Assembly: GCF_017310545.1 (NCBI RefSeq)
Contig: NZ_CP066203.1
Location: 806,001-870,000 of the forward strand
DNA: 64,000 nucleotides
Direction: 5' to 3'
Source: Methylacidimicrobium sp. B4
GTDB taxonomy: Bacteria; Verrucomicrobiota; Verrucomicrobiia; Methylacidiphilales; Methylacidiphilaceae
This document shows, piece by piece, positions 1 through 64,000 of the stretch (positions are counted from its first letter, which is position 1; every line of letters begins with the position of its first letter). Made by a program: the position numbers and the translations under genes. The notes under the pieces are model-generated. The model did not search any database and was not told the origin of the DNA. It saw nothing but the letters and a program-made list of their open reading frames with translations.

Positions 1-31
1 CAGCCGTTGCCGTCGTTTGTGTCTGTGCCAT
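1..31 (-). CDS. 5' end of an unidentified protein gene cut by the window edge
   Basis: Reading leftward there is an ATG at 31 preceded by AAGGGAGAA about 8 bases upstream, a good ribosome binding site. The ten visible codons give MAQTQTTATA with no stop before the window edge. Too little is present to name a family. The Thr/Gln-rich start says nothing about function. The 350-base leader to the right lacks other genes, which fits a long 5' region for this gene. Confidence 0.35.
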   Translation of the reverse strand, partial: MAQTQTTATA

Positions 32-386
32 ACGTTTGATTTCTCCCTTTCTACCACTCTGCTTCTCTGCGCCCCGGATGCACCCTCCGAGACGCGACCG
101 CCAACCTCCGGGGAAGGCAGCCAAAAGACCGAACGGATTTACTCGAAACGGCCTTTTAGCAGTGATCGTAGTCCAAAGGATAGGGATGGCAAGTAGATTT
201 ACGGCCCTTTTTCTAAGGCGTTCCCCTACGTAATCTTCGGTGCTCTTCCCTCGCGATGGATCGAGATCATCCAGGAAGGCGCGGGCGTCCCGGAGGGAGA
301 GAGGATGCGTAGATCGCCAGCATTTCTCTGAACCTGGACGGGGATAGTTCTGGACAGGACGCTCCGCCGTTGCTGCAATTCCTGCC
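32..386. other. Gene-free stretch, probable divergent regulatory region
   Basis: No open frame here has a ribosome binding site or recognisable protein. It lies between the leftward gene starting at 31 and the rightward methyltransferase at 387, so it should hold the promoters of both. The part around 120-240 is less GC-rich than its surroundings. I see no clear paired -35/-10 boxes. Confidence 0.4.
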
Positions 387-1019
387 ATGGAGGAAATCCA
401 ATCATCGGCGCGCTACTTCGAGGAAGTCGCTGCGGAATGGGATACGCTCCGGAAGGGGTTTTTTCGAGACGCGGTTCGGGAAAAGGCGCTCGATCTGGCA
501 AAGGTCCAGGCGGGCGAACGAGCGGCGGATATCGGGGCGGGGACGGGTTTTCTGACCGAAGCCCTCCTCAAGCGGGGCCTGGAGGTCGTCGCCGTCGACC
601 GTTCCCCCGCCATGCTTGCGGAGCTGACGAGGAAGTTCGGCGGTCGATCCGGCTTCCGGTGCATGCCAGGCGAGACCGATGCGCTGCCGCTCGAGGCGTC
701 CGCCGTGGACTGCTGCTTTGCCAACATGGTGCTCCACCATGTCGAGAGCCCGGAAGCGATGATCCGCGAGCTCTTTCGAATTCTCAAGCCCGGCGGCCGG
801 GCGGTCCTCACCGATTTCGAGCGGCATGGCTTCGATTTCTTCCTGAGCGAGTACTACGACCGCTGGCCGGGATTCCCTCCGCCCGAGGTGGCTTCCCTCT
901 TCCGGGAGGCAGGCTTCGCCACCGTGGAGGCAGGCCCCCTTGGCGAAGTCTGCCAGGCGGAAAGCTCCACCGGCATCCGGGGGATTGTGCCAATCTTCTT
1001 TGTCCGGGCGGTGCGATAA
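387..1019 (+). CDS. Class I SAM-dependent methyltransferase (Methyltransf_11 type)
   Basis: A 210-residue Rossmann methyltransferase. Motif I ADIGAGTGFLTEALL lies near residues 46-60, followed by the acidic VVAVDRS strand that binds the SAM ribose. A post-motif NMVLHHVESPEAMIRELFRILKPGG segment is typical of the UbiE/ArsM-like branch. The C-terminal half is short, so the substrate cannot be read. There is no signal peptide, so it is cytoplasmic. The substrate could be a quinone, lipid or metalloid, and the neighbours give no help. The start was chosen as the first ATG giving a complete N-terminal helix (SARYFEEVAAEWD), a standard feature of this family. Confidence 0.85.
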   Translation: MEEIQSSARYFEEVAAEWDTLRKGFFRDAVREKALDLAKVQAGERAADIGAGTGFLTEALLKRGLEVVAVDRSPAMLAELTRKFGGRSGFRCMPGETDALPLEASAVDCCFANMVLHHVESPEAMIRELFRILKPGGRAVLTDFERHGFDFFLSEYYDRWPGFPPPEVASLFREAGFATVEAGPLGEVCQAESSTGIRGIVPIFFVRAVR

Positions 1020-1054
1020 CCCCTTGGTGATCGGGCTTCGACCGAAAAAGGCAT

Positions 1055-1083
1055 TTGCGGACAACGCGTCCGGGTTTTATACT
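1055..1083 (+). promoter_or_regulatory. Sigma70-type promoter for the 68-residue membrane protein
   Basis: TTGCGG at 1055-1060 and TATACT at 1078-1083 are separated by exactly 17 bases. The predicted transcription start is about 1090-1091, one or two bases before the ATG at 1092. No ribosome binding site is present. The mRNA would be leaderless or nearly so. Confidence 0.55.
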
Positions 1084-1091
1084 ATTTTCCG

Positions 1092-1298
1092 ATGGAGAAC
1101 AGCCAGCCTCCTGAAGGACAGGGCGAGGAGAAGGACAACAAGACCCCAAGCTCCCAACCCAGTCCAGAACCAACTCCAAAAGAAGGGAAGCCGACCGACA
1201 AGACCTTCTATTGGGTCGTCGCGTTGGCTTCTCTCTTTTTCCTCTATCTCTTCTATTCGGTTCTCTTTCACGACACCGTCAATATTCACGGCCACTGA
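1092..1298 (+). CDS. Small single-pass membrane protein, function unknown
   Basis: The protein has 68 residues. Residues 1-36 are very polar and rich in Pro, Glu, Lys and Ser (several SQP/TPK motifs). One hydrophobic helix follows, at about residues 38-58 (FYWVVALASLFFLYLFYSVL), then a short His-containing tail. This looks like a C-tail-anchored or N-in single-span protein. I do not recognise a family. Support for it being real is the well-formed promoter placed so that transcription starts at the ATG. It ends just before the left end of the IS605-like element. Confidence 0.5.
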   Translation: MENSQPPEGQGEEKDNKTPSSQPSPEPTPKEGKPTDKTFYWVVALASLFFLYLFYSVLFHDTVNIHGH

Positions 1299-1299
1299 C

Positions 1300-2739
1300 C
1301 TTGGTGCGCGTCAAGCCCCGTCCTCCAGGGCGGGCAAGGAGGGCGCGGCCGTCTTTGGCCTTGGCTGGGTGTCTGTTGCTGGGTGGAGTCGCCGCCGGAC
1401 ATTCCACAGAGACCAAAAAAATGGACGTTTGCATCGATCATAATACGCCCGTATGATTGAGCACAATGCGGCGGCTCCAAGCGTTCAAGTTTGAGCTCAG
1501 GCCGGATGGCCGCCAGGAGCGGCGGATGCGTCGTTTTGCCGGAGCATGCCGCTTCGTATTCAACGAGGCGCTGGCGTTGCAGAAGAGGCGTCAGGAGCAG
1601 GGTGGGAAGAGGCTTGGCTACGCCGGGCTCTGCAAGCTGCTTACCGGCTGGCGCAACGGATCTCCGTTGCCGAGCGGGGGTGTCGCGGCATGGCTGGCCG
1701 ATGCGCCTGTTCATCCCTTGCAACAGACGCTCAAGGATCTGGAGCGGGCCTATGCCAACTTCTTCGCCAAACGCGCCGACTTCCCGCGCTTCAAGAAGAA
1801 GGGCTGGTCCGCGAGCTTCCGCTATCCCGATCCGAAGCAGATCAAGCTCGACCAGGACAACAGCCGCGTCTTTCTGCCGAAGCTCGGCTGGTTGCGCGAT
1901 CGCAACAGCCGGGGCGTGTTGGGAGAAGGGAAGAGCGTCACGGTGAGCCTGTCGGGCGGCAGGTGGCGTGCGAGCATCCAGACCGAGCGGGAAGTGGCGC
2001 AGCCCATCCCGCGGGGTGAGGGGGTCGGCATCGACATGGGCATCGCCCGTTTCGCGACACTTTCGGATGGCACGTTCTATGCGCCGCTCAAGAGTTTCAG
2101 GCGGCATGAGGCGGCGTTGCGCAAAGCGCAGCAGTCGATGAGCCGCAAGGTGAAATGCAGCAATCACTGGAAGAAGGCGAGAGCACGAGTTGAGAGGATT
2201 CCTTGTTGCATTGGCAACGCTCGGCGCGACTACCTGCACAAGGCTACGACCACGATCAGCAAGAACCACGCGATCGTGTTCATGGAGGACCTGCAGGTGG
2301 GGAACATGTCCCAGTCGGCGTCTGGCACGGTTGAGAATCCAGGAAGGAATGTTCGGGCCAAGTCTGGCCTGAACAAGTCGATTCTCGACCAGGGATGGTC
2401 CGAGTTCCGGCGGCAGCTGGAGTACAAGATGGAGTGGAGAGGCGGCTGGCTCCCTGTCGTGCCGCCGCGGAACACGAGCCGGACCTGTCCGTGTTGCGGC
2501 CATGTGTCGGCAGCCCATCGGCAGACGCAAGCCCGGTTCGAGTGTGTGGAGTGCGGTTTTGAGGAAAACGCCGACGTGGTCGGCGCGATCCATGCCCTAA
2601 GGGTGGGACACGCCCGGATCGCCTGTGAAGTGGGCGGCACCGAGTCGCCCGCAGCCGCCCGCCGAAGCGGCTCATTCCGGTGCAAGCCCGGATTGAGCGC
2701 CGTAGGAATCTCCGGACTTTACGCCGGGGAGGATCTCAA
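1300..2739 (+). mobile_element. IS605/IS200-type element carrying only tnpB
   Basis: The left end is marked by a subterminal hairpin at about 1315-1334 (CCCGTCC, loop, GGGCGGG). The right end is marked by an imperfect hairpin at 2710-2730 followed by GGATCTCAA; cleavage in this family is after TCAA, here at 2739. No tnpA (Y1 transposase) is present, so it would need transposase in trans. There are no terminal inverted repeats or target duplication, as expected for single-strand peel-and-paste elements. The left boundary is uncertain by some tens of bases. Confidence 0.7.
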
Positions 2740-2803
2740 CGCTCCCCGAGCCTCGGGCCCGGCGGGACGAAGTGCGAGTGGGTATTGCGCCGGGCCGGGC
2801 TAG
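1466..2803 (+). CDS. tnpB: TnpB RNA-guided nuclease of an IS605-type element
   Basis: A 445-residue OrfB/TnpB protein. The N-terminal HTH_OrfB region starts RRLQAFKFELRP. The RuvC-like domain shows the first Asp in GVGIDMGIARFATLSDG, the Glu in IVFMEDLQVGNMS, and the last Asp in ENADVVGAIHAL. The zinc ribbon CPCCGH...CVECGF is intact, so nuclease activity looks possible. A TTG nine bases upstream is possible, but ATG at 1466 fits the family start. The frame runs past the element's right end (2739) into flanking DNA, so the last ~20 residues are probably not native. In this family the RNA guide is made from the tnpB 3' end. Confidence 0.9.
   Translation: MRRLQAFKFELRPDGRQERRMRRFAGACRFVFNEALALQKRRQEQGGKRLGYAGLCKLLTGWRNGSPLPSGGVAAWLADAPVHPLQQTLKDLERAYANFFAKRADFPRFKKKGWSASFRYPDPKQIKLDQDNSRVFLPKLGWLRDRNSRGVLGEGKSVTVSLSGGRWRASIQTEREVAQPIPRGEGVGIDMGIARFATLSDGTFYAPLKSFRRHEAALRKAQQSMSRKVKCSNHWKKARARVERIPCCIGNARRDYLHKATTTISKNHAIVFMEDLQVGNMSQSASGTVENPGRNVRAKSGLNKSILDQGWSEFRRQLEYKMEWRGGWLPVVPPRNTSRTCPCCGHVSAAHRQTQARFECVECGFEENADVVGAIHALRVGHARIACEVGGTESPAAARRSGSFRCKPGLSAVGISGLYAGEDLNAPRASGPAGRSASGYCAGPG
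2600..2739 (+). ncRNA. Candidate omega/re-RNA scaffold of the IS605-type TnpB
   Basis: TnpB elements make a guide RNA from the 3' end of tnpB through the right-end hairpin, with the guide being the DNA just outside the element. By that rule the scaffold ends at TCAA (2739) and the guide begins at 2740 (CGCTCCCCGAGCCTCG). The 5' limit given here is only a typical length. The hairpin and TCAA end are visible; the RNA is inferred. Confidence 0.35.
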
Positions 2804-2812
2804 GCTTATATT
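2785..2812 (+). promoter_or_regulatory. Promoter for the secreted protein at 2855
   Basis: TTGCGC at 2785-2790 and TATATT at 2807-2812 are spaced by 16 bases. The predicted start is near 2819. A perfect AAAGGAGG at about 2841-2848 then lies 6-7 bases before the ATG at 2855, giving a normal leadered mRNA. Confidence 0.45.
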
Positions 2813-2854
2813 GCGTTGTAGAGCAATGGGGAGGGCAGAGCAAAAGGAGGCCCT

Positions 2855-3424
2855 ATGGCCAGCGCGCTTGGTGATTGCCCGGTGCTAAGACGGTTCCGTC
2901 TGGGGCGGGCGAGAATGCTCCTTGCGATCCTCTGCCTGAGTGGGGCCGCTTCCTGGACGCAGGCGGCTGCTGGCCCACCTCCCGCATCCGGCGCCTCTCC
3001 GGAAGCCGAGATCCGGGCCCTGATCGGGAAAGATCTCTATCCTGGAGAAAAGATCGAAGGGCTGATGGTCGTCCCGGAGCCGGAGCAGTCCCGCATCGCG
3101 GCGCGTTGGGAAGCTCACCTGATCGATGATGGGAAGCACTTCCATCCCCTCTTTCATCCCCCCACGATCATTCTTTTTGAGGCTCTGCCCGGAGAGGCCC
3201 ACTTTCCCGCTCATGGGACCGCACTCGCGGAAAACGCCGCCTCCGCGCCGGAATTCCAGACTTGGCAGAAGAAGTTGGCGTTGACTCGAAGCTTGATGCG
3301 CCAAGTCGTCGTGCTCCGCTGCATGCTCTACTGCCGCCACCAGATGGACACGCTCGACCAGGACAACCTGAAGGCGGCCGAGCAAGAACTCTCGGAGCTC
3401 ACCGCAAAGCATCCGCAGCCGTGA
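2855..3424 (+). CDS. Secreted or membrane-anchored protein of unknown function
   Basis: The protein has 189 residues. After a basic start (CPVLRRFRLGRAR) there is a hydrophobic stretch ending ASWTQAAA, a plausible signal peptide of about 38 residues, so the protein is predicted to be exported. The mature part begins with a Pro/Ala-rich linker, then a globular region containing HLIDDGKHFHPLFHPPTIIL and a late segment with two Cys (RCMLYCRHQMDTL). No family is recognised. The start is fixed by the strong AAAGGAGG ribosome binding site. It is transcribed alone from the promoter just upstream. Confidence 0.7.
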   Translation: MASALGDCPVLRRFRLGRARMLLAILCLSGAASWTQAAAGPPPASGASPEAEIRALIGKDLYPGEKIEGLMVVPEPEQSRIAARWEAHLIDDGKHFHPLFHPPTIILFEALPGEAHFPAHGTALAENAASAPEFQTWQKKLALTRSLMRQVVVLRCMLYCRHQMDTLDQDNLKAAEQELSELTAKHPQP

Positions 3425-3616
3425 GAGGGTGGACCTCCGCCTTTCCCAATCCAGCTGCGGACTCGATGGTTCCGCGCCGAAGCCTGCTCTGCATTCGGAC
3501 AATCCCGCCCTTCCCTTCCCATTTTACGGCGGCTGCCGGAAGGGAAAGGGCTCGAGCGCCGACGGTGATCGGCAAGGCGCTCGACGCCCCTTCTCTCCCT
3601 CCCCCAACCGTCGCCA

Positions 3617-4018
3617 TCATTTGATCGAGTGCATTTCCTCCAGCCGATCAATGTAGGCCAGCGCCGCCTCCGCTAACTTATGGGTGTAGGTCATCTCCTT
3701 GCTTTCCCCCGCTCCCTTTTCGTGGAGCTCCGTCATCGCCTTGCTCTGTAACACGCTCTTTACAAGCCCCTTCCCTTCTCGAATCATCCCTTTTCCATGC
3801 TCGACGGCCTGCTCGTCGATGCCGGGAGCCATGTTCATCTCACCGAGCATGGCGAGGCTGCTGCCCTCGGCCGCCATTTGCACCGCATGGTTGATCACCA
3901 GATGCATGTGATGGAGCTCCATCGAGGCCCCGTGATGCTCTTGCGCGTTGAGAGGACGGACGCCCGATCCGATGCCCAGGAGCGCAATCGCAGCCACGAG
4001 TAGCGTCATTCTTTTCAT
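3617..4018 (-). CDS. Small exported His/Met-rich protein
   Basis: A 133-residue protein beginning MKRMTLLVAAIALLGIGSG with a cleavable signal peptide ending near LNAQ. The mature N-terminus is rich in His and Met (QEHHGASMELHHMHLVINHAV), a pattern seen in periplasmic copper-handling proteins. The rest is amphipathic helix. Metal binding is inference. The start was chosen for the GGAGGGAGAAAGA ribosome binding site; an upstream in-frame extension to 4096 lacks one. The DNA just upstream (4080-4130) is unusually AT-rich and must hold the promoter. Confidence 0.7.
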   Translation of the reverse strand: MKRMTLLVAAIALLGIGSGVRPLNAQEHHGASMELHHMHLVINHAVQMAAEGSSLAMLGEMNMAPGIDEQAVEHGKGMIREGKGLVKSVLQSKAMTELHEKGAGESKEMTYTHKLAEAALAYIDRLEEMHSIK

Positions 4019-4324
4019 TCTTTCTCCCTCCATTGAGTGGTTGGTATCTCTCCCTTCCGCTTGGAAAGGAAGGACTTGGTTATCACTGTAACACAACTCT
4101 TTATCTTACAAAGAAAAAGTTGTAAACGCTTCCCATCTTCCGGGAGGCCGCTGATTTGCGGCGATCGGGCCCGAAGCGTTTCGAGGCGGACGGTCGCTCG
4201 GTTCCCACCTGCCGGCTGTGGCCATCCTGTGGCCATAAAGACCAAGCCTGGGGAAGGACTTGACAGCGCGGGCCTCTTTCGCTTCCCTCATGCTTCGGAA
4301 GAATCGCCCACGCGAGAGGAGGAC

Positions 4325-4885
4325 ATGACATTCACAAGACCGCATTGGCTCCTTGCCGGCTGCTTTTGCTCCCTCCTGTTCGCCCTCCCTCTCTTGGCGG
4401 AGAACCTCTCGCCAGCGCCGGGCCTTCCGCTTCCGGCCTCCGCCCGGCTCGTCTGGGTGGCCCACGCGACCGGATTTCAGATTTACAAGGCGCAGGCGTC
4501 GACAGGCTCCCCGGCCCCGCTCCGCTGGGTCTTCCAGGAGCCGGAAGCAACCCTCCATGATGCGGCAGGAACCAAGGTGGGCCGCCATTTTCGCGGCCCA
4601 TGCTGGGAAGCGGCGGATGGAAGCCGGATCGAGGGATCGGTCCCTCCGCTGGCCCAAGCGCCCGGCCGCGCCCCGGCGGACGTCCCTTGGCTGGTGATCT
4701 CGGTCCATAGCACCGGAACCGCCGGGGTCCTGGCCTCCGTGACCCATGTCCTCCGGATCGACACCCTGGGCGGTGCCGCGCCCGTAACGCCACCTTCCCG
4801 AGCGGGCCAGACCGTTCGCATTCCCTACCGGGCCATCTACCTCTTCCTGGCTCCGAGCACCGAATCGACCCCTTCCCCGCGCTGA
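4325..4885 (+). CDS. DUF3455-family secreted protein
   Basis: A 186-residue protein with a signal peptide (WLLAGCFCSLLFALPLLA). The rest matches the DUF3455 pattern: GFQIYKAQ near the start, WVFQEPEATLHDAAG, VGRHFRGPCWEAADGSRIEG, IPWL-like VPWLVI, VTHVLRIDTLGGAAP and a final PYRAIYLFLAP strand. The family is exported and of unknown role. ATG at 4325 is preceded by GGAGG at 4318-4322, which decides the start. It converges with the hypothetical gene at 4900-5382. Confidence 0.8.
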   Translation: MTFTRPHWLLAGCFCSLLFALPLLAENLSPAPGLPLPASARLVWVAHATGFQIYKAQASTGSPAPLRWVFQEPEATLHDAAGTKVGRHFRGPCWEAADGSRIEGSVPPLAQAPGRAPADVPWLVISVHSTGTAGVLASVTHVLRIDTLGGAAPVTPPSRAGQTVRIPYRAIYLFLAPSTESTPSPR

Positions 4886-4899
4886 GGAAGATTCCGCAA

Positions 4900-5382
4900 C
4901 TATCGTTCCCTCCGCCCGGCGAGGAAGAAGGCGTCAACCCGGTAATGGGGCTTTGCCGGACCGAACTCCTCCATCGGGCGCCAGCCGCGCATCCCGGAGG
5001 AGAGCGGAATGTCCCTCGGGTTGCCCGCGCTGCCGAGATAGGTGAGGTTCCGGTTGATCAACACCAGGGTGTCGCAGCCATGCTCCTTGGCCATCGCGCA
5101 GAGGCGGCCTCGTCCCAACGGGGACGCCCAGGCCTCGGTTTGCCCCTGGTAGTAGAGCCTTCCCAGGACCTTCCAGCGGAAGGAGGGCGCGGCCCCATAG
5201 AAGGAGACTCCCTCATGTTTCTCGAAGGAGCTGGCTGGCGGGCCCACGGTAATGACTGGACCGGAAAAGGGCTCCTTTTCGGCCACCCAGCGCACGCTCC
5301 CCGCCCGGGCCTCAAAGGCAACGCCCGCAAGGATGGAAGCGAGGACCGCCAGCCAGAGCGCCGCCCGTTGCCTCCGCCCCAT
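4900..5382 (-). CDS. Exported hypothetical protein, last gene of the nnrS-nirK operon
   Basis: A 160-residue protein starting MGRRQRAALWLAVLASILAG with a signal peptide ending in FEARAG. The mature domain has Trp- and Tyr-rich segments (SFRWKVLGRLYYQGQTEAWASPLGRGRLCAMAKEHGCDTLVLINRNLTYLG, in pieces) and two Cys. No family is recognised. The ATG lies 4 bases after the nirK stop codon, so it is almost certainly co-transcribed and probably co-translated with the nitrite reductase, which suggests a periplasmic role linked to it. Confidence 0.65.
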   Translation of the reverse strand: MGRRQRAALWLAVLASILAGVAFEARAGSVRWVAEKEPFSGPVITVGPPASSFEKHEGVSFYGAAPSFRWKVLGRLYYQGQTEAWASPLGRGRLCAMAKEHGCDTLVLINRNLTYLGSAGNPRDIPLSSGMRGWRPMEEFGPAKPHYRVDAFFLAGRRER

Positions 5383-5386
5383 CCCT

Positions 5387-6418
5387 CTACCGGGCCTTTC
5401 CTTCGTGGATGATCGAGGGATCGAGGGGGCCCTCGACCACGAGGCTCCCTCCCAGGCCTCTCTCCTGCTTGGCGAAAAAGTGGTCGACGAGCGGATAGCT
5501 TCCAGGAACCCTCGGAACGAACTCGACGAATCCCGCGCCCCCGGCCGGGACGAAAATCGAGCAGCTATTCTCCATGGGGGGAGTCGCCAGGCTTCCATCC
5601 TCGTAGATCCGTTCGAAGATCGCGCCGAGGGCGTGAAGGTTGGAGGAATCGTTGGGGCCCGCGTTCCCGAAGAAGATCCGGACAGCCTGGCCGACGCGGG
5701 CTTGCAGGGGGTGGCGAATCAGAGAGCCGACCGAGCCGTTGAAGACGTAGTAATCGGGCTTTCTCTCGAGGACCTTCGCGAGGTCCGGCTCCTGGGGGCC
5801 GGCTGCGCCGAAGGGGCCGGACGTGTAGATCTCCCCCTCCATGAAATAGAACTCCTTGTCCACCTTCGGAAGTCCCCCGGGCGGCTCCACGAGGATCAGG
5901 CCGTACATTCCGTTGGCAATGTGCTGGGCGATCACAGGCGTCCCGCAGTGGTAGAGGTAGAGGCCCGGGTTGAGCGCGCGAAAGGTAAATCCCCTCTCCC
6001 CGCCTGGAATGGTCTGGCTGAGCATCGCCCCACCCGAATACCCCCACGCCGCATGGAGGTCGACGGAGTGGACCATCCGGCTGCTCGGGTCGTTGCGGAG
6101 GCGAACTTCGACCGTGTCGCCCACCCGGACACGCAGGAAGGGACCCGGAACCTTCCCATTGAACGTCCAGTAGTGGAAGGTAGCCGCGTCGCTCAGCCGC
6201 CCCTCGAGTTCCCGGGCCACTAGCTCAATCTTGACGAGCTTGGGGGCGCGTCGGGGCAGAGGACCGGGGAGGTCGGTAGGCTCCCGGCTGATGTCGGGGA
6301 CTCCGCCCTCCGCAGCCCGGCAGGCAACAGGACGATTGCCGGAAATAAGGCCGAGGAGCAGGAGGAGAATCCCGGCGACCCACCAGGAAGAGGCCGGGGG
6401 CCGCCAGCCTTCCTTCAT
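5387..6418 (-). CDS. nirK: Copper-containing nitrite reductase
   Basis: NirK reduces nitrite to nitric oxide in the periplasm. The protein is exported: a Trp-containing hydrophobic segment (WWVAGILLLLLGLISG) follows a basic start. Two cupredoxin domains are visible. Type 1 and type 2 copper ligands are all present: VHSVDLHAAWG (two His plus the catalytic Asp), LYLYHCGTP (His, Cys), AQHIANGMYG (His, Met), NLHALGAIF (active-site His) and LVDHFFAKQ (last type 2 His). Mature length suits the family. The start is uncertain: ATGs at 6430 and an extension to 6469 are possible, none with a good ribosome binding site. It lies 3' of nnrS in the same direction. Confidence 0.92.
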   Translation of the reverse strand: MKEGWRPPASSWWVAGILLLLLGLISGNRPVACRAAEGGVPDISREPTDLPGPLPRRAPKLVKIELVARELEGRLSDAATFHYWTFNGKVPGPFLRVRVGDTVEVRLRNDPSSRMVHSVDLHAAWGYSGGAMLSQTIPGGERGFTFRALNPGLYLYHCGTPVIAQHIANGMYGLILVEPPGGLPKVDKEFYFMEGEIYTSGPFGAAGPQEPDLAKVLERKPDYYVFNGSVGSLIRHPLQARVGQAVRIFFGNAGPNDSSNLHALGAIFERIYEDGSLATPPMENSCSIFVPAGGAGFVEFVPRVPGSYPLVDHFFAKQERGLGGSLVVEGPLDPSIIHEGKAR

Positions 6419-6507
6419 GCGTCCGAGCATAGCTTGGCCAAGAGACCGCGCAAGCCCGAATGGCGGCATCCGCCGCTTCCCGGCAGAAAGTCCCCGCCAC
6501 CCGCCCG

Positions 6508-7767
6508 CTATTCCGGCTCGCTCTTCGCCGTCGGCTCGCCTGCCTGAGGCTCATCCCGCTCCTCGGCCTGCGGGCAAAGGACGAAGGGGAGCACGACAAC
6601 CGCCCAGAGGGCCAGGGCTCCCATCCAGAGAAGGGCCGAAAGGGAAAGGAGTGGGGACCGCCAGCTGGAGAGGTGGTCGGCCCCGATCCTCAGGATCATC
6701 GCCACCATCACTCCGCCGATGGCAAACTCGAAAGGAATGAAGCGGAAGCGAAGCAGGAAGCCTCTCCCGCTCAGGCCGTAGACGACCCGAGCGCCCACCG
6801 AGAGGATCATCAGCCCGATCCCGCCGAGGAAGAAGAGGTGGAGAGAGCCGGCCGGAGCGAGGAAGGAGGCGAGCAGCAACCCCAGGAGCGAGAACGCAAG
6901 AGCGAGACGGGAAGCGGCTGCAACGGTACCCCGGGCCAAGAGCTCCGGGGAGGCGGGCAAGGTTAGCGCCAGATAGCCGGCGGACGTAGCCACCTTGAGC
7001 AGCCCCCCCAGGAGCCGCTGGCCGCTCGCCTCGAGAAAGAAGCTGGCGAGGATCAGCACTCCCGCTCCCGTGGCCACAAGAGCAGACCCGCTCCCTTTTC
7101 CGGAGGGATGGCCTACCGCCGGCGGAGCCTCCGCACTCTCGCTTTCGTAGAGCCGCGGGAGGAAGAACGCAGCCAACCCGAGCAGCGGAAGGAGGGGCAG
7201 CCCCTGAAAGAGCAGAAGCGAGCTGAGCTGCTGAACCAGAGGGCTCATTCGGCTTCCGGCCGTCTTCTCCGCTTGCAGGAAGGCGCCCACCACCGCTCCC
7301 ACCACTCCTAGCAGGACGAGAATGAAGCTGGGAGGCGCATTGTCCTTGCGGTGTCGAAAGCGCAAGGTAAAAAAAACCAGGGGCAGGAGAAGAGCAAAGC
7401 TAAAGAGCAGGTCGCCCGCCCACTGCCCTCCCAGAAGCTGGAGTATGCCGCCGGTCAAGAGGCTGACGGAGAGGAGAAGGAGCAGGTTTCCGCTGAGCGG
7501 CTTGATCCCGAGAAGGCGCGGCAGGGAGGTCCCGAGGAAGCCGAGGAGAAAGGAGCCGACGAAGCCTTCGATCATCAGCCGGGGATGGCTCTGGGCCGGC
7601 GCACAGGGAGCCCATCCCAGGGACGCCAGAGGCCAGACGACGACCCCCAGGAACCCGAGGACCGTGCCCAAGGGAAAGAGGATCCGGTAGGGCTCGCCCG
7701 CACAGCGGCGCAGGTAGGCGCCCGGCGGGAGCGGCCCGGTCAGCTCAGGCGTCGTGTCCATTTCCAT
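6508..7767 (-). CDS. nnrS: NnrS-family haem/copper membrane protein
   Basis: A 419-residue polytopic inner-membrane protein with about 12 hydrophobic segments. NnrS proteins are widely linked to nitric oxide tolerance and denitrification. The N-terminal PYRILFPLGTVLGFLGVVVWPL and later HPRLMIEGFVGSFLLGFLGT match the family hallmark (conserved His and Gly in the first helices). GGIGLMILSVGARVVYG followed by LRFRFIPFEFA is the usual C-terminal block. The start at 7767 (MEMDTTPEL) was chosen because the upstream extension is charged and out of character; 7761 is an alternative. It is upstream of nirK in an operon, so detoxification of the NO made by NirK is the likely job. Confidence 0.88.
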   Translation of the reverse strand: MEMDTTPELTGPLPPGAYLRRCAGEPYRILFPLGTVLGFLGVVVWPLASLGWAPCAPAQSHPRLMIEGFVGSFLLGFLGTSLPRLLGIKPLSGNLLLLLSVSLLTGGILQLLGGQWAGDLLFSFALLLPLVFFTLRFRHRKDNAPPSFILVLLGVVGAVVGAFLQAEKTAGSRMSPLVQQLSSLLLFQGLPLLPLLGLAAFFLPRLYESESAEAPPAVGHPSGKGSGSALVATGAGVLILASFFLEASGQRLLGGLLKVATSAGYLALTLPASPELLARGTVAAASRLALAFSLLGLLLASFLAPAGSLHLFFLGGIGLMILSVGARVVYGLSGRGFLLRFRFIPFEFAIGGVMVAMILRIGADHLSSWRSPLLSLSALLWMGALALWAVVVLPFVLCPQAEERDEPQAGEPTAKSEPE

Positions 7768-8115
7768 GATCCACTTTGGTGGCGGGCTTCTGCTGCGGAT
7801 CGTCCTTATACCATGCCCTTCGGGCTGCGATCCTCCTTTTTCTCCGAGTCTTGCAGAATTTGCCAAGCGCCTGCTCCGACCGGATTTCCCACCTTTGCAC
7901 ACGAAGGCGGGCAAAAGGGCGCTTCCTCGGGTCCCCGCGCACCGGTTGTCGAGCCGCGGTCTCTTTCCCATTTTGCCAATTTGTTGCCTCGACTGCGGGG
8001 CCGCATTCGCTCCATGCTTGTGCTCCGCCCGCCACGGGAGGCGAGCAAGCCGGCAGGTCGTGCCGCTCTACGCCCCACGTTGCGGGGAGGCCACCGGGCC
8101 TTGTCCCGTGAACGG
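7768..8115. other. Divergent intergenic region between nnrS and cytochrome c genes
   Basis: No credible gene is seen here. The region should contain both promoters. On the minus strand GGTATAAG near 7810 could be a -10 for nnrS, but no good -35 is present. I looked for an FNR/NnrR-type palindrome (TTGAT-N4-ATCAA) and did not find one. Confidence 0.4.
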
Positions 8116-8718
8116 ATGGGGATCGTGATGCTGCGGAGCTTCGGTTTTCTGCTGATCGGCGGACTCGCCCTCATTGGCGTGCTGACCCTGGTTGGGGTCG
8201 TTCTCTCCATCCGCCAGGGGTTCGGCTCCCGCGAAGCGCCTCCTGCCTGGGAAGCCTTCGTCGCCAAACGGATCTACCGGCTCTCGATCCCCGAGGAGGC
8301 GCGCCTTCAGCAGAATCCCTTTCCGCCGAGCCGCGACTGGCTCCAGCAGGGGATGGAGCACTACGCCGACCATTGCGCCCAGTGCCACGCAAACAACGGA
8401 AGCGGGGAGACCGAGATGGGCAAGAACCTCTACCCGCGGCCCCCGGACATGCGGAAGCCCGAAACCCAGCGCCTCACCGACGGAGAGCTCTACTACATCA
8501 TCCATAACGGCATCCGGCTCACGGGAATGCCCGCCTGGGGGGAAAACGGCCACGATGCGGAGAGCTGGAAGCTCGTCCTCTTTCTCCGCCACCTGCCCAA
8601 GCTCACCCGCGAAGAGGAGCTCCAGATGGAGCAGCTCAACCCGAAGGGGCCGAAGGAGCGGGCCGAGGAGCAGGAGGAGGAGCACTTCCTGGAAGGAGAG
8701 GACAAAAGCTCTCCTTGA
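8116..8718 (+). CDS. Membrane-anchored class I monohaem cytochrome c
   Basis: The protein has 200 residues. One N-terminal hydrophobic helix (FGFLLIGGLALIGVLTLVGVVLSI) acts as an uncleaved anchor. A cytochrome c domain carries the haem motif CAQCH near residue 94 and a probable axial Met in GMPAWG. The last 40 residues are extremely Glu/Lys-rich. It is likely periplasmic and electron-carrying. Divergent placement next to nnrS-nirK suggests it donates electrons to NirK or shares its regulation; that is inference. ATG at 8128 is an alternative start. Confidence 0.85.
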   Translation: MGIVMLRSFGFLLIGGLALIGVLTLVGVVLSIRQGFGSREAPPAWEAFVAKRIYRLSIPEEARLQQNPFPPSRDWLQQGMEHYADHCAQCHANNGSGETEMGKNLYPRPPDMRKPETQRLTDGELYYIIHNGIRLTGMPAWGENGHDAESWKLVLFLRHLPKLTREEELQMEQLNPKGPKERAEEQEEEHFLEGEDKSSP

Positions 8719-8821
8719 ACGAGCGCCTGGGAGCCGATAGGCTGGTGATCGAGGTCTGCTTTCCGCAACGTCGGGGAAGCGAGGCCAGAGGGCGGAAAAT
8801 TTGAAAATCGGAGGGAATACG

Positions 8822-9166
8822 ATGCGTAGCGGGGTTGGAGCTCTGCTTTCCTGCTTGCTCTTCAGTTTCAGTGCGCTTTCGACCTTTGCGCATGGCAATG
8901 AGATCCATGTCATCGGGGAGGTCGCTTCCGTGGAAGGGAACGTGCTCACGGTCAAGTCGCGGGAGGGCAAGTCGGTCCCGGTCGAGCTGACCGACCGTTC
9001 GCAAATTTCCAAGGGGAAGACAAAGGAACGCGCTACGGTCGCCGATCTCCTTCCCGGGGAGCGCGTCGTGATCCATGCCCGCAAGGCGGGCGACAAGCTC
9101 CAGGCCAATACGGTACAGATCGGGAAAGGCAAAGCGGGCACAGAGAAGGCCAATACGCAGCCTTGA
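8822..9166 (+). CDS. Small exported OB-fold-like protein (DUF5666-like)
   Basis: The protein has 114 residues. The signal peptide ends in LSTFAHG. The mature part reads IHVIGEVASVEGNVLTVKSREGKSVPVELTD..SQISKG, then DLLPGERVVIHARKAGDKLQANTVQIG, the strand pattern of small periplasmic beta-barrel proteins of the DUF5666 kind. The role is unknown. The ribosome binding site GGAGGG 6 bases before ATG 8822 decides the start over an upstream frame extension. Confidence 0.65.
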   Translation: MRSGVGALLSCLLFSFSALSTFAHGNEIHVIGEVASVEGNVLTVKSREGKSVPVELTDRSQISKGKTKERATVADLLPGERVVIHARKAGDKLQANTVQIGKGKAGTEKANTQP

Positions 9167-9232
9167 CGGTGCCTCGAGCTTAGCCGGAGGCGAGCCAAGG
9201 CTTCCGGATTCCTGCGGGTCGCCCTCGCGCCC

Positions 9233-11446
<2,214 letters not shown>

Positions 11447-11468
11447 TCACGTTGCTTTTGCTAGGCTA

Positions 11469-11494
11469 GATTGTACTCGCGGATCCGTACAATC
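11469..11494. promoter_or_regulatory. Palindrome between katG and the LysR gene
   Basis: GATTGTAC at 11469-11476 and its exact inverse GTACAATC at 11487-11494 are separated by 10 bases. Each arm contains a TACAAT hexamer in the orientation of one of the two divergent genes, so the site could overlap both -10 boxes. It is a good candidate operator for the LysR-type protein. No matching -35 hexamers are obvious. Confidence 0.45.
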
Positions 11495-11630
11495 CATTTT
11501 TCGGGTGAATGGCCGATGCTCTGGTCATGAGTCCTTCGGCGCCCGTTCGCTCGAGCAAGCTGCGGATTGGGCAGCCCGCCCTCCTTCGAGGCTTTCGGTT
11601 GCCTTGGCAAAGGGAGAGGGGAGAGATACG

Positions 11631-12656
11631 ATGTCATCTTCCGTGGACACCATCCCCGATTCGCATGGCCGGGACGGGCGCGGCCCGGGCGCGGGCTCCG
11701 GTGGGGAAGCCTCCGACCTCCCCGATCTCCAACCGAGCCACCTCGTGACCTTCGCGCTGGTGGCCGAGCTCGGCAGCGTAAGCCTGGCCGCCCGGCGCCT
11801 CCATGTCGTTCAAGCGGCGGTCTCGGCACAGCTGCGCCGCCTGCGGGAGGCGGTCGGAGATCCCCTCTGCCATTTCGAGCAGGGCCATGTCCATCTCACC
11901 CCCGCTGGGGAGGAGCTCCGGAAGCATGCCCTCCGCGTGGCCGAAGGGGTCGCCGCCGCCCGAGAATTCGCCTGGAGGCTGCAAAAGCGGATCGAAGGCC
12001 GGCTCCGGATCGCCCTGACCGTCACGATCGGGAGCTACTACCTCCCCTGCCCTTTGGTCGCTTTTCAGGATCGCTATCCGGGCATCCGGGTCGAGATCGA
12101 GACCGGATCCTCCCGAGAGATCGTCGGGCGTGCAGAGGATTTTGACCTCGTCTTCGTCGAGGAGCCGCTGGAGGGGCGCCCTCCGCCCGATTACGTCCGC
12201 AAGCCTTGGATCGAGGAAGAGATTCTGCTCGTGACCCCTCGGGAGAGCCGCCTCGCGCGCGACTTTCCCAAGGGGGTGGCGCTCGGTCACCTGCCAGGGG
12301 AGAAGGTTCTCTGGCGGGAAGCCGATTCCGGTGTCCGCCGAGCGGTCGAGAGAGCCTTCAGCGCGCTGCGGATCGCGCCTCCGGGCCATGTCGAGCTGCC
12401 GAGTGCTCAGGGAGTCATCGAGGCCGCCCGGGCCGGGCTCGGGATCGGCTTCATTGCGACCAGCGTGCTGCCGGAGGAGGATCCCGGGCTAGCCGCGCTG
12501 CGGATCAACCCTCCCGAGGGGCTCTGGTGGAGCCTCGCCATCCTCGCCCCCCCTCTGGCGCAACGCTCCGCCGGCGCCGCCGCGTTCCTGGCCCTGCTCG
12601 AGCAAAGCCCCGGCAGGATGGTCCGCGGCGGCATCCCGGCTCCGAAAGGCGGCTAG
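11631..12656 (+). CDS. LysR-type transcriptional regulator
   Basis: A 341-residue regulator. The winged helix is at about residues 34-93 (HLVTFALVAELGSVSLAARRLHVVQAAVSAQLRRLREAVG, in pieces), followed by a linker helix and a periplasmic-binding-like effector domain. The effector start RIALTVTIGSYYLPCPLVAF resembles the CbbR/CysL branch. It lacks the closely spaced redox cysteine pair of OxyR, so peroxide sensing is not indicated despite the katG neighbour. The start follows GGGGAGAG. Its stop overlaps the formate dehydrogenase stop by 4 bases (convergent). Targets could be katG, itself or fdh. Confidence 0.85.
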   Translation: MSSSVDTIPDSHGRDGRGPGAGSGGEASDLPDLQPSHLVTFALVAELGSVSLAARRLHVVQAAVSAQLRRLREAVGDPLCHFEQGHVHLTPAGEELRKHALRVAEGVAAAREFAWRLQKRIEGRLRIALTVTIGSYYLPCPLVAFQDRYPGIRVEIETGSSREIVGRAEDFDLVFVEEPLEGRPPPDYVRKPWIEEEILLVTPRESRLARDFPKGVALGHLPGEKVLWREADSGVRRAVERAFSALRIAPPGHVELPSAQGVIEAARAGLGIGFIATSVLPEEDPGLAALRINPPEGLWWSLAILAPPLAQRSAGAAAFLALLEQSPGRMVRGGIPAPKGG

Positions 12657-13804
12657 ACGCTGTACGAGTGGGCACCCACGCCGGCCAGCCTGCCCCCTTC
12701 GACGATCAAGTACTCCTTGCGGATCGGCTTGCCCGCGAACCAGCACTCGAGGATCTCCCGGACTCCCGCCGCATAGCGCGCCTGGGCCGAGAGGGTCGTT
12801 CCCGAGATGTGGGGAGTCATCCCCTCATGGGGCATCGTCCTCCAGGGATGATCCTTGGGAGCCGGCTGCGGGAACCAGACATCCCCGGCATAGCCGGCGA
12901 GCTGGCCACTTTCCAGGGCCCGGACGATCGCGTCCCGGTCACAGATCTTCGCGCGGGCCGTGTTCACCAGGTAAGTACCCCGCTTCATCTTGGCCAAGAG
13001 CGCCTCATTGAAGAGATGCTCGGTCTCGGGATGGAGGGGACAGTTGATCGTGACGACATCGCAGTGCGGGACCATCGAGGCCGAGTCGGGATGGTAGGTG
13101 AGGCCCAGCTCCGCCTCGACCTCCGAAGGCAGGCGATGCCGATCGGTGTAATGGAGGCCGACATCGAACGGCTTGAGCCGCCGCAAGACGGCAAGGCCGA
13201 TCCGGCCCGCCGCCACGGTTCCTACTTGCATCCCTTCGAGGTCGTAGGCCCGCTCCACGCAGTCGGCGATGTTCCACCCTCCCCGCCGCGCCCAGTCATG
13301 GGAGGGGAGATAGTTTCGGACGAGGGAGAGGATCATCATGACCACATGCTCGGCCACGCTGATGCTGTTGCAGTAGGTCACCTCCGCCACCGTGATGTTC
13401 CGCTCGGTCGCCGCTTTCAGGTCGACATGATCCGATCCGATGCCGGCGGTGATCGCCAGCTTGAGCTTCGGCGCCTTGGCGATCCGCTCGCGGGTCAGGT
13501 AGGCCGGCCAGAAGGGCTGCGAAATCACCACGTCGCTATCCGGCAGCTCCTGCTCGAAGCGCGACTTCGGACCTTCCTTGTCGGAGATCACGACGAGGGT
13601 GTGTCCCCGCTCCTCGAGAAAGCGCCGCAGGCCCAGCTCCCCGGAAACGCTGCCCAGGAGCTCGCCGGGCCGAAAGTCGATTCGCTCGGGATTGGGGACC
13701 GTCTGCCCATCCGGGTAGCGCTCGATCACCGGGATCGAATCCCGGGCATAGGAAGGGGGATATCCCTTCACCGGATCATCGTAGAGAACGCACAGGATCT
13801 TCAT
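12653..13804 (-). CDS. fdh: NAD-dependent formate dehydrogenase
   Basis: A 383-residue D-2-hydroxyacid dehydrogenase family enzyme. The order and spacing match methylotroph FDH, which oxidises formate to CO2 with NAD (EC 1.17.1.9). FDH hallmarks: VVISQPFWPAYLT, ITAGIGSDHVDL, VTYCNSISVAEHVVMMIL (substrate Asn), VGTVAAGRIGLAVLRRL (dinucleotide loop), YTDRHRLP (Asp giving NAD preference), NTARAKICDRDA (catalytic Arg) and PHISGTTLSAQARYA (catalytic His). It is cytoplasmic and the last step of C1 oxidation. GAGGAAAAAAGAAG precedes the ATG. It is transcribed alone. Confidence 0.95.
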   Translation of the reverse strand: MKILCVLYDDPVKGYPPSYARDSIPVIERYPDGQTVPNPERIDFRPGELLGSVSGELGLRRFLEERGHTLVVISDKEGPKSRFEQELPDSDVVISQPFWPAYLTRERIAKAPKLKLAITAGIGSDHVDLKAATERNITVAEVTYCNSISVAEHVVMMILSLVRNYLPSHDWARRGGWNIADCVERAYDLEGMQVGTVAAGRIGLAVLRRLKPFDVGLHYTDRHRLPSEVEAELGLTYHPDSASMVPHCDVVTINCPLHPETEHLFNEALLAKMKRGTYLVNTARAKICDRDAIVRALESGQLAGYAGDVWFPQPAPKDHPWRTMPHEGMTPHISGTTLSAQARYAAGVREILECWFAGKPIRKEYLIVEGGRLAGVGAHSYSV

Positions 13805-13935
13805 CTTCTTTTTTCCTCTTCATCATCATTTCGCAGAAAAGGCCGCTCTCCCATCCGGGACGACCTCTTATCAAACGTAAGCGCTTAAACGGTGATGATG
13901 GAAATAATCCTTTCTTATGATCCGATCGCGTTTCG

Positions 13936-14532
13936 TTATGTGGCAAGGGGCGGCAGGAGCTTTTCGACGAGCAGGTAGACGGTTGAGCCAGGGATCCGGG
14001 GCCAGTCTGTGCAGGGCGGAGAATTCCGCTTCTTCGCCCGGTTGACCGCGTCGCGGATTTGTTCTTCGCTGAACGCCGAGGCGCGGATTCCTTTGTCGTA
14101 GCCGGGAAGATGCTTTTTTAGTCGCCGCAGGCAATCCTTAGCCTCTCCGTCCTCGAAGTGGAGCAGGAGCCAATACTCAAAGTTGGGATTGCTGAGGGCG
14201 ACACAGTAATGACAAGCCTCTTTGGTCCATTGAAACAGCGGAGCCAACTCTTCATCGCTCCGCTGATCGTGATCGACCACCAGCCACGCTTCGTCGGAGT
14301 CCTGCAATGCTTCTTTCCGTAGATGATTGCTCATCCGCTCCAGCACCTGAGCTGGCGAGCTTCGGCGACCGGGTGGGAGCAGCTTCAGATAATACTCCAG
14401 TTGCCGATTCCTAAAGAGGGCGAGGGAGAAATAGTCCGGCTCGGTCTTGGCCCCTTCCGTGGCAATGACATAAAGCTTGCGGTAGCGCCGTTTTCCCTGG
14501 GGTGGGCGGAAGCTGCGCCTCTTAGAGCCCAT
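13936..14532 (-). CDS. RloB-like protein (AbiLii type)
   Basis: A 198-residue protein beginning GSKRRSFRPPQGKRRYRKLYVIATEGAKTEPDY in pieces; the EGxKTE motif and later WLVVDHDQRSDEEL and SNPNFEYWLLLHFED segments are the conserved Toprim-like core of the RloB family (PF13707). Its start overlaps the end of the upstream ATPase gene by 11 bases, so the two are translationally coupled. The pairing AAA15 ATPase plus RloB is the layout of AbiL phage-defence systems, where this subunit is the likely nuclease effector. Assignment to AbiL is by family and context, not experiment. Confidence 0.8.
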   Translation of the reverse strand: MGSKRRSFRPPQGKRRYRKLYVIATEGAKTEPDYFSLALFRNRQLEYYLKLLPPGRRSSPAQVLERMSNHLRKEALQDSDEAWLVVDHDQRSDEELAPLFQWTKEACHYCVALSNPNFEYWLLLHFEDGEAKDCLRRLKKHLPGYDKGIRASAFSEEQIRDAVNRAKKRNSPPCTDWPRIPGSTVYLLVEKLLPPLAT

Positions 14533-15886
14533 CCTTCCCTTTCTCTTCTCCTTCCTGCTCCGCGGAGAGAGAACGGCTCGCCAAAGCTCCGCACCAGAGG
14601 ATCCGGGGGATCCCTCCCAATCGCCCCTGGAGGTAGCTCTTGCGGATGTCCTTGTCATACCGGACATCCTCATACTCGCTGAAGGAGAAAAGGTCCGAGG
14701 CTCCGGAGCCGTCTCTCTCGGTCACCCAGATCTCATCGCGACGGAGGAGCTCCTGATCCATGAGCAGCAGGTCATGGGTCGTCAGGAGGAGCTGCGCCCG
14801 GCTCTGGGTCGAGCAGCTGCCCAGATAGGCTTCGAGCAGCCTCCGGGTAAGCAAGGGATGCAAGCTCCGGTCGAGCTCATCGATCACAAAGACCCTCCGG
14901 GAGCCTTCGCCCGAGAGATCCAGAAATGCCGGCAAAAGGTCGACGACCCGCTGCGATCCGGCCGACTCCTCCATCAGCTTGAACTTCACCTCGTTGCCAT
15001 CCGCCCTGGGATGGTAGGTGACCAATCTCTTGGCCACGAACTTGCCCCCTTCGAAGCTCACCAGGGTGCGATCCGGCAATCGAACCGTCTCCCCCCCTTT
15101 CGCTTTTTCTTCTACCATCCGCTTGAATTCAGGGGCCATTGGATAGCTTTGGAACTCTTCCTCCTCCCATTCCAGGCGGGCGATCCCCGTGTCGAGCCGC
15201 GATAGCCACTCCTCCAGGATCGACAAGCGGGGATCCTCTCCGTCGAAGTACTTGCCCCATCCCGTAAACCCGGTTTCGGGTCCAACGAGGGTCAGCTGCT
15301 TGGCGAACCAGTCATAGACTGGCCGGAAATGCTCCACCTTCTGGGAGACGGAGTTGGTGAGGAAGAGCTGGTTGTCCCGAGTTCCCCGAAATGCGAAGTC
15401 GAGGAAGCGATCTTTCTCTTTTTCCTTTAGCGTTAGCGGCGGGTAAAAGTCGATCTTCCTATCCCGCCGGTCGTAGAGGACCGTCTCCGTCGTTGCACCA
15501 ATCTTGACGAGCTTCTCCTCCAGCACCTTGTCGCTGGTCACCGCAAAGCTCAGCTCATAGATCGTTTCGTCGATCAGAAGCTCGAAGCAAAAGCGCGACG
15601 GTTGCCTTTCCTGGTTGGGATCGAGGCGAAACGGCTCCACGGGAATCTCTTGGTCCGGTCGTGTGCCTTCCACCACTAACCGCTCGGCAAAGCGGAGAGC
15701 TTCGAAGAAGTTGCTCTTTCCCGATGCATTGCCCCCGTAGAGCACCGCAATCGGGAGAACCCTTGTCCGGTACTTCGTCAGTTTTGGAACCCGTTCTCCA
15801 TGCTGGCGTTCCCGGCTGGCAACCATCGAAAGCGTCGCCTGGTTGCGGAAGGACTTCCAGTTCTCCACCGAAAACTTTACGATCAT
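14522..15886 (-). CDS. AAA15-family ATPase (AbiLi/RloA type)
   Basis: A 454-residue ABC/SMC-like ATPase. Walker A GGNASGKSN is at residues 51-59, the signature motif is in EESAGSQRVVDLLP, Walker B is VFVIDELDRSLHP and the switch His is in LLLTTHDLLL. There is no long coiled-coil arm, as in OLD-like AAA15 proteins. It is the first gene of a two-gene unit with the RloB-like protein. The proposed role is sensor/motor of an abortive-infection defence system. The start MIVKFSVENWKSF is the classic family N-terminus. An AT-rich stretch containing TATATT at about 15930 probably holds the promoter. Confidence 0.85.
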   Translation of the reverse strand: MIVKFSVENWKSFRNQATLSMVASRERQHGERVPKLTKYRTRVLPIAVLYGGNASGKSNFFEALRFAERLVVEGTRPDQEIPVEPFRLDPNQERQPSRFCFELLIDETIYELSFAVTSDKVLEEKLVKIGATTETVLYDRRDRKIDFYPPLTLKEKEKDRFLDFAFRGTRDNQLFLTNSVSQKVEHFRPVYDWFAKQLTLVGPETGFTGWGKYFDGEDPRLSILEEWLSRLDTGIARLEWEEEEFQSYPMAPEFKRMVEEKAKGGETVRLPDRTLVSFEGGKFVAKRLVTYHPRADGNEVKFKLMEESAGSQRVVDLLPAFLDLSGEGSRRVFVIDELDRSLHPLLTRRLLEAYLGSCSTQSRAQLLLTTHDLLLMDQELLRRDEIWVTERDGSGASDLFSFSEYEDVRYDKDIRKSYLQGRLGGIPRILWCGALASRSLSAEQEGEEKGKDGL

Positions 15887-16241
15887 GGCTCACCCATTTT
15901 CCGCACGAATCGCCTCGCTTGGTGAGACAATATAGCTGTATTTCGGAGAAAACCTATCCTGGAACGAGACAATTTCTCATAACAGGCGGATTCGCGGATC
16001 CGGGGCGAAGCAAGGGCATTGTCCTTGCAGCCGTCGATTGCACTGGAGCCTCAACGAGGCGTCCAACGAGGAAGAGGGAAGAGAAAAACCTCGCCGGGAA
16101 GGCTTACGCTTCCCGAGCGAGAAGAGCGGAGGACCTCTGGTGCTCAGCGCGAGCGGTGCGGGATCCGGGTCCCCGTTCGATCCAGGGAGCGCGTGGGCCG
16201 GCTTGCCCAGCCCACGCTCAAGCAATCTAGAATCACTCCGA
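15887..16241. other. Intergenic stretch without a recognisable gene
   Basis: The left part (15900-15990) is AT-richer and must contain the promoter of the ATPase/RloB pair. The right part is GC-rich, with several weak open frames that look like chance. I see no RNA gene or terminator with a T-run here. Confidence 0.35.
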
Positions 16242-16418
16242 TCAGGAACAGTCGCAGTCCTTGTGCTTGTGGACCGCGCACTCCTTCTTCTTCGCGCACT
16301 GATCGGCGCAGGAGCACGCGGGCTTCTTCTTGGCCAGGTAGGCCGACTCAGCGTGCAGCGGCGTTCCGACGGCGAACAGGAATAGAGAGAAGACAGGAAG
16401 CAACAGCAATTTTTTCAT
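16242..16418 (-). CDS. Tiny exported Cys/His/Lys-rich protein, probably metal-binding
   Basis: The protein has 58 residues. A signal peptide (MKKLLLLPVFSLFLFAVG, ending LHAES) leaves a mature peptide of about 30 residues with six Cys in CSCADQC...ECAVHKHKDCDCS and many Lys. The paired CxC/CxxxC and HKH motifs suggest metal binding in the periplasm, similar in style to small metallothionein-like peptides. That is inference from composition. ATG 16418 gives a normal signal peptide; an upstream ATG at 16436 would add six residues. Confidence 0.6.
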   Translation of the reverse strand: MKKLLLLPVFSLFLFAVGTPLHAESAYLAKKKPACSCADQCAKKKECAVHKHKDCDCS

Positions 16419-16523
16419 GATGCCCGCTCTTAGCAAGCAGGGGCATTTGTGGGCAAGCGGTTTTTTTGGTGCACGGGGTGCATCCGCGCCTAGACAGCCA
16501 GAAGACCCGGAACGGGAACGGGC

Positions 16524-16564
16524 CAGGGGCCGACAACCGGGAATCCGGTGGCCCCTGATTTTTG
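16524..16564 (+). terminator. Intrinsic terminator reading rightward with no upstream gene
   Basis: CAGGGGCC at 16524-16531 pairs exactly with GGCCCCTG at 16550-16557, and an inner stem ACCGG/CCGGT sits in the loop. ATTTTTGG follows. Only the plus strand has the T-run, yet no plus-strand protein gene lies between 13 kb and this point. It may end a small plus-strand RNA starting near 16440-16460. Confidence 0.55.
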
Positions 16565-16580
16565 GTTCAGGCCTTCTGGC

Positions 16581-17408
16581 TCAGCTCTCCTCCAGCTGAA
16601 CCGGAGCGCCCCTCCAGACCCAGCCTTCGGAGAGGACCTTCGCGTAGACCCCGACCTCGGCGTGGTTGTGGCGCGCCGCCGTCCGGAGAATGCCCGGATC
16701 TTGGGGAAGATCCCCCTGCGGAAGGGTCGTCATGACACAGCGACCGCAGCCCATCGTGATCTCCAGCCGAAGCGAGTCGCCGATCCGGAGCCGCTTCCCG
16801 ACCCACCCATTCTCGACGAAGCCACGCTCCCCCTCCGGCAGGGCGATCACGAAGTTGGGCCGGAACCGGCGCGCCTCGAAAAGGCCCTCGGGATAGAGCT
16901 CCCGCAGCGTTCGGAGGGTGGCGGTCGTGACGAGATGGATCGGGGCTGCGTCGAAGAAGGTCCCCGGGGGCATCTTCTCGTCGGTCGTCGCCTCGCGGTG
17001 GGCGAGCCCTTCGATATCGGGCCAGTACTCCTCGAGGCTGACCGTGTCCAGGGCGGAGGAGAGCAAGGAGACCTTCCGGCCGAAGAGAGCGCCCAGCGGC
17101 TCGGCCGCCGACGGATCATCGCTCCGCCGCCACTCCCCTCCCGGAAGCTGGAAGCGGACGACCGGCTCCTTCGACTCCTCCGGGGAGCGAACCCAGGAAA
17201 CCGGCAGGCTGAAGATCTTGCCCCACTTCGCCGGATACTTGGCGCTGACGATCTTTCCGGTTTCGGCGTCCCGGAAGGCGAAGTGGCGGTCGCCGACCAC
17301 TCCCTGCGAGCCCACTCGGACCGCGGTGAGCTCCTCACCTCCCATCGACTTGACGGGATAGCGGCGAAGAGAGATGACCTCGCCCTCTTTTTTTCCTTCG
17401 GTGCTCAT
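16581..17408 (-). CDS. MOSC-domain protein (YcbX/mARC type)
   Basis: The protein has 275 residues. The N-terminal beta-barrel domain begins EVISLRRYPVKSMGGEELTAVRVGSQGVVGDRHFAFRD in pieces, typical of MOSC_N. The MOSC domain contains RFRPNFVIALPEG and the molybdenum-cofactor Cys region ITMGCGRCVMTTLPQGDL. Such proteins bind Moco and detoxify N-hydroxylated compounds or move sulfur. It is cytoplasmic. It is divergent from the redoxin gene across about 140 bases. Confidence 0.85.
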   Translation of the reverse strand: MSTEGKKEGEVISLRRYPVKSMGGEELTAVRVGSQGVVGDRHFAFRDAETGKIVSAKYPAKWGKIFSLPVSWVRSPEESKEPVVRFQLPGGEWRRSDDPSAAEPLGALFGRKVSLLSSALDTVSLEEYWPDIEGLAHREATTDEKMPPGTFFDAAPIHLVTTATLRTLRELYPEGLFEARRFRPNFVIALPEGERGFVENGWVGKRLRIGDSLRLEITMGCGRCVMTTLPQGDLPQDPGILRTAARHNHAEVGVYAKVLSEGWVWRGAPVQLEES

Positions 17409-17515
17409 CGGATGCTCCCCTTGATTGCCCCCATTGCCATCCTGGCAACAAGGCTATCCCCAAGACGGAAAGGCCGGCAAGGAAAACCGCCTTCGGGAAT
17501 CGATTCGAAAAAGGT

Positions 17516-17543
17516 TTGTCCGCCTGGGCTCGCCTCCTACAAT
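17516..17543 (+). promoter_or_regulatory. Promoter for the redoxin gene, predicted leaderless
   Basis: TTGTCC at 17516-17521 and TACAAT at 17538-17543 are separated by 16 bases. The predicted transcription start, 7 bases after the -10, is the A of the ATG at 17550. There is no ribosome binding site before the ATG. Confidence 0.55.
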
Positions 17544-17549
17544 TTCCCC

Positions 17550-18119
17550 ATGGCCGCCACATCCTTGATGACCCCGCTGGGAACCCAAGCCCCTCCCTTC
17601 TCGCTTCCGGACCCTTCCGGGAAGCGGGTCTCGCTTTCCGACTTCGCCGGAGCTCCGGCGCTGCTCGTGATCTTCCTTTGCAACCACTGCCCCTATGTGA
17701 AACATCTGCAACATCATCTCGCGAAGCTGATCGCCGACTATCAGCGCCGAGGGCTTGCGGCGGTGGGGATCAGCGCCAACGATCCGGTCCGCTACCCCGA
17801 TGACTCGCCCGAGCGGATGGCCGAGGTCGCCAAGGAGGTCGGCTACACCTTCCCCTACCTCTTCGACGAAACCCAGGCGGTCGCCAAGGCCTATCGGGCG
17901 GCCTGCACTCCGGATTTCTTCCTCTTCGATCGGGATCAGCGCCTGGCCTACCGCGGCCAGTACGATGCGAGCCGGCCAGGGCATCCAATGCCCGTCACAG
18001 GGGCCGACCTCCGGGCGGCCATCGATGCGGTCCTCGCGGGGAAGCCGGCTCCCGCCGAGCAGCGACCGAGCATCGGCTGTAGCATCAAATGGAAGACCGG
18101 CAACGAACCTGAGTATTGA
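17550..18119 (+). CDS. Thioredoxin-fold redoxin (AhpC/TSA-like)
   Basis: A 189-residue protein of the redoxin group. APPFSLPDPSGKRVSLSDFAGAPALLVIFLCNHCPYVKH (in pieces) gives the fold and the active-site motif CNHCPYV, with a CxxC in place of a single peroxidatic Cys. Later TPDFFLFDRDQRLAYRGQYDASRPG is the conserved C-terminal strand pair. No signal peptide is seen, so a cytoplasmic thiol oxidoreductase is likely. The start is chosen from the promoter position; the second Met (residue 7) is an alternative. It is followed by cysI at 81 bases. Confidence 0.85.
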   Translation: MAATSLMTPLGTQAPPFSLPDPSGKRVSLSDFAGAPALLVIFLCNHCPYVKHLQHHLAKLIADYQRRGLAAVGISANDPVRYPDDSPERMAEVAKEVGYTFPYLFDETQAVAKAYRAACTPDFFLFDRDQRLAYRGQYDASRPGHPMPVTGADLRAAIDAVLAGKPAPAEQRPSIGCSIKWKTGNEPEY

Positions 18120-18200
18120 GGCAGCGCCCCGGAAGCCCGGAACTTCCAAAGCCGCGGTTTCTTGTTGCATTATATACTAACTCTATGGAGTAATGTACAT

Positions 18201-19928
18201 ATGTCCTCAAGCCCGGTCGAACAGATCAAGGAAGAGAGCCGCCAACTACGCGGGACCCTCGCCGCAGGGCTCCGCGACGCCACTTCCCCCCACTTCTCTG
18301 ATACCGATGCGCAGATTCTCAAGTTTCACGGCAGCTACCAGCAGGACGATCGGGACCGGAGGGCCGAGCGGCGGAAGGCGGGCCTCGACAAGGACTGGAT
18401 CTTCATGATCCGGACCAAGACCCCGGGCGGACGGCTGAGCGCCGCGCAGTACCTTGCGCTCGATCGGCTGGCAGAGACGGTCGGCAATGGCACCCTGCGG
18501 ATCACGACCCGTCAGGGGATCCAGCTCCACGGTGTTCGGAAGCTCGACCTTCGCCGAGCCGTCGCGGAGATCATCTCCTCGGGGATCCTCACCTGGGGCG
18601 CTTGCGGCGACGTGGTGCGGAACACCCTGGCCACGCCCGTTCCGGCCGCGGGTTCGATCCACCGGGAGCTCCAGGAGCTCGCCGCGGAGCTCAGCCAGAT
18701 CTTCCTTTCCCGCAGCCGAGCCTACAGCGAGGTCTGGATCGACGGGGAGCCGCTCCCGCTCGGAGACGGCGGCCCCGCGGAGGATGAGCCGATCTACGGA
18801 GCGACCTATCTTCCCCGGAAGTTCAAGATCGCGATCGCCCTTCCCCCGCGCAACGACGTGGATGTCTTCTCCAACGACCTCGGCCTCGTCGCCCACGCGA
18901 GCGGCCAAGAAGTGGAGGGCTATACGCTCCTGGTCGGCGGCGGCCATGGGATGACGCACGGCCTCCGCCAGACGCAGCCCCACCTGGCCGAAGCCCTCTT
19001 CTACGTTCCCAAGGAGCGGGTGCGGGAAGCGGCGGTCGCGGTGGTCACCGCCCAGCGGGACTACGGGAACCGGGAAGACCGGAAGCGCTCCCGGCTCAAG
19101 TATCTTCTGCTCGATCGGGGGATCGACTGGCTGCGCCAAGAGGTCGCCTCGCGCCTCTCCTTCGCTCCGGAGCCGCCCCGCCCGTTTTCCTTTACCACGG
19201 TCGCCGATCCCCTGGGCTGGCACGAGCAGGGAGACGGCAAGCTCTTTCTCGGGCTCTTCGTTCAGAACGGCCGCATCCTCGACCGGGAAGAAGGGCCGCG
19301 GCTCCGCCAGGCACTCCGGCAGGCCGCGATCGATCTGGGCCTCCCCATCCGGCTGACGGCCAACGGAAACCTCTTTCTGGCCGATGTCGGGCGGGAGCGA
19401 AAGGCTCAGCTCGAGGAGCTTTTCGCCAAGCACGGAGTCTCCACCGCTCCCCCAAGGACGGCGACGCGCGCCATCTGCCATGCCTGCGTCGCCCTGCCGA
19501 CCTGCGGGCTTGCGCTCGCGGAGAGCGAGCGGGTCTTTCCCTCCATGATGGAGCAGATCGATCGGAGCCTGGAGGAGCTTGGCTTGCGGGAGGAGCCCAT
19601 CCTGATCCGGATGAGTGGTTGCCCCAACGGCTGCTCCCGGCCCTACAACGCCGACCTCTCCTTCGTCGGCCGCTCTCCGGGCAAATATGCCTTCTATGCG
19701 GGCGGGAGCGTCGCCGGAGACCGCCTCGCCGGCCTGGAAAGACGGAGTGTCGGCTTCGAGGAGATTCCCGAGCTGGTCCGCAGCTACCTGGCGGCCTTCG
19801 CCCGAGATCGTCTCCCCGAGGAGAGCTTCAGCCAGTACTGGGCCCGGACCCGACCGCGCGGCCCTCTGCCCTCCCCCGACCAGTTCCACGAGGAAGCGGC
19901 GGCGGCAAAGCCGGGAACGCCGGCCTGA
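18201..19928 (+). CDS. cysI: Sulfite reductase haemoprotein (siroheme/4Fe-4S)
   Basis: A 575-residue enzyme, the length of CysI. It reduces sulfite to sulfide in assimilation. The ferredoxin-like half domains include GNGTLRITTRQGIQLHGV and TWGACGDVVRNTLA. The cluster/siroheme ligands appear as CVALPTCGLA (Cx5C) near residue 430 and RMSGCPNGCSRPYNAD (Cx3C) near 473, both intact. The sequence context matches CysI more than ferredoxin-nitrite reductase, though NirA is the closest alternative. No CysJ flavoprotein is adjacent. Upstream DNA (18160-18200) is AT-rich with TATACT at 18173-18178. Confidence 0.88.
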   Translation: MSSSPVEQIKEESRQLRGTLAAGLRDATSPHFSDTDAQILKFHGSYQQDDRDRRAERRKAGLDKDWIFMIRTKTPGGRLSAAQYLALDRLAETVGNGTLRITTRQGIQLHGVRKLDLRRAVAEIISSGILTWGACGDVVRNTLATPVPAAGSIHRELQELAAELSQIFLSRSRAYSEVWIDGEPLPLGDGGPAEDEPIYGATYLPRKFKIAIALPPRNDVDVFSNDLGLVAHASGQEVEGYTLLVGGGHGMTHGLRQTQPHLAEALFYVPKERVREAAVAVVTAQRDYGNREDRKRSRLKYLLLDRGIDWLRQEVASRLSFAPEPPRPFSFTTVADPLGWHEQGDGKLFLGLFVQNGRILDREEGPRLRQALRQAAIDLGLPIRLTANGNLFLADVGRERKAQLEELFAKHGVSTAPPRTATRAICHACVALPTCGLALAESERVFPSMMEQIDRSLEELGLREEPILIRMSGCPNGCSRPYNADLSFVGRSPGKYAFYAGGSVAGDRLAGLERRSVGFEEIPELVRSYLAAFARDRLPEESFSQYWARTRPRGPLPSPDQFHEEAAAAKPGTPA

Positions 19929-19943
19929 TCCGCAGCGGCGGGC

Positions 19944-20441
19944 TCAGGCAGAAACGCCCGGCTTCTTGGACCGGAAGAGCCGTCCGTCCAGGCCCCAAGA
20001 ACGGCCCGCGTCGGCGCATCCGAGCACCAGGAAAAGGATCAGGAGCAAAAGATCCAGGTTTCGCTGGCAGAGGCCCATCCAGAAATTGGCCAGGAAGTAG
20101 TTGCCCGTCAGGAAGGCGCCGGCGAAGGACGCAAAGCGGGTCAGGAGACCGATCCCGAGCGAGAGGCCGATCAGGAGCTCTCCCCAAGCCACCAGGGAGG
20201 CGAAGAGCCGCGCGTGGGGAATCCCCACGTGGTAGAGAAAGGAGCGATACCAGGACAGAGGATTCTTCTCGGCGAACTCCAGGAGCCGCCGCGGCAACGA
20301 CTGCTGCCAGCGCTCGGAAAGGGCGGGAATCGGCAGCCCGGCTGCGCGTTCGCCCCAGCTCAGCTTGTGAATCCCGCTCTCCAAGAAGAGGAGGCCGACC
20401 GCGATCCGCACTACCGCCATCCAGCGGCCCGCAACCGTCAT
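19944..20441 (-). CDS. DoxX-family membrane protein
   Basis: A 165-residue protein with four hydrophobic helices. IAVGLLFLESGIHKL in helix 1 is the DoxX signature, followed by VAWGELLIGLSLGIGLLTRFAS and TGNYFLANFWMG. DoxX-like proteins are small membrane subunits tied to thiosulfate:quinone oxidation or to redox stress; the role here is open. Its ATG overlaps the stop of the GntR regulator gene (ATGA), so the two form an operon, regulator first. Confidence 0.85.
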   Translation of the reverse strand: MTVAGRWMAVVRIAVGLLFLESGIHKLSWGERAAGLPIPALSERWQQSLPRRLLEFAEKNPLSWYRSFLYHVGIPHARLFASLVAWGELLIGLSLGIGLLTRFASFAGAFLTGNYFLANFWMGLCQRNLDLLLLILFLVLGCADAGRSWGLDGRLFRSKKPGVSA

Positions 20442-21352
20442 CCCTCCCTGCCCCCTCCGCCCCCCTCGGGTCCGCCCTGGCTCCCACTGCCTCTCTCGTG
20501 CATCTGCGGAAAGACGGGGGCAAAGCTCCGCAGCGGCATCCCCACCGGCACCACCCCCCCCTCGTGCCGGCTCGCCCTTTCGAGCTCCACCTCGTAGGCG
20601 ACCCGGTCGGAACGATAGTAGCGCTTCTGGAAGTAGATCGGCTTGTTCCCCGTTGTATAGGTAAGGCGGCTGATCCGGAGCACGGGCTGGTGCGCTCCGA
20701 TCCCCAGGGCCTTGGCCACCTCGGGCTCGGCTTCGACCGCCTCGATCCGGTAGTGCCCGCGCAGGACCGGGATCCCGTGCTCGGCTCCGAGGATCCGGTA
20801 GATCGTCTCCTCCGTCAGATCCCGCCCTTCGAGCCTTCGGCCATACTCGGTCGGCAACCAGGTCTGATCGAGCGCGATCGGCTGCCCATCCCCCAGCCGC
20901 AATCGATCGAGCCGGATGCAGGCTGCCCCTTCTGCGAGACCCAGGCAGCTGGCGATCGGGGCGCTGGCCCCCTCCCGGCCGTGAAAGAGGATGCGCGAGC
21001 TCGGCTTGAGCCCGGCCTGCACCATGTCCTCCGCAAAGTCGGTCAGCCGGACCAGCCCTTGTCGGAGCCGGCCCTTCGCCGCGAAAGATCCCACTCCCTG
21101 CCGCCGAAAGACCAAGCCGTCGGCCTCGAGCGTCTGGAGGGCTCGCCGCACGGTGATCCGGCTCACCCGGAACCGCTCCTGGAGCTCCTTTTCCGAAGGG
21201 AGCCGGTCCCCGTGTGCGTAGCAGCGCGATTCAATCTGATCGCGCAGCCAGAGGGTCACCTCCTCGTGGCGCGGGAGCCTACGCCCCGCCGCGGGCCCTC
21301 GCCGCACCCGCTTCTTCTCCTTGGCCGACGCCCTCCTGGCCATCCTTCTCAT
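20438..21352 (-). CDS. GntR/HutC-family transcriptional regulator
   Basis: About 304 residues. A basic N-terminal tail (RRMARRASAKEKKRVRRG) precedes a winged helix: LRDQIESRCYAHGDRLPSEKELQERFRVSRITVRRALQTLEADGLVFRRQGVGSF, seen in pieces. The UTRA ligand domain then spans about residues 115-280, including PIALDQTWLP and PIYFQKRYYRSDRVAYEVEL. The C-terminus is a Gly-rich tail. It binds a small effector and represses. ATG 21352 follows a G-rich stretch; ATG 21343 or TTG 21379 are alternatives. It is co-transcribed with doxX and divergent from the exported protein at 21419. Confidence 0.85.
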   Translation of the reverse strand: MRRMARRASAKEKKRVRRGPAAGRRLPRHEEVTLWLRDQIESRCYAHGDRLPSEKELQERFRVSRITVRRALQTLEADGLVFRRQGVGSFAAKGRLRQGLVRLTDFAEDMVQAGLKPSSRILFHGREGASAPIASCLGLAEGAACIRLDRLRLGDGQPIALDQTWLPTEYGRRLEGRDLTEETIYRILGAEHGIPVLRGHYRIEAVEAEPEVAKALGIGAHQPVLRISRLTYTTGNKPIYFQKRYYRSDRVAYEVELERASRHEGGVVPVGMPLRSFAPVFPQMHERGSGSQGGPEGGGGGREG

Positions 21353-21382
21353 CCTGCCGCCCCCATTTCCAGACCGCAAATC

Positions 21383-21411
21383 TTGACATTCCTGGATGTG
21401 ATTACAATATT
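21383..21411 (+). promoter_or_regulatory. Promoter for the exported protein, predicted leaderless
   Basis: A consensus TTGACA at 21383-21388, a 17-base spacer and AATATT at 21406-21411 (TACAAT overlaps it at 21403-21408). The expected start is 21418-21419, and the ATG is at 21419. This fixes the start of a gene whose frame is open for 1.8 kb upstream. Confidence 0.55.
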
Positions 21412-21418
21412 TTTCGTC

Positions 21419-22270
21419 ATGACGGCGGCGGCAAAACCCTTATCCCTCCTCAGTCTTTCCCTTATCTCCCTTCTCCTGGGCATTCTCCTATCCTTCGGGG
21501 GACGGGCGACCGCGCAGGAAGAGGAGGAGCTCTTTACCCAAAAGGAGGTCGAGACGGAAGCCCGCCGTTACATTGACCAGAAGAGTCAAGAGCACCAGGG
21601 CGTCTTCCTCTTCCAGGATCCCGTCGAAAACCAAGCCATTCCCCTCCTCTTCGATCGGATCCGCCTCGTCCGGACGATCGCGGGCTACGGCTACTTCGCG
21701 GCGGTCGACTTCCGGGAAAAGGGGTTCGAGCCGCCGAAGCCCTATGAGCTCGACTTCTGGTTCAAGCCGCGTGGCAAGAAGCTGATCCTCATGGATATCC
21801 GGATTCACAAGGTTCCACGGAAGGAGGGGAGCGAGTGGGTGCTGGTGAGCCGCCTTCCGGTCCCCTGGTGGTGGTTGCCAGTGAGCGAGCATCCCGGCCA
21901 CACCGAGTACAAGCGGGCCTGGGAGGTCAAGGCCGCCATCCACGAGTACCTCGCCGACAAGATTCGCGAAGGGGGCGGGGTCCTCCGGATCAAGGACGAG
22001 AAGACCGGAGAGGAGATCCCCTTGGAGTTCGTAGAGATCCACAACCCGGTCCGCCGCATTCCCGACAAGGACTACTTCGCCTGCACCGACTTCCGGGAGA
22101 AGGGCGAGCCCGAAAAGATCTACGACATCGACTTCTGGCTTGCGGAAAAGGACGGCAAGCTGGTCGTCGACCAGGTGAAGATCCACAAGGCTCCCGAAAA
22201 GGAGGACGGCCGCTGGATCCAGGTCGAGCGGTACTCCTTCGAAGCGGACAAGCCCGTGATCGTGCCTTAG
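21419..22270 (+). CDS. Exported protein with two tandem copies of an unknown domain
   Basis: The protein has 283 residues. The signal peptide ends near RATAQ. Two related ~90-residue units follow: IPLLFDRIRLVRTI..GYFAAVDFREKG..PYELDFWF..LILMDIRIHKVPRKEGSEW and IPLEFVEIHNPVRRI..YFACTDFREKG..IYDIDFWL..LVVDQVKIHKAPEKEDGRW. The signature is YFA..DFREKG, then DxxFW, then IHK.P.K. This is clearly an internal duplication; I do not know the family. The start comes from the promoter. It is 9 bases from queA, so possibly co-transcribed. Confidence 0.75.
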   Translation: MTAAAKPLSLLSLSLISLLLGILLSFGGRATAQEEEELFTQKEVETEARRYIDQKSQEHQGVFLFQDPVENQAIPLLFDRIRLVRTIAGYGYFAAVDFREKGFEPPKPYELDFWFKPRGKKLILMDIRIHKVPRKEGSEWVLVSRLPVPWWWLPVSEHPGHTEYKRAWEVKAAIHEYLADKIREGGGVLRIKDEKTGEEIPLEFVEIHNPVRRIPDKDYFACTDFREKGEPEKIYDIDFWLAEKDGKLVVDQVKIHKAPEKEDGRWIQVERYSFEADKPVIVP

Positions 22271-22279
22271 GCTCCCGGC

Positions 22280-23332
22280 ATGTCCGAGGAACGCTCCGCT
22301 GCGACGCCCGCCGATCGTCTGGTTCCGGAGCTCGCCGCGTTCTCCTTCGATCTCCCCGAGGAGCGGATTGCGCTCTTCCCCACGCCCGACCGGGCCGATG
22401 CGAGGCTGATGCTCGTCGATCGCCAGAGCGGCGCGATCGCCCACCACCGTATCCGCGATCTCCCTGGGCTCCTCGCCCCAGGCGACCTGCTGGTGCTCAA
22501 CGATTCCCGCGTGATTCCGGCCTTCCTTCCCTGCGCGGAGCCCCCTCTCTCCCTCCTCCTCCTGGAGGAGCGGGAGCCCCTTCTCTGGAAGGCACTCGCC
22601 GAACCCGCCCGAAGAGCCCCTCTCGGACGGTCGCTCCTCTTCGTCGCCGATCCCGGAAGGCCCGGGGAAAAGCGGCTGGAAGCGGAAGTGGTCGGGGTCG
22701 GCCCCCGCGGAGAGCGCCTCCTGCGCTTCGCGCAGCCCTTTTCGCTCGAGCGGTTCGGCCGCCCGCCCCTCCCCCCCTATATCCGCAAGCGGCGTTCGGG
22801 CTCCTCCCCGCCCCCGCTCTCCGACCGGGAACGCTACCAGACGGTTTTCGCCCGCAGCCCGGGATCGGTGGCCGCCCCGACCGCGGGCCTCCACTTCACC
22901 CCGGAGCTCCTCGCCCACCTTCCCCACGTGTTCGTCACCCTCCACGTGGGCCCCGGAACCTTTCGCCCGATCGGTCCCGAGGAGTGGCAGGCCGGACGCC
23001 TCCACCCGGAACGCTTCGCCATCCCCGCGGGGCTCGAGGAAGTGGTGCAGAATGCCCGCCGGCTCGTGGCCGTCGGCACGACGGTCGCCCGCGTTCTCGA
23101 GAGCGTCCCCGACCTCCGGCCGCGGAGCGGGACGACCGACCTCTTCCTCCGCCCCCCCTGCGCCTTTCGTCGCACGGGATCTCTCCTCACCAACTTCCAC
23201 CTCCCCCGGTCGAGCCTCTTCCTGCTCGTCTGCGCCTTTGCCGGCCTCGACCTGATCCAGGAGGCCTACCGGGAGGCCGTCGCGGACGGCTACCGCTTCT
23301 ACAGCTACGGCGACGCGATGCTCATTCTTTGA
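22280..23332 (+). CDS. queA: SAM:tRNA ribosyltransferase-isomerase
   Basis: A 350-residue QueA, which adds the cyclopentene ring to 7-aminomethyl-deazaguanine in queuosine tRNA using SAM. Family blocks in order: DLLVLNDSRVIPA, PPLPPYIRK, YQTVFARSPGSVAAPTAGLHFT, TLHVGPGTF, TNFHLPRSSLFLLV and GYRFYSYGDAMLIL at the end. The internal barrel is shorter than in E. coli. It is cytoplasmic. Its 3' end overlaps recD2 by 11 bases on the other strand. Confidence 0.95.
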   Translation: MSEERSAATPADRLVPELAAFSFDLPEERIALFPTPDRADARLMLVDRQSGAIAHHRIRDLPGLLAPGDLLVLNDSRVIPAFLPCAEPPLSLLLLEEREPLLWKALAEPARRAPLGRSLLFVADPGRPGEKRLEAEVVGVGPRGERLLRFAQPFSLERFGRPPLPPYIRKRRSGSSPPPLSDRERYQTVFARSPGSVAAPTAGLHFTPELLAHLPHVFVTLHVGPGTFRPIGPEEWQAGRLHPERFAIPAGLEEVVQNARRLVAVGTTVARVLESVPDLRPRSGTTDLFLRPPCAFRRTGSLLTNFHLPRSSLFLLVCAFAGLDLIQEAYREAVADGYRFYSYGDAMLIL

Positions 23333-25592
23333 CCAGCGAGGAGGTCTCCCGAAGCCCGCACGCCTTCCGGAGCCGCGGCAGCAGCCGGGAAAAACGGCGC
23401 TCGATCCGGTCGTTCTGGATCGCCGCGGCCAGCGCCCGCCATTGCCCGACCAGGACGGCCAGCCGCCTGGCGCGGGTCAGGGCCGTGTAGACGAGGTTTC
23501 GCTGGAGCAGCAGGTACTGCTGCATCGCCAGCGGCACGACCACGGCGGGAAATTCCGACCCCTGGGACTTGTGGATCGTAACCGCGTAGGCGGGGGCGAG
23601 ATCATCGAGCTCGCCAAACTCGTAGCCGACCTCCCGCCCCTCGAAGCGGACCCGCACCAGCTGCTCCTCCGCATCGATCCCCACGACCTCGCCGATGTCG
23701 CCGTTGAAGACCTCCTTCTGGTAGTTGTTCTTGGTCTGGAGGACCTTGTCGCGGCGACGGAAGCGCCAGCCGAAGCGCTCGATCTCTCCCTCGCCGGGTC
23801 GCAGCGGGTTGAGCTCCTCCTGGAGCCGGGCATTGAGCGCGAAAACGCCCAGGCTGCCCCGATTCATCGGGCAGAGCACCTGGATGTCACGCAGCGGATC
23901 AAGCCCGAACTTCTTCGGAATCCGGCTCCTCACCATCTCCACCACAACCTCGGCGATCCGCTCGGGCTCCTCCCGCAACACGAAATAGAAGTCCGACTCC
24001 TCTCCGTGCGATCGCTCCGGCAAAAGCCCCTGCCGCATCCGGTGCGCGGTGGCGATGATCCGGCTCCCCGCCGCCTGCCGGAAGACCTCGGTGAGCTCGG
24101 CCACCGGGACCACCCCGCTCCCGATCAGGTCGCGGAGCACCATTCCCGGCCCCACCGAGGGGAGCTGGTCGGCATCGCCCACGACGAGCAGGCCGGCCTC
24201 CCGGGGAAGCGCCCGGAGAAGGTGCGCAAAGAGGGGGATGTCGACCATCGAGCACTCGTCGACCACGAGCAGATCGCACTCGAGAGGCCGGTGTTCGTCT
24301 CGAGCAAAGCGTCCCGTCCCCGGCTGGACCTCGAGCAGCCGGTGAATCGTCTTGGCCTCCCTTCCCGTCGCTTCCGCCAGCCGCTTGGCCGCCCGCCCCG
24401 TCGGCGCACAGAGGAGGAGGCGCACGCCCTTGGCCGCCAAAATCAGGAGGAGGGTACGCAAGAAGGTCGTCTTTCCGACCCCGGGACCCCCGGTCACCAC
24501 GAGCATCCGGCTCTCCCGCGCCCGCTGGAGCGCCGCCTGCTGGCTCGCCGAAAGAGCCTTCCCGGTCCGCTCCTGCGCCCAGGCGAGAGCCTTGGTCCAG
24601 TCGATCGGGGGATAGCCGGGCGGCGCGGAAAGCAGGGAGGCGATCCGCTCGGCGATCCGCTGCTCGGCCCGCTGGAGATACGGGAGAAAGGCCCAGGTCT
24701 CCCCCTCTCTCTCCTCGAGGACCAGCTCCCCCTGCGCCGCCGATCGCCCGAGCGCCTCCCGCAACCGCGCCTCCGGGAGCTCGAGCAGCTTCTCCGCCCC
24801 TTCGAGCAGGAGCGGGAGGGGCAGCGCGCAGTGGCCCGATTCGGTCGCCTCCAGGAGAAGGTGGGCGAGCCCGGCACAGGCGCGGTCGAGCGAATCGCTG
24901 GCGATGCCGACCCGCTGAGCGATCTGGTCCGCAGTCTGAAAGCCGATCCCCGGGATCTCCCGGGCGAGCCGGTAGGGCTGGGCGCGGACGGTCTCCACGG
25001 CCTCGGGGCCGTAGGTCTTGTAGATCCGCAGCGCCCGGCTCGTTCCCACCCCGTGGGAGTGGAGGAAGAGCATGATCTCCCGGACCGCCTTCTGCTCGTT
25101 CCAGGCCTCCTTGATCCTCCCTCTCCGCGTCGGGCCGATGCCGTCGACCTCCTCGAGGCGGGCCGACTCCTTCTCGATGATCTCGAGGATCTTCTCCCCG
25201 AACCGCTCGACGAGCTTCTTGGCGTAGACGGGGCCGATCCCCTTGACCATCCCGCTCCCCAAGTATCGTTCGATCCCTTCCACGGTGGTCGGCGGGCTCG
25301 TTCGGAGCGACTCGGCCCGGAACTGGAGCCCATGCTCCCGCTCCCGCACCCAGCGGCCCCGAGCCGTGACCCACTCCCCGGCCGCGACCGAGGGAAGCGA
25401 GCCGACCACGGGAACCAGGTCCCTCCGGCCCGCCACCTTCACCTTGAGCACGCAGAACCCGGTCTCCTCGCTGAAGAAGGTGACGCGCTCGATCAGGCCG
25501 GAGAGGCTTTCGGGGGACGGAAGGGAAGCGGCCACGGGACTCCTGCCGGAAAAGCTTGTGGCCGATCCTTTCGAAAACCAACCCTTTTTCAT
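23322..25592 (-). CDS. recD2: RecD2-type ATP-dependent 5'-3' DNA helicase
   Basis: A 756-residue SF1B helicase. The N-terminal OB-like domain is followed by helix-hairpin-helix segments (VKGIGPVYAKKL, VDGIGPTRR, IPGIGFQTADQIA), the mark of RecD2 as opposed to RecBCD RecD. Motor motifs: GGPGVGKTT near residue 367, APTGRAAKRL, LVVDECSMVD, GDADQLPSVGPG, then TIHKSQGSEFPAVV and YTALTRARRLAVL. It acts alone in repair and replication stress. It converges with queA, with an 11-base overlap. Confidence 0.95.
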   Translation of the reverse strand: MKKGWFSKGSATSFSGRSPVAASLPSPESLSGLIERVTFFSEETGFCVLKVKVAGRRDLVPVVGSLPSVAAGEWVTARGRWVREREHGLQFRAESLRTSPPTTVEGIERYLGSGMVKGIGPVYAKKLVERFGEKILEIIEKESARLEEVDGIGPTRRGRIKEAWNEQKAVREIMLFLHSHGVGTSRALRIYKTYGPEAVETVRAQPYRLAREIPGIGFQTADQIAQRVGIASDSLDRACAGLAHLLLEATESGHCALPLPLLLEGAEKLLELPEARLREALGRSAAQGELVLEEREGETWAFLPYLQRAEQRIAERIASLLSAPPGYPPIDWTKALAWAQERTGKALSASQQAALQRARESRMLVVTGGPGVGKTTFLRTLLLILAAKGVRLLLCAPTGRAAKRLAEATGREAKTIHRLLEVQPGTGRFARDEHRPLECDLLVVDECSMVDIPLFAHLLRALPREAGLLVVGDADQLPSVGPGMVLRDLIGSGVVPVAELTEVFRQAAGSRIIATAHRMRQGLLPERSHGEESDFYFVLREEPERIAEVVVEMVRSRIPKKFGLDPLRDIQVLCPMNRGSLGVFALNARLQEELNPLRPGEGEIERFGWRFRRRDKVLQTKNNYQKEVFNGDIGEVVGIDAEEQLVRVRFEGREVGYEFGELDDLAPAYAVTIHKSQGSEFPAVVVPLAMQQYLLLQRNLVYTALTRARRLAVLVGQWRALAAAIQNDRIERRFSRLLPRLRKACGLRETSSLVKE

Positions 25593-25695
25593 GCAGCCGC
25601 CTCCCGGTCACCCGCATCGTGGTCGCAACCGTGGCATCCCGGGTGATGCGGCTCTTCCATGCGGAGCCCGCGGCCGATCGCGGATCGGCGGACGA

Positions 25696-27000
25696 TCACA
25701 TCAGGAACCGCCAGAACGAGGCGAAGAACTCGTTCGCCCGCTCCCGGAAGCTCCGGTGGCGCCAGGCGCCGAGCGTGATCTCCCGCGACCGGGCGATGTT
25801 CTGCTCGATGATGGCGCGGGCGGCTGCGGCGGTCTTCCCGCCGAAGACGATCGCATCGACCTCGTCGTTGTAGACCACGCTTCTCCGATCCATGTTCGAG
25901 GATCCGACCGCGGTCCAGGCCCCGTCGATCGTCGCAAACTTCGCGTGGAGCACGGCTCCCTCCACCTCCCAGATCTTCACTCCGGCTTCGAGCAGCTGTC
26001 CGTAGTCGGCCCGTCCCGCCGCGCGCACCTCCCGGTCGTAGACCGGCGAGGGCAAAACCAGCCGGACGGCGACGCCCCTCCGGGCCGCCCGGGCGAGCTC
26101 CTCGATCTCCTGCCGGGTGGGCACGAAAAAGCCGGTGGAGAGATCGACGCTTTGGCGCGCGATGTGGACCGCTTCGAGGAAGCTCCCATAGTAGAGCGCC
26201 TCGCCCCGTCCCGGCCCGCTTCCGATCACCCGGACCCGTTCGCTCCCCGCCTCCTTCGGATTGGGGAAATCGGTTCTCTGCTCCACGATCGGCCCGTGTT
26301 GGCTCGACCAGGTCGCAAAGAAGAGGCGCTCGAGCTCGGTCGCCGCCGGCCCCTCGATCCGGGCGGCGATATCGCTCCAGTAGGCGTGGCGAAAATCGCC
26401 CCGCGCGGCCGCCCGGGGATCGGAGTGGTTCTCGTAGACCCGGGCAAGGTTCACCCCCCCGACGAAGCCGACCTTCCCGTCGACCACCAGGATCTTCCGG
26501 TGGTCGCGATCGTTCGCCTTGGTCATCTCGAGCATCGTCTCCGGCGTGAGCGGGTGGAAGACGAGGATCCGCGCCCCCGCCCGGCGCAGCCGGTCCAGAA
26601 ACGCGCGGCTGGTCCGATAGGAGCCGTAGCCATCCAGGATGATGTTCACCGCCACGCCCGCGTGGAGCTTTTCCCGCAAAAGGCGGCCCAGGCTTCTCCC
26701 CCCGGCATGGACATCCTCGAAGATGTAGTATTCGAGGTTGATGTGGTCTTGGGCCCCCTCCATCGCCGCGAACATCGCCTCGAAGGCTCGCATCCCGTCA
26801 GGAAGGAGGGTGACTCGGTTCCCCGGCGCGACCGGCATCGTGTACAAGGCCGCATCGGCGGCCAGGTTCTGCGCAAGCGCATCCCCGGGCGGATCGCCCC
26901 CGAGGTCGATCGTAGGCGTCCGGGCACAGCCGGCCACCGCCAGGAGGACGAGGGCGAGGACCGCCAAGCGAAGACCCGTGTTCCCTTTGGTCCGGCTCAT
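25696..27000 (-). CDS. Phospholipase D / cardiolipin-synthase-like lipoprotein (copy 1)
   Basis: A 434-residue protein with a lipobox (VLLAVAGC) after a short signal peptide, so it is predicted to be a lipid-anchored envelope protein. Two HKD motifs are intact: HRKILVVDGKVGFVGG and HAKFATIDGAWTAVGSSNMD. The family makes or cleaves phosphodiester bonds in phospholipids; cardiolipin synthase is the closest role. It lies 13 bases downstream of a paralogue (27014-28312) in the same direction. ATG 27000 gives a compact signal peptide; 27012 is an alternative. Confidence 0.87.
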   Translation of the reverse strand: MSRTKGNTGLRLAVLALVLLAVAGCARTPTIDLGGDPPGDALAQNLAADAALYTMPVAPGNRVTLLPDGMRAFEAMFAAMEGAQDHINLEYYIFEDVHAGGRSLGRLLREKLHAGVAVNIILDGYGSYRTSRAFLDRLRRAGARILVFHPLTPETMLEMTKANDRDHRKILVVDGKVGFVGGVNLARVYENHSDPRAAARGDFRHAYWSDIAARIEGPAATELERLFFATWSSQHGPIVEQRTDFPNPKEAGSERVRVIGSGPGRGEALYYGSFLEAVHIARQSVDLSTGFFVPTRQEIEELARAARRGVAVRLVLPSPVYDREVRAAGRADYGQLLEAGVKIWEVEGAVLHAKFATIDGAWTAVGSSNMDRRSVVYNDEVDAIVFGGKTAAAARAIIEQNIARSREITLGAWRHRSFRERANEFFASFWRFLM

Positions 27001-27013
27001 CGTGCTGGCCATG

Positions 27014-28312
27014 CTACAGAAGGACGCGCCAGAATGAAGCGAAGAGCTCGCCCACCCGCTCGAGGAAGGCGCGCCGACGCCAATCCCGAAGGGTGATCTC
27101 CCGGCATCGGGAGATTTCGTCTTCCAGGATCGCCCCGGCCGCCGACGCGGTCTTCCTCCCCCGGACGATCGCATCGACTTCCTGATTGAAACGGATGCTC
27201 CGCTCGTCGAGGTTCGACGATCCGACGGCCGTCCAAGCTCCGTCGATCCGGGCGAGCTTGGCGTGGAGCACCTCCCCGGGCATCTCCCAAATCCGCACCC
27301 CCGCTCGCAAGAGCTCGCCATAATCGGCGCTCCCGGCGATCTCGATCACCGGATGGTAGAGGGCCGAAGGCAGGACGAGCCGCACGGCCACGCCCCTCCG
27401 GGCCGCCCGAACGAGCTCCTCGACCAGTTGAGGAGCAGGCACAAAGGAGCCGGTACAGAGGTCGACCCTCCGCCGAGCCGCATGGATCTCTTCCAAAAGC
27501 GCCGTGTAGAAGAGCGCTCGGCTCCCCTTGGGCCCGCTTCCCATCACGCGCACCCGTTCCGCTCCCACCGGCGCGATCTGCGGAAAATAGGCCTTCGGCT
27601 CGACCGGCGGCCCCTTCTGGCTTGACCAGGTTGCAAAGAAGAGCCGCTGGAGATCCGCCACCGCAGGACCTTCGATCCGTGCCACCAGATCGTTCCAGAG
27701 CACATGATGAAAATCCCGTCGCTGGACGGCTCCAGGCTCCGCATGGTTCTGGTAGACGGGGTAGAGGTTGATCCCGCCCACGAAGCCCACCTTGCCGTCG
27801 ACGACCAGGATCTTCCGGTGGTCGCGCTCGTTGAGCGCGTCGATCCGCAGGATCGCCCCGCCGCTCACCGGATGAAAGATGAGGACTCTCGCCCCTTCCT
27901 CTCGCAAGCGCTCCAGAAGAGCGTGGTCGGTCTTGTGGGAGCCGTAGCCATCCAGGATCAGGTTCACCGCGACACCCGAGCGGAGCTTCCCGGTCAGGAG
28001 ATCTTCGAGGCTCCGTCCCCGGACCGAGAGATTCTCCAGGATGTAGAACTCGAGGTTGATGTGGTCTCGGGCCCCCTCCATCGCCGCGAAGAGGGTCTCC
28101 AGCCACTCGGGTCCCTTCGCCAGGAGCAGCACCCGGTTCCCCACGGTCTCCGGGACCGCTCCGCCGCCGGCGGCTCCCTGCCGCGGGAGCGGATCGCCCG
28201 GAGGATCCTCGCCGAGAGGAATCCTCGGTACGCCCGCGCAGCCCGCCAGGACCAACAGGAACAAACCAAGACCCGCCCAGCCGTCGTGCCTCCTCCGGTG
28301 CGTCGCTCCCAT
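27014..28312 (-). CDS. Phospholipase D / cardiolipin-synthase-like lipoprotein (copy 2)
   Basis: A 432-residue paralogue of the next gene, aligning along the full length. The lipobox is in FLLVLAGC. HKD motifs are HRKILVVDGKVGFVGG and HAKLARIDGAWTAVGSSNLD. A conserved HINLEFYILEN block and the C-terminal FASFWRVLL are shared with copy 1. The pair arose by tandem duplication and is probably one operon, this gene first. The open frame extends further upstream but is out of character there; ATG 28312 starts a normal lipoprotein signal. Confidence 0.87.
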   Translation of the reverse strand: MGATHRRRHDGWAGLGLFLLVLAGCAGVPRIPLGEDPPGDPLPRQGAAGGGAVPETVGNRVLLLAKGPEWLETLFAAMEGARDHINLEFYILENLSVRGRSLEDLLTGKLRSGVAVNLILDGYGSHKTDHALLERLREEGARVLIFHPVSGGAILRIDALNERDHRKILVVDGKVGFVGGINLYPVYQNHAEPGAVQRRDFHHVLWNDLVARIEGPAVADLQRLFFATWSSQKGPPVEPKAYFPQIAPVGAERVRVMGSGPKGSRALFYTALLEEIHAARRRVDLCTGSFVPAPQLVEELVRAARRGVAVRLVLPSALYHPVIEIAGSADYGELLRAGVRIWEMPGEVLHAKLARIDGAWTAVGSSNLDERSIRFNQEVDAIVRGRKTASAAGAILEDEISRCREITLRDWRRRAFLERVGELFASFWRVLL

Positions 28313-28495
28313 ACCGCAAAGCGACGGGATCATTCGGCCCCGCGCCGAGGGGAGCAAGTGATTTCTGCTCCCGCTCCGGTTTCCGAAGGCTCCCTCCCGC
28401 ACGCGAGCCTTGTTCCCGCCGCCGGCTTCCCCTAAGCTTTCAGCAGGATGCGGGCGAGCTCGGTCGCCTCCGCAAGGCCTCGCCTCCGAAGCCAC

Positions 28496-28569
28496 GGTCC
28501 CGTAGCTCAGCAGGACAGAGCAGCGCTTTCCTAAAGCGTTGGTCGGCCGTTCGAATCGGCCCGGGACCA
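28496..28569 (+). tRNA. tRNA-Arg (anticodon CCT)
   Basis: All arms fold: the acceptor GGTCCCG/CGGGACC (28496-28502 with 28562-28568), D-stem GCTC/GAGC, anticodon stem GCGCT/AGCGT with loop TTCCTAA giving anticodon CCT, and T-stem GGCCG/CGGCC with loop TTCGAAT. The discriminator base is A at 28569. The 3' CCA is not encoded. It reads AGG codons. Confidence 0.95.
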
Positions 28570-28745
28570 GCCTGTTCATCCTGGAGCGGCAACAAGGCCC
28601 TTGACGCATCCGGGGCTCCGCCCAGGGTCGACGCCCTTCGCTTTCTTGACGGATCGCACTCTTTTGGCTAGTCCTTGCTACCCCAAGAGAGGGAGGGGAA
28701 GCCCACCTCCTCGAACGGCCGCCACAGCGGCACGAGAAGAAGACC

Positions 28746-29327
28746 ATGTTTCCTCCGGGCGAGCGATTGTGGTTCTGTTTGCGTGCGCAGCCGAAGCGCG
28801 AGCGCATCGCCCAGGAATCGCTCCTCCGGCTCGACGGGGTGGAGGCCCTCCTTCCCTTGATCCGCTATGGCCGCTTGCGTCAGGGCAAGCGCGTCTGCAC
28901 GACCGAGCCGCTCTTTCCCGGCTACCTCTTCGCCCGCTTCGAGCCGCTGGTGCACCTCAACGCGGTCCGCTATGCCCAAGGGGTTGCGAAGATCGTCCAG
29001 TTCGGAGGCCGGTATCCCCACATCCCTAGCTCCGCGGCCGATCATCTCCGCGAGATCCTGGGTCCCGAGAACCTCCTGACCCTCGAATGCCGGATCGAGC
29101 CGGGCATGGAGGTCAAGATCGGGGCGGGACCGTTCAGCGGCATCGGCGCCGTCGTCCGGGAATACCTTCCCGGCAAGGAACGCGTCCGCATCCTCCTCGA
29201 CTGGCTCGGCCGGCAGCTCGAAACCGAAATCCCCGCCGCAGTCGTGGTCCTTCCCGATTCCCGGCTTCCGCGCATGCTGGCGATGGGAGCGCCGGAGCCT
29301 CCCAAGAAGGAGAATCCCGCCTCGTGA
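28746..29327 (+). CDS. NusG-family transcription elongation factor (paralogue, RfaH/UpxY-like)
   Basis: The protein has 193 residues. The NGN domain runs LWFCLRAQPKRERIAQESLLRLDGVEALLPLIRYGR... with EPLFPGYLFARFEP, the NusG hallmark. A linker and a KOW domain (EPGMEVKIGAGPFSGIGAVVREY) follow. The divergent NGN and lack of neighbouring ribosomal genes (rplK) point to a specialised paralogue that assists long envelope or polysaccharide operons, rather than the housekeeping NusG. The stop codon overlaps the GTG of the VanZ-like gene. Confidence 0.85.
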   Translation: MFPPGERLWFCLRAQPKRERIAQESLLRLDGVEALLPLIRYGRLRQGKRVCTTEPLFPGYLFARFEPLVHLNAVRYAQGVAKIVQFGGRYPHIPSSAADHLREILGPENLLTLECRIEPGMEVKIGAGPFSGIGAVVREYLPGKERVRILLDWLGRQLETEIPAAVVVLPDSRLPRMLAMGAPEPPKKENPAS

Positions 29328-29770
29328 GCCTCCCCTCCCCGCAGCGGAAGGCTGCGCACCGGCGCCGCCTCCGCTGGATCGCCTTTGCGGCCTATGCCCT
29401 TCTCCTGCTTGCCCTTTCCAGCATCCCAGGGCGGAGCTTGCCGCAGGAGCTGAGCCGGGTGAACGACAAGCTGCTCCACGGCATCGCCTATTCGGGAGCC
29501 GGCCTGCTCGCCCGTCTCGCCACCGGAAGCACGCCCGCGGCTACCGCCGCCGTCGCGGCCCTGGGTGCCATCGACGAGAACTACCAGCGGCTCATTCCGG
29601 GACGGACCCCCGATCCGCGCGACTGGGCCGCCGACCTGGTCGGTGGATTCCTGGGCGCCCTCCTCGCAGCCGCTGGTACTCGATACCGGAGCCGGAGGCC
29701 CCCGCCGCGTTCGGCTTCGCCCGCCCGTGCCGACCTGTCGAAAGAAGAGGAAATCCGGGAAGAAGGATAG
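29324..29770 (+). CDS. VanZ-like membrane protein
   Basis: A 148-residue protein with several hydrophobic segments: WIAFAAYALLLLALSSIPG, the family VNDKLLHGIAYSGAGLLA motif, and DPRDWAADLVGGFLGALLAA at the end. VanZ-like proteins are small integral membrane proteins of poorly known function, often in envelope gene sets. The GTG at 29324 overlaps the preceding stop (GTGA), so translation is coupled to the NusG paralogue. The last ~30 residues are basic and cytoplasmic. Confidence 0.8.
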   Translation: MSLPSPQRKAAHRRRLRWIAFAAYALLLLALSSIPGRSLPQELSRVNDKLLHGIAYSGAGLLARLATGSTPAATAAVAALGAIDENYQRLIPGRTPDPRDWAADLVGGFLGALLAAAGTRYRSRRPPPRSASPARADLSKEEEIREEG

Positions 29771-29894
29771 GTTTTCCCTCCTCCTATTTTCCCTCCCGAA
29801 CCCCGCTCCGCCTGGCTCGAGACGCCCCGTCCCTTCGTCCTTCCAAAAAGAAAACGTGCATTGGCGTCCGCTCCACCCTATCTTTGGCAGCTTT

Positions 29895-31151
29895 ATGTCG
29901 TTTCGTAACCTCGTTCTCTGTTCTCCCATTCTCGAAGCCATCCGCGAAGCCGGATACACGGAGCCGACCCCGATCCAAACGGCGGCGATTCCACCGATCC
30001 TGGCGGGCCACGACCTCATCGGCATCGCACAGACCGGCACCGGCAAGACCGCGGCTTTCGCCTGGCCCATCCTGACCAAGCTTTCCGAGCAGGCGACGCC
30101 AGCGGGCCGTCGGGCACCACAGGCCCTCATCCTCGCGCCGACTCGGGAGCTGGCCGCCCAGATCCAGGAGAACCTCCGCACCTACGGAAAGCACCTTCCC
30201 CTGCGGGTCGCCTCGATCTACGGCGGTGTCCGCGAGCGGCCGCAGATCGAGGCGCTCCGCTCGGGCGTCGACATCCTGGTCGCCTGCCCGGGTCGGCTCC
30301 TCGATCTCCATGGGCAAGGCTACGGCGATCTTTCGGCGATCCGGTATCTCGTCCTCGACGAGGCCGACCGGATGCTCGACATGGGCTTCCTGCCCGCCAT
30401 CCGGCAGATTCTCCGGAAGCTGCCGCGGGAACGCCAGACGCTCCTCTTTTCGGCTACCCTCTGCCCCGAGATCGAAGTACTGACCCGAGAGTTCCTCCGC
30501 TCCCCCAAGTCGGTCGAGATCGGCCGCCGAGCAAACCCGGCCGAGACGGTCACCCAGTTCGTCTACGAGGTTGCCCCCCACCTCAAGACGGCCCTCCTCC
30601 TCCATCTCCTCCAGGATCCAAAGCTCGACATGGTCTTGGCCTTTGCCCGGACCAAGCACCGGGCCGACCGCTTGGCCCGCCAGCTCGAACGGAGCGGGGT
30701 CAAGACGGCCACCCTCCACTCCAACCGCTCCCAGAGCCAGCGGATGCGGGCTCTCCGGGATTTCAAGGCGGGGGCCGCCCGCGTGCTCGTGGCGACCGAC
30801 ATCGCTGCCCGCGGGATCGACGTCGACGGGATCTCGCACGTAATCAATTTCGACCTTCCCCAGAACCCCGAGGACTACGTCCACCGGATTGGCCGGACCG
30901 GCCGTGCCCAGGCGATCGGCGATGCGATCAGCTTCGTGTCGCCAGAGGAGCGAGGCCCGCTCCGCTCGCTCGAGCGCTTTCTCGGCCGCGGCATCCCCCG
31001 CAAGCGGGCCGAGGGCTTCAACCACGACCTCCCCGCACCCGAGCCCTCCGACGCCGGAGAAGCGCCGGCCCGTCCCGTGCGCCCGATCCAACCGCGCCGC
31101 GCTCCCCGCTCCTGGAGCAGAGCTCCCCGGGCCCGCCGTTCCCCAGTGTGA
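29895..31151 (+). CDS. DEAD-box ATP-dependent RNA helicase (RhlE-like)
   Basis: A 418-residue helicase with all motifs in order: Q motif (GYTEPTPIQTAAIP), AQTGTGKTAAF, APTRELAAQI, ACPGRLLDL, VLDEADRMLD, FSATL, then LVATDIAARGIDVDGISHVINFDLP and HRIGRTGRA. A basic C-terminal tail rich in Arg and Pro suggests RNA binding. It is cytoplasmic and acts in RNA or ribosome remodelling. ATG 29895 (MSFRNLVLCSPILEAI) is the classic RhlE-type start. No Shine-Dalgarno sequence is visible. Confidence 0.93.
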   Translation: MSFRNLVLCSPILEAIREAGYTEPTPIQTAAIPPILAGHDLIGIAQTGTGKTAAFAWPILTKLSEQATPAGRRAPQALILAPTRELAAQIQENLRTYGKHLPLRVASIYGGVRERPQIEALRSGVDILVACPGRLLDLHGQGYGDLSAIRYLVLDEADRMLDMGFLPAIRQILRKLPRERQTLLFSATLCPEIEVLTREFLRSPKSVEIGRRANPAETVTQFVYEVAPHLKTALLLHLLQDPKLDMVLAFARTKHRADRLARQLERSGVKTATLHSNRSQSQRMRALRDFKAGAARVLVATDIAARGIDVDGISHVINFDLPQNPEDYVHRIGRTGRAQAIGDAISFVSPEERGPLRSLERFLGRGIPRKRAEGFNHDLPAPEPSDAGEAPARPVRPIQPRRAPRSWSRAPRARRSPV

Positions 31152-31166
31152 CCGGCCTTGGGGGAG

Positions 31167-31434
31167 CTAGCGCCCCGCAGGGTTCCGCTCGCTCTTGTCC
31201 TGGAGAACGACCTTCTCCTTGCGGATGATCTCGCGGAATGCCTCGCTCGCCTCGGTCCAGTCGAGCAGGTCGACCTTCCACGGCAGATCCGATTCCGAGA
31301 AGGCTTCCGCAAGCTCTGCCATCCGGGCCATTCCGATCGGCCCTTCGCCCAGGATCACCAGGTCCAGGTCGGAGCAGGCCCGGGACGAGCGCTTGGCTCG
31401 CGAGCCGAAGGCCCAGACCGTACATTCCGGGAGA
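31167..31434 (-). pseudogene. 3' part of an MNT-type nucleotidyltransferase gene split by a transposon
   Basis: Reading leftward from the transposon edge, the frame gives ECTVWAFGSRAKRSSRACSD then LDLVILGEG, the GSRAKxxSxxSDLDL signature of minimal nucleotidyltransferases (MNT, MntA-like antitoxins), and continues to a stop at 31167. Its first ~30 codons lie at 34011-34098, on the other side of the IS1595-like element. Removing the element and one 8-bp target copy restores a single frame of about 115 residues, so the insertion is recent. Confidence 0.85.
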
Positions 31435-31452
31435 GGGTACTATCGCGTTGAC

Positions 31453-33015
31453 TCAGGCAGCCACAAGGGCTGGAGTATCGGGCGATTTCATGGACGCCTC
31501 GCGGCGTTCGGATGACCTCACCACGGTCGACGGCACTCCACCGAAGTAGGGATTGGTGGATCGTGGGTCGGCGGGGGCACCCCGGCTCCCGGTTCTGCCC
31601 AGGCCCAGCGCCCGGACAGGTCGCTCCCCGAACTCGCGCACGAGCTCGGCAAGGACCGCAGCCTTCCCCTGGAAGAGCCAACCATTGGGGCGCGCACGGC
31701 GCGCTTCGATGTTGGCCGCCGCATTGAGGTCGGCGTGCATGTGGTGACCGCACCAAAGGCAGACGAAGGTCTTCTGGTCGCGGCGGTTCCGCTTGTCCAC
31801 ATAGCCGCAACTCGAACATGCCTGAGAGGTGTATGCGGCGTTGACCTCGGCGGAGGGGATTCCGAACCGCTCCTCCAGGTCGCGCAACTTCTCCTGGACG
31901 ATCGAGCGTCCGCAGTTGCGCAGGATCGCGTTGAGCCGCCTTGAGAGGTCGGAGTGGCGGAAGTCGAGCCGCTCCAGCACCAACTCCTTGGGCTTGCCCT
32001 GCTCGACAAGGCGGTTGAGCACGCGGCCAACCTCGGTGCGAAGGAAGCCGCGCACATCCTCCACTAGCGCCCGATACCGCTGGCTCTCCCGCGGCCTGCG
32101 TCCGGCACGCTGCTGGCTGGCCGCGATCAAGGCAAGCAGCGCGTCGTACCGCTTGAGCCGCTTGAGCCAGCCCTGGCCGAGCAGCCGGCCATCGGATGTG
32201 GCCAAGAGCGTGGACAGCCCAAAATCAAGCGCCAGCGCGCCGTGGCCGTCGTAGGCGGCGCGGCTTTTGGCGCAGACCTCGCCCATGTCGGTCACCACGC
32301 CGAAGCTCAGGCGACCCTCGCGCTCGTTCACCTGGATGCCGTTGGTCACGCGGCCAGGGCGCTTGGCATGGTAGTCGTAGGTGAGCAGCGGGATGGCGAT
32401 CTTGCGCCCCTTCTCGAGCGTGGAGAGGCTCACCCACCAGCCGACCCTGCCGCGCTGCGTCGCCTGGATGGGGCGGGCGATGCTCCCCGCGCGGTGGTCG
32501 AGGCGCATGGAGATGCGCGAGAGGTCCGGGCGGCGATGCCGCGCCATGCAGTGGCGCATCATGGCGCGCGCCAGCCGTCGCACGGAGACCGGAATCACCT
32601 CGCCCGTCTCTCTCCTCGCCACCTCGCCGCGCCAGAACCACGCGCCCAGGCCGTTGATGGCGTGGAGCATCTGCTTGGTGGCGCGTGGCAGCGTGCTGTG
32701 GTTGACCAGGTCTCGAAACTCATTGGCCCGGTTGCGGATCCAGCCCTGGAGCTGCCCGACGACCTGCCAGCGGGCCATCTGGACGCGGTTGGCCGCGCCG
32801 ATGACGGCAGCGAAGGTGACCTTGTCCACGTCGTGGTTCTTCTCCAAGCGGCCCGTCTCGAAGAAGAGCCGCCACTCTTCCCGGCCCAGCAGCACCGCGC
32901 CCCGGCGGTAGGCTCTGAGCAGCGCGCGCACGGCCGCCTCTTTGCTGGCCGTCAGGTTCGACGGCAGCAGGTCGGTCCGATGGACGGGCGGATGCTCGGG
33001 CTTGGTGCGGGCCAT
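31453..33015 (-). CDS. TnpB-like RuvC nuclease carried as transposon passenger (copy 1)
   Basis: A 520-residue TnpB/OrfB-like protein, longer than the IS605 type. The RuvC core is intact: Asp in LALDFGLSTLLATSDG, Glu in LVLERLDFRHSDLS, last Asp in HADLNAAANIEARR. The zinc ribbon is CSSCGYVDKRNRRD...CLWCGHH. The N-terminal 200 residues are only weakly like IS605 TnpB. A Pro/Gly/Ser-rich tail of about 80 residues follows the RuvC end and may really reflect RNA-scaffold sequence in the DNA. The ATG shares one base with the transposase TGA. It ends 18 bases from the element end. Confidence 0.88.
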   Translation of the reverse strand: MARTKPEHPPVHRTDLLPSNLTASKEAAVRALLRAYRRGAVLLGREEWRLFFETGRLEKNHDVDKVTFAAVIGAANRVQMARWQVVGQLQGWIRNRANEFRDLVNHSTLPRATKQMLHAINGLGAWFWRGEVARRETGEVIPVSVRRLARAMMRHCMARHRRPDLSRISMRLDHRAGSIARPIQATQRGRVGWWVSLSTLEKGRKIAIPLLTYDYHAKRPGRVTNGIQVNEREGRLSFGVVTDMGEVCAKSRAAYDGHGALALDFGLSTLLATSDGRLLGQGWLKRLKRYDALLALIAASQQRAGRRPRESQRYRALVEDVRGFLRTEVGRVLNRLVEQGKPKELVLERLDFRHSDLSRRLNAILRNCGRSIVQEKLRDLEERFGIPSAEVNAAYTSQACSSCGYVDKRNRRDQKTFVCLWCGHHMHADLNAAANIEARRARPNGWLFQGKAAVLAELVREFGERPVRALGLGRTGSRGAPADPRSTNPYFGGVPSTVVRSSERREASMKSPDTPALVAA

Positions 33016-33962
33016 CAGGCGGTTCCCGTGAGAAAGCGGTAAGGCAGCGTGCGCCCAACGCCGCCCCGGACCAGCATCGCCATGCGCTCCCGGCAGGCGT
33101 CGGCCTTGCGGTTCCAGCGGAAGGCGGCTTCGCCAGCGTAGCGTCCGAGATGCTTGGGCGAGACGAAATGGAAGACGCCGACCACCGCGCGTCCCAGGAA
33201 CCCGTTGAAGGATTCGACGCGGTGGCGGGTCGCGGAGTCGGTGCGGGCGTACTCCCGTTGGCTCTGGTTGACGGATAAGTGGGTGCGTTCCGCGCCCAGG
33301 TGCCTGTAGGCCGGGAGACCATCGGTCATCGCCCGCGCATCGGCGGAGAGCACGCCGTCCAGAGCCTGGGCGACGGGGGCCTTGCCGTGGGTTGGAATGA
33401 CCTTGGTTGCCACCTCGCCGCCACGCTCTGCGGCGACCAGCAGCAGCGGACGTTTGGTGCCGCGCCCCTCGGGGTTGGGCGGAGGCGGGTCGCAGTCGTC
33501 GTCCGCGCGTTCCGGCTTGGCGCGCTTGCGCGGCGTCGCTTCGGCATGGGTCTTGTCGATCTCGGCGAGGTTGGACAGCAATGGGCTATCCTCGGCCATC
33601 ATGGCACGGATGCGGTGGCGGAGGTACCACGCCGTCTGGTAGGATACGCCCAGGATCTCCGAGAGCTTCACGGCGGAGATGCCCTTGCTCGACGTGACGA
33701 TCTGGTAGATGGCCTGCGCCCAGGTGAGCATCGGCAGGTGGGTGCGGTGCATCGGCGTGCCAGCGGTGACCGAGAACTGCCGGTAGCACGCGGTGCATTG
33801 CCAGCGGCGGATCGTCCGCAGCCAGCAGGCGTGGTTGACGCATCCGCACACCGGGCAGATCGGGCCGTCCGGCCAGCGGGCGCGCTCAAACCACGCCCGC
33901 GCGGCGTCCTCGTCCGGGAAGAGATCGTGGAAGGCGCGGAGCGTGAGGGCGGTGCTGATCAT
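33015..33962 (-). CDS. IS1595-family DDE transposase
   Basis: The protein has 315 residues. The N-terminal zinc ribbon (CPVCGCVNHACWL...CTACYRQFSVTAGTPMHRTHLP) and a helix-turn-helix (ISAVKLSEILGVSYQTAWYLRHRIR) precede the catalytic domain: first Asp in NLAEIDKTH, second in AMTDGLPAYRHL, third acidic residue in HRVESFNGFLGRAVVG, then HLGRYAGEAAFRWN. This is the ISXO2/IS1595 layout. ATG 33962 is preferred to the TTG six bases upstream. All catalytic positions are present, so it is probably active and could also mobilise the deleted copy at 40480-42401. Confidence 0.92.
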   Translation of the reverse strand: MISTALTLRAFHDLFPDEDAARAWFERARWPDGPICPVCGCVNHACWLRTIRRWQCTACYRQFSVTAGTPMHRTHLPMLTWAQAIYQIVTSSKGISAVKLSEILGVSYQTAWYLRHRIRAMMAEDSPLLSNLAEIDKTHAEATPRKRAKPERADDDCDPPPPNPEGRGTKRPLLLVAAERGGEVATKVIPTHGKAPVAQALDGVLSADARAMTDGLPAYRHLGAERTHLSVNQSQREYARTDSATRHRVESFNGFLGRAVVGVFHFVSPKHLGRYAGEAAFRWNRKADACRERMAMLVRGGVGRTLPYRFLTGTA

Positions 33963-34010
33963 GATCAAAATCTAGGGATGGTGGCGGTCTGCGTCAAGCT
34001 GATAGGCCCG

Positions 34011-34098
34011 CCGGGAGATACCGCTGCAGGAGGGAGCGAACGATCCGCCACTCCGCAGGAGAGACGGCGATCGGAAACTCCGCCTCGTCCTGGCTCAT
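34011..34098 (-). pseudogene. 5' part of the split MNT nucleotidyltransferase gene
   Basis: ATG at 34098 after GAGGAGGC, reading MSQDEAEFPIAVSPAEWRIV then RSLLQRYLP before the target-site duplication and transposon edge at 34010. It joins in frame to the 3' part ending at 31167 (QRYLP | ECTVWAFGSR). The ATG overlaps the TGA of the decayed partner gene upstream (ATGA), the usual coupling in MNT/HEPN-type pairs. Confidence 0.8.
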
Positions 34099-34322
34099 CG
34101 AAGCCTCCTCTTCCGCTGACCGAGCAGATGCTTCCCTTCTCCCAGGAAATCGGGGATCGAGGCCATCACCGTACGAGCGGCTTTATGGGCAAGCTCGTAG
34201 GTGAGCTCAAAGCGCTAAATCCACCCATCGCGCAGCGGGAGATCGGCGCTCTCCCCCCGGTAGCGTTCCCAGCCCTCCTCGAGCCTGGCGACCGCCTTTT
34301 CCAACGGTTCGACCGAGATCAT
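34095..34322 (-). pseudogene. Decayed HI0074-type partner of the MNT nucleotidyltransferase
   Basis: From ATG 34322 the frame reads PLEKAVARLEEGWERYRG then LPLRDGWI, a TAG stop (34215-34217), and continues in frame RFELTYELAHKAARTVMASIP to a TGA overlapping the next ATG. The HI0074 family motif is RDG(V)IQRFEFTYELAWK, so the TAG replaces a Gln codon (CAG). The family is about 130-145 residues long; only 75 codons remain, so there is also an internal or C-terminal deletion. Both partners of this toxin-antitoxin-like pair are therefore broken. Confidence 0.72.
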
Positions 34323-34527
34323 GCTTTTCGACCGTTCCGCATGACCGCAGGAAGGTAGGCCCCTTTCCTACGAGAAGCGCAATCGACTTGCGTCATTCCC
34401 TTTCGATTCGGATGGATTCATTTTGCCAGCCGAAAGCCCAGAGGGAGCTCCCCCCGGAGGAGATCCCGCCGATGTTGCCGCCGCTCGGGCCCTCCTCCGC
34501 CCAAGCGAAGCGCGGCAAGGCCACGCT

Positions 34528-35514
34528 CTACGCCGTAGGCTTCTTTGCTCCCCGGTCTCGCGCCACCTGCTCGGCGATCCAAGCATACGTGAGCGCAATC
34601 CCTTTTTCCAACGGCTGCGCGGGTGCCCAGCCGAGCTTCTCCCGGATCAGCCGGTTGTCCGAGTTCCTTCCCCGGATCCCCAAGGGCCCCGGAATGTTCC
34701 GGATCGAAACGCTCTTCCCCGCCACCCGGGCGACCAGACGAGCCAGGTCGTTGATCCGGATCATCTCCTCGGATCCAATGTTGACCGGCCCGGAAAAGCC
34801 TGAGCGCATCAGCCGGCAGCTCCCTTCCAGGCACTCGTCGATGTAGAGGAAGGAGCGGGTCTGCTGACCATCCCCCCAGACCTCGATCTCCCCGCCCTCG
34901 GGGATCTGCGCGATCTTCCGGCAGAGGGCGGCGGGTGCCTTCTCGCGACCTCCCCTCCAGGTCCCCTCGGGTCCGAAGATATTGTGGTAGCGGGCCACCC
35001 GCACCTCCATCCCGTAGTTCCGGGCGAAGGCGAGGTAGAGACGCTCGCTGAAGAGCTTTTCCCAGCCATACTCGCTGTCGGGAGCGGCCGGATAGGCGCT
35101 CTCCTCGGTGCAGAGCGGGTTCTCGGGGTCTTCCTGGTTGTAGGCCGGATACATGCAGGCCGAGGAGGAGTAGAAGATCCGCTTGGCGCGCCTCCGCCGG
35201 CAAGCATCGAGCATGTTGAGGTTGATCGTCGCCGAATTGTGGAGAATGTCCGCGTCGTGCTCGCCGGTAAAGACGAAGCCCGCTCCCCCCATGTCGGCCG
35301 CGAGCTGATAGACCTCGTCAAAACCCCGGTCGACGACGAGCCGGCAGAAATCCGGATCTCGCAAGTCTCCCTGGACGAAATCATCGGCCTCGGTCGGGCT
35401 GAACTCGGGGAACTTGAGATCGACCCCCCGAACCCAAAATCCTTCCTTCCTGAGCCTCCGCACCAGATGGCTCCCGATGAACCCCCCCGCCCCGCAAACG
35501 AGTGCTTCCGGCAT
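34528..35514 (-). CDS. NAD-dependent sugar epimerase, GDP-mannose 3,5-epimerase-like
   Basis: A 328-residue extended SDR enzyme. The NAD site is VCGAGGFIGSHLVRRL at the start. Catalytic residues appear in SSSACMYPAYNQ (Ser) and EYGWEKLFSERLY (YxxxK). The segments RVARYHNIFGPEGTWRGGREKAPAALCRK (in pieces) and TRSFLYIDECLEG closely match GDP-mannose 3,5-epimerase, which makes GDP-L-galactose/gulose for polysaccharides. It is cytoplasmic. A strong AAGGAGGA precedes the ATG. It is followed upstream by a WcaI-like glycosyltransferase in the same direction. Confidence 0.87.
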   Translation of the reverse strand: MPEALVCGAGGFIGSHLVRRLRKEGFWVRGVDLKFPEFSPTEADDFVQGDLRDPDFCRLVVDRGFDEVYQLAADMGGAGFVFTGEHDADILHNSATINLNMLDACRRRRAKRIFYSSSACMYPAYNQEDPENPLCTEESAYPAAPDSEYGWEKLFSERLYLAFARNYGMEVRVARYHNIFGPEGTWRGGREKAPAALCRKIAQIPEGGEIEVWGDGQQTRSFLYIDECLEGSCRLMRSGFSGPVNIGSEEMIRINDLARLVARVAGKSVSIRNIPGPLGIRGRNSDNRLIREKLGWAPAQPLEKGIALTYAWIAEQVARDRGAKKPTA

Positions 35515-35642
35515 GAGTCCTCCTTCTTGCTCCGTTTTTGGTCTTCCTCTTCTGAGGCCAGAGATTCCGCTCGTCAAGCCCACGCAAGCGAATCCCGGTC
35601 TTCCTCAGAGGCGTTCGTTTCCGTCCGCCTCTGCCTCCGGAT

Positions 35643-36887
35643 TCAGGGTGCTCCTTTCCGAGAGCCCAGCTCCTCGATCGCCCGCTCCATCGCCGAGAGG
35701 GCCGCCTCCCGCGACCAGCGGGCCTCTGCATGGTTCCGTCCAGCAATCCCCATCCTCCGCCGTCGCTCGGGATCGCGCCAGAGCGCAACCACCGCCTCCG
35801 CCAGCGCCTTCCCGTCCTCGGGCGGAACGCTCACCCCGGCTCCCGACTCCTCCGCGACCCGCGCGACCTCGCTCCCCGGCCCGACGGAGACGACCAGCGG
35901 CCGACCGGCGGCCAAAAGGGTCATCACCTTCGAGGGGAAGACGATGTCCCCGACCTCCCGTTTCTGGGTGACCAGGCAGAGATCGCTTGCCGCCAGCAGC
36001 CGATGGAACTCCTCCCGGGGGAGGAGCGGCAGGAAGACCAGGTTCCTCAAGCCCATCGCCCGGGCTCGCTCCTCGAGCCCCGGCCGGGCCGCCCCATCGC
36101 CAACGAGCAGGTAGAGGATCTCGGGATTCCCCGCAGTCGCCCGGGCGGCCTCCAAGACGACCTCCAGGCCCTGCTTGATCCCCATGTTGCCCGAGTGGAC
36201 GACCAGGAATCGGTCGGTCCATGCCCGCTCCTCGCAGATCCCCTTCTTCTCGATCTCCAGCGGGATCGAGAAGAGGCTCGGGTTGGCCCAGTCGGGAAGG
36301 AGAACCACCTTCTCGCGCAAGAATCCCTTATCGAGGATCTTCCGCTCCATCCCCTGGGTTAGCGTCGCCACCCTTCCCGCACCCGCGTAGGCCGCCTTTT
36401 CGAGGCCATAGAGCAGGGAAAGAAACGGTCCCGGCCGAAGCATCCCCAGATCGCGGGCGGCGTCGGGCTGGAGATCGGCCACGTGGAAGAGATAGGGCAC
36501 CCGCCACATTCCGGACAGAAAGCGCGCCGCCATGCCTAGCGCCAGCGGGGGGGAGACAACGTAGAGGAGATCTGGCTTCCGGGAGCCCAAGGCCCGCACG
36601 GTCGCCGAGGCGACGAAGCTCGCCTCGTGGAGGATCCGCTTCTTGGCATCGACCCGCTCGGGCACATAGAGGGGGCAGCGGAGGATCCGAACCCCGTTCC
36701 GCTCCTCGGAGACGAACCCCTTTCCCCGATACTCCGCGGCCACCTGCCACTGGGGGTAGTAGGGGAGCCCCGTGACCATCGTCACATGGTGGCCCCGGCT
36801 CGCCAGGTACTCGCAGCGGCCGGTGTTGAAGACTGCAATCCCGGTCTCCTCCGGCCAGTAGTTGATGCCCAGGAAAAGAATCCGCAT
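35643..36887 (-). CDS. WcaI-like GT4 glycosyltransferase
   Basis: A 414-residue GT-B enzyme. The N-terminus MRILFLGINYWPEETGIAVF is the hallmark of the colanic-acid glycosyltransferase WcaI group. Mid-protein VVHSGNMGIKQGLEVVLEAA and LYLLVGDGAARPGLEERA form the donor domain, and VVFPSKVMTLLAAGRPLVVSV the nucleotide-sugar binding motif (IVFPSK variant). Predicted role: addition of a sugar to a lipid-linked exopolysaccharide repeat at the inner membrane. It is probably in an operon with the epimerase 128 bases downstream. Confidence 0.87.
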   Translation of the reverse strand: MRILFLGINYWPEETGIAVFNTGRCEYLASRGHHVTMVTGLPYYPQWQVAAEYRGKGFVSEERNGVRILRCPLYVPERVDAKKRILHEASFVASATVRALGSRKPDLLYVVSPPLALGMAARFLSGMWRVPYLFHVADLQPDAARDLGMLRPGPFLSLLYGLEKAAYAGAGRVATLTQGMERKILDKGFLREKVVLLPDWANPSLFSIPLEIEKKGICEERAWTDRFLVVHSGNMGIKQGLEVVLEAARATAGNPEILYLLVGDGAARPGLEERARAMGLRNLVFLPLLPREEFHRLLAASDLCLVTQKREVGDIVFPSKVMTLLAAGRPLVVSVGPGSEVARVAEESGAGVSVPPEDGKALAEAVVALWRDPERRRRMGIAGRNHAEARWSREAALSAMERAIEELGSRKGAP

Positions 36888-37071
36888 GGTTTCCCCTCTC
36901 CCCCGACCGACCGGCGCAGACCGGCTTGCCGCAGGTCATCCGCGAACCCAGGCATCATAAGGCCTCTGCCCCATTTGGCGAACCCAATCTGGAGCGCTCC
37001 GCCGCAACGGGTCAGAACCCGGCTCTCCTCTTCCCCGCTTGTCTCCCTCCCCTCTTTCCCCCGGCCCCTCA
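36888..37071. other. Spacer between glycosyltransferase gene and IS607 element
   Basis: No gene is seen. It should contain the promoter of the leftward glycosyltransferase-epimerase unit and the right end of the IS607 element, whose exact junction I cannot place because IS607 leaves no target duplication. Confidence 0.3.
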
Positions 37072-38339
37072 TTACCGACGGGCTCCCGCCGAAGGGGCGG
37101 TCCGCTCCCGAACCGTTCCGTCAGACTTGCTCATTCCTGCTAGAACAGGAACAAAGCCGACTTCCTGCTTCGCAGAGGCTGGTTTCACCCGGCGCTTGCG
37201 TGCCGAGCCAGAGCCCTCCTCTCCACAGGCTGATACCGTGGAACTCACGGCCACATTCTTGAGATTCATCGCGGCGTTCACGTCCCGGTCATGCTCCGCT
37301 CCGCAGGCCGGACAGGTCCACTCCCGCACCGAGAGCGGCAAGCTCTCCAGCCGATGGCCGCAGTGGGAGCCGGTCTTGCGGCTGGAGAAGAACCGATCGG
37401 CGACCACCACCTCTCCGCCCCGCATCGCGGCCTTGTACTCCAGCGGCCGCCGCAACTCGAAGAAGCCCATGTCGCCGATCGACCGGGCCAGACGCCGGTT
37501 GCCCATCATGCCGCGCACGTTCAGGTCCTCGACGCCGATGAGCGAAAACCGGCGCCTGAGGCCAGCCGACTGCTTGTGCAGGGCGTCCAGGCGGCCATTG
37601 GCGATTCGGGCGTGCAGCCTCGCCAGCTTCTCCTTGGCCTTGCGCCGGTTGGCCGACCCCTTCCTCTTGCGGCTCAGGCTCCGCGAGAGCCTGCGCAAGC
37701 GGCCCAGCCGCGCCTTGTGCGGCTTGGGGCCAGGCACCTTCTCCCCTGTCGAGAGCGTCGCCAGCGCCCAGACGCCCAGATCCACGCCAACCACGCCTTG
37801 GCTTTCGGCTTCTGGCGGACGCAACCCCTCCGGCATCTCGACAACGATGCGGACGAACCAGCGGTCGGCCACCCGGGAGACCGTAGCTGACATCACCGTC
37901 CCAGGAAAACGCAACGTCTCGCGCAGGCGCACCCAGCCAAGATTCGGGATGCGCATGCGGGAGCCGTCGAGAGGTCGAACTGGTCGTTGGTGAGCGTGAA
38001 CCGGTCGTGGAAGCCCTTCCTGCGAAAGGTCGGGTATCTGGCGCGACCGGCCAAAAAGTTCTGGAATGCCTTTCCCAGCTGGATGATCGCCATCTGCGGG
38101 GCGCACTTGGTGACTTCGAGCATCCAGGGGAAGCGCTCGCGCTTGATGGCGTTGAGCTGGCGGCGCAAAGAATATTGCGATGGCTTGGGCAATCTCTTGT
38201 CGGCCTTCCCTGCCTCGTATTGCCCTTTCCACTCCGCAAGCGCCCAGTTGTAGGCGAACCGTGCCGTGCCCGCAGCTTTGGCGAAATAGGTCGCCTGCGC
38301 GTTGTTCGGATCGAGGGCGATCTTGTGGGCGATCAGCAT
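37072..38339 (-). pseudogene. tnpB: IS607 tnpB, frameshifted
   Basis: The N-terminal half starts at ATG 38339 (LIAHKIALDPNNAQATYFAK) and runs correctly through FRRKGFHDRFTLTNDQFDL. Near 37965 one base is missing and the family sequence continues in another frame from DGSRMRIPNLGWVRLRETL. RuvC parts are visible: VVGVDLGVWALATLSTGE, SLIGVEDLNVRGMM and DRDVNAAMNLKN. The first zinc-ribbon pair reads KTGSHCG where the family has CxxC, so one Cys is lost as well. Two independent lesions mean a dead gene, unless the shift is programmed. Confidence 0.85.
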
Positions 38340-38968
38340 TGCGCCGCCTCCACGGCGGCCCTGACACCTTCGAGCAGCTTCTGGCTCTTGCGCGAGCGAG
38401 CTCCGTACAGCCTGGCGCTGAAGACCGTGATGATCTCGAGCACGTCTTTCGCCAAGTCTTCCTCGAAGGTCGTGTCTTCGCCTTGGCAGAGGATCACGAC
38501 CTCGACGCCCTTGGCCTCGCAGATGGCAAACACAAGCTCCGCCCCAAAGCGCAGCAGCCGGTCCTTGTGGGTGATAACCAATCTGCCGACTTTTCCGTCG
38601 AGGACGGCATCGAGCAGCTTCTTCAGTCCCTTCTTGTGATAGTTCATGCCCGAACCCAGGTCCGAGATGACCTCGAACGTCCATCGTTGCCGGGCGCAGT
38701 AGCGTTCCAGAACCTGCTTCTGCCTCTCCAGGTCCTCCTTCGGGTCGTGGCTGGATACGCGGGCGTAGGCGATGGTTGGACGCGGCGCCTCGGGCCCACG
38801 GAACCCCTCAGGCCGCAGCCGCGCCAGGTCGTAGCGCCGTCGCCCTCCAGGCGTCCGTTCGTGCGGCATGAGCCTTCCCTCGCGCTCCCATCGCCGCAGC
38901 GTCTGCGCCGCGACGCCCAGAAACTCCGCAGCCTCGCCAATGCTGACCATCTTGCGCGACAAACTCAT
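38333..38968 (-). CDS. tnpA: IS607-family TnpA serine recombinase
   Basis: A 211-residue protein. The N-terminal MerR-like helix-turn-helix is MVSIGEAAEFLGVAAQTLRRWEREGRL. The resolvase domain has the catalytic Ser in IAYARVSSHDPKEDLERQ and the conserved LVITHKDRLLRFG block. The C-terminus ends VEAAQC, typical of IS607. It catalyses transposition through a serine-DNA intermediate. The start at ATG 38968 is chosen; 38950 would still give a full HTH. The 3' end overlaps the tnpB start by 7 bases. Confidence 0.9.
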   Translation of the reverse strand: MSLSRKMVSIGEAAEFLGVAAQTLRRWEREGRLMPHERTPGGRRRYDLARLRPEGFRGPEAPRPTIAYARVSSHDPKEDLERQKQVLERYCARQRWTFEVISDLGSGMNYHKKGLKKLLDAVLDGKVGRLVITHKDRLLRFGAELVFAICEAKGVEVVILCQGEDTTFEEDLAKDVLEIITVFSARLYGARSRKSQKLLEGVRAAVEAAQC

Positions 38969-39111
38969 CAAAGTTACCAAATAAGCATGAATAAGCATGA
39001 ACGAGCAAGACGTTTGTTAACTGCTCGAGCCCTCGGCGGCGGCTCCCGGAGAGAATGGAAAAGCTTTTTTTGAACATCGTTACCGACGACTGCGTTTCTT
39101 CAATTAGAAGC

Positions 39112-39187
39112 CTCGAACGAGTCGTTTTCCTCCTCTAACGATTCCCGAAAGGACGGCGCGGTACGCAAACCGCGCCGTTCCTTTTTG
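39112..39187 (+). ncRNA. Candidate small RNA module, copy 0 (UCCUCC-loop hairpin plus terminator)
   Basis: GAGTCGTT (39119-39126) pairs, with one G-T, with AACGATTC (39137-39144) around a 10-base loop TTCCTCCTCT. A perfect 10-bp terminator stem ACGGCGCGGT/ACCGCGCCGT (39153-39162 and 39169-39178) and TCCTTTTT follow. The same module recurs after three of the coiled-coil genes. Here no gene precedes it; the IS607 end is 110 bases upstream. Confidence 0.45.
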
Positions 39188-39251
39188 GAAACCCCTGACG
39201 ACAAGGGCGCGGTCGCGGTCTCTCCCTCTCGATCGGGTGGCTCCATTCTGG

Positions 39252-39280
39252 TTGCCGATCCCACCTTTTCGCACTACACA
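39252..39280 (+). promoter_or_regulatory. Promoter of coiled-coil gene A, predicted leaderless
   Basis: TTGCCG (39252-39257), 17-base spacer, TACACA (39275-39280), then 6 bases to ATG 39287. The predicted start coincides with the ATG. Confidence 0.6.
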
Positions 39281-39286
39281 TAAGAC

Positions 39287-39616
39287 ATGGACTGGCCCCA
39301 AACCCTGACGCTCCTCGGTGGGCTGGCCGCCATCCTCTTTAGTCTCTTCCATCAGTTCGACAAGCGCTTCGAACAAGTCGACAAGCGCTTCGAACAAGTC
39401 GACAAGCGCTTCGAACAGGTCGACAAGCGCTTCGAACAGGTCGATAAGCGCATCGATGATCTCCGAGCGGAGATGATCAACCGCTTCGAGCAGGTCGACA
39501 AGCGCTTCGAGCAGGTCGACAAGAGAATCGGCGACTTGCGAGCCGATACGACCACCCGCCTCGATCGAATCGAGCGGCTCCTCGAACGGCTTCTCAAGCC
39601 CGAGCTGAGCCGCTAA
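39287..39616 (+). CDS. Membrane-anchored coiled-coil repeat protein A
   Basis: A 109-residue protein. The first ~24 residues contain a hydrophobic helix (TLTLLGGLAAILFSLF), then heptads: four exact RFEQVDK units, a spacer IDDLRAEMIN, two more RFEQVDK units, and a C-terminal IGDLRADTTTRLDRIERLLE segment. A long parallel coiled coil on a membrane anchor is predicted. Function unknown. Three paralogues follow (39939, 42499, 43191), differing mainly in heptad number. There is no ribosome binding site; the promoter places transcription at the ATG. Confidence 0.75.
   Translation: MDWPQTLTLLGGLAAILFSLFHQFDKRFEQVDKRFEQVDKRFEQVDKRFEQVDKRIDDLRAEMINRFEQVDKRFEQVDKRIGDLRADTTTRLDRIERLLERLLKPELSR
39368..39451 (+). 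repeat. Tandem 21-bp coding repeats in gene A (4 units)
   Basis: Four near-identical 21-base units, TTCGAACAAGTCGACAAGCG plus C, each encoding FEQVDKR, with only A/G changes at the sixth-codon positions (CAA/CAG, GAC/GAT). Two more units lie at 39484-39525. Copies in the paralogues: 4+1 in B, 5+1 in C and 1+1 in D. Unit identity at the DNA level points to recent expansion or contraction. Confidence 0.85.
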
Positions 39617-39765
39617 GGACCATGCCCTCGGCCTTCCCTCGGGAAGGCGCTCTTCGCCCTTCGACTGCGACGCTTCAGGCAACCCGAAAGCTGCAGGGGA
39701 CGACCGGACGAAGAGGAATTTTGAACGCCAGCGCCAGAGGCCGCGTCAAACTTTCCAGAAGCCTC

Positions 39766-39837
39766 GAACGAATCGTTTTCCTCCTCTAACGATTCCCGAA
39801 AGGACGGCGCGGTACGCAAACCGCGCCGTTCCTTTTT
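39766..39837 (+). ncRNA. Candidate small RNA module, copy 1
   Basis: A perfect hairpin GAATCGTT (39770-39777), loop TTCCTCCTCT, AACGATTC (39788-39795), then terminator ACGGCGCGGT/ACCGCGCCGT (39804-39813 and 39820-39829) with TCCTTTTT. It could be the 3' end of gene A mRNA (stop at 39616) or a separate RNA. The loop can pair with AGGAGG ribosome binding sites. Confidence 0.45.
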
Positions 39838-39903
39838 GAAAACCCTCTCACGACAAGGGCGCGGTCCCGGTCTCTCCCTCTCGATCGGGTGGCTCCATTC
39901 GGG

Positions 39904-39932
39904 TTGCCCCTGCCGCCCTTTCGCACTACAAA
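39904..39932 (+). promoter_or_regulatory. Promoter of coiled-coil gene B, predicted leaderless
   Basis: TTGCCC (39904-39909), 17-base spacer, TACAAA (39927-39932), then 6 bases to ATG 39939. Confidence 0.6.
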
Positions 39933-39938
39933 TAAGCC

Positions 39939-40247
39939 ATGGACTGGCCCCAAACCCTGACGCTCCTCGGTGGGCTGGCCGCCATCCTCTTTAGTCTCTT
40001 CCATCAGTTCGACAAGCGCTTCGAACAAGTCGACAAGCGCTTCGAACAAGTCGACAAGCGCTTCGAACAAGTCGACAAGCGCTTCGAACAGGTCGATAAG
40101 CGCATCGATGATCTTCGGGCGGAGATGATCAACCGCTTCGAGCAGGTCGACAAGAGAATCGACGACTTGCGGGCCGACACAACCACCCGCCTCGATCGAA
40201 TCGAGCGGCTCCTCGAACGGCTGCTCAAGCCCGAGCTGAGCCGCTAA
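39939..40247 (+). CDS. Membrane-anchored coiled-coil repeat protein B
   Basis: A 102-residue paralogue of protein A, identical over the N-terminal anchor (DWPQTLTLLGGLAAILFSLF) and the C-terminal RLLERLLKPELSR. It has four RFEQVDK units before and one after the IDDLRAEMIN spacer, one heptad fewer than A. The near-identity of the DNA, including upstream promoter and downstream hairpins, shows a recent duplication of the whole unit. The role is unknown; oligomerisation through the coil is expected. An IS1595-like element is inserted about 230 bases downstream, after its terminator. Confidence 0.75.
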   Translation: MDWPQTLTLLGGLAAILFSLFHQFDKRFEQVDKRFEQVDKRFEQVDKRFEQVDKRIDDLRAEMINRFEQVDKRIDDLRADTTTRLDRIERLLERLLKPELSR

Positions 40248-40392
40248 GGACCATGCCCTCGGCCTTCCCTCGGGAAGGCGCCCTCTCTCTCCCGCTGCGG
40301 CGCTTCAGGCAACCCGAAAGCTGAAGGGGACGACCGGGCGAAGAGGAATTTGGAACGCCAGCGCCAGAGGCCGCGTCAAACTTTCCAGAAAC

Positions 40393-40468
40393 CTCGAACG
40401 AATCGTTTTCCTCCTCAAACGATTCCTCGAAGCGGCGGCGCGGCAGAAGACCGCGCCGTTCCTTTTTG
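40393..40468 (+). ncRNA. Candidate small RNA module, copy 2
   Basis: GAATCGTT (40400-40407), loop TTCCTCCTCA, AACGATTC (40418-40425), then terminator CGGCGCGG/CCGCGCCG (40436-40443 and 40451-40458) with TTCCTTTTT. The loop sequence of the terminator differs from copy 1 while the stem is kept. Confidence 0.45.
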
Positions 40469-40521
40469 GTAATCCTATCCGGGCCTATCAGCTTGACGCA
40501 GACCGCCACCATCCCTAGATT

Positions 40522-40821
40522 TTGATCCTGACCGGCACCGCCCTCACGCTCCGCGCCTTCCCCGATCTCTTCCCGGACGAGGACGCCGCGCGGGCGTGGT
40601 TTGAGCGCGCCCGCTGGCCGGACGGCCCGATGTGCCCGGTGTGCGGATGCGTCAACCACGCTTCCTGGCTGCGGACGATCCGCCGCTGGGAATGCACCGC
40701 CTGCCACCGACAGTTCTCGGTCACCGCTGGCACGCCGATGCACCGCACCCACCTGCCGATGCTCACCTGGGGCGGCGTTGGGCGCACGCTGCCTTACCGC
40801 TTTCTCACGGGAACCGCCTGA
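40522..40821 (+). CDS. Deleted transposase: zinc-ribbon domain fused to the C-terminal tail
   Basis: A 99-residue in-frame remnant of the IS1595 transposase. It keeps the N-terminal CPVCGCVNHASWL...CTACHRQFSVTAGTPMHRTHLPMLTW zinc ribbon, then jumps to GGVGRTLPYRFLTGTA, the last 16 residues. All catalytic residues are gone. The original ATG is changed to CTG, leaving a TTG start. If made, it would be a DNA-binding-only fragment that could compete with full transposase for the ends. It may simply be decaying. Confidence 0.6.
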   Translation: MILTGTALTLRAFPDLFPDEDAARAWFERARWPDGPMCPVCGCVNHASWLRTIRRWECTACHRQFSVTAGTPMHRTHLPMLTWGGVGRTLPYRFLTGTA

Positions 40822-42383
40822 TGGCCCGCACGAAGCCCGAGCATCCGCCCGTCCATCGCACCGACCTGCTGCCGTCGAACCTGACGGCCAGCAAAGAGGC
40901 GGCCGTGCGCGCGCTGCTCAGAGCCTACCGCCGGGGTGCGGTGCTACTGGGCCGGGAAGAGTGGCGGCTCTTCTTTGAGACGGGCCGCTTGGAGAAGAAC
41001 CACGACGTGGACAAGGTCACCTTCGCCGCCGTCATCGGCGCGGCCAACCGCGTCCAGATGGCCCGCTGGCAGGTCGTCGGGCAGCTCCAGGGCTGGATCG
41101 GCAACCGGGCCAACGAGTTTCGAGACCTGGTCAACCACAGCACGCTGGCACCCGCCACCAAGCAGATGCTCCACGCCATCAACGGCATGGGCGCGTGGTT
41201 CTGGCGCGGCGAGGTGGCGAGGAGAGAGACGGGCGAGGTGATTCCGGTCTCCGTGCGACGGCTGGCGCGCGCCATGATGCGCCACTGCATGGCGCGGCAT
41301 CGCCGCCCGGACCTCTCGCGCATCTCCATGCGCCTCGACCACCGCGCGGGGAGCATCGCCCGCCCCATCCAGGCGACGCAGCGCGGCAGGGTCGGCTGGT
41401 GGGTGAGCCTCTCCACGCTCGAGAAGGGGCGCAAGATCGCCATCCCGCTGCTCACCTACGACTACCATGCCAAGCGCCCTGGCCGCGTGACCAACGGCAT
41501 CCAGGTGAACGAGCGCGAGGGTCGCCTGAGCTTCGGCGTGGTGACCGACATGGGCGAGCTCTGCGCCAAAAGCCGCGCCGCCTACGAAGGCCACGGCGCG
41601 CTGGCGCTTGATTTTGGGCTGTCCACGCTCTTGGCCACATCCGATGGCCGGTTGCTCGGCCAGGGATGGCTCAAGCGGCTCAAGCGGTACGACGCGCTGC
41701 TTGCCGTGATCGCGGCCAGCCAGCACCGTGCCGGACGCAGGCCGCGGGAGAGCCAGCGGTATCGGGCGCTGGTGGAGGATGTGCGCGGCTTCCTTCGCAC
41801 CGAGGTTGGCCGCGTGCTCAACCGCCTTGTCGAGCAGGGCAAGCCCAAGGAGTTGGTGCTGGAGCGGCTCGACTTCCGCTACTCCGACCTCTCAAGGCGG
41901 CTCAACGCGATCCTGCGCAACTGCGGACGCTCGATCGTCCAGGAGAAGTTGCGCGACCTGGAGGAGCGCTTCGGAATCCCCTCCGCCGAGGTCAACGCCG
42001 CATACACCTCTCAGGCATGTTCCAGTTGCGGCTATGTGGACCAGCGGAACCGCCGCGACCAGAAGACCTTCGTCTGCCTTTGGTGCGGTCACCACATGCA
42101 CGCCGACCTCAATGCGGCGGCCAACATCGAAGCGCGCCGTGCGCGCCCCAATGGTTGGCTCTTCCAGGGGAAGGCTGCGGTCCTTGCTGAGCTCGTGCGC
42201 GAGTTCGGGGAGCGACCTGTCCGGGCGCTGGGCCTGGGCAGAACCGGGAGCCGGGGTGCCCCCGCCGACCCACGATCCACCAATCCCTACTTCGGTGGAG
42301 TGCCGTCGACCGTGGTGAGGTCATCCGAACGCCGCGAGGCGTCCATGAAATCGCCCGATCCTCCAGCCCTTGTGGCTGCCTGA
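40821..42383 (+). CDS. TnpB-like RuvC nuclease carried as transposon passenger (copy 2)
   Basis: 520 residues, the same length as copy 1, with roughly a dozen substitutions by eye (for example KRNRR to QRNRR in the zinc ribbon, DFRHSD to DFRYSD). The RuvC residues (LALDFGLS, LVLERLDFR, HADLNAAANI) and CSSCGY...CLWCGHH are all kept. The ATG shares its first base with the TGA of the transposase remnant. An open frame without frameshift, despite the dead transposase upstream, suggests the nuclease is under selection or the deletion is recent. Confidence 0.88.
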   Translation: MARTKPEHPPVHRTDLLPSNLTASKEAAVRALLRAYRRGAVLLGREEWRLFFETGRLEKNHDVDKVTFAAVIGAANRVQMARWQVVGQLQGWIGNRANEFRDLVNHSTLAPATKQMLHAINGMGAWFWRGEVARRETGEVIPVSVRRLARAMMRHCMARHRRPDLSRISMRLDHRAGSIARPIQATQRGRVGWWVSLSTLEKGRKIAIPLLTYDYHAKRPGRVTNGIQVNEREGRLSFGVVTDMGELCAKSRAAYEGHGALALDFGLSTLLATSDGRLLGQGWLKRLKRYDALLAVIAASQHRAGRRPRESQRYRALVEDVRGFLRTEVGRVLNRLVEQGKPKELVLERLDFRYSDLSRRLNAILRNCGRSIVQEKLRDLEERFGIPSAEVNAAYTSQACSSCGYVDQRNRRDQKTFVCLWCGHHMHADLNAAANIEARRARPNGWLFQGKAAVLAELVREFGERPVRALGLGRTGSRGAPADPRSTNPYFGGVPSTVVRSSERREASMKSPDPPALVAA

Positions 42384-42463
42384 GTCAACGCGATAGTACC
42401 CATCCTATCACAACAAGCGCGCGGTTCCAGATGCTTCCTTCCGCTCGGAGATCTCCATTCGGG

Positions 42464-42492
42464 TTGCCCCTGCCGCCCTTTCGCACTACAAA
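42464..42492 (+). promoter_or_regulatory. Promoter of coiled-coil gene C, predicted leaderless
   Basis: TTGCCC (42464-42469), 17-base spacer, TACAAA (42487-42492), then 6 bases to ATG 42499. Identical to the gene B promoter. The transposon insertion lies just upstream and leaves it intact. Confidence 0.6.
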
Positions 42493-42498
42493 TAAGCC

Positions 42499-42870
42499 AT
42501 GGACTGGCCCCAAACGCTCACGCTGCTCGGAGCCCTTGCGGGCGTCCTCTACGGCCTCTTCCATCAGTTCGACAAGCGCTTGGAGGCGGTGGATAAGCGC
42601 TTCGAGACACTCGACAAGCGCTTCGAACAAGTCGATAAACGCTTCGAACAAGTCGATAAACGCTTCGAACAAGTCGATAAACGCTTCGAACAAGTCGACA
42701 AGCGCTTCGAACAGGTCGATAAGCGCATCGATGATCTCCGAGCGGAGATGATCAACCGCTTCGAGCAGGTCGATAAGAGAATCGGCGACTTGCGAGCCGA
42801 CACGACCACCCGCCTCGATCGAATCGAGCGGCTCCTCGAACGGCTGCTCAAGCCCGAGCTGAGCCGCTAA
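42499..42870 (+). CDS. Membrane-anchored coiled-coil repeat protein C
   Basis: The 123-residue, longest paralogue. The anchor has diverged slightly (LLGALAGVLYGLFHQF). Two degenerate heptads (RLEAVDK, RFETLDK) precede five exact RFEQVDK units; then the shared IDDLRAEMIN spacer, one more unit, and the common C-terminus. The degenerate first heptads look older and the exact ones look like newer amplifications (42622-42726). The membrane-anchored coiled-coil prediction is as for A. It is followed by the conserved hairpin/terminator module. Confidence 0.75.
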   Translation: MDWPQTLTLLGALAGVLYGLFHQFDKRLEAVDKRFETLDKRFEQVDKRFEQVDKRFEQVDKRFEQVDKRFEQVDKRIDDLRAEMINRFEQVDKRIGDLRADTTTRLDRIERLLERLLKPELSR

Positions 42871-43016
42871 GGACCATGCCCTCGGCCTTCCCTCGGGAAG
42901 GCGCCCTCTCTCTCCCGCTGCGGCGCTTCGCCAAACCAGAAACCAGAGGGGGACGACCGGACGAAGAGGAATTTTGAACGCCAGCGCCGGAAGCCGCGTC
43001 AAACTTCACAGATACC

Positions 43017-43090
43017 TCGAACGAATCGTTTTCCTCCTCTAACGATTCCTCGAAGCGACGGCGCGGGTAAAACCGCGCCGCCCTTTTTTC
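43017..43090 (+). ncRNA. Candidate small RNA module, copy 3
   Basis: GAATCGTT (43023-43030), loop TTCCTCCTCT, AACGATTC (43041-43048), then terminator CGGCGCGG/CCGCGCCG (43059-43066 and 43073-43080) with CCCTTTTTT. The loop is identical to copies 0 and 1. Confidence 0.45.
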
Positions 43091-43155
43091 TGGATGCTCG
43101 CTCCCGCGACAGCGCCTCCTCGCGTCCCCCTTCCCGTGCGTCCGATCCCTTTCGG

Positions 43156-43184
43156 TTGCCCCGCCAAGGCCTTCTTACCACAAG
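43156..43184 (+). promoter_or_regulatory. Promoter of coiled-coil gene D, weaker
   Basis: TTGCCC (43156-43161), 17-base spacer, CACAAG (43179-43184), 6 bases, then ATG 43191. The -10 has drifted from TACAAA, so expression may be lower. Confidence 0.45.
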
Positions 43185-43190
43185 TATGCT

Positions 43191-43436
43191 ATGGGCTGGC
43201 CCCAAACCCTGGCGCTCCTCGGTGGACTGGCCGCCATCCTCTTCAGCCTCTTTCACCAGTTCGACAAACGCTTCGAGCAGGTCGATAAACGCTTCGATGA
43301 TCTTCGAGCGGAGATGATCAACCGCTTCGAGCAGGTCGACAAGAGAATCGGCGACTTGCGAGCCGACACGACCACCCGCCTCGATCGAATCGAGCGGCTC
43401 CTTGAACGGCTGCTCAAGCCGGAGCCAAGCCACTAA
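43191..43436 (+). CDS. Membrane-anchored coiled-coil repeat protein D
   Basis: The 81-residue, shortest paralogue: anchor GWPQTLALLGGLAAILFSLF, one RFEQVDK unit, spacer FDDLRAEMIN, one unit, and the shared C-terminal RADTTTRLDRIERLLERLL ending KPEPSH. It shows the minimal architecture of the family. The downstream DNA has diverged: no UCCUCC hairpin, only a short hairpin GAACG/CGTTC with TTTTTT at 43517-43538. It is the last unit of the array. Confidence 0.72.
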   Translation: MGWPQTLALLGGLAAILFSLFHQFDKRFEQVDKRFDDLRAEMINRFEQVDKRIGDLRADTTTRLDRIERLLERLLKPEPSH

Positions 43437-43516
43437 GGAGAGCCGTCTGCTCCCCTCGCTCTTCCTTCCGCCCCGGCAAGCCGCACCCTTGAGCGCGGGG
43501 AACGACGCGAAGCTTT

Positions 43517-43538
43517 GAACGCCGTGCCGTTCTTTTTT
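43517..43538 (+). terminator. Short hairpin with T-run after gene D
   Basis: GAACG (43517-43521) pairs with CGTTC (43528-43532), followed by TTTTTT. The stem is short (5 bp), so it is a weak terminator. It shares the TTTGAACGCC lead-in with the regions after genes A-C. Confidence 0.4.
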
Positions 43539-43584
43539 GGACGGGTGGATTTCCGACGCGGCCATCCGGCCGGCTCAGGCGGCG

Positions 43585-44016
43585 CTAGGTAGATCGAGGG
43601 CGCTGACCGGTCAGCGGTCGGCTTCCCCGCGCCCTTTTGCTTGGGTGCCGCCTCTCCAGAATCTCGAGCTTCTCCGAAAGGCGATCGAGCTCCTCCGCCA
43701 AGTGCCCTACGGCTCGCCAGAGCCGATCATTCTCGGAAGCCACCTCCTTGCCTTCTTCCCGAAGCCAGGACGCACCCTCGCTTCCGGCCCCGATCCATTC
43801 CCGGACCATCCGCTGTGCGCTCTCGATCTCCTCCTGCAACAGAAGGGTCTCCTCGATCGCCCGCTCTGCCGGACCGGCCTCTTCTCCCAGGCCGAATCCC
43901 TTCTCCGATCGAATCTCTTCCCAATAGGGCAGGGCGTGTACCCAGCCCCGCAGCAGGCGCACATTCGGGCGGTTCTCGCCGTTCGACTCGTCTTCTTTCT
44001 TCGCACTTCGCCCCAT
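43585..44016 (-). CDS. Helical hypothetical protein
   Basis: A 143-residue soluble, charged protein. A central helix LLLQEEIESAQRMVREWIG and a later AVGHLAEELDRLSEKLEILERR are predicted coiled coil. There is no signal or membrane segment and I recognise no family. The DNA around the start has GAGG before the ATG. It is divergent from luxI, with about 86 bases between the two starts. Confidence 0.5.
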   Translation of the reverse strand: MGRSAKKEDESNGENRPNVRLLRGWVHALPYWEEIRSEKGFGLGEEAGPAERAIEETLLLQEEIESAQRMVREWIGAGSEGASWLREEGKEVASENDRLWRAVGHLAEELDRLSEKLEILERRHPSKRARGSRPLTGQRPRST

Positions 44017-44051
44017 GAGGGCAACCTACCTCAGGGGCGCCCAGGTGTAAC

Positions 44052-44074
44052 CTATCCCTTCGGGTAGTTTTTTT
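44052..44074 (+). promoter_or_regulatory. Hairpin with T-run between the divergent gene and luxI
   Basis: CTATCCC (44052-44058) can pair, with one bulge, with GGGTAG (44062-44067), followed by seven T. It looks like an intrinsic terminator or attenuator lying in the luxI leader, 30 bases before the ATG. It might also be a degenerate lux-box-like palindrome. Confidence 0.3.
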
Positions 44075-44102
44075 GCCCGCTGCTTCTCCCCATGCTCTCG
44101 CC

Positions 44103-44777
44103 ATGCACTACCAACCCGTTCATCTGCATGAGCAAGAGTTCTGCCTTCGAACCCTCACCAGCGAGAAGGAAAGGGAGCTCGCCTACCGGTTTCGCTATCG
44201 CATCTTCTGCCGCGCGCTCCGTTGGATCTCTCCTTCCGCGCCAGGGATCGACCGGGACCAATATGACGATGGGGCGACCCTCCTCGGCGTCTTCGAGGAG
44301 TCGGGACAGCTTCGCGCCATGGTCCGCATCCTGCCGCCGACCCGGCCCTTCATGCTGGAAAGCGATTTTGCCCCGCTGCTCGCTCCCGAGCATTCCGTCC
44401 GCAAGTCTCCTGACACGATCGAGCTGACCCGGTTCGCGGTCGATCCCTCGGCAGCACAAACACGCGGGCTTTCCCAGAGGCTCTCCCTCTTGCTCTACAA
44501 GGGCCTCTACCAGTGGTGCCATCTCAACAAAGTTCGATATGCCTACCTGGTCGTCGAGAAATACTTCTTCCGCGCCATCCAGCTAGCGGGTTTCCCCTGC
44601 CGCCGCATCGGTCCCCTCCACCGGCTGCCCCCGGCGAACGTCGAGTCGCTGGCCGCGATCTTCGATATGGATCATTTTGCCTCGGAGGCGCGCACAAAGC
44701 GCCCGCAATTGGAGGCGTGGTTGAACGCGGCCCCGAATCAGAGCGCGCGGTGCTCCATCGCGAGCGCAATGGCATGA
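44103..44777 (+). CDS. luxI: LuxI-type acyl-homoserine lactone synthase
   Basis: The protein has 224 residues. Family positions are visible: Arg and Phe in AYRFRYRIFCRALRW, the acidic pair in GIDRDQYDDGATLLGVFE, Arg in RAMVRILPPTRPFMLESDF and the ELTRFAV motif (Glu, Arg). It makes an acyl-homoserine lactone from SAM and an acyl-ACP or acyl-CoA; the acyl chain cannot be told. A GNAT of the PEP-CTERM/exosortase-associated type is the alternative. ATG 44103 begins MHYQPVHLHEQEF, the conserved N-terminus. Its 3' end overlaps the luxR gene by 40 bases. Confidence 0.82.
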   Translation: MHYQPVHLHEQEFCLRTLTSEKERELAYRFRYRIFCRALRWISPSAPGIDRDQYDDGATLLGVFEESGQLRAMVRILPPTRPFMLESDFAPLLAPEHSVRKSPDTIELTRFAVDPSAAQTRGLSQRLSLLLYKGLYQWCHLNKVRYAYLVVEKYFFRAIQLAGFPCRRIGPLHRLPPANVESLAAIFDMDHFASEARTKRPQLEAWLNAAPNQSARCSIASAMA

Positions 44778-45757
44778 GAACGGTTGGAGGCCTGCAGCTT
44801 GGCCAGGATGTTCTTCACATGGAACTTGACCGTCGCCTCGCTGACGCGAAGGATCCGGCTCACCTCCCAGTTGCTCTTCCCCTCCTTCATCCAGCGCATC
44901 ACCTCGAGCTCCCGGAGCGAGAGCGCATCGATCCGGGCCGGGTTGGCGGGAATCCCGCTCACCCGAATGATCGCCCCATTGAGATGGGGGATGAGATGCT
45001 GGAATACGGAGCGGTGACGGATCTCGCTTTCGAGCTCCCTTCCCGACACCGAAAAAAGCGTTGCTTGGCAAGACTTCGCATCACGAATACCGCAGGTCAA
45101 GCCATACGCCATTCCAAAGTCCTTCGCTTCGCGGGTGAACGCACTAGCTTGCCTGCTCTGAGCCTCCCGGAGCACCGGAGACCAAGCTACCATTTGGAAG
45201 GTTGCCGCATACCTCTGAACAATGGGATCGAGCCTCACATACCCATTGCAAAAGTATCGGCGCAGCCACTCCTCGGGATAGTCATGCACGGCGCTCGTCG
45301 CCAATCGCGCCTCTTGGCGAGCCGGATCAAAATAGCTAGCTACCGCGAGGATGCTCGTCGCGGGAATGAGCTTGGCGACGCGGGCGAGAAGCTCCGGAAA
45401 TTCAGCGGGATCCCGAAGGCAGGCCAACGCATAGTCGAGTTCGAGCAGCTCCCCCAGCTCCTTCTTGGTCAAGAGCAGCTCCAAGGACCGGCCCGAGCGC
45501 CGCACCGGAGAAGTCGCCGCTCGCCGCAAGGCTCCGACATCTCGCCCCATGCCCGGAACCCGCAACCGCGAGGATGGGATCGTCCATCGCTCGCCCTGAT
45601 GCGCAAAGGGAGCCTCCGGCGTGGATCCCCCATGGGCGGCCGGGAGAGAAACGTCCTGGGACTCTTGCAAGACGCCCTGCAGCCGAACTGTGCCTCCCTG
45701 ACCCGGCTCCTGCGGGGTGGGGGAGGGCATGGCAACTCGATTTTCCGGCCTTTCCAT
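44738..45757 (-). CDS. luxR: LuxR-type quorum-sensing regulator
   Basis: The protein has 339 residues. The autoinducer-binding domain shows EEWLRRYFCNGYVRLDPIV (Trp, Tyr and Asp contacts) and FGMAYGLTCGIRD. The GerE helix-turn-helix is LSLRELEVMRWMKEGKSNWEVSRILRVSEATVKFHVKNIL, in pieces. An unusual ~90-residue N-terminal extension is predicted from ATG 45757, which has GGGGGGAG upstream; a start at 45550 would remove most of it. It is convergent with luxI, sharing 40 bases of antisense overlap, an uncommon arrangement. It probably responds to the LuxI product. Confidence 0.85.
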   Translation of the reverse strand: MERPENRVAMPSPTPQEPGQGGTVRLQGVLQESQDVSLPAAHGGSTPEAPFAHQGERWTIPSSRLRVPGMGRDVGALRRAATSPVRRSGRSLELLLTKKELGELLELDYALACLRDPAEFPELLARVAKLIPATSILAVASYFDPARQEARLATSAVHDYPEEWLRRYFCNGYVRLDPIVQRYAATFQMVAWSPVLREAQSRQASAFTREAKDFGMAYGLTCGIRDAKSCQATLFSVSGRELESEIRHRSVFQHLIPHLNGAIIRVSGIPANPARIDALSLRELEVMRWMKEGKSNWEVSRILRVSEATVKFHVKNILAKLQASNRSHAIALAMEHRAL

Positions 45758-45968
45758 CTCTTGAATCTCCCCCCCGCTACCCTTCGGGCTTGTGGCGACC
45801 GCTCTGCGCTCTCAGGAATGGATACCGCTTCTTTCCTATATTCGCCAAATCTTTCTTTAATCCCGGAGCCCGACATGGCCACCGTCAAATGCAGCAACTT
45901 CCCCTCAGCCCTTGCCCCGTCGAAGCCCTTGGGACAATCGCATGGCTCCACTCCTCGACGTGACCCCC

Positions 45969-46724
45969 TCACTCGCGCGGAAGCAGAAAGAGGGAATCGC
46001 CGAGCTGGTAACCGACGCCCCGAATGGTTCGAATCGGATTGATTTGCTCGTTCTGCTTCAGCTTCCGACGCAGGTTCGAGAGATGGACGTAGATCACGGA
46101 CTGCAGGGGGGTGATCCGGTTGGGCTCTCTCCAGACATCGCGCGCGAGCATCTCCGGGGTCACCACCTCGTTGACATGCTGGATGAGATAGAGCAACAGC
46201 TCGAATTCCTTCGTCGTCAGGGAGATCTCCCGCGACCCAAGCCAGACCCGGTGCATCCCGATGTCGATCGTGAGGTCACCGATGCACTTGCGCAGCGCCG
46301 TCGTTTCCGCATTCCTCCGCAGGAGGGCTGCGACGCGCGCGAGGAGCTCGTCCTCCGGCAAATCGAGCGAAGCCACATCGTCGGCTCCGGCCGCCAGCGC
46401 CGTCACCGCATGCGCGGAGCAATCCCGAGGTCCCAGGGCCAATTTTGCCACGTGTCGGAACCGGCCCTGGAGCACCTCGAGCAGCTTCTTCCCGCTGCGG
46501 CTCACCACCTCGGACCCGATGATGACCACCGAGATCGCCTCGGTCGCCAAGCAGAAGAACGCCTCTTCGGTCGTCCGCATGACCACGCAGCGGTATCCGT
46601 GCCTTTGAAGCGCTCGCTGCATCACCCGAGCCCGCTCGGCTTGCGCTTCGACGATCAAGATGACCCCGGTCCCGCCGCGCCCTTGCTCCGCCACGGAGCC
46701 ATTTTCGGATTCAGCCACAGCCAT
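45969..46724 (-). CDS. OmpR-family response regulator with degenerate receiver
   Basis: The protein has 251 residues. The receiver fold is at 20-135: VILIVEAQAERARVMQRAL replaces the usual acidic VEDD; the strand that should end in the phospho-Asp reads VVIIGSEVVSRSGKKLLEVL with no Asp; and the K-P motif is LDLPED. The winged-helix domain is normal (LTTKEFELLLYLIQHVNEVVT...VYVHLSNLRRKL...IRTIRGVGYQL). It likely binds DNA without phosphorylation control. No histidine kinase is adjacent. Confidence 0.82.
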   Translation of the reverse strand: MAVAESENGSVAEQGRGGTGVILIVEAQAERARVMQRALQRHGYRCVVMRTTEEAFFCLATEAISVVIIGSEVVSRSGKKLLEVLQGRFRHVAKLALGPRDCSAHAVTALAAGADDVASLDLPEDELLARVAALLRRNAETTALRKCIGDLTIDIGMHRVWLGSREISLTTKEFELLLYLIQHVNEVVTPEMLARDVWREPNRITPLQSVIYVHLSNLRRKLKQNEQINPIRTIRGVGYQLGDSLFLLPRE

Positions 46725-47414
46725 GCTTTAGGTTCCCTACCCCGGCCATCGAGCAACGCCGCAGATCAAGCCGGCGGTATGGGCTACGTGGAGGGGCACG
46801 GCGAACAGTCTCTGTGATGACGCCGATCATAGGTTTCCCACCCATCGTCCGGAAGCATGCCGAGAATAGCTCCGCGTCGTGCAAGAGCGAAAATGAGGTA
46901 GCGTATAGGAAAGACCCCGAGGCGCTGTCAACGGTTTTTCTCTTAACGGAGCCTGCGGCTCCCCGGAAAGGCCCGCCCCTGCGCTGCGTGCCGCTCCCTC
47001 GGAGCAGAATCCGTTGCCGATGGATCCTTAGACACATTTTTTGGCAATCGTAACTCCATATAGGAATTACACAAGGGACTTTTGGGGCGGGAATCCGCGG
47101 CGAATGCCCTCGCCTCGGTCCCCTTTTTGCGGATTCTTCGGCCGCGATTTGTCCCCATCGCGGGGTTTCGCGCACCTGAGAGGTGGCCCGAGTCGATTGG
47201 GAGGATTTGCGCCTGCGAAGCGCTCTTCGTGAGCGGGCATGGAGCAAGATTTCTGCTCGATTTGGCTGCATGCGTGCTCTGGAAAGGGCAAAAGGTCCGC
47301 TTTGGGAGCAAGGCTTCCCGCGATGGAAGAGGTGGGTTGTGGAGAGAGGGGCCAGGACAATGGGCGGATTCTCTCCTTTTTCCCAGGCCTCGGCTTGGGA
47401 GACCACCTCGGGCT
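46725..47414. other. About 690 bases without a supportable gene
   Basis: Next to the response regulator this should hold its promoter. The stretch 46830-47060 is AT-richer than average (for example TTTTTGGCAATCGTAACTCC). Short frames are open but none has a ribosome binding site or known family. The right part merges into the transposase remnant. Confidence 0.35.
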
Positions 47415-47640
47415 CCCTCGACCAGCGGCTCAAGGTGCGATCGGCAAACTGGGGGTGGAAGCGCGCCACCTCTTGTCCATAAAGAGGGATGTCGGTGGCA
47501 TCCAGCCCGAGCACCACCGCCTTGGGCGGTTGGGGATGCGAGGCACGGGAGAGATCGACCAGCAACCGGTCGATCGCTTCGGTCGCGCCGTTGATCTTGT
47601 AGTCGCGCAAGGCGAAGACCCAGCCGTTCCAGGCGGCTTA
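47415..47640 (-). pseudogene. Remnant of an IS1380-type transposase
   Basis: The minus-strand frame reads RDYKINGATEAIDRLLVDLS, then KAVVLGLDATDIPLYGQEVARF. The LDATDxPLHGxQEGRF motif is the first catalytic Asp region of IS1380-family DDE transposases. Both sides are decayed: no N-terminus and no second or third catalytic region. Only about 70 codons are recognisable. Confidence 0.5.
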
Positions 47641-47698
47641 CGCGGATCTGTGCCCGTCAGATCCTCTTCCCGATCCCTTTTGTGGCTCAGGTGAGCCA

Positions 47699-48898
47699 TC
47701 AGCGGATCGGTGCGCAGTGGCTCCTGTTCCTGGAGCTCCTCCCCGGCGTAATCCCGAAGATGCGCCGCAGCCGCGCTCCCGCCCGTCGCAAATAGAGCCA
47801 AGGCAGCCAGCGCGGTTTGGCTCCCGCATACTTCCACCGCATGTAGGGCTCAGGAGGAAAACAGAGCTCCACCAGGAACTGGAGCTTGTTTCGCATGCCG
47901 GCGATCGCCTGGAAATCGGCCCGGAACCGGCAGGAGGCGGACGCCTGGAGATAGCGATCGGCGCGTCCCGGAGACCCCGGCAGGGACAGCGCCCGATCGG
48001 CGGATTCCGGCAGGAGGGTGCCGAAGAGCGTGCGGGCCCGCTCGACGCTCTCCCGGCAGGTCATGCGCAACCCCTTCCGTTCCGCAAGCTCCGCGAATTC
48101 CCGGCACTCCGAAGCTGAGAGTTTTCCCAGGAGACAATGGATGTCGTAGAACCAGATCAACCGATCGCCGCCATAGTGGCGCACGCCATCCACGTAATAG
48201 GGCACCTGCTGATGAACGGCCGGATGGAGACAGGCGAGGAGAAGCGCATAGACCGGCCGGACGGCGATCGCCTCCGTGCTCAAGCCCGGGAGAGTCTCGG
48301 TTTCAGCGCAGACTTCCTCATACGACAAGAGATGCGACAGGAACTCGGAATTGCTGATCCGCCAGTGCAGATCAAGGACATGCTCCTGATGGGAAACCGA
48401 ATCGATCCACTCAAATCCCGCCTCATAGGTGATAAACTCCCCGCTCACGTTGGGCTGGCGGATGAGCCCCAAGGATCCGAGCTCCCGGATTGCCCGATCC
48501 CGCTGATCGGGAGGAATGACCAAATCGGTATCGCCCCGCGTGCGCAAGAAGGGCGCGGGGTAGAGGGAGTAGGCCAACGCCGTGCCTTTAAAAAGAACGG
48601 GCCTTGCTCCGATCTTTGACAGTCGTCCCAGCGCTTGCTGCAAAAGCCATCGGTGCCGCAGTTCCCACATCGCTTGCGCGAAGGCCTGATTCCGGCAGGC
48701 CTCGGAAACGGCTCGCGGCATGCCCCACCCACCACCCCCAGATCCGGTCTCCTGCAGCCGGTGGTGCACCAGCGCCTGAACGCCGTGGTAGGCGCTCCGC
48801 TCCAGAAAACGGCTCGCGAACTCCTCCCGCTCCCGAGATGGCCACTGGGGGTTTTCCCCGCGCAAGATCGCGCAGATCAGTTCTTCCACGTCCGTCAT
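47699..48898 (-). CDS. NTP_transf_5 nucleotidyltransferase of the lasso-peptide cluster
   Basis: A 399-residue member of the nucleotidyltransferase family often found with PqqD/kinase/lasso genes (PF14907). LSKIGARPVLFKGTALAYSLYP then TRGDTDLVIPPDQRDRAIREL give the polymerase-beta-like core: the LFKG motif and catalytic Asp pair in RGDTDLVI. Later DRLIWFYDIHCLLGKL is family-typical. It may modify the peptide or its lipid/nucleotide adduct; the exact role is unknown. The frame is open far upstream, but ATG 48898 (MTDVEELICAILRG) starts the fold. It is divergent from the B2 gene. Confidence 0.78.
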   Translation of the reverse strand: MTDVEELICAILRGENPQWPSREREEFASRFLERSAYHGVQALVHHRLQETGSGGGGWGMPRAVSEACRNQAFAQAMWELRHRWLLQQALGRLSKIGARPVLFKGTALAYSLYPAPFLRTRGDTDLVIPPDQRDRAIRELGSLGLIRQPNVSGEFITYEAGFEWIDSVSHQEHVLDLHWRISNSEFLSHLLSYEEVCAETETLPGLSTEAIAVRPVYALLLACLHPAVHQQVPYYVDGVRHYGGDRLIWFYDIHCLLGKLSASECREFAELAERKGLRMTCRESVERARTLFGTLLPESADRALSLPGSPGRADRYLQASASCRFRADFQAIAGMRNKLQFLVELCFPPEPYMRWKYAGAKPRWLPWLYLRRAGARLRRIFGITPGRSSRNRSHCAPIR

Positions 48899-49102
48899 GG
48901 CAGCCCCCTGCCCATCCCCGGAGCCAGGAATCAACCGCTTTCCGGCTCCACAGACCCGCACGGCCATCGGATCCCAAAAACCATTCCTCTTCTCCTTTCC
49001 CTCGTCCTTCCTCGCCCTTACAATTGCGCCCCATACAACGGCATGCGCTCGACGACAAGAGGTTTGCCATTCGAGTGCATGTTTTAGAACGACCCTCTCT
49101 CC
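48899..49102. promoter_or_regulatory. Divergent promoter region of lasso-cluster nucleotidyltransferase and B2 genes
   Basis: No coding. On the minus strand TTGTCG with TATGGG 17 bases later (around 49032-49061) is a possible promoter for the nucleotidyltransferase. On the plus strand TTGCCA lies about 40 bases before the B2 ATG, with a poor -10. Weak evidence. Confidence 0.25.
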
Positions 49103-49690
49103 ATGGATCGCATAACCACTCTTTCTGCGAATCGTCCTTCTCCAGCCCCCTCCGGAGATCCCGCGACCACGGCTCGATACGATACGGGAGGCTCCTGCGG
49201 ACCCCTCTCCCGGCAAGCGGCCACGCCGACGGGACACATCCTCCCGCTCATCCTTGCAAGATCGACCTGGGTCCGCCTCCTCCACCTAGGTCCCCGGAAG
49301 CTGGCAGCCCTCGCTCTCGCCTATCCCTCTCTTTGGACGGTCCGCATCGGGCTCCGTCGGCTGCCGTTCTCCCGCTTCCGAAGCCTTCTCGCCCGGGTTT
49401 CTCCAGCGGGCCTTCTCCCTCCCCTTCCCCTCTGCTGGGCCATCGAAGCTCTCTCCCGGCGCCTCCCCTGGTCGAGCTGCCTCATTCAGGCGGCGGCGGG
49501 TCACCTCCTCCTCGCCCTCTCCGGTACCCCGAGCCAGCTCGTCATCGGAGTCCGCCAACACGGAGCGGAGCTTGAGGCGCATGCCTGGCTCGAAAGCGGC
49601 GGACGCGTGATTCTCGATCCGATGCCGCAGGGGCGGTTCCAAAAGATCGACAGGATCGGTTCTGCGCACCCTCCCGAGACGCTCACGTAG
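49103..49690 (+). CDS. Lasso peptide B2-type transglutaminase-like leader protease
   Basis: The protein has 195 residues. The lasso B2 family is a Cys protease that removes the leader. The C-terminal half carries the triad pattern: Cys in RRLPWSSCLIQAAAGHLL, then PSQLVIGVRQHGAELEAHAWLE (His) and ILDPMP (Asp). The N-terminal half is helical and moderately hydrophobic (LARSTWVRLLHLGPRKLAAL). It is encoded opposite to the other cluster genes and converges on the cyclase gene, so it has its own promoter. The start is uncertain, as no ribosome binding site is seen. Confidence 0.75.
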   Translation: MDRITTLSANRPSPAPSGDPATTARYDTGGSCGPLSRQAATPTGHILPLILARSTWVRLLHLGPRKLAALALAYPSLWTVRIGLRRLPFSRFRSLLARVSPAGLLPPLPLCWAIEALSRRLPWSSCLIQAAAGHLLLALSGTPSQLVIGVRQHGAELEAHAWLESGGRVILDPMPQGRFQKIDRIGSAHPPETLT

Positions 49691-49806
49691 GTTCTCCGAC
49701 TCTGGGGGCCTGTCCGGGAGAGAGCGCTTCGCGCGAACTACTCTTCCTCAGCACCTCCCGGAGAGACCAAGCCGCTGCGCCGGCTCTTCCCTCCCCGAGC
49801 AGAGCC

Positions 49807-51711
49807 TTAGCCCGTTCCCCGCTTGGGACGCGGAGGCCGCTCCATCCAGCCCTTGCCCGATTCGAGTCCCCGGAGCCAGAGAGCGAGAACCTTGGCCCGC
49901 CAGAGCGTCATGCAATCTGCCGGGTTCGGGGAGCCCTGGTAGCGATGCCAGGCCTTCTCGAGCTCTGCCCATTCCCAATACGGTTCCAGCAGAGGCTTGT
50001 CCTCCTTCCATAGGCCCTGGAGCTGCACCTGGTCATGCCGGTGGAGCAGGAGCGTCAAGGCCTGGCTCTGATCGCTCTTGTCCCGGCGCAGCCGGACCTT
50101 CTCGGGCACGATCCCCCGCACCGCTTCGCGCAACACATGGCGGGTCAGCCCATCCCGGAGCTTCTGGGCGCTCGGCAGCCCCAGGCACCATTCGACCACC
50201 TCGGGATCGAAGAAGGGGTGGGCCGGCTCGATCCCCCACCAGGCAGCCTCCTTGTCGAGCCCTTCAAAGATCGTCGAGAGGACCGCCGCCTCCAGGCGAT
50301 GGCGGTGCATCCGCTGAACCGATCCTCCCACCGCAAGCTGCAAGCGCCGCGCGGCAAAGATCCGATCGGCAAGATGGTGCTTTTGGGCCAGCCCCCGGTT
50401 CAGCAGCGAGGGGAGCCCCTCTCCCCCCGCTTGCCGAATCCGGAACCATGCTTGGCGTGCCCATGCCGGCAGCGCGGGCCGGAGCACGTGTGCCCTCCAG
50501 ACATCCGCCGCCGAAAAGCCGTGTCCGGCAGCCAAGAGCCGCGCCTCCCGGGAGAGAGTCCGCCATCTTCCCCCCCGAGCGAGCTCGGCGAGCCGCTCCA
50601 CTCCGTGAGAGACGACCGTGTCCCCATCGAACCCGTCAAAGATGAGCTCCACTCCCGCGGCCGCTGCCTCCCGATAGAGAGCCACGTTGAGAAAGAGGTT
50701 GTAGCCGAGGACAAGCCCGTCCTGCCGATAGAGCCACTGCTCGATCTCCCCGAGCGGATCGAGCAAATCCGCCCGAACCCGATGGCACCGCAGGCCATGA
50801 TGGGCGACCACCTCCTCGAGAAAGGCGCTCTCGTCGCATTCCGGGATCGTCGGAAAGACCGCGGCAATCACCTCCGGCCCTCTCCCATCCGCCAACTGCT
50901 CCGCAAGCAGCCCCGTAATCGAGGAGGAATCGATCCCGCCACTCAGGAGAACCCCGGCGCGCCCTCCGGGCCGGAGTCGGCGCGCAACCGCCCGAGAGAG
51001 CCTCCGGTAGAGCTCCTCCGCCATCTCCCGATCGTTCGCCTCCCCGATGGTTGCAGGGCCAAGCGTCCAGTATCGTTGGCTCCGGACTCCCTCTCGGTCG
51101 ACCTCCATCCAGTGCGCCGGCGGGAGCCGAAAAATCCGCTCATAGGGCGTTCCCGAGGCCTCCGCCGCCATTCCGGCCACGAAGTCGACGATCGCCGACT
51201 CCCTCGGCCGACGAAGAACCCCAGGGACGGCAAAGAGCCCCTTGATCTCCGAGGCAAAGGCAAAGAAGCCGCCGCCTCCAGGCTTCCAGAAGTAGCAGAG
51301 CGGTCGAACGCCGAAGCGATCGCGGGCCAAGTAAAGGGTTTCCCTCCGCGCATCCCAGAGCGCGAAGGCAAATTCTCCCCGGAGGCGCCCAGCGCAGCCG
51401 CGCTGCCAGCGCGCATACGCCTCCGCCACCAGCAGCTCGACCGAGGCTTCCGGCGGAAGATCGAGCTCTGCCCGCAGCTCCTCCTGGTTATCGATACGGC
51501 CATCGAAGACTACGGGCGCTTCCGGCTGGGGAGACCTCGGGCCCACGCCCGAGGCGCCTGGGGGCGCGCCCTCTTCGAAAAGGCCAAGCCCCTCCGAGGT
51601 GAAAAAGCGCCTCCCCCCCTTTCCGCGGTGGGCGAGGGCTTCCGCCATCGGGAGCAGGGCCGATTCGAAGGCTCCCCCGCCGGGGGACCAGATACCTCCG
51701 ATCGCGGCCAT
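49807..51711 (-). CDS. Lasso peptide cyclase (asparagine-synthetase-like, C protein)
   Basis: A 634-residue asparagine synthetase B homologue. The N-terminal amidotransferase-like domain begins MAAIGGIWSPGGG, without the catalytic Cys2 needed to use glutamine, as in lasso cyclases. The synthetase domain has the ATP-pyrophosphatase loop LLSGGIDSSSITGLL and the later FDGFDGDTVVSHG. It should activate the core Asp/Glu side chain as an adenylate for macrolactam formation. It starts 5 bases after the PqqD-like gene stop, in the same operon. Confidence 0.87.
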   Translation of the reverse strand: MAAIGGIWSPGGGAFESALLPMAEALAHRGKGGRRFFTSEGLGLFEEGAPPGASGVGPRSPQPEAPVVFDGRIDNQEELRAELDLPPEASVELLVAEAYARWQRGCAGRLRGEFAFALWDARRETLYLARDRFGVRPLCYFWKPGGGGFFAFASEIKGLFAVPGVLRRPRESAIVDFVAGMAAEASGTPYERIFRLPPAHWMEVDREGVRSQRYWTLGPATIGEANDREMAEELYRRLSRAVARRLRPGGRAGVLLSGGIDSSSITGLLAEQLADGRGPEVIAAVFPTIPECDESAFLEEVVAHHGLRCHRVRADLLDPLGEIEQWLYRQDGLVLGYNLFLNVALYREAAAAGVELIFDGFDGDTVVSHGVERLAELARGGRWRTLSREARLLAAGHGFSAADVWRAHVLRPALPAWARQAWFRIRQAGGEGLPSLLNRGLAQKHHLADRIFAARRLQLAVGGSVQRMHRHRLEAAVLSTIFEGLDKEAAWWGIEPAHPFFDPEVVEWCLGLPSAQKLRDGLTRHVLREAVRGIVPEKVRLRRDKSDQSQALTLLLHRHDQVQLQGLWKEDKPLLEPYWEWAELEKAWHRYQGSPNPADCMTLWRAKVLALWLRGLESGKGWMERPPRPKRGTG

Positions 51712-51716
51712 CGGAG

Positions 51717-52007
51717 CTACCGCGTGGCCCCGACCCGTCGCACCATGCGCCGTTCCAGCAACTCTTGGAGCAGAGCCTCGGCATCCGCCGAGCAGCGGTC
51801 CTCCTCCACCTCAAACTCCCCGACCAGCGCCGTTACCAGCGCCTCGAGGGAGATCGGCTCGGCCAGCAGCTCCCAAACCCGGGTCCCCACGCCATCAAGC
51901 TGGTAGTAGATTCCCTCCTCCGTATGGAGGATCACCACCGACTTCTCGACCATGATCGAGACCGCTTCGCTAGCTCTTTCAACGCGATCGCCCTGAGCAA
52001 AGCTCAC
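51717..52007 (-). CDS. PqqD-like RiPP recognition element (lasso B1)
   Basis: A 96-residue protein of the PqqD fold: ERASEAVSIMVEKSVVILHT then GIYYQLDGVGTRVWELLAEP and a helical C-terminus with EALLQELLERRMVRRV. It binds the precursor leader and delivers it to the B2 protease and cyclase. No ATG fits the full fold. GTG 52007, with AAGAGG 7 bases upstream, is the best start; TTG 52037 would add ten residues. It lies between the precursor and cyclase genes. Confidence 0.8.
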   Translation of the reverse strand: MSFAQGDRVERASEAVSIMVEKSVVILHTEEGIYYQLDGVGTRVWELLAEPISLEALVTALVGEFEVEEDRCSADAEALLQELLERRMVRRVGATR

Positions 52008-52058
52008 TCGGGCACCTCTTCGGAACTCTCTTCCCAAGCGACCACAGACCGCCGGGCC

Positions 52059-52244
52059 TTAGCCAAGGACAGTAGCCGTCGAGACGATGCTTCCTGTCAG
52101 AAGCGTATCGGTGAGCAAGACGCCGCTATTCTTTGTGAGCTCTTCGACCGAGCCATGGACAATCAGCTTTGGCGCCTCGTAGGGCTTCCGGCGTTTCTCC
52201 CCTGCCTTTTGATTGCGTTCAGGCATTCCGTTTTCGTTCTTCAT
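52059..52244 (-). CDS. Lasso peptide precursor
   Basis: A 61-residue precursor. The leader contains PYEAPKLIVHGSVEELTK: Tyr22, Pro25, Leu27, Gly31 and Leu36-Thr37 match the YxxPxLxxxGxxxxLT lasso leader signature. With Thr at position -2, the core is Asn39-Gly61 (NSGVLLTDTLLTGSIVSTAT plus VLG), 23 residues. Asp46 is core position 8, right for an 8-residue macrolactam ring. Asn as residue 1 is unusual; cleavage one residue later (Ser1, Asp7) is the alternative. AGGAGG 7 bases before ATG 52244 decides the start over an upstream ATG at 52277. Confidence 0.85.
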   Translation of the reverse strand: MKNENGMPERNQKAGEKRRKPYEAPKLIVHGSVEELTKNSGVLLTDTLLTGSIVSTATVLG

Positions 52245-52267
52245 CTCGTTTCCTCCTGTTTGTCGGT

Positions 52268-53338
52268 TCATCCACATCCTCTAGCGCAGCCAGACAGGCT
52301 CGCGCCGGCTGCTCTCTCTTGCCCTGCCCCCATCCGTGCCGCTTCCGCTCGCACGCCCATGGGCTTGCCAGCCCTTCTCGCCAACAAATGGGCCGCCAGC
52401 ACTAGGCGGATCTGCGGATCGGCAAGCCTCTTCCGGATTTTGGCCACAAACGACGGATCGTTGGTGAGCCGCAGGCAAACTTGACAGATGCCCGCAAATC
52501 GTTGCGACGAGAGCTCGTCGTTTTCCTCAATCAGCTTCCCCATCGCCCGGGGGCCGATGGCGTAGATCGCGTGAAGCACCGGATCGGAAGCTCCCCGAGC
52601 GAGGATCCGATCGAGCGGCTCCTCGAGCGCATTCCCCAGGATGAGGGGAGAGCCAGGCTCGGCCTCGAGCGAGGGACCGCAGCAGGCATAGACCGTGCCA
52701 TCCCAACGGACGACCGGCAGGACGACCGAAGGGCAGAATCCCGCCGGGGGCCCGCTCGACCAGTCGAAGCTTTCCACGGGCAGGCTGGCGGCCCGTCCAA
52801 CCGGCACGACCTCCATCGCCTCGTGCGCTTGGGCAGAAGCAGCAAACTCCGCGTAATATGCCGCGCGCGCCTCCGGAGAGTCGCTGGCCCGGAAGGCGGA
52901 ACGGATGATCGGACGAAGCCCCAGGTTCGCCGCCGTTTGGGCCACTCGGACCGCAGCCTCCCTCCGCAAGAAGACCTCATGGAAGGGATCCCAGCTGATC
53001 ACCAGCTGCCGGAGGCCCGCCTCCGCCAGCTCCGAGAGCACAGGCTCGATCCGCTCCTCGTCTTTGGCCCAACCGCAGCCGGTCACAAGCGAAACAGTCA
53101 AGCCGAGTTTGCTTGCCAGGGCGACCAGGCTCCGGATCTCCTCCGGGTAGAGCAGCGGCTCCCCGCCGGTGAAGCAGAGCTGCGTGCTGACCCGTGCCGC
53201 CTCCCCGATGTAGCGCGCCGCATCCTTGGGATCCATCTTTCCCTCGTCCCCGGGAGAAGAGCGGGTGACGCAGTGGCCACACGCCAGAGGGCAGCGCCGC
53301 GTGTACATGAGGCCCACGGTCTTCCAGGCAAAGCTCAT
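52268..53338 (-). CDS. Radical SAM/SPASM protein in the lasso cluster
   Basis: The protein has 356 residues. The radical SAM cluster motif is CPLACGHC near residue 16, followed by QLCFTGGEPLLYP. C-terminal FCPSVVLPVVRWDGTVYACC and FAGICQVCLRL form a SPASM-like auxiliary cluster region. Such enzymes make thioether, epimer or C-C modifications on RiPPs, or relay a peptide maturation step. Presence in a lasso operon, directly before the precursor gene, suggests tailoring of the peptide. It overlaps the kinase stop (ATGA). ATG 53338 begins MSFAWKTVGLMYTRRC, a natural start. Confidence 0.82.
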   Translation of the reverse strand: MSFAWKTVGLMYTRRCPLACGHCVTRSSPGDEGKMDPKDAARYIGEAARVSTQLCFTGGEPLLYPEEIRSLVALASKLGLTVSLVTGCGWAKDEERIEPVLSELAEAGLRQLVISWDPFHEVFLRREAAVRVAQTAANLGLRPIIRSAFRASDSPEARAAYYAEFAASAQAHEAMEVVPVGRAASLPVESFDWSSGPPAGFCPSVVLPVVRWDGTVYACCGPSLEAEPGSPLILGNALEEPLDRILARGASDPVLHAIYAIGPRAMGKLIEENDELSSQRFAGICQVCLRLTNDPSFVAKIRKRLADPQIRLVLAAHLLARRAGKPMGVRAEAARMGAGQERAAGASLSGCARGCG

Positions 53339-54300
53339 CTTGCTCCTGTTGCTTCGAGCTCGAGCTGGCGGTAGAGCAGCTCCAAGACCGCTTCCAGCTT
53401 CCTCCGGTCCCTGGGAACATCGAGCCCGACCACCGGAAGCTCCCGGGACAGCTTTCCAAGCCCCTCGAGGTCTGGCCGATCGCGCCAGCGAAAGCGCGCG
53501 ATCCGATGCGCACAGAGCTGGAGCAACGCTTCCGGCAATGGTAAGAGGCGGATAGCGGGTGCGGACCAGCCGGGCACTGGCCGTAGCAGGCAGAAAAGCG
53601 CTAGCGGCACGGGTTCCCCAGCCGGGTCTTCCACCCGGCGGCCCAAGGATTCGGGCAGCCGCTCGGGCCGGTGGTAGGGATGGGCGGGCAACCCGTTCCA
53701 CTCCCCATGGGAACAGACGATCGGGAGCTTGTCGTCGCAAACAAAGCGGTGGCCGCGACTCATCGCAAAGCCGGTCAAGGTCGTCTTTCCGGCGCCGCTG
53801 CCACCGAGGAAAGCGACCCCGCGACCCCCGACCTCGATGCAGCCGGCATGGAGGAGGGTAAATGCCCCAGCAGAGGAGAGGAAGAGCGGGAGAACATGCT
53901 CGGTCAGCCAGTAGGGGAGAACGCCACGATGCTCTGGATGCATCCTCCAGCGGATCTGCTGCGACGCCACATCCCAATCAAAGACGCCGCGACCTTCCAC
54001 CGCCATGCGAATCCTCTGGGGATCCCCCTCTTCGGCAAAGCGCGCATAATGAATCCGCCGTCCTTGGCATCGACCCTCCGAACGGTCCAGCGGCTCCTCT
54101 CCCTCCCAGAGCTCTCCCTCCCGAATCGTGAGCGGTCGTCGCCCCCGGCCTTCCCAAAGGCCAGAGGGTAACGGAGGGAGTGGTGCTGGCAGCCGGATCG
54201 GCGCTCCATAGGCAAAGGTCACTGGCTCGGGCCTGTCGGAATGGCGGCATGGATCTTCTACCAGGGAGGAGAAGGCGCTCTCGTGGGTTCCACCGCTCAT
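53335..54300 (-). CDS. HprK-like kinase of the lasso cluster
   Basis: A 321-residue protein with an HPr-kinase/PEPCK-like core: Walker A GGSGAGKTTLTGF near residue 170, preceded by LHAGCIEVGGRGVAFL and followed by GHRFVCDDKLPIV. Homologues in lasso clusters phosphorylate a Ser of the peptide. The core here ends in Gly, not Ser, so an internal Ser/Thr (Ser52 or Ser55) would be the target if the role holds. It is the first gene of the operon, with a promoter 6-41 bases upstream. Confidence 0.8.
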   Translation of the reverse strand: MSGGTHESAFSSLVEDPCRHSDRPEPVTFAYGAPIRLPAPLPPLPSGLWEGRGRRPLTIREGELWEGEEPLDRSEGRCQGRRIHYARFAEEGDPQRIRMAVEGRGVFDWDVASQQIRWRMHPEHRGVLPYWLTEHVLPLFLSSAGAFTLLHAGCIEVGGRGVAFLGGSGAGKTTLTGFAMSRGHRFVCDDKLPIVCSHGEWNGLPAHPYHRPERLPESLGRRVEDPAGEPVPLALFCLLRPVPGWSAPAIRLLPLPEALLQLCAHRIARFRWRDRPDLEGLGKLSRELPVVGLDVPRDRRKLEAVLELLYRQLELEATGAR

Positions 54301-54305
54301 GAACC

Positions 54306-54341
54306 GGCAAGGTTTGTATCCTAAAGGTACCTTTAGCTCAA
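54306..54341 (-). promoter_or_regulatory. Lasso operon promoter with a perfect 16-bp palindrome in the spacer
   Basis: On the minus strand TTGAGC (54341-54336), a 17-base spacer and TACAAA (54318-54313). The predicted start is near 54306, leaving a leader of about 6 bases before ATG 54300. The spacer contains the perfect palindrome CTAAAGGTACCTTTAG (54321-54336), ideally placed for a dimeric repressor. Confidence 0.6.
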
Positions 54342-54409
54342 ATAGAAAGCGATTTGCCCAACTTCCCCCTCTCTTGGATTTTCGCTCCGGGGCGCAAAAA
54401 CAATCACAG

Positions 54410-54551
54410 CACCAAAGCAGAGCTCCGCTCGCTCCCTCTCTTGACTCAGGACGGGCGCCCGATCATGGCGATGGCTCTCCTCTTGGCGAAGGACGCTCTA
54501 CGCTGTCTGCCCGGGGCCAGCGTCTCATTGGTCCGGTTCGAGGGAACCTAG
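54410..54551 (+). pseudogene. Fragment of an AlbA_2/Schlafen-like ATP-binding protein
   Basis: The plus-strand frame reads AELRSLPLLTQDGRPIMAMA then LLLAKDALRCLPGASVSLVR and FEGT. ALLLAKDPxRFLPGAxVxFxRFDGT is a conserved block of AlbA_2-domain putative transcriptional regulators. Flanks are not recognisable, so it is a relic. Low confidence. Confidence 0.35.
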
Positions 54552-54790
54552 GCATCCCCCAGGCAGAAGACCTCCCTCGTCCACCATCTTTCCTGGATCG
54601 ATGCGAACCTCGGCCTGACTGTCGCCGCGGTAGAGCTCGACCCGCAGACGAATATCTCCGCGATGTTCCGGGAAGCAGACCGTTCGAAGAACTCTGGCTC
54701 GACAACCGCCATCCCGATACGCTCCTCGCCGTCATGAATTCCCCGGCCCGAAGCCTTCCAGGGTGGACGCCGTAGAGCCGAAGCTGCTGG

Positions 54791-55100
54791 TCATCGCGCC
54801 TTCCTCTTTTCCGACGGATCGATGATCAGAATCCCGCAGCCATCATAATCGCGCTCATTGCGAGTGGCCACGGGAGCCTCATGGATTCGAGCGATGGCGG
54901 CAATCCGGGAGCAAAATTGACCGATGCGATGCCGCGTAGGCTCTGGCGGCCGTGCAGCTCTGAAAGGCCGGTTGCGATCATGGAAGTCTTTCTCAGGAAT
55001 CTCCTTCATGGTGCGGCAACGCCGACTTTCGGGCAGGATCGTCGCCCCGCAGCGGAATTCGGCCTCCCCGGCCGCATGAAAGAAATGGACGACGTCATCG
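54791..55100 (-). pseudogene. Decayed VapC-type PIN-domain toxin gene
   Basis: The minus-strand frame contains AAGEAEFRCGATILPESRRC (VapC: TEAELRYGVAILPAGRR) and, at the C-terminus, IAAIARIHEAPVATRNERDY plus DGCGILIIDP (VapC: IAAIA...ATRNVRDFEGCGI). The N-terminal first Asp region is missing and the middle is scrambled, with the QADAQIAA-type acidic residue lost (FCSRIAA). No VapB antitoxin is seen. It is therefore inactive. Confidence 0.6.
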
Positions 55101-55286
55101 ATCGGATGGCCGAACGCGTGGCGATAAGGGCGACTGAGGAAGCCAGAGGCAGGGTTCCCCCGGAAACAACGGAGCCGGGGAAGAGAAGATCCTGAGAGGG
55201 AAGAGCTCAAAGGAAGCGGGGTCCGCTCTGGCGCACACGAGCTCGCCCTGGTCTCCTCTGAAGCTAGTCTTAGCAGGAGACGCGCC

Positions 55287-56135
55287 TTACCGATTCGGGC
55301 ATCCTGTTTTTAGAGGCACCGGACTCGATTCAGCCGATCCGGGATTCCTTGGCTCCAGTCGCCAATGCCCACCCGGATCGATCGGGTGGAACTCGTAGTC
55401 CGGCAGAAGCTTTCTTGCCTCCGCGAGCAGTTCTTCGCTGTGAAATTCCACAAGAAAGAGAGGCTTTCGCTCCCGTAGGAGAGGTCCCATTCCGCGGAAC
55501 ACTTCGATTTCCGCCCCTTCCACATCCATCTTCACCACATCCGGAGCACCGATACGCTCCGCGAGCTTCTCCATCGTAGAAACGGCAACCAGGATCGTCT
55601 CGGCTGCCGTCAATTTCTCCTGCCCCATGCGCAAGTGGCTCATGGGACCAGATCTCTCCAACGCCATCGTCCCTTCGCATGAGCTTAAGGCAGTCTCCAC
55701 CACTTGGACATTTTCCAAGAGATTCCTCGCCACCGCAGCCCGAAGGCGCCGGACATTCTCCGGATCGGGCTCAATCGCGATGACCTGCCCTCGGGGCCCA
55801 GCACGCTGACTCCCGAGGAGGGTGTAGAAACCAACATTCGCTCCGATATCCCAATACGACATTCCTGGCTGGATCGCGCGACTGAGGGCCTCCTGGAACT
55901 CCTCCTCCCGCCGGCCCGTAAGAAAACCCTTTTCCGTTTTGAGGTTCAACAGGAGCCACCTCCCCCGGCACGGACCGAAGGCCACTCGCGCCCAGGATGG
56001 ACCCCCCGGCAGCAACGGATCCAGGACCGGCCGAAGGAGCCGGGAGCCGAATCTATCGTATCGAAACCAAGCGGTTACCCAGGGCGGCACATAGCCTAGG
56101 GCCTTTCCGAGAAGATTCGATAGCGGATTCACCAT
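55287..56135 (-). CDS. FkbM-family SAM-dependent methyltransferase
   Basis: A 282-residue protein. The FkbM pattern is clear: GMSYWDIGANVGFYTLLGSQRAG (motif I), IAIEPDPENVRRLRA, then VSTMEKLAERIGAPDVVKMDVEGAE and KPLFLVEFHSEEL. An N-terminal ~80-residue extension is moderately hydrophobic (ALGYVPPWVTAWFRYDRFG). These enzymes O-methylate sugars or secondary metabolites, and the neighbouring polysaccharide genes make a glycan the likely substrate. ATG 56135 is chosen; 56177 is possible. Confidence 0.85.
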   Translation of the reverse strand: MVNPLSNLLGKALGYVPPWVTAWFRYDRFGSRLLRPVLDPLLPGGPSWARVAFGPCRGRWLLLNLKTEKGFLTGRREEEFQEALSRAIQPGMSYWDIGANVGFYTLLGSQRAGPRGQVIAIEPDPENVRRLRAAVARNLLENVQVVETALSSCEGTMALERSGPMSHLRMGQEKLTAAETILVAVSTMEKLAERIGAPDVVKMDVEGAEIEVFRGMGPLLRERKPLFLVEFHSEELLAEARKLLPDYEFHPIDPGGHWRLEPRNPGSAESSPVPLKTGCPNR

Positions 56136-56824
56136 GTTCTCCAATTTGGCATACTTGATTCCATGCGCTTGCCTCAACGCGTCACAATCGCTTTATTGAC
56201 GAAGAAGTAATTCGGTCGAACACTATTCCCTCCGAAGCTGAAGCTGACTGCAAAGGCAAAAGCGGCTTCTTCCGAATCTAAGCTGTGCCCATCACTTCAT
56301 TCGTAGCCGCACAGCACGGCCTGTTGATGCGCAGGCAGAATCCCCTGCGCAGCGGAGCGGAGCAGGGCGTTTCCCCAAGAACGACTGAAATGATCGGTAC
56401 GCTGGACCTTCCTCCCCGTTCATCCGCATAGCCGGAGCATTCGGTGTCTGATTGCCCAGCGACGGATGCGGGGGCCGCCGTCGTGAAAGGCGACATACCC
56501 GCCTAGCGCAAGCGCAGGCTCGGCGAACCGCCTCGCATGCTGCCTCTTCGCTGTTTCAAGTCGGTAGGGACGGAAGATCACCTTCCCTTCCGAACCCAGT
56601 GGCAGCGCCGCAGCAAAAAGCTTGTTTGCGTCCATTCCGCAAGCAGCCACCAGGGAGCCCGGCCTGGCCATCCGCCGTCAAGGATGATCGACGAAGCCGA
56701 AGTGTCCTTGACGGCTTCCTCTCTCCCAAAAATCCATCGAAGACGGAGGGCAAGAACCCCACTTCTTGCCATCCGTTCACGGAAAATCCGCTTTCCTTAC
56801 CCACTCCATTCAGCGGAGCAGGAT
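56136..56824. other. About 690 bases holding only gene remnants
   Basis: No intact gene. A minus-strand frame near 56420-56671 contains FAEPALALGGYVAFHDGGPR, resembling the LRPGGYVAFHD strand of class I methyltransferases, but motif I is absent; it is probably a decayed methyltransferase. The rest gives no recognisable signal. It also contains the 3' flank of the large gene that ends at 56825. Confidence 0.35.
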
Positions 56825-59800
56825 TCATTCTATCCGTTCGAGCCGGAGGATCGCGACCTCCCGGGGCAAGAGAGCTACCGGCAAGCCCTCTTTCCTGAGG
56901 GAATCCGCGCTCACGATGCCGCGGTTGGACCGGGTAATGAGCTCCGAAACCTGGTAACGCCCTTCCGGGAGCAGCGGAAGGCGAATATTCCCTCTTTCGC
57001 TCTTTTCTCCATTGTCGAACCACATGAGCCGCCCCGCGAGGCAATAGTAGATCTCCTTCGACTTGCTCTTGAGGAGGTTCGGCCAGAAATGAACGTTTGT
57101 ACTTTCGAGAAAGAGAGGCACCCCTCCCCAGGAAGCCACGTCGCGAAGGAAGGGATAGGAGGGATCTCCCGTGCCATGTCCTTCGCTCACCAAGGGCGGG
57201 ACGATCGCGGAGGCCCAGATCACCACTACCTTGCCCTTTCCGAATGGCCTCCAGCTTATCGCCGGTTCTCCAGGCTCATCCACAAAGCGCGCCAGAGCCT
57301 GGGCGTCTGGCGGCGATGCATACCCCTGTCCGCAGGTATGCAACTCGAATGGACCAGCGCCTGCGGGAAAGATGGTCCCCGGAACCGCCTTGGCTTTCGC
57401 ATAATAGCGCACTTCTGGATTGACAGGTGGCTGAAAGCCGAGCGCGCGGAGCAGAATCCAGTCCTCTCCCGGTCGATCCGGACTCTTTCGGCCGGCCCCG
57501 GCGCACAAAACAAGAATCCCACCGTTTTTTGCATAGTCCACTAGCTCCTGAATGCGTCTTTCTCGCAACCGTTCCTGCTCCGCCTGAATGACAAAGAGCA
57601 TCTTGCCTTGCCAAGCCTTGGGTAGGGAGCCGACACCGAAGGTCAGAGCGGACTGCGCCAGGGTCATCATATCCCCGGGATCGCAATTATGAAAACTCTC
57701 AGAGAAGAGATACGCGTCATAAGGCATCGAAGCGGTTGCTCTTAGCTCCCCCAGGATCGGAACGAACCGCTCCAGGCGATCGAGGGATGCCGGCGGGTTG
57801 TACCAGCTCCCGGGATGATTCGGATCCTTCGGCCAGAGATAGGTTCTCAGGCCGATGCAATTCGCTCCACCGCCCAAAGCCGCAGTGAACACCGTGTCAT
57901 CGATCCGCGTGGGATAATCGCCCCAGACCATCGAAACCGATTCGCTTCGTTCCTCAAATCCGATCTCGGCCCGCTCCATCATGGCGCCCCCAAGGGTAGC
58001 CGGATCCTGCGCCCCGCCGTTGGCCATCGCGCAACCGTGGTCTCGCATCCACTGCTCCACCTCCCAGGAATAGAATCCTTCGACAAAGATCAGCCGCTTC
58101 GGATCCTCCTTGCGGATGGCTTCGACGATCTTCTGGTGAAAGGAGCCCAAACGCGCGGAATAGAAGTCCGACCAGTCCGCCTTCCAGCTCTCCGAAGAAG
58201 CCGGCGAAGGAGCTTCCACCTCCTCCCAATGGGCGAACTTGGTCCGCCAGCGATGATTCAGCTCGTCCAGCGTCGTCCACCGTCGTTGACATTCCTCCCG
58301 AAACTCAGCCTGAGTTTCCGGTTCGTAGCCGGCCGGCACGCGGCCGTAAGTCTCATCCATGACGAAATAGCCGTGGAGCGCCGGAGAGGCGCGATATCGA
58401 GCAGCCAACCGGGAAAAGAGGGCCACGATTCGCTCCTTGAGCGGCGGAGCCAGGTAATTGAGTCGTCCCCCGTGGAAGAGATAGATCGGAGTGATCCCGA
58501 ACATCTGGTGATTCCTGTCTTCCGCGTAGTCGGAAGGCACCCATTCCGGCAGAGCTTCCGCTTCAAAGGTAATCCAGAGGAAGATGCCGATTCTTTTTTC
58601 CTTAGCGTGATTCAAGATGCGATCGAGCTCACTCCAGTCGTACACTCCGGGATAGGGTTCGAGAACCGACCAGGGGACAACCCATTCGATTGCGCGAAAG
58701 AGAGGCGGCAAGCTCGCCACGGCGTCGGCGAAACTCTTCCAGCGATGGGGCACGTCGGCCGTCCTGTCGAAGATTGGCGTAACGGAGAGCAGCGGTGTCT
58801 TTCGCTCCAGCTCCTCTTGAAACGAGGGGACCTCGGCAGGAATCGGCTCGGACCTCTCGGCCAGGCCTGAAGAGCCATCCAATTTCGCAAAGAGACGGGT
58901 CACTCGATCGAAAGGACGCATCCCCGTCCCTACCTCGGCTTCGATCTCGTAGAGCCCGGGGGACAAGGTCCGAAGGTCGAGCGTATAGACGAACGGATCC
59001 TCCCCCTGCCAAGCGGGTTGCACCTCGATCGATCGAAGCTCCTCTCCCCACGGGTAGCGCCGAACGCGGATCTTGTAAAGGAACTCGCCCGGAGGACGAA
59101 AAAAGGCCACCGGAACGAGAAAGGGTTCCTGCGGGCTGTAGAGATACGAATGATCGCGAGCCGTAGAGCCGATCCTCACGTATTGATTGGGAACCTGCCG
59201 AGACAACGGCCACTGTGCCGCCTTCTCCCCGGGCCTTCCGGGGATGAAGAGGCGATATTCCCTTTCTTCTATCTTGTCGGGCAGAATGCTCTCGATGTTG
59301 GACTCTCGAGCACGGACCAGGACCCAATAGGTTCCCGGGTTCCGAACGGGAATCCTCAACGGCTCGGTCAACTGGACCAGATTCACCCCTTGGCCCTCCT
59401 TTCCTGGCTCCAAATCATAGGTGGCTCCGCCGGCGAGGATCGGCATCGCGGCATACTCGTCTCGAACCTCCCAGCTAACCTGAAGCATGCGTGCCGAATC
59501 GCTGCAATCAGCCAGGGTCAGCGACGGGGTGGGATCCAGTTCTCCGTAGCTTTCCTGATCATTCAGCTGATAGTAAAATGCGGATTCGGAAGGGACGAGC
59601 CGGGCGACCGCAAAATCCCAGAACAGAAGGTTGGTCGGCCGGTCCACGCCTTCATAGTGTCCTTCCAGATAGAGTCCGAGCAGCGTATAGGGTGGATGGG
59701 GCGGGGGATTGCCCGGAATGGACGACGCATATCCGCCCTTTTCCACATCGCCGAGCGCCGGGACCCGAAATCGGACGACTCCCACGGAAGTGAATGAGGT

Positions 59801-60409
59801 CGTATAGCGACTTCCCCGATAGATTCCTTCCTGGCCCGAGCCGATCGACTCGGTATAGAAGCGATATTCCCTCCCCGCGCCGTCCCGGATCAGCAGGTCA
59901 AGCTTGAGCTGGGTTGCGTGGGGATTGTCCTTGATCCCCAAAAAGGTCAGGGTATTGGCCCAGCGAGGGATCTCGAGCGGCTGCTGCAAAAGCAGCCTCT
60001 GCATATTTCCTGGACGGCAGGAGAAAACGAGGTGCAAACGGCCTCGTTCCTGGTTGTAAACGAACCCGTTGGTCGGGCTGGGAGCCTCCCAACTCTCGAC
60101 ATTGACCAAGCGAGGGAGCGGTTCGATCCGGATCCCCGTCCCAGGTGCAGCGGCAAGGCGCCCGCTCAAGAGCAAGAGCAGCCCCGCTCCCCACACGGCA
60201 TACCGCAGGAGCGCGCGCTCATGGAGCCGAGGGCGCAGGCAGCGCACTCTTCGCCCACTGCCCCTTTCCGCGTCGCTATGCATGACGCTTCTCAGGCTTG
60301 CATCTCGGAAGAGCCTGCGGCCCGCCAAAAAGGCGAGCGGCGCGTTTCCCGTCGGTGTTGAGCCCCCTTGATCAGGGGATGCGGCGGAGGATTCTTCTCG
60401 ATCCCTCAT
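56825..60409 (-). CDS. Large GH42-like glycoside hydrolase family protein, membrane-anchored or exported
   Basis: A 1,194-residue protein. One hydrophobic helix at about 70-88 (YAVWGAGLLLLLSGRLAAAPG) precedes beta-sandwich regions. A TIM barrel near 575-800 begins AIEWVVPWSVLEPYPGVYDW; candidate acid/base and nucleophile Glu are in YFVMDETYGRVP near 683 and IFVEGFYSWE near 772. A glutamine-amidotransferase-like domain (LVDYAKNGGILVLCAGAG) as in GH42 beta-galactosidases follows, then a C-terminal sandwich. It probably trims a surface polysaccharide. The start is uncertain; ATG 60283 would leave a shorter signal. It lies 29 bases after the acetyltransferase gene. Confidence 0.7.
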   Translation of the reverse strand: MRDREESSAASPDQGGSTPTGNAPLAFLAGRRLFRDASLRSVMHSDAERGSGRRVRCLRPRLHERALLRYAVWGAGLLLLLSGRLAAAPGTGIRIEPLPRLVNVESWEAPSPTNGFVYNQERGRLHLVFSCRPGNMQRLLLQQPLEIPRWANTLTFLGIKDNPHATQLKLDLLIRDGAGREYRFYTESIGSGQEGIYRGSRYTTSFTSVGVVRFRVPALGDVEKGGYASSIPGNPPPHPPYTLLGLYLEGHYEGVDRPTNLLFWDFAVARLVPSESAFYYQLNDQESYGELDPTPSLTLADCSDSARMLQVSWEVRDEYAAMPILAGGATYDLEPGKEGQGVNLVQLTEPLRIPVRNPGTYWVLVRARESNIESILPDKIEEREYRLFIPGRPGEKAAQWPLSRQVPNQYVRIGSTARDHSYLYSPQEPFLVPVAFFRPPGEFLYKIRVRRYPWGEELRSIEVQPAWQGEDPFVYTLDLRTLSPGLYEIEAEVGTGMRPFDRVTRLFAKLDGSSGLAERSEPIPAEVPSFQEELERKTPLLSVTPIFDRTADVPHRWKSFADAVASLPPLFRAIEWVVPWSVLEPYPGVYDWSELDRILNHAKEKRIGIFLWITFEAEALPEWVPSDYAEDRNHQMFGITPIYLFHGGRLNYLAPPLKERIVALFSRLAARYRASPALHGYFVMDETYGRVPAGYEPETQAEFREECQRRWTTLDELNHRWRTKFAHWEEVEAPSPASSESWKADWSDFYSARLGSFHQKIVEAIRKEDPKRLIFVEGFYSWEVEQWMRDHGCAMANGGAQDPATLGGAMMERAEIGFEERSESVSMVWGDYPTRIDDTVFTAALGGGANCIGLRTYLWPKDPNHPGSWYNPPASLDRLERFVPILGELRATASMPYDAYLFSESFHNCDPGDMMTLAQSALTFGVGSLPKAWQGKMLFVIQAEQERLRERRIQELVDYAKNGGILVLCAGAGRKSPDRPGEDWILLRALGFQPPVNPEVRYYAKAKAVPGTIFPAGAGPFELHTCGQGYASPPDAQALARFVDEPGEPAISWRPFGKGKVVVIWASAIVPPLVSEGHGTGDPSYPFLRDVASWGGVPLFLESTNVHFWPNLLKSKSKEIYYCLAGRLMWFDNGEKSERGNIRLPLLPEGRYQVSELITRSNRGIVSADSLRKEGLPVALLPREVAILRLERIE

Positions 60410-60438
60410 CGCCCAGGCCAGCCCGAACCGATGCCTGT

Positions 60439-61092
60439 CTATCCTCCGGATGCTTCTCTTCTTGGCCCCGACTCACCCGCGCAGCCACTCCGCTCCCGCC
60501 TGCGCCGGGGGCGCGCGGGGTTCCCGTAGCAGATCCATCCGGAAGGTAAATCGGCAAAAACGCTGCTTCGGGCTCCAACCACCGCGCCGGAGCCGATCCG
60601 CACTCCGGGCGCAACGAAGACGTCCGTGGCCAACCATACTCCGTCCTCGAGGTGAATCGCCTTGCCGAAAATCGGAAAATCCGGCTGCTCCGGGTCGTGG
60701 CTCCCTGCACAGAGATAGGAACGCTGGGACACCACCGAGTGCGCGCCGATCTCGATGGGACCGAGGCTATAGAGGACCGCCTGATCTCCGATCCAGGAGT
60801 AATCTCCAATAACGGTCTTCCACGGATAGACGATCTCCGCCGTAGGACGGATCCGCACGTGTTTGCCGATCCGAGCTCCAAACAGCCGCAACAGCAGCCT
60901 TCGCCAGGGATAGGCAAATTGGGGAGAGAGCCGAAAGAGAGTCGCCTGGACAATCCACCAGAGCTGCACGAACCACCCGGGCCGGCCGCGGAACCCGGGG
61001 GGGAGCCGGAATTGATCGAGCCGTTGCCACGGTCCGACCGACGCCATTTCCATTTTCTCGGTGGTGGGCGGAGAAAACGCCGCTTCGTCCAT
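60439..61092 (-). CDS. WcaF-like hexapeptide-repeat acetyltransferase
   Basis: The protein has 217 residues. The N-terminal WQRLDQFRLPPGFRGRPGWF and WWIVQATLFRLSPQFAYPWRR resemble WcaF colanic-acid acetyltransferases. The left-handed beta-helix follows: RIGKHVRIRPTAEIVYPWKT, IGDYSWIGDQAVLYSLGPIE, SYLCAGSHDP (catalytic His) and LATDVFVAPGVRIGSGAVVG. It adds acetyl groups to a sugar of the exopolysaccharide unit. ATG 61092 has AGGAGG 8 bases upstream; ATG 61098 lies too close to it. It is in the leftward polysaccharide operon. Confidence 0.87.
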   Translation of the reverse strand: MDEAAFSPPTTEKMEMASVGPWQRLDQFRLPPGFRGRPGWFVQLWWIVQATLFRLSPQFAYPWRRLLLRLFGARIGKHVRIRPTAEIVYPWKTVIGDYSWIGDQAVLYSLGPIEIGAHSVVSQRSYLCAGSHDPEQPDFPIFGKAIHLEDGVWLATDVFVAPGVRIGSGAVVGARSSVFADLPSGWICYGNPARPRRRRERSGCAGESGPRREASGG

Positions 61093-61105
61093 CGCCATCT
61101 CCTCC

Positions 61106-61909
61106 TTAGCTTGACTTCGGGGACAGCGGCCCCGAAGCGGGCCTTCGTTGCGCAAAGACAAACAAGGTGACGGCCAGAAACGAGGGAGCCCATCGCTGAT
61201 AGAAGCTCCCCATCCGATAGGCAAGGCGCGAAAAAGAGAGATAGGCGGGCTCCGCGTTATGGCCCAGGACCTGTCCCTCGAATCCAGACCGGGCCAAAGC
61301 CGTCCGCAGGGCGGGAATCGTGTTGCAACGATAGAACGTCCGCCAAGCGGAAATCTCCTTTCCCTCCGGCCGTTCTTGAACCTGATTGCGCATGCTCTTA
61401 TGCCAACGGTTGGGAATCAGGGCCGAACAGAGCCCAAAGTAGCTCCAGAGGTTGGGAGTCCTCAGGCAGAGGAAGCCTTCCGGCCGCAGCACCCGCGCGC
61501 TTTCTGCAAAGAAATGGCTCGGCTCCTCCAGATGCTCCACCACCCAGTCGGCCAGGAGCAGATCGACGGACCCGTCCTCGAGCGGCCACCGCGGCCCCTC
61601 GATGCGCCGGAACTCGTCGACCAGAGGGTTTTCCGCTCCTGCCGGATCCAGATCCAGACCGATCACATGCCGGGAGGGGCCACGCAGCATGCGAAGCTTC
61701 CTCCGCACCTCTACCGGGTCGCGAGCGCCTTCCCCTACTCCGCAGCCGACATCAGCGATCTCCCGACAAGAAGGGAGCAGTGCCTGAATGCGAAGATAGA
61801 AGGCCAGCGTCCCGTCGACGGCCGTAAACCCTCCAAAGAGACTTTCGGGGTAAACCTTTTCCATGAGGCTTCCCCGATCCAGGGAAAGCTGACGAGGCCA
61901 TTGACTCAT
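61106..61909 (-). CDS. Class I SAM-dependent methyltransferase of the polysaccharide operon
   Basis: A 267-residue protein. EIADVGCGVGEGARDPVEVR is motif I, VIGLDLDPAG the acidic strand, and DGSVDLLLADWVVEHLEEPSHFFAESARVLRPEGFLCLRTPN (in pieces) the Methyltransf_11 core. The C-terminal part (FYRCNTIPALRTALARSGFEG) is typical of sugar or lipid-linked substrate enzymes. ATG 61909 is preferred to GTG 61939 because GAGG precedes it. The next gene starts 13 bases beyond its stop. Confidence 0.85.
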   Translation of the reverse strand: MSQWPRQLSLDRGSLMEKVYPESLFGGFTAVDGTLAFYLRIQALLPSCREIADVGCGVGEGARDPVEVRRKLRMLRGPSRHVIGLDLDPAGAENPLVDEFRRIEGPRWPLEDGSVDLLLADWVVEHLEEPSHFFAESARVLRPEGFLCLRTPNLWSYFGLCSALIPNRWHKSMRNQVQERPEGKEISAWRTFYRCNTIPALRTALARSGFEGQVLGHNAEPAYLSFSRLAYRMGSFYQRWAPSFLAVTLFVFAQRRPASGPLSPKSS

Positions 61910-61985
61910 TCGATCCTCTTCACTCCTTTCTCCTACCACGATTGCGTGCGCCTACGCCATGTCAGGCCAGCACCCTGCTGAGCAC

Positions 61986-63071
61986 CTAGCGCTCGCCCTT
62001 CTCCTTGAATCGCGGCCCGCCTCGCCAAAGGATCGATAGTCCGCGTTCGCGGACTCCGCGATTCGCCCGGTCAAGGGCGGCGCCCAAGGAATGGTGGCGC
62101 AGCAGCTCCACTCTCCGACGGACGTCGTGGCCAAGCCCCGAGCGAAAACGCCACCTCTCGACGAGCGACCGCTCCCATTCTCCGGCTAAGCCCCGAAGGA
62201 CAAACTCTCCCACCTCCCTTTGCAGCTTTGCCTTGTAGAAGCGCCACCATTGGCGGATCTCCCTCTGAGAGGCGTCGAGAGACGCGGGATCGGAAGCGAG
62301 CCTGCGCATATAGGACGCCCCCTCCCCCCAGCTCCTCACCGAAGGCAGCGGGTTTTCGCCAAGCAGCGACCGAAAATAATCGAAAGCGAACCGATGCTCG
62401 ACGATCGGGATACATCCTGCTTCCAATGCCTCATAAACCCGAAAGGTCTCAAGGACGACATTGCCCATCGGGCAGGGGCAGAATGCGGCGTCCCGAAGCC
62501 AGCTGAGATATTCTTCTCGTGAGAGAGGGGGACTGCCGCCGGGTTGGCTCAGCCGGACCTGGTTCGGAACCACATGCACAAGCTCGGCAACCATCTGATG
62601 CCGTGCCCAGTTCCGGTTTCCGGCAAAGGTCCAGATCGACCGCCTTCGACTGGCGGGATCCGCCTCTTCCTTTTCTTGGGTTCCATTGGTCCAACCTAGC
62701 GGGACGACGCAAATGCCCGGATGGGCAAAGAGGCGCGCATGATAGTTCCGGAGGATAAAGCGAAAATGCCGATAGGCTTCGTATCCACCGCAAAACCATT
62801 CATCGGAGAGATGGAAGAGCCCGATTCGAGGCAGGCTCGAGACCTTTCGGAGAAAGGCGGGATCGAGTCGATCCAAGGGATGCACGTTGCTGCTCAATAC
62901 CAGGAGCGAATTTTCCTCGAGCGGATCGAGATCGGGGATTCTCCGCTCGGTGAGACGCCAACCCGAAAAAAGAAAGCGGATCCACTCCTCTTCCAGAACC
63001 CCGGTTTGACACCAGAGAAGGGTCAGCGAGGGGGGCGCTTCGTTCCTCTCCTTGGCCATTCTCGTTTGCAT
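61986..63071 (-). CDS. Exostosin-like (GT47-type) glycosyltransferase
   Basis: A 361-residue protein. IWTFAGNRNWARHQMVAEL and the later AFCPCPMGNVVLETFRVYEALEAGCIPIVEHRFAF (in pieces) match the exostosin donor-binding block (F.G....R and L.P.G....RxxEAL.AGCIPV). The N-terminal half (LHLSDEWFCGGYEAYRHFRF-type segment) is the acceptor domain. Cytoplasmic or membrane-associated glycan assembly is likely. ATG 63059 is a second possible start. It lies between a GT4 gene and a methyltransferase in one leftward operon. Confidence 0.75.
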   Translation of the reverse strand: MQTRMAKERNEAPPSLTLLWCQTGVLEEEWIRFLFSGWRLTERRIPDLDPLEENSLLVLSSNVHPLDRLDPAFLRKVSSLPRIGLFHLSDEWFCGGYEAYRHFRFILRNYHARLFAHPGICVVPLGWTNGTQEKEEADPASRRRSIWTFAGNRNWARHQMVAELVHVVPNQVRLSQPGGSPPLSREEYLSWLRDAAFCPCPMGNVVLETFRVYEALEAGCIPIVEHRFAFDYFRSLLGENPLPSVRSWGEGASYMRRLASDPASLDASQREIRQWWRFYKAKLQREVGEFVLRGLAGEWERSLVERWRFRSGLGHDVRRRVELLRHHSLGAALDRANRGVRERGLSILWRGGPRFKEKGER

Positions 63072-63092
63072 AGGGACTCACAAGATCTTCGT

Positions 63093-64000
63093 TCAGGAGG
63101 TTGGTTCGGCTCCGATCGGGCCGCGGCTTCTTGCGGAGCGCGGCCGCTCCTTGCGCTTGGCGAGCGCATCCAAGACCCGCCTGCCATACGTCTCCCAGGA
63201 ATAGGCCTTCTCCACCTTCTTTCTCGCCGCTTCCCCCATCCTCCGACGGAGGCCAGGATCTTCTGCCAGATGGATCAATGCCTCCCGGAGGGCGGCTCGA
63301 TCTCCTGCCGGCACCACGAAGCCTTCCACGCCCCCCTCGAGGATCTCTCCCGAACCGGCATGGGTCGTCGTGACCACCGGCAGGCCACTCGCCATCGCCT
63401 CCAAGACCACCAAGGCACAGGCGTCTTCTAACGTGGGCAGAACGAAGAGATCGGCTTGACGCATCTGCGCCGCCACCCTCTCAGGCAGCCCGGCTCCCTC
63501 GTACTCGACATTCTCCGGTAGATTCTCCAGGACCTCCGGGCTGACGACCGGTCCCAGCAGCTGGAACCGAATCGGCATCCCGACCAGGGAGCGAGCGGTT
63601 TGGAGCAGAAGAGGGATCCCTTTCCGGTGCGCCATCTGGCCGACATAGAGGCAGCGCACGAAAGAATCGCCCCTTTCGGGCTTCCGGACAATCGGATGGA
63701 AGGCGGACAGATCGACTCCATAGGGAATCTGTTCGATCGCCTCCTCCGGAACTCCTCTTCGTCTAAGCTGTTCGGCAACGAAGCGGGATGGGACAAGCAC
63801 CATGTCTGCCGCCTCGAGCTCAGCCTCTACCCGGCGAGCCACCCATGGAGGAACCAGCTCCTGATGGGCAGCGCCCCGCAGACCCGCTAGCTCGCGCAAG
63901 TAGCGATTCTGGTCTGCTGGATGGCTATTCACGAAATTGAGGCAGCACAACAGGCCGCGGCGGCGAGCCTCGCGGAAGCTCTCCCAACTGGCCGCGTACA
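63093..64000 (-). CDS. GT4-family glycosyltransferase, 5' end beyond the window
   Basis: At least 302 residues are visible; the frame stays open to the right edge (WESFREARRRGLLCCLNFVN), so the gene continues. The GT-B donor domain is clear: VRCLYVGQMAHRKGIPLLLQ, RFQLLGPVV, the ADLFVLPTLEDACALVVLEAMASGLPVVTT block (in pieces, with EAMASG) and AYSWETYGRRVLDAL at the C-terminus. It transfers a sugar from a nucleotide donor to a lipid-linked acceptor. It is the first visible gene of the leftward polysaccharide operon. Confidence 0.88.
   Translation of the reverse strand, partial: YAASWESFREARRRGLLCCLNFVNSHPADQNRYLRELAGLRGAAHQELVPPWVARRVEAELEAADMVLVPSRFVAEQLRRRGVPEEAIEQIPYGVDLSAFHPIVRKPERGDSFVRCLYVGQMAHRKGIPLLLQTARSLVGMPIRFQLLGPVVSPEVLENLPENVEYEGAGLPERVAAQMRQADLFVLPTLEDACALVVLEAMASGLPVVTTTHAGSGEILEGGVEGFVVPAGDRAALREALIHLAEDPGLRRRMGEAARKKVEKAYSWETYGRRVLDALAKRKERPRSARSRGPIGAEPTS

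Follow-up and report, generated by a model that had tools for sequence, protein, structure and literature searches.

A lasso peptide cluster in Methylacidimicrobium sp. B4 encodes a radical SAM enzyme homologous to the peptide epimerase EpeE/YydG. We assign a probability of about 0.58 to its product being a class II lasso peptide with an eight-residue ring, phosphorylated and epimerised at the precursor stage. The radical SAM gene is the unusual part of the cluster and was left unmentioned by the initial annotation, which had attributed thread locking to "perhaps the added enzymes"; this gene offers an answer. The cluster lies in a 64,000-nucleotide stretch of genomic DNA, here called the window, and its features are collected in Table 1.

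Table 1. Cluster features, in positions of the window, with the evidence for each
Feature	Position	Strand	Evidence
NTP_transf_5 nucleotidyltransferase-like protein, 399 aa	47699..48898	-	Pfam E 1.9e-29; conserved in four Methylacidimicrobium clusters
B2, leader peptidase	49103..49690	+	lasso_biosyn_B2 (NF033537) 82.7 bits, cut-off 33; start uncertain
C, lasso macrolactam cyclase, 634 aa	49807..51711	-	lass_lactam_cya E 6e-136, under curated cut-off; SGGIDSS loop intact
B1, PqqD-like RRE protein	51717..52007	-	PqqD E 3.7e-18, top NCBIfam models lasso PqqD; GTG start inferred, frame open to 52037
Precursor gene A, 61 aa	52059..52244	-	ORF; lasso_leader_L3 above curated cut-off; homologues in three congeners; conserved ribosome site
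Predicted core peptide NSGVLLTDTLLTGSIVSTATVLG, residues 39-61	52062..52130	-	Spacing rules
Asp46 codon (core Asp8), predicted ring acceptor	52107..52109	-	Invariant in four congeners and the L050 homologue
Predicted leader peptide, residues 1-38	52131..52244	-	Thr-2 and Tyr-17/Pro-14/Leu-12 spacing (rule: PMC10368454)
YEAPKL motif (YxxPxL), residues 22-27, predicted B1/RRE-binding site	52164..52181	-	Sequence
AGGAGG ribosome-binding site of the precursor gene	52252..52257	-	Identical in four species
Radical SAM enzyme, 356 aa, homologue of EpeE/YydG	52268..53338	-	TIGR04078, PDB profile match, AlphaFold model; between kinase and precursor
HPr-kinase-like protein, 321 aa	53335..54300	-	Hpr_kinase_C E 2.1e-6, below gathering score; His-Lys-Asp-Asp motif

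The precursor has the sequence MKNENGMPERNQKAGEKRRKPYEAPKLIVHGSVEELTKNSGVLLTDTLLTGSIVSTATVLG, its last residue being Gly61. Its ORF goes beyond chance because the lasso_leader_L3 model scores 26.7 bits over residues 22-38, where the curated cut-off is 19, homologues occupy the equivalent location in three congeneric genomes, and purifying selection acts on its conserved block (dN/dS about 0.15-0.3; core 0.25-0.6). The ribosome-binding site lies 7 nt upstream of the start codon and is kept in four species. Within the leader, Y22, P25 and L27 of the motif are invariant across four congeners. Counted back from Asn39, the sequence has Lys at -1, Thr at -2, Leu at -12, Pro at -14 and Tyr at -17, and Tyr-17/Pro-14/Leu-12 with Thr-2 is the published spacing for RRE-recognised leaders (PMC10368454). 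These two independent rules agree in placing Asn39 at core position 1 and Asp46 at position 8, and the predicted core reads NSGVLLTD(8)TLLTGSIVSTATVLG.

Several features proposed in the initial annotation are borne out by this comparison. Both spacing rules place the core start at Asn1, and Asp8, the presumed acceptor for an eight-residue ring, is invariant in five cores (those of four Methylacidimicrobium genomes and of the methylococcal homologue L050), in which G3, L10, G13 and S14 are identical as well. There is indeed no C-terminal Ser, the relatives ending in G, SP or EP, and no bulky plug, the core being devoid of Trp, Phe and Tyr and also of Cys. Asn1, described as rare, is uncommon: run over 388 Pseudomonadota genomes, the same leader model yielded 11 loci whose precursors were readable with the same spacing and with Asp at 8 or 9, and these start with Gly (10) or Ala (1), several of them being closely related so that the distinct cores number 8. 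The three congeners have Ala, Ser and Ala at this position, and the Methylococcaceae homologue L050 has Gly. A sequencing error behind Asn1 was considered and is unlikely; at least two bases would have to change to turn the Asn codon into one for Ala, the residue found in the closest relative. Asn1 is odd, yet by the spacing it appears to occupy the genuine core position 1. In two sister genomes, second lasso clusters adjoin (L005:282-467 and L006:3637-3840), with cores KSGSVPD and KSDLVPD predicted to pair Lys1 with Asp7; they have a kinase, lack a C-terminal Ser and are without a radical SAM gene of the EpeE-like kind. Their apparent use of Lys1/Asp7 means that the cyclases of the genus may tolerate unusual first residues.

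The minus strand carries, in order, the HPr-like kinase, radical SAM enzyme, precursor, B1 and cyclase genes, with the radical SAM start overlapping the kinase stop, and the same gene set and order recur in three further Methylacidimicrobium genomes (four in total). B2 sits on the strand opposite to the remaining cluster genes in all four. The cyclase matches PF00733 (E 2.3e-38), and its best match is NF033535, although below that model's own cut-off. Present together are a B2 leader peptidase, an asparagine-synthetase-like cyclase with an intact ATP loop, a leader with an RRE motif and Thr-2, and an acidic residue within core positions 7-9, namely Asp8. The lasso assignment draws on leader and B2 scores above their cut-offs, on B1 and the cyclase being best matched by lasso models, on the agreement of both spacing rules, on synteny across four genomes and on the Gly1/Asp8 core of L050. 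Gene content, leader motif, Asp8, catalytic residues and conservation can be read directly from the DNA. Elsewhere in the window, an autoinducer-synthase-like gene (44073-44777, plus strand; PF00765, E 4.7e-17) is convergent and overlapping with a gene for an autoinducer-binding LuxR-type regulator (44738-45757, minus strand; PF03472, E 1.9e-21); this pair was not found in the examined stretches of the sister clusters.

The best NCBIfam match of the radical SAM enzyme is TIGR04078 (YydG/EpeE), at E 1.6e-21 over nearly the full length, with a score of 77 bits that is far under the 300 bits set as equivalog cut-off. When a nine-sequence profile was run against the PDB, EpeE came first (E 3e-29) and the next family followed at 3e-6; identity to EpeE is 18-20%. 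Compared with EpeE, the AlphaFold model (pLDDT 87.3, pTM 0.85) gives Z 28.5-29.3 across some 300 residues, as against 20.6 for the next family, and in the best superposition (Z 29.3, 303 residues, rmsd 3.2) the overall predicted fold matches, including the C-terminal part. Across 25 homologues there is no variation at Cys16, 20 and 23 (CxxxCxxC), 219, 285 or 288, and almost none at Cys202 and Cys220. In the PDB alignment Cys220 coincides with Cys223 of EpeE, an enzyme that epimerises internal Val36 and Ile44 and in which this cysteine is proposed to donate the hydrogen (PMC8326336); the numbering offset of 25 was fixed by the D210A mutant residue, which is chain position 235 in that alignment. 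Asp210 itself, mutated by the EpeE crystallographers, is replaced at the aligned place by Leu207, which counts against strict EpeE membership. Sactipeptide, cyclophane and streptide-like chemistries were rejected, as cores without Cys or aromatic residues exclude thioether and aromatic cross-links. Where an alpha-carbon radical is paired with a cysteine donor, epimerisation is the most natural chemistry left. Support for an epimerase comes from EpeE being the nearest solved relative by both sequence and fold, from the retained cysteines and the Cys223 equivalent, from the composition of the core and from co-occurrence with the precursor; the low TIGR04078 score, the low identity and the lost Asp210 speak against it.

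The kinase carries the His-Lys-Asp-Asp catalytic motif (LLHAG, GAGKT and CDD) that is essential in lasso kinases (PMC9266682); its HPr kinase match, which stays below the Pfam gathering score, counts against the kinase reading. The C-terminal Ser found in substrates of paeninodin-type kinases is absent here, where the core ends in Gly. The earlier statement that known lasso kinases phosphorylate such a Ser has been superseded: the Ser3 that BsfK phosphorylates, with B1 assisting, belongs to the ring region (PMC10368454), and LppK targets Ser3 of a linear RiPP (PMC13381572). Given internal phosphorylation by BsfK, a core that lacks a C-terminal Ser poses no contradiction. Ser14, the sole Ser/Thr identical in all five Asp8 cores, is the best candidate for the target. 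PsmN, annotated as a nucleotidyltransferase, is needed for hexose addition to phospho-Ser in pseudomycoidin (PMC9266682), and by analogy a sugar-adding role is plausible for the NTP_transf_5 protein.

Close relatives of the radical SAM enzyme form one group, supported in a 25-member tree (bootstrap 96, SH-aLRT 91). They were found in 12 genomes, comprising four of Methylacidimicrobium, five of Methylacidiphilum and three from the order of Methylococcus capsulatus, one of the three being placed near that species by its order and by this gene; all 12 carriers belong to methanotroph groups. A search at E 1e-25 through 388 sampled Verrucomicrobiota and 398 sampled Pseudomonadota genomes found no further members of this clade, and in viruses and plasmids the radical SAM protein had only distant matches (22-35% identity). 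The other EpeE-like loci examined (Streptomyces, Kitasatospora, archaea and others) had no lasso cyclase, B2 or precursor nearby; the scan of genome contigs used two exact peptide patterns, and other lasso/radical SAM pairs could have escaped it. Within Methylacidimicrobium, the distribution of the radical SAM gene follows that of the precursor without exception: four genomes have both, and three congeners, one of them only 83% complete, have neither.

Pairing with lasso genes is seen in Methylacidimicrobium and Methylococcales, while the Methylacidiphilum relatives are without cyclase and B2. The methylococcal clusters comprise cyclase, precursor, kinase, radical SAM enzyme, B1, an ABC transporter and a nucleotidyltransferase-like protein, the last of which was located by tblastn in L050 and L113 and by eye in L051. 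The core in L050, GTGLVLLD(8)ILIQGSLTVSVTTLG, has Gly at 1 and Asp at 8. Two Methylococcus-type genomes instead have a core of the form G-x-L-x-L-S-V-x-T-P-L-T-A-T-L-x-D, with no acidic residue at 7-9; in these precursors (L113:6640-6843 and L051:7937-8101) a lasso-type leader is followed by Asp17 as the only acidic candidate. Either the lasso fold has been lost there or the ring is very large. The cyclase loop is GGGLDSS in L113, where the gene is intact, whereas the gene in L051 is frameshifted. In the latter genome, M. capsulatus Texas, cyclase (L051:6074-7904) and kinase (L051:8345-8975) are both frameshifted and are either pseudogenes or assembly errors. Because the Methylococcus cluster persists with Asp8 lost and an altered cyclase loop, not every member can be taken to form a lasso.

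In the five Methylacidiphilum genomes, kinase, radical SAM and PqqD genes lie beside a 63-residue peptide, together with HlyD-type export genes; cyclase and B2 were found nowhere in these five genomes. From its position, conservation and tail we infer that this ORF encodes the substrate: the tail is rich in V, I, T and A and resembles that of Methylacidimicrobium, ending for example in LLSVTALATIGL. The same loci (L021:6932-8024; also L019, L020, L022 and L023) encode a further one or two small proteins, in which the motif LESR-x-LFAA precedes a series of repeats resembling 'NLPLDLSL', and have export genes of the HlyD/TolC type. That Methylacidiphilum keeps HprK, radical SAM enzyme and PqqD without cyclase or B2 suggests a radical SAM step that does not depend on a lasso fold. 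The hydrophobic, beta-branched C-terminal tail common to all these loci is the likely target of the enzyme.

For the Methylacidimicrobium product we infer the following route, which extends to the occurrence and site of epimerisation, the site of phosphorylation, the order of steps and the threading. The PqqD-like B1 protein would bind the YEAPKL motif of the leader. With the precursor still linear, the radical SAM enzyme would take the alpha-hydrogen from at least one beta-branched or hydrophobic residue of the tail (SIVSTATVLG), and Cys220 would return a hydrogen, leaving D-residues in the tail. The HPr-like kinase would phosphorylate an internal Ser or Thr, with Ser14 as the leading candidate, and the NTP_transf_5 protein may decorate the phosphate. 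B2 would then cleave after Lys38, and C would link the Asn1 amine to Asp8, closing the eight-residue ring around the tail. The plug that the bulk-free tail is missing may be supplied by D-residues, by the phosphate or an attached sugar, or by these in combination.

The ring itself could be drawn differently if the leader were cut one residue later, giving Ser1 and the seven-residue ring that the initial annotation had raised as an alternative. Acceptors (Asp or Glu) at 7-9 are known in lasso peptides, so Asp7 rings are possible (PMC10368454), and the second clusters of the sister species have Asp7; this cut, however, violates both the Thr-2 and the Tyr-17 spacing and would put S, S, A and V at position 1 within the genus, of which Val is implausible, whereas the place of Asn39 is taken by A, S, A and G in the relatives. 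We regard it as highly improbable. The cluster might also be an ordinary phosphorylated lasso cluster in which the radical SAM enzyme makes some other modification, such as an alpha-carbon ether or carbon-carbon link to a Thr or Ser side chain. A score under the EpeE equivalog cut-off, the loss of Asp210 and a Thr/Ser-rich tail would all fit, but EpeE is by far the nearest solved protein in fold and sequence, and the proposed donor cysteine, superfluous to a cross-linking enzyme, is kept; we think this unlikely, while taking it seriously.

Quite unlikely, in our estimate, is a product that is no lasso at all but a linear epimerised phosphopeptide, the cyclase being vestigial or forming an unthreaded ring. 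Both the Methylacidiphilum loci and the Methylococcus precursors lacking Asp8 point that way, and linear phosphorylated RiPPs made with a kinase, an RRE and an NTP transferase exist (PMC13381572). Against it, the Methylacidimicrobium clusters have retained their genes, with an intact cyclase loop, B2 above its cut-off and Asp8 invariant in four species. The phosphorylated, epimerised lasso peptide remains our preferred reading.

The locus resembles phosphorylated class II lasso systems (paeninodin, pseudomycoidin and Bsf) in its B1/B2/C set, HPr-type His-Lys-Asp-Asp kinase, PsmN-like nucleotidyltransferase, YxxPxL leader and Cys-free core, but differs in Asn1, in the additional EpeE-like radical SAM enzyme and in the missing C-terminal Ser. 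With the epipeptide system EpeX/EpeE of Bacillus subtilis (formerly YydF/YydG) it shares the radical SAM fold, the two-cluster cysteine set and the Cys223 equivalent; epipeptides, however, are linear and have no lasso cyclase, and the window enzyme is only distantly similar, below the family cut-off and without Asp210. Lasso precursors are epimerised, as predicted for this one, in the MslH (MS-271) and DUF6895 systems. MslH epimerises the C-terminal Trp by metal-dependent acid/base chemistry. The DUF6895 epimerase is reported, in the title of a reference of PMC13352647, for lasso peptides with D-residues, and going by the families named, neither it nor MslH is a radical SAM enzyme, unlike that of the window. 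Linear polyphosphorylated peptides (LPP) resemble the Methylacidiphilum relatives in having a kinase, a discrete RRE and an NTP transferase without lasso genes; radical SAM enzymes are unmentioned in PMC13381572, and the window locus differs in having cyclase and B2. A lasso cluster with an EpeE-like radical SAM enzyme looks like a combination not described before in the literature searched, in which no account of one was found, although subscription journals were mostly outside that search and this is weak evidence of absence.

We give even odds to the broader proposal of a lasso peptide with D-residues installed by a radical SAM enzyme, and of a kinase/radical SAM/RRE module for hydrophobic, beta-branched tails that methanotrophs of two phyla would use with and without lasso cyclisation. 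A lasso epimerised by radical chemistry would, as predicted here, add a third enzyme type for lasso D-residues after MslH and DUF6895. Radical SAM epimerisation is effectively one-way. Because such chemistry reaches internal Val and Ile, as EpeE does at Val36 and Ile44, D-residues could sit inside the threaded tail, and stereochemistry, instead of a bulky plug, becomes testable as a lasso lock. The natural series of clusters with Asp8, with Asp8 lost and with no cyclase lets one ask when the tailoring module needs the knot.
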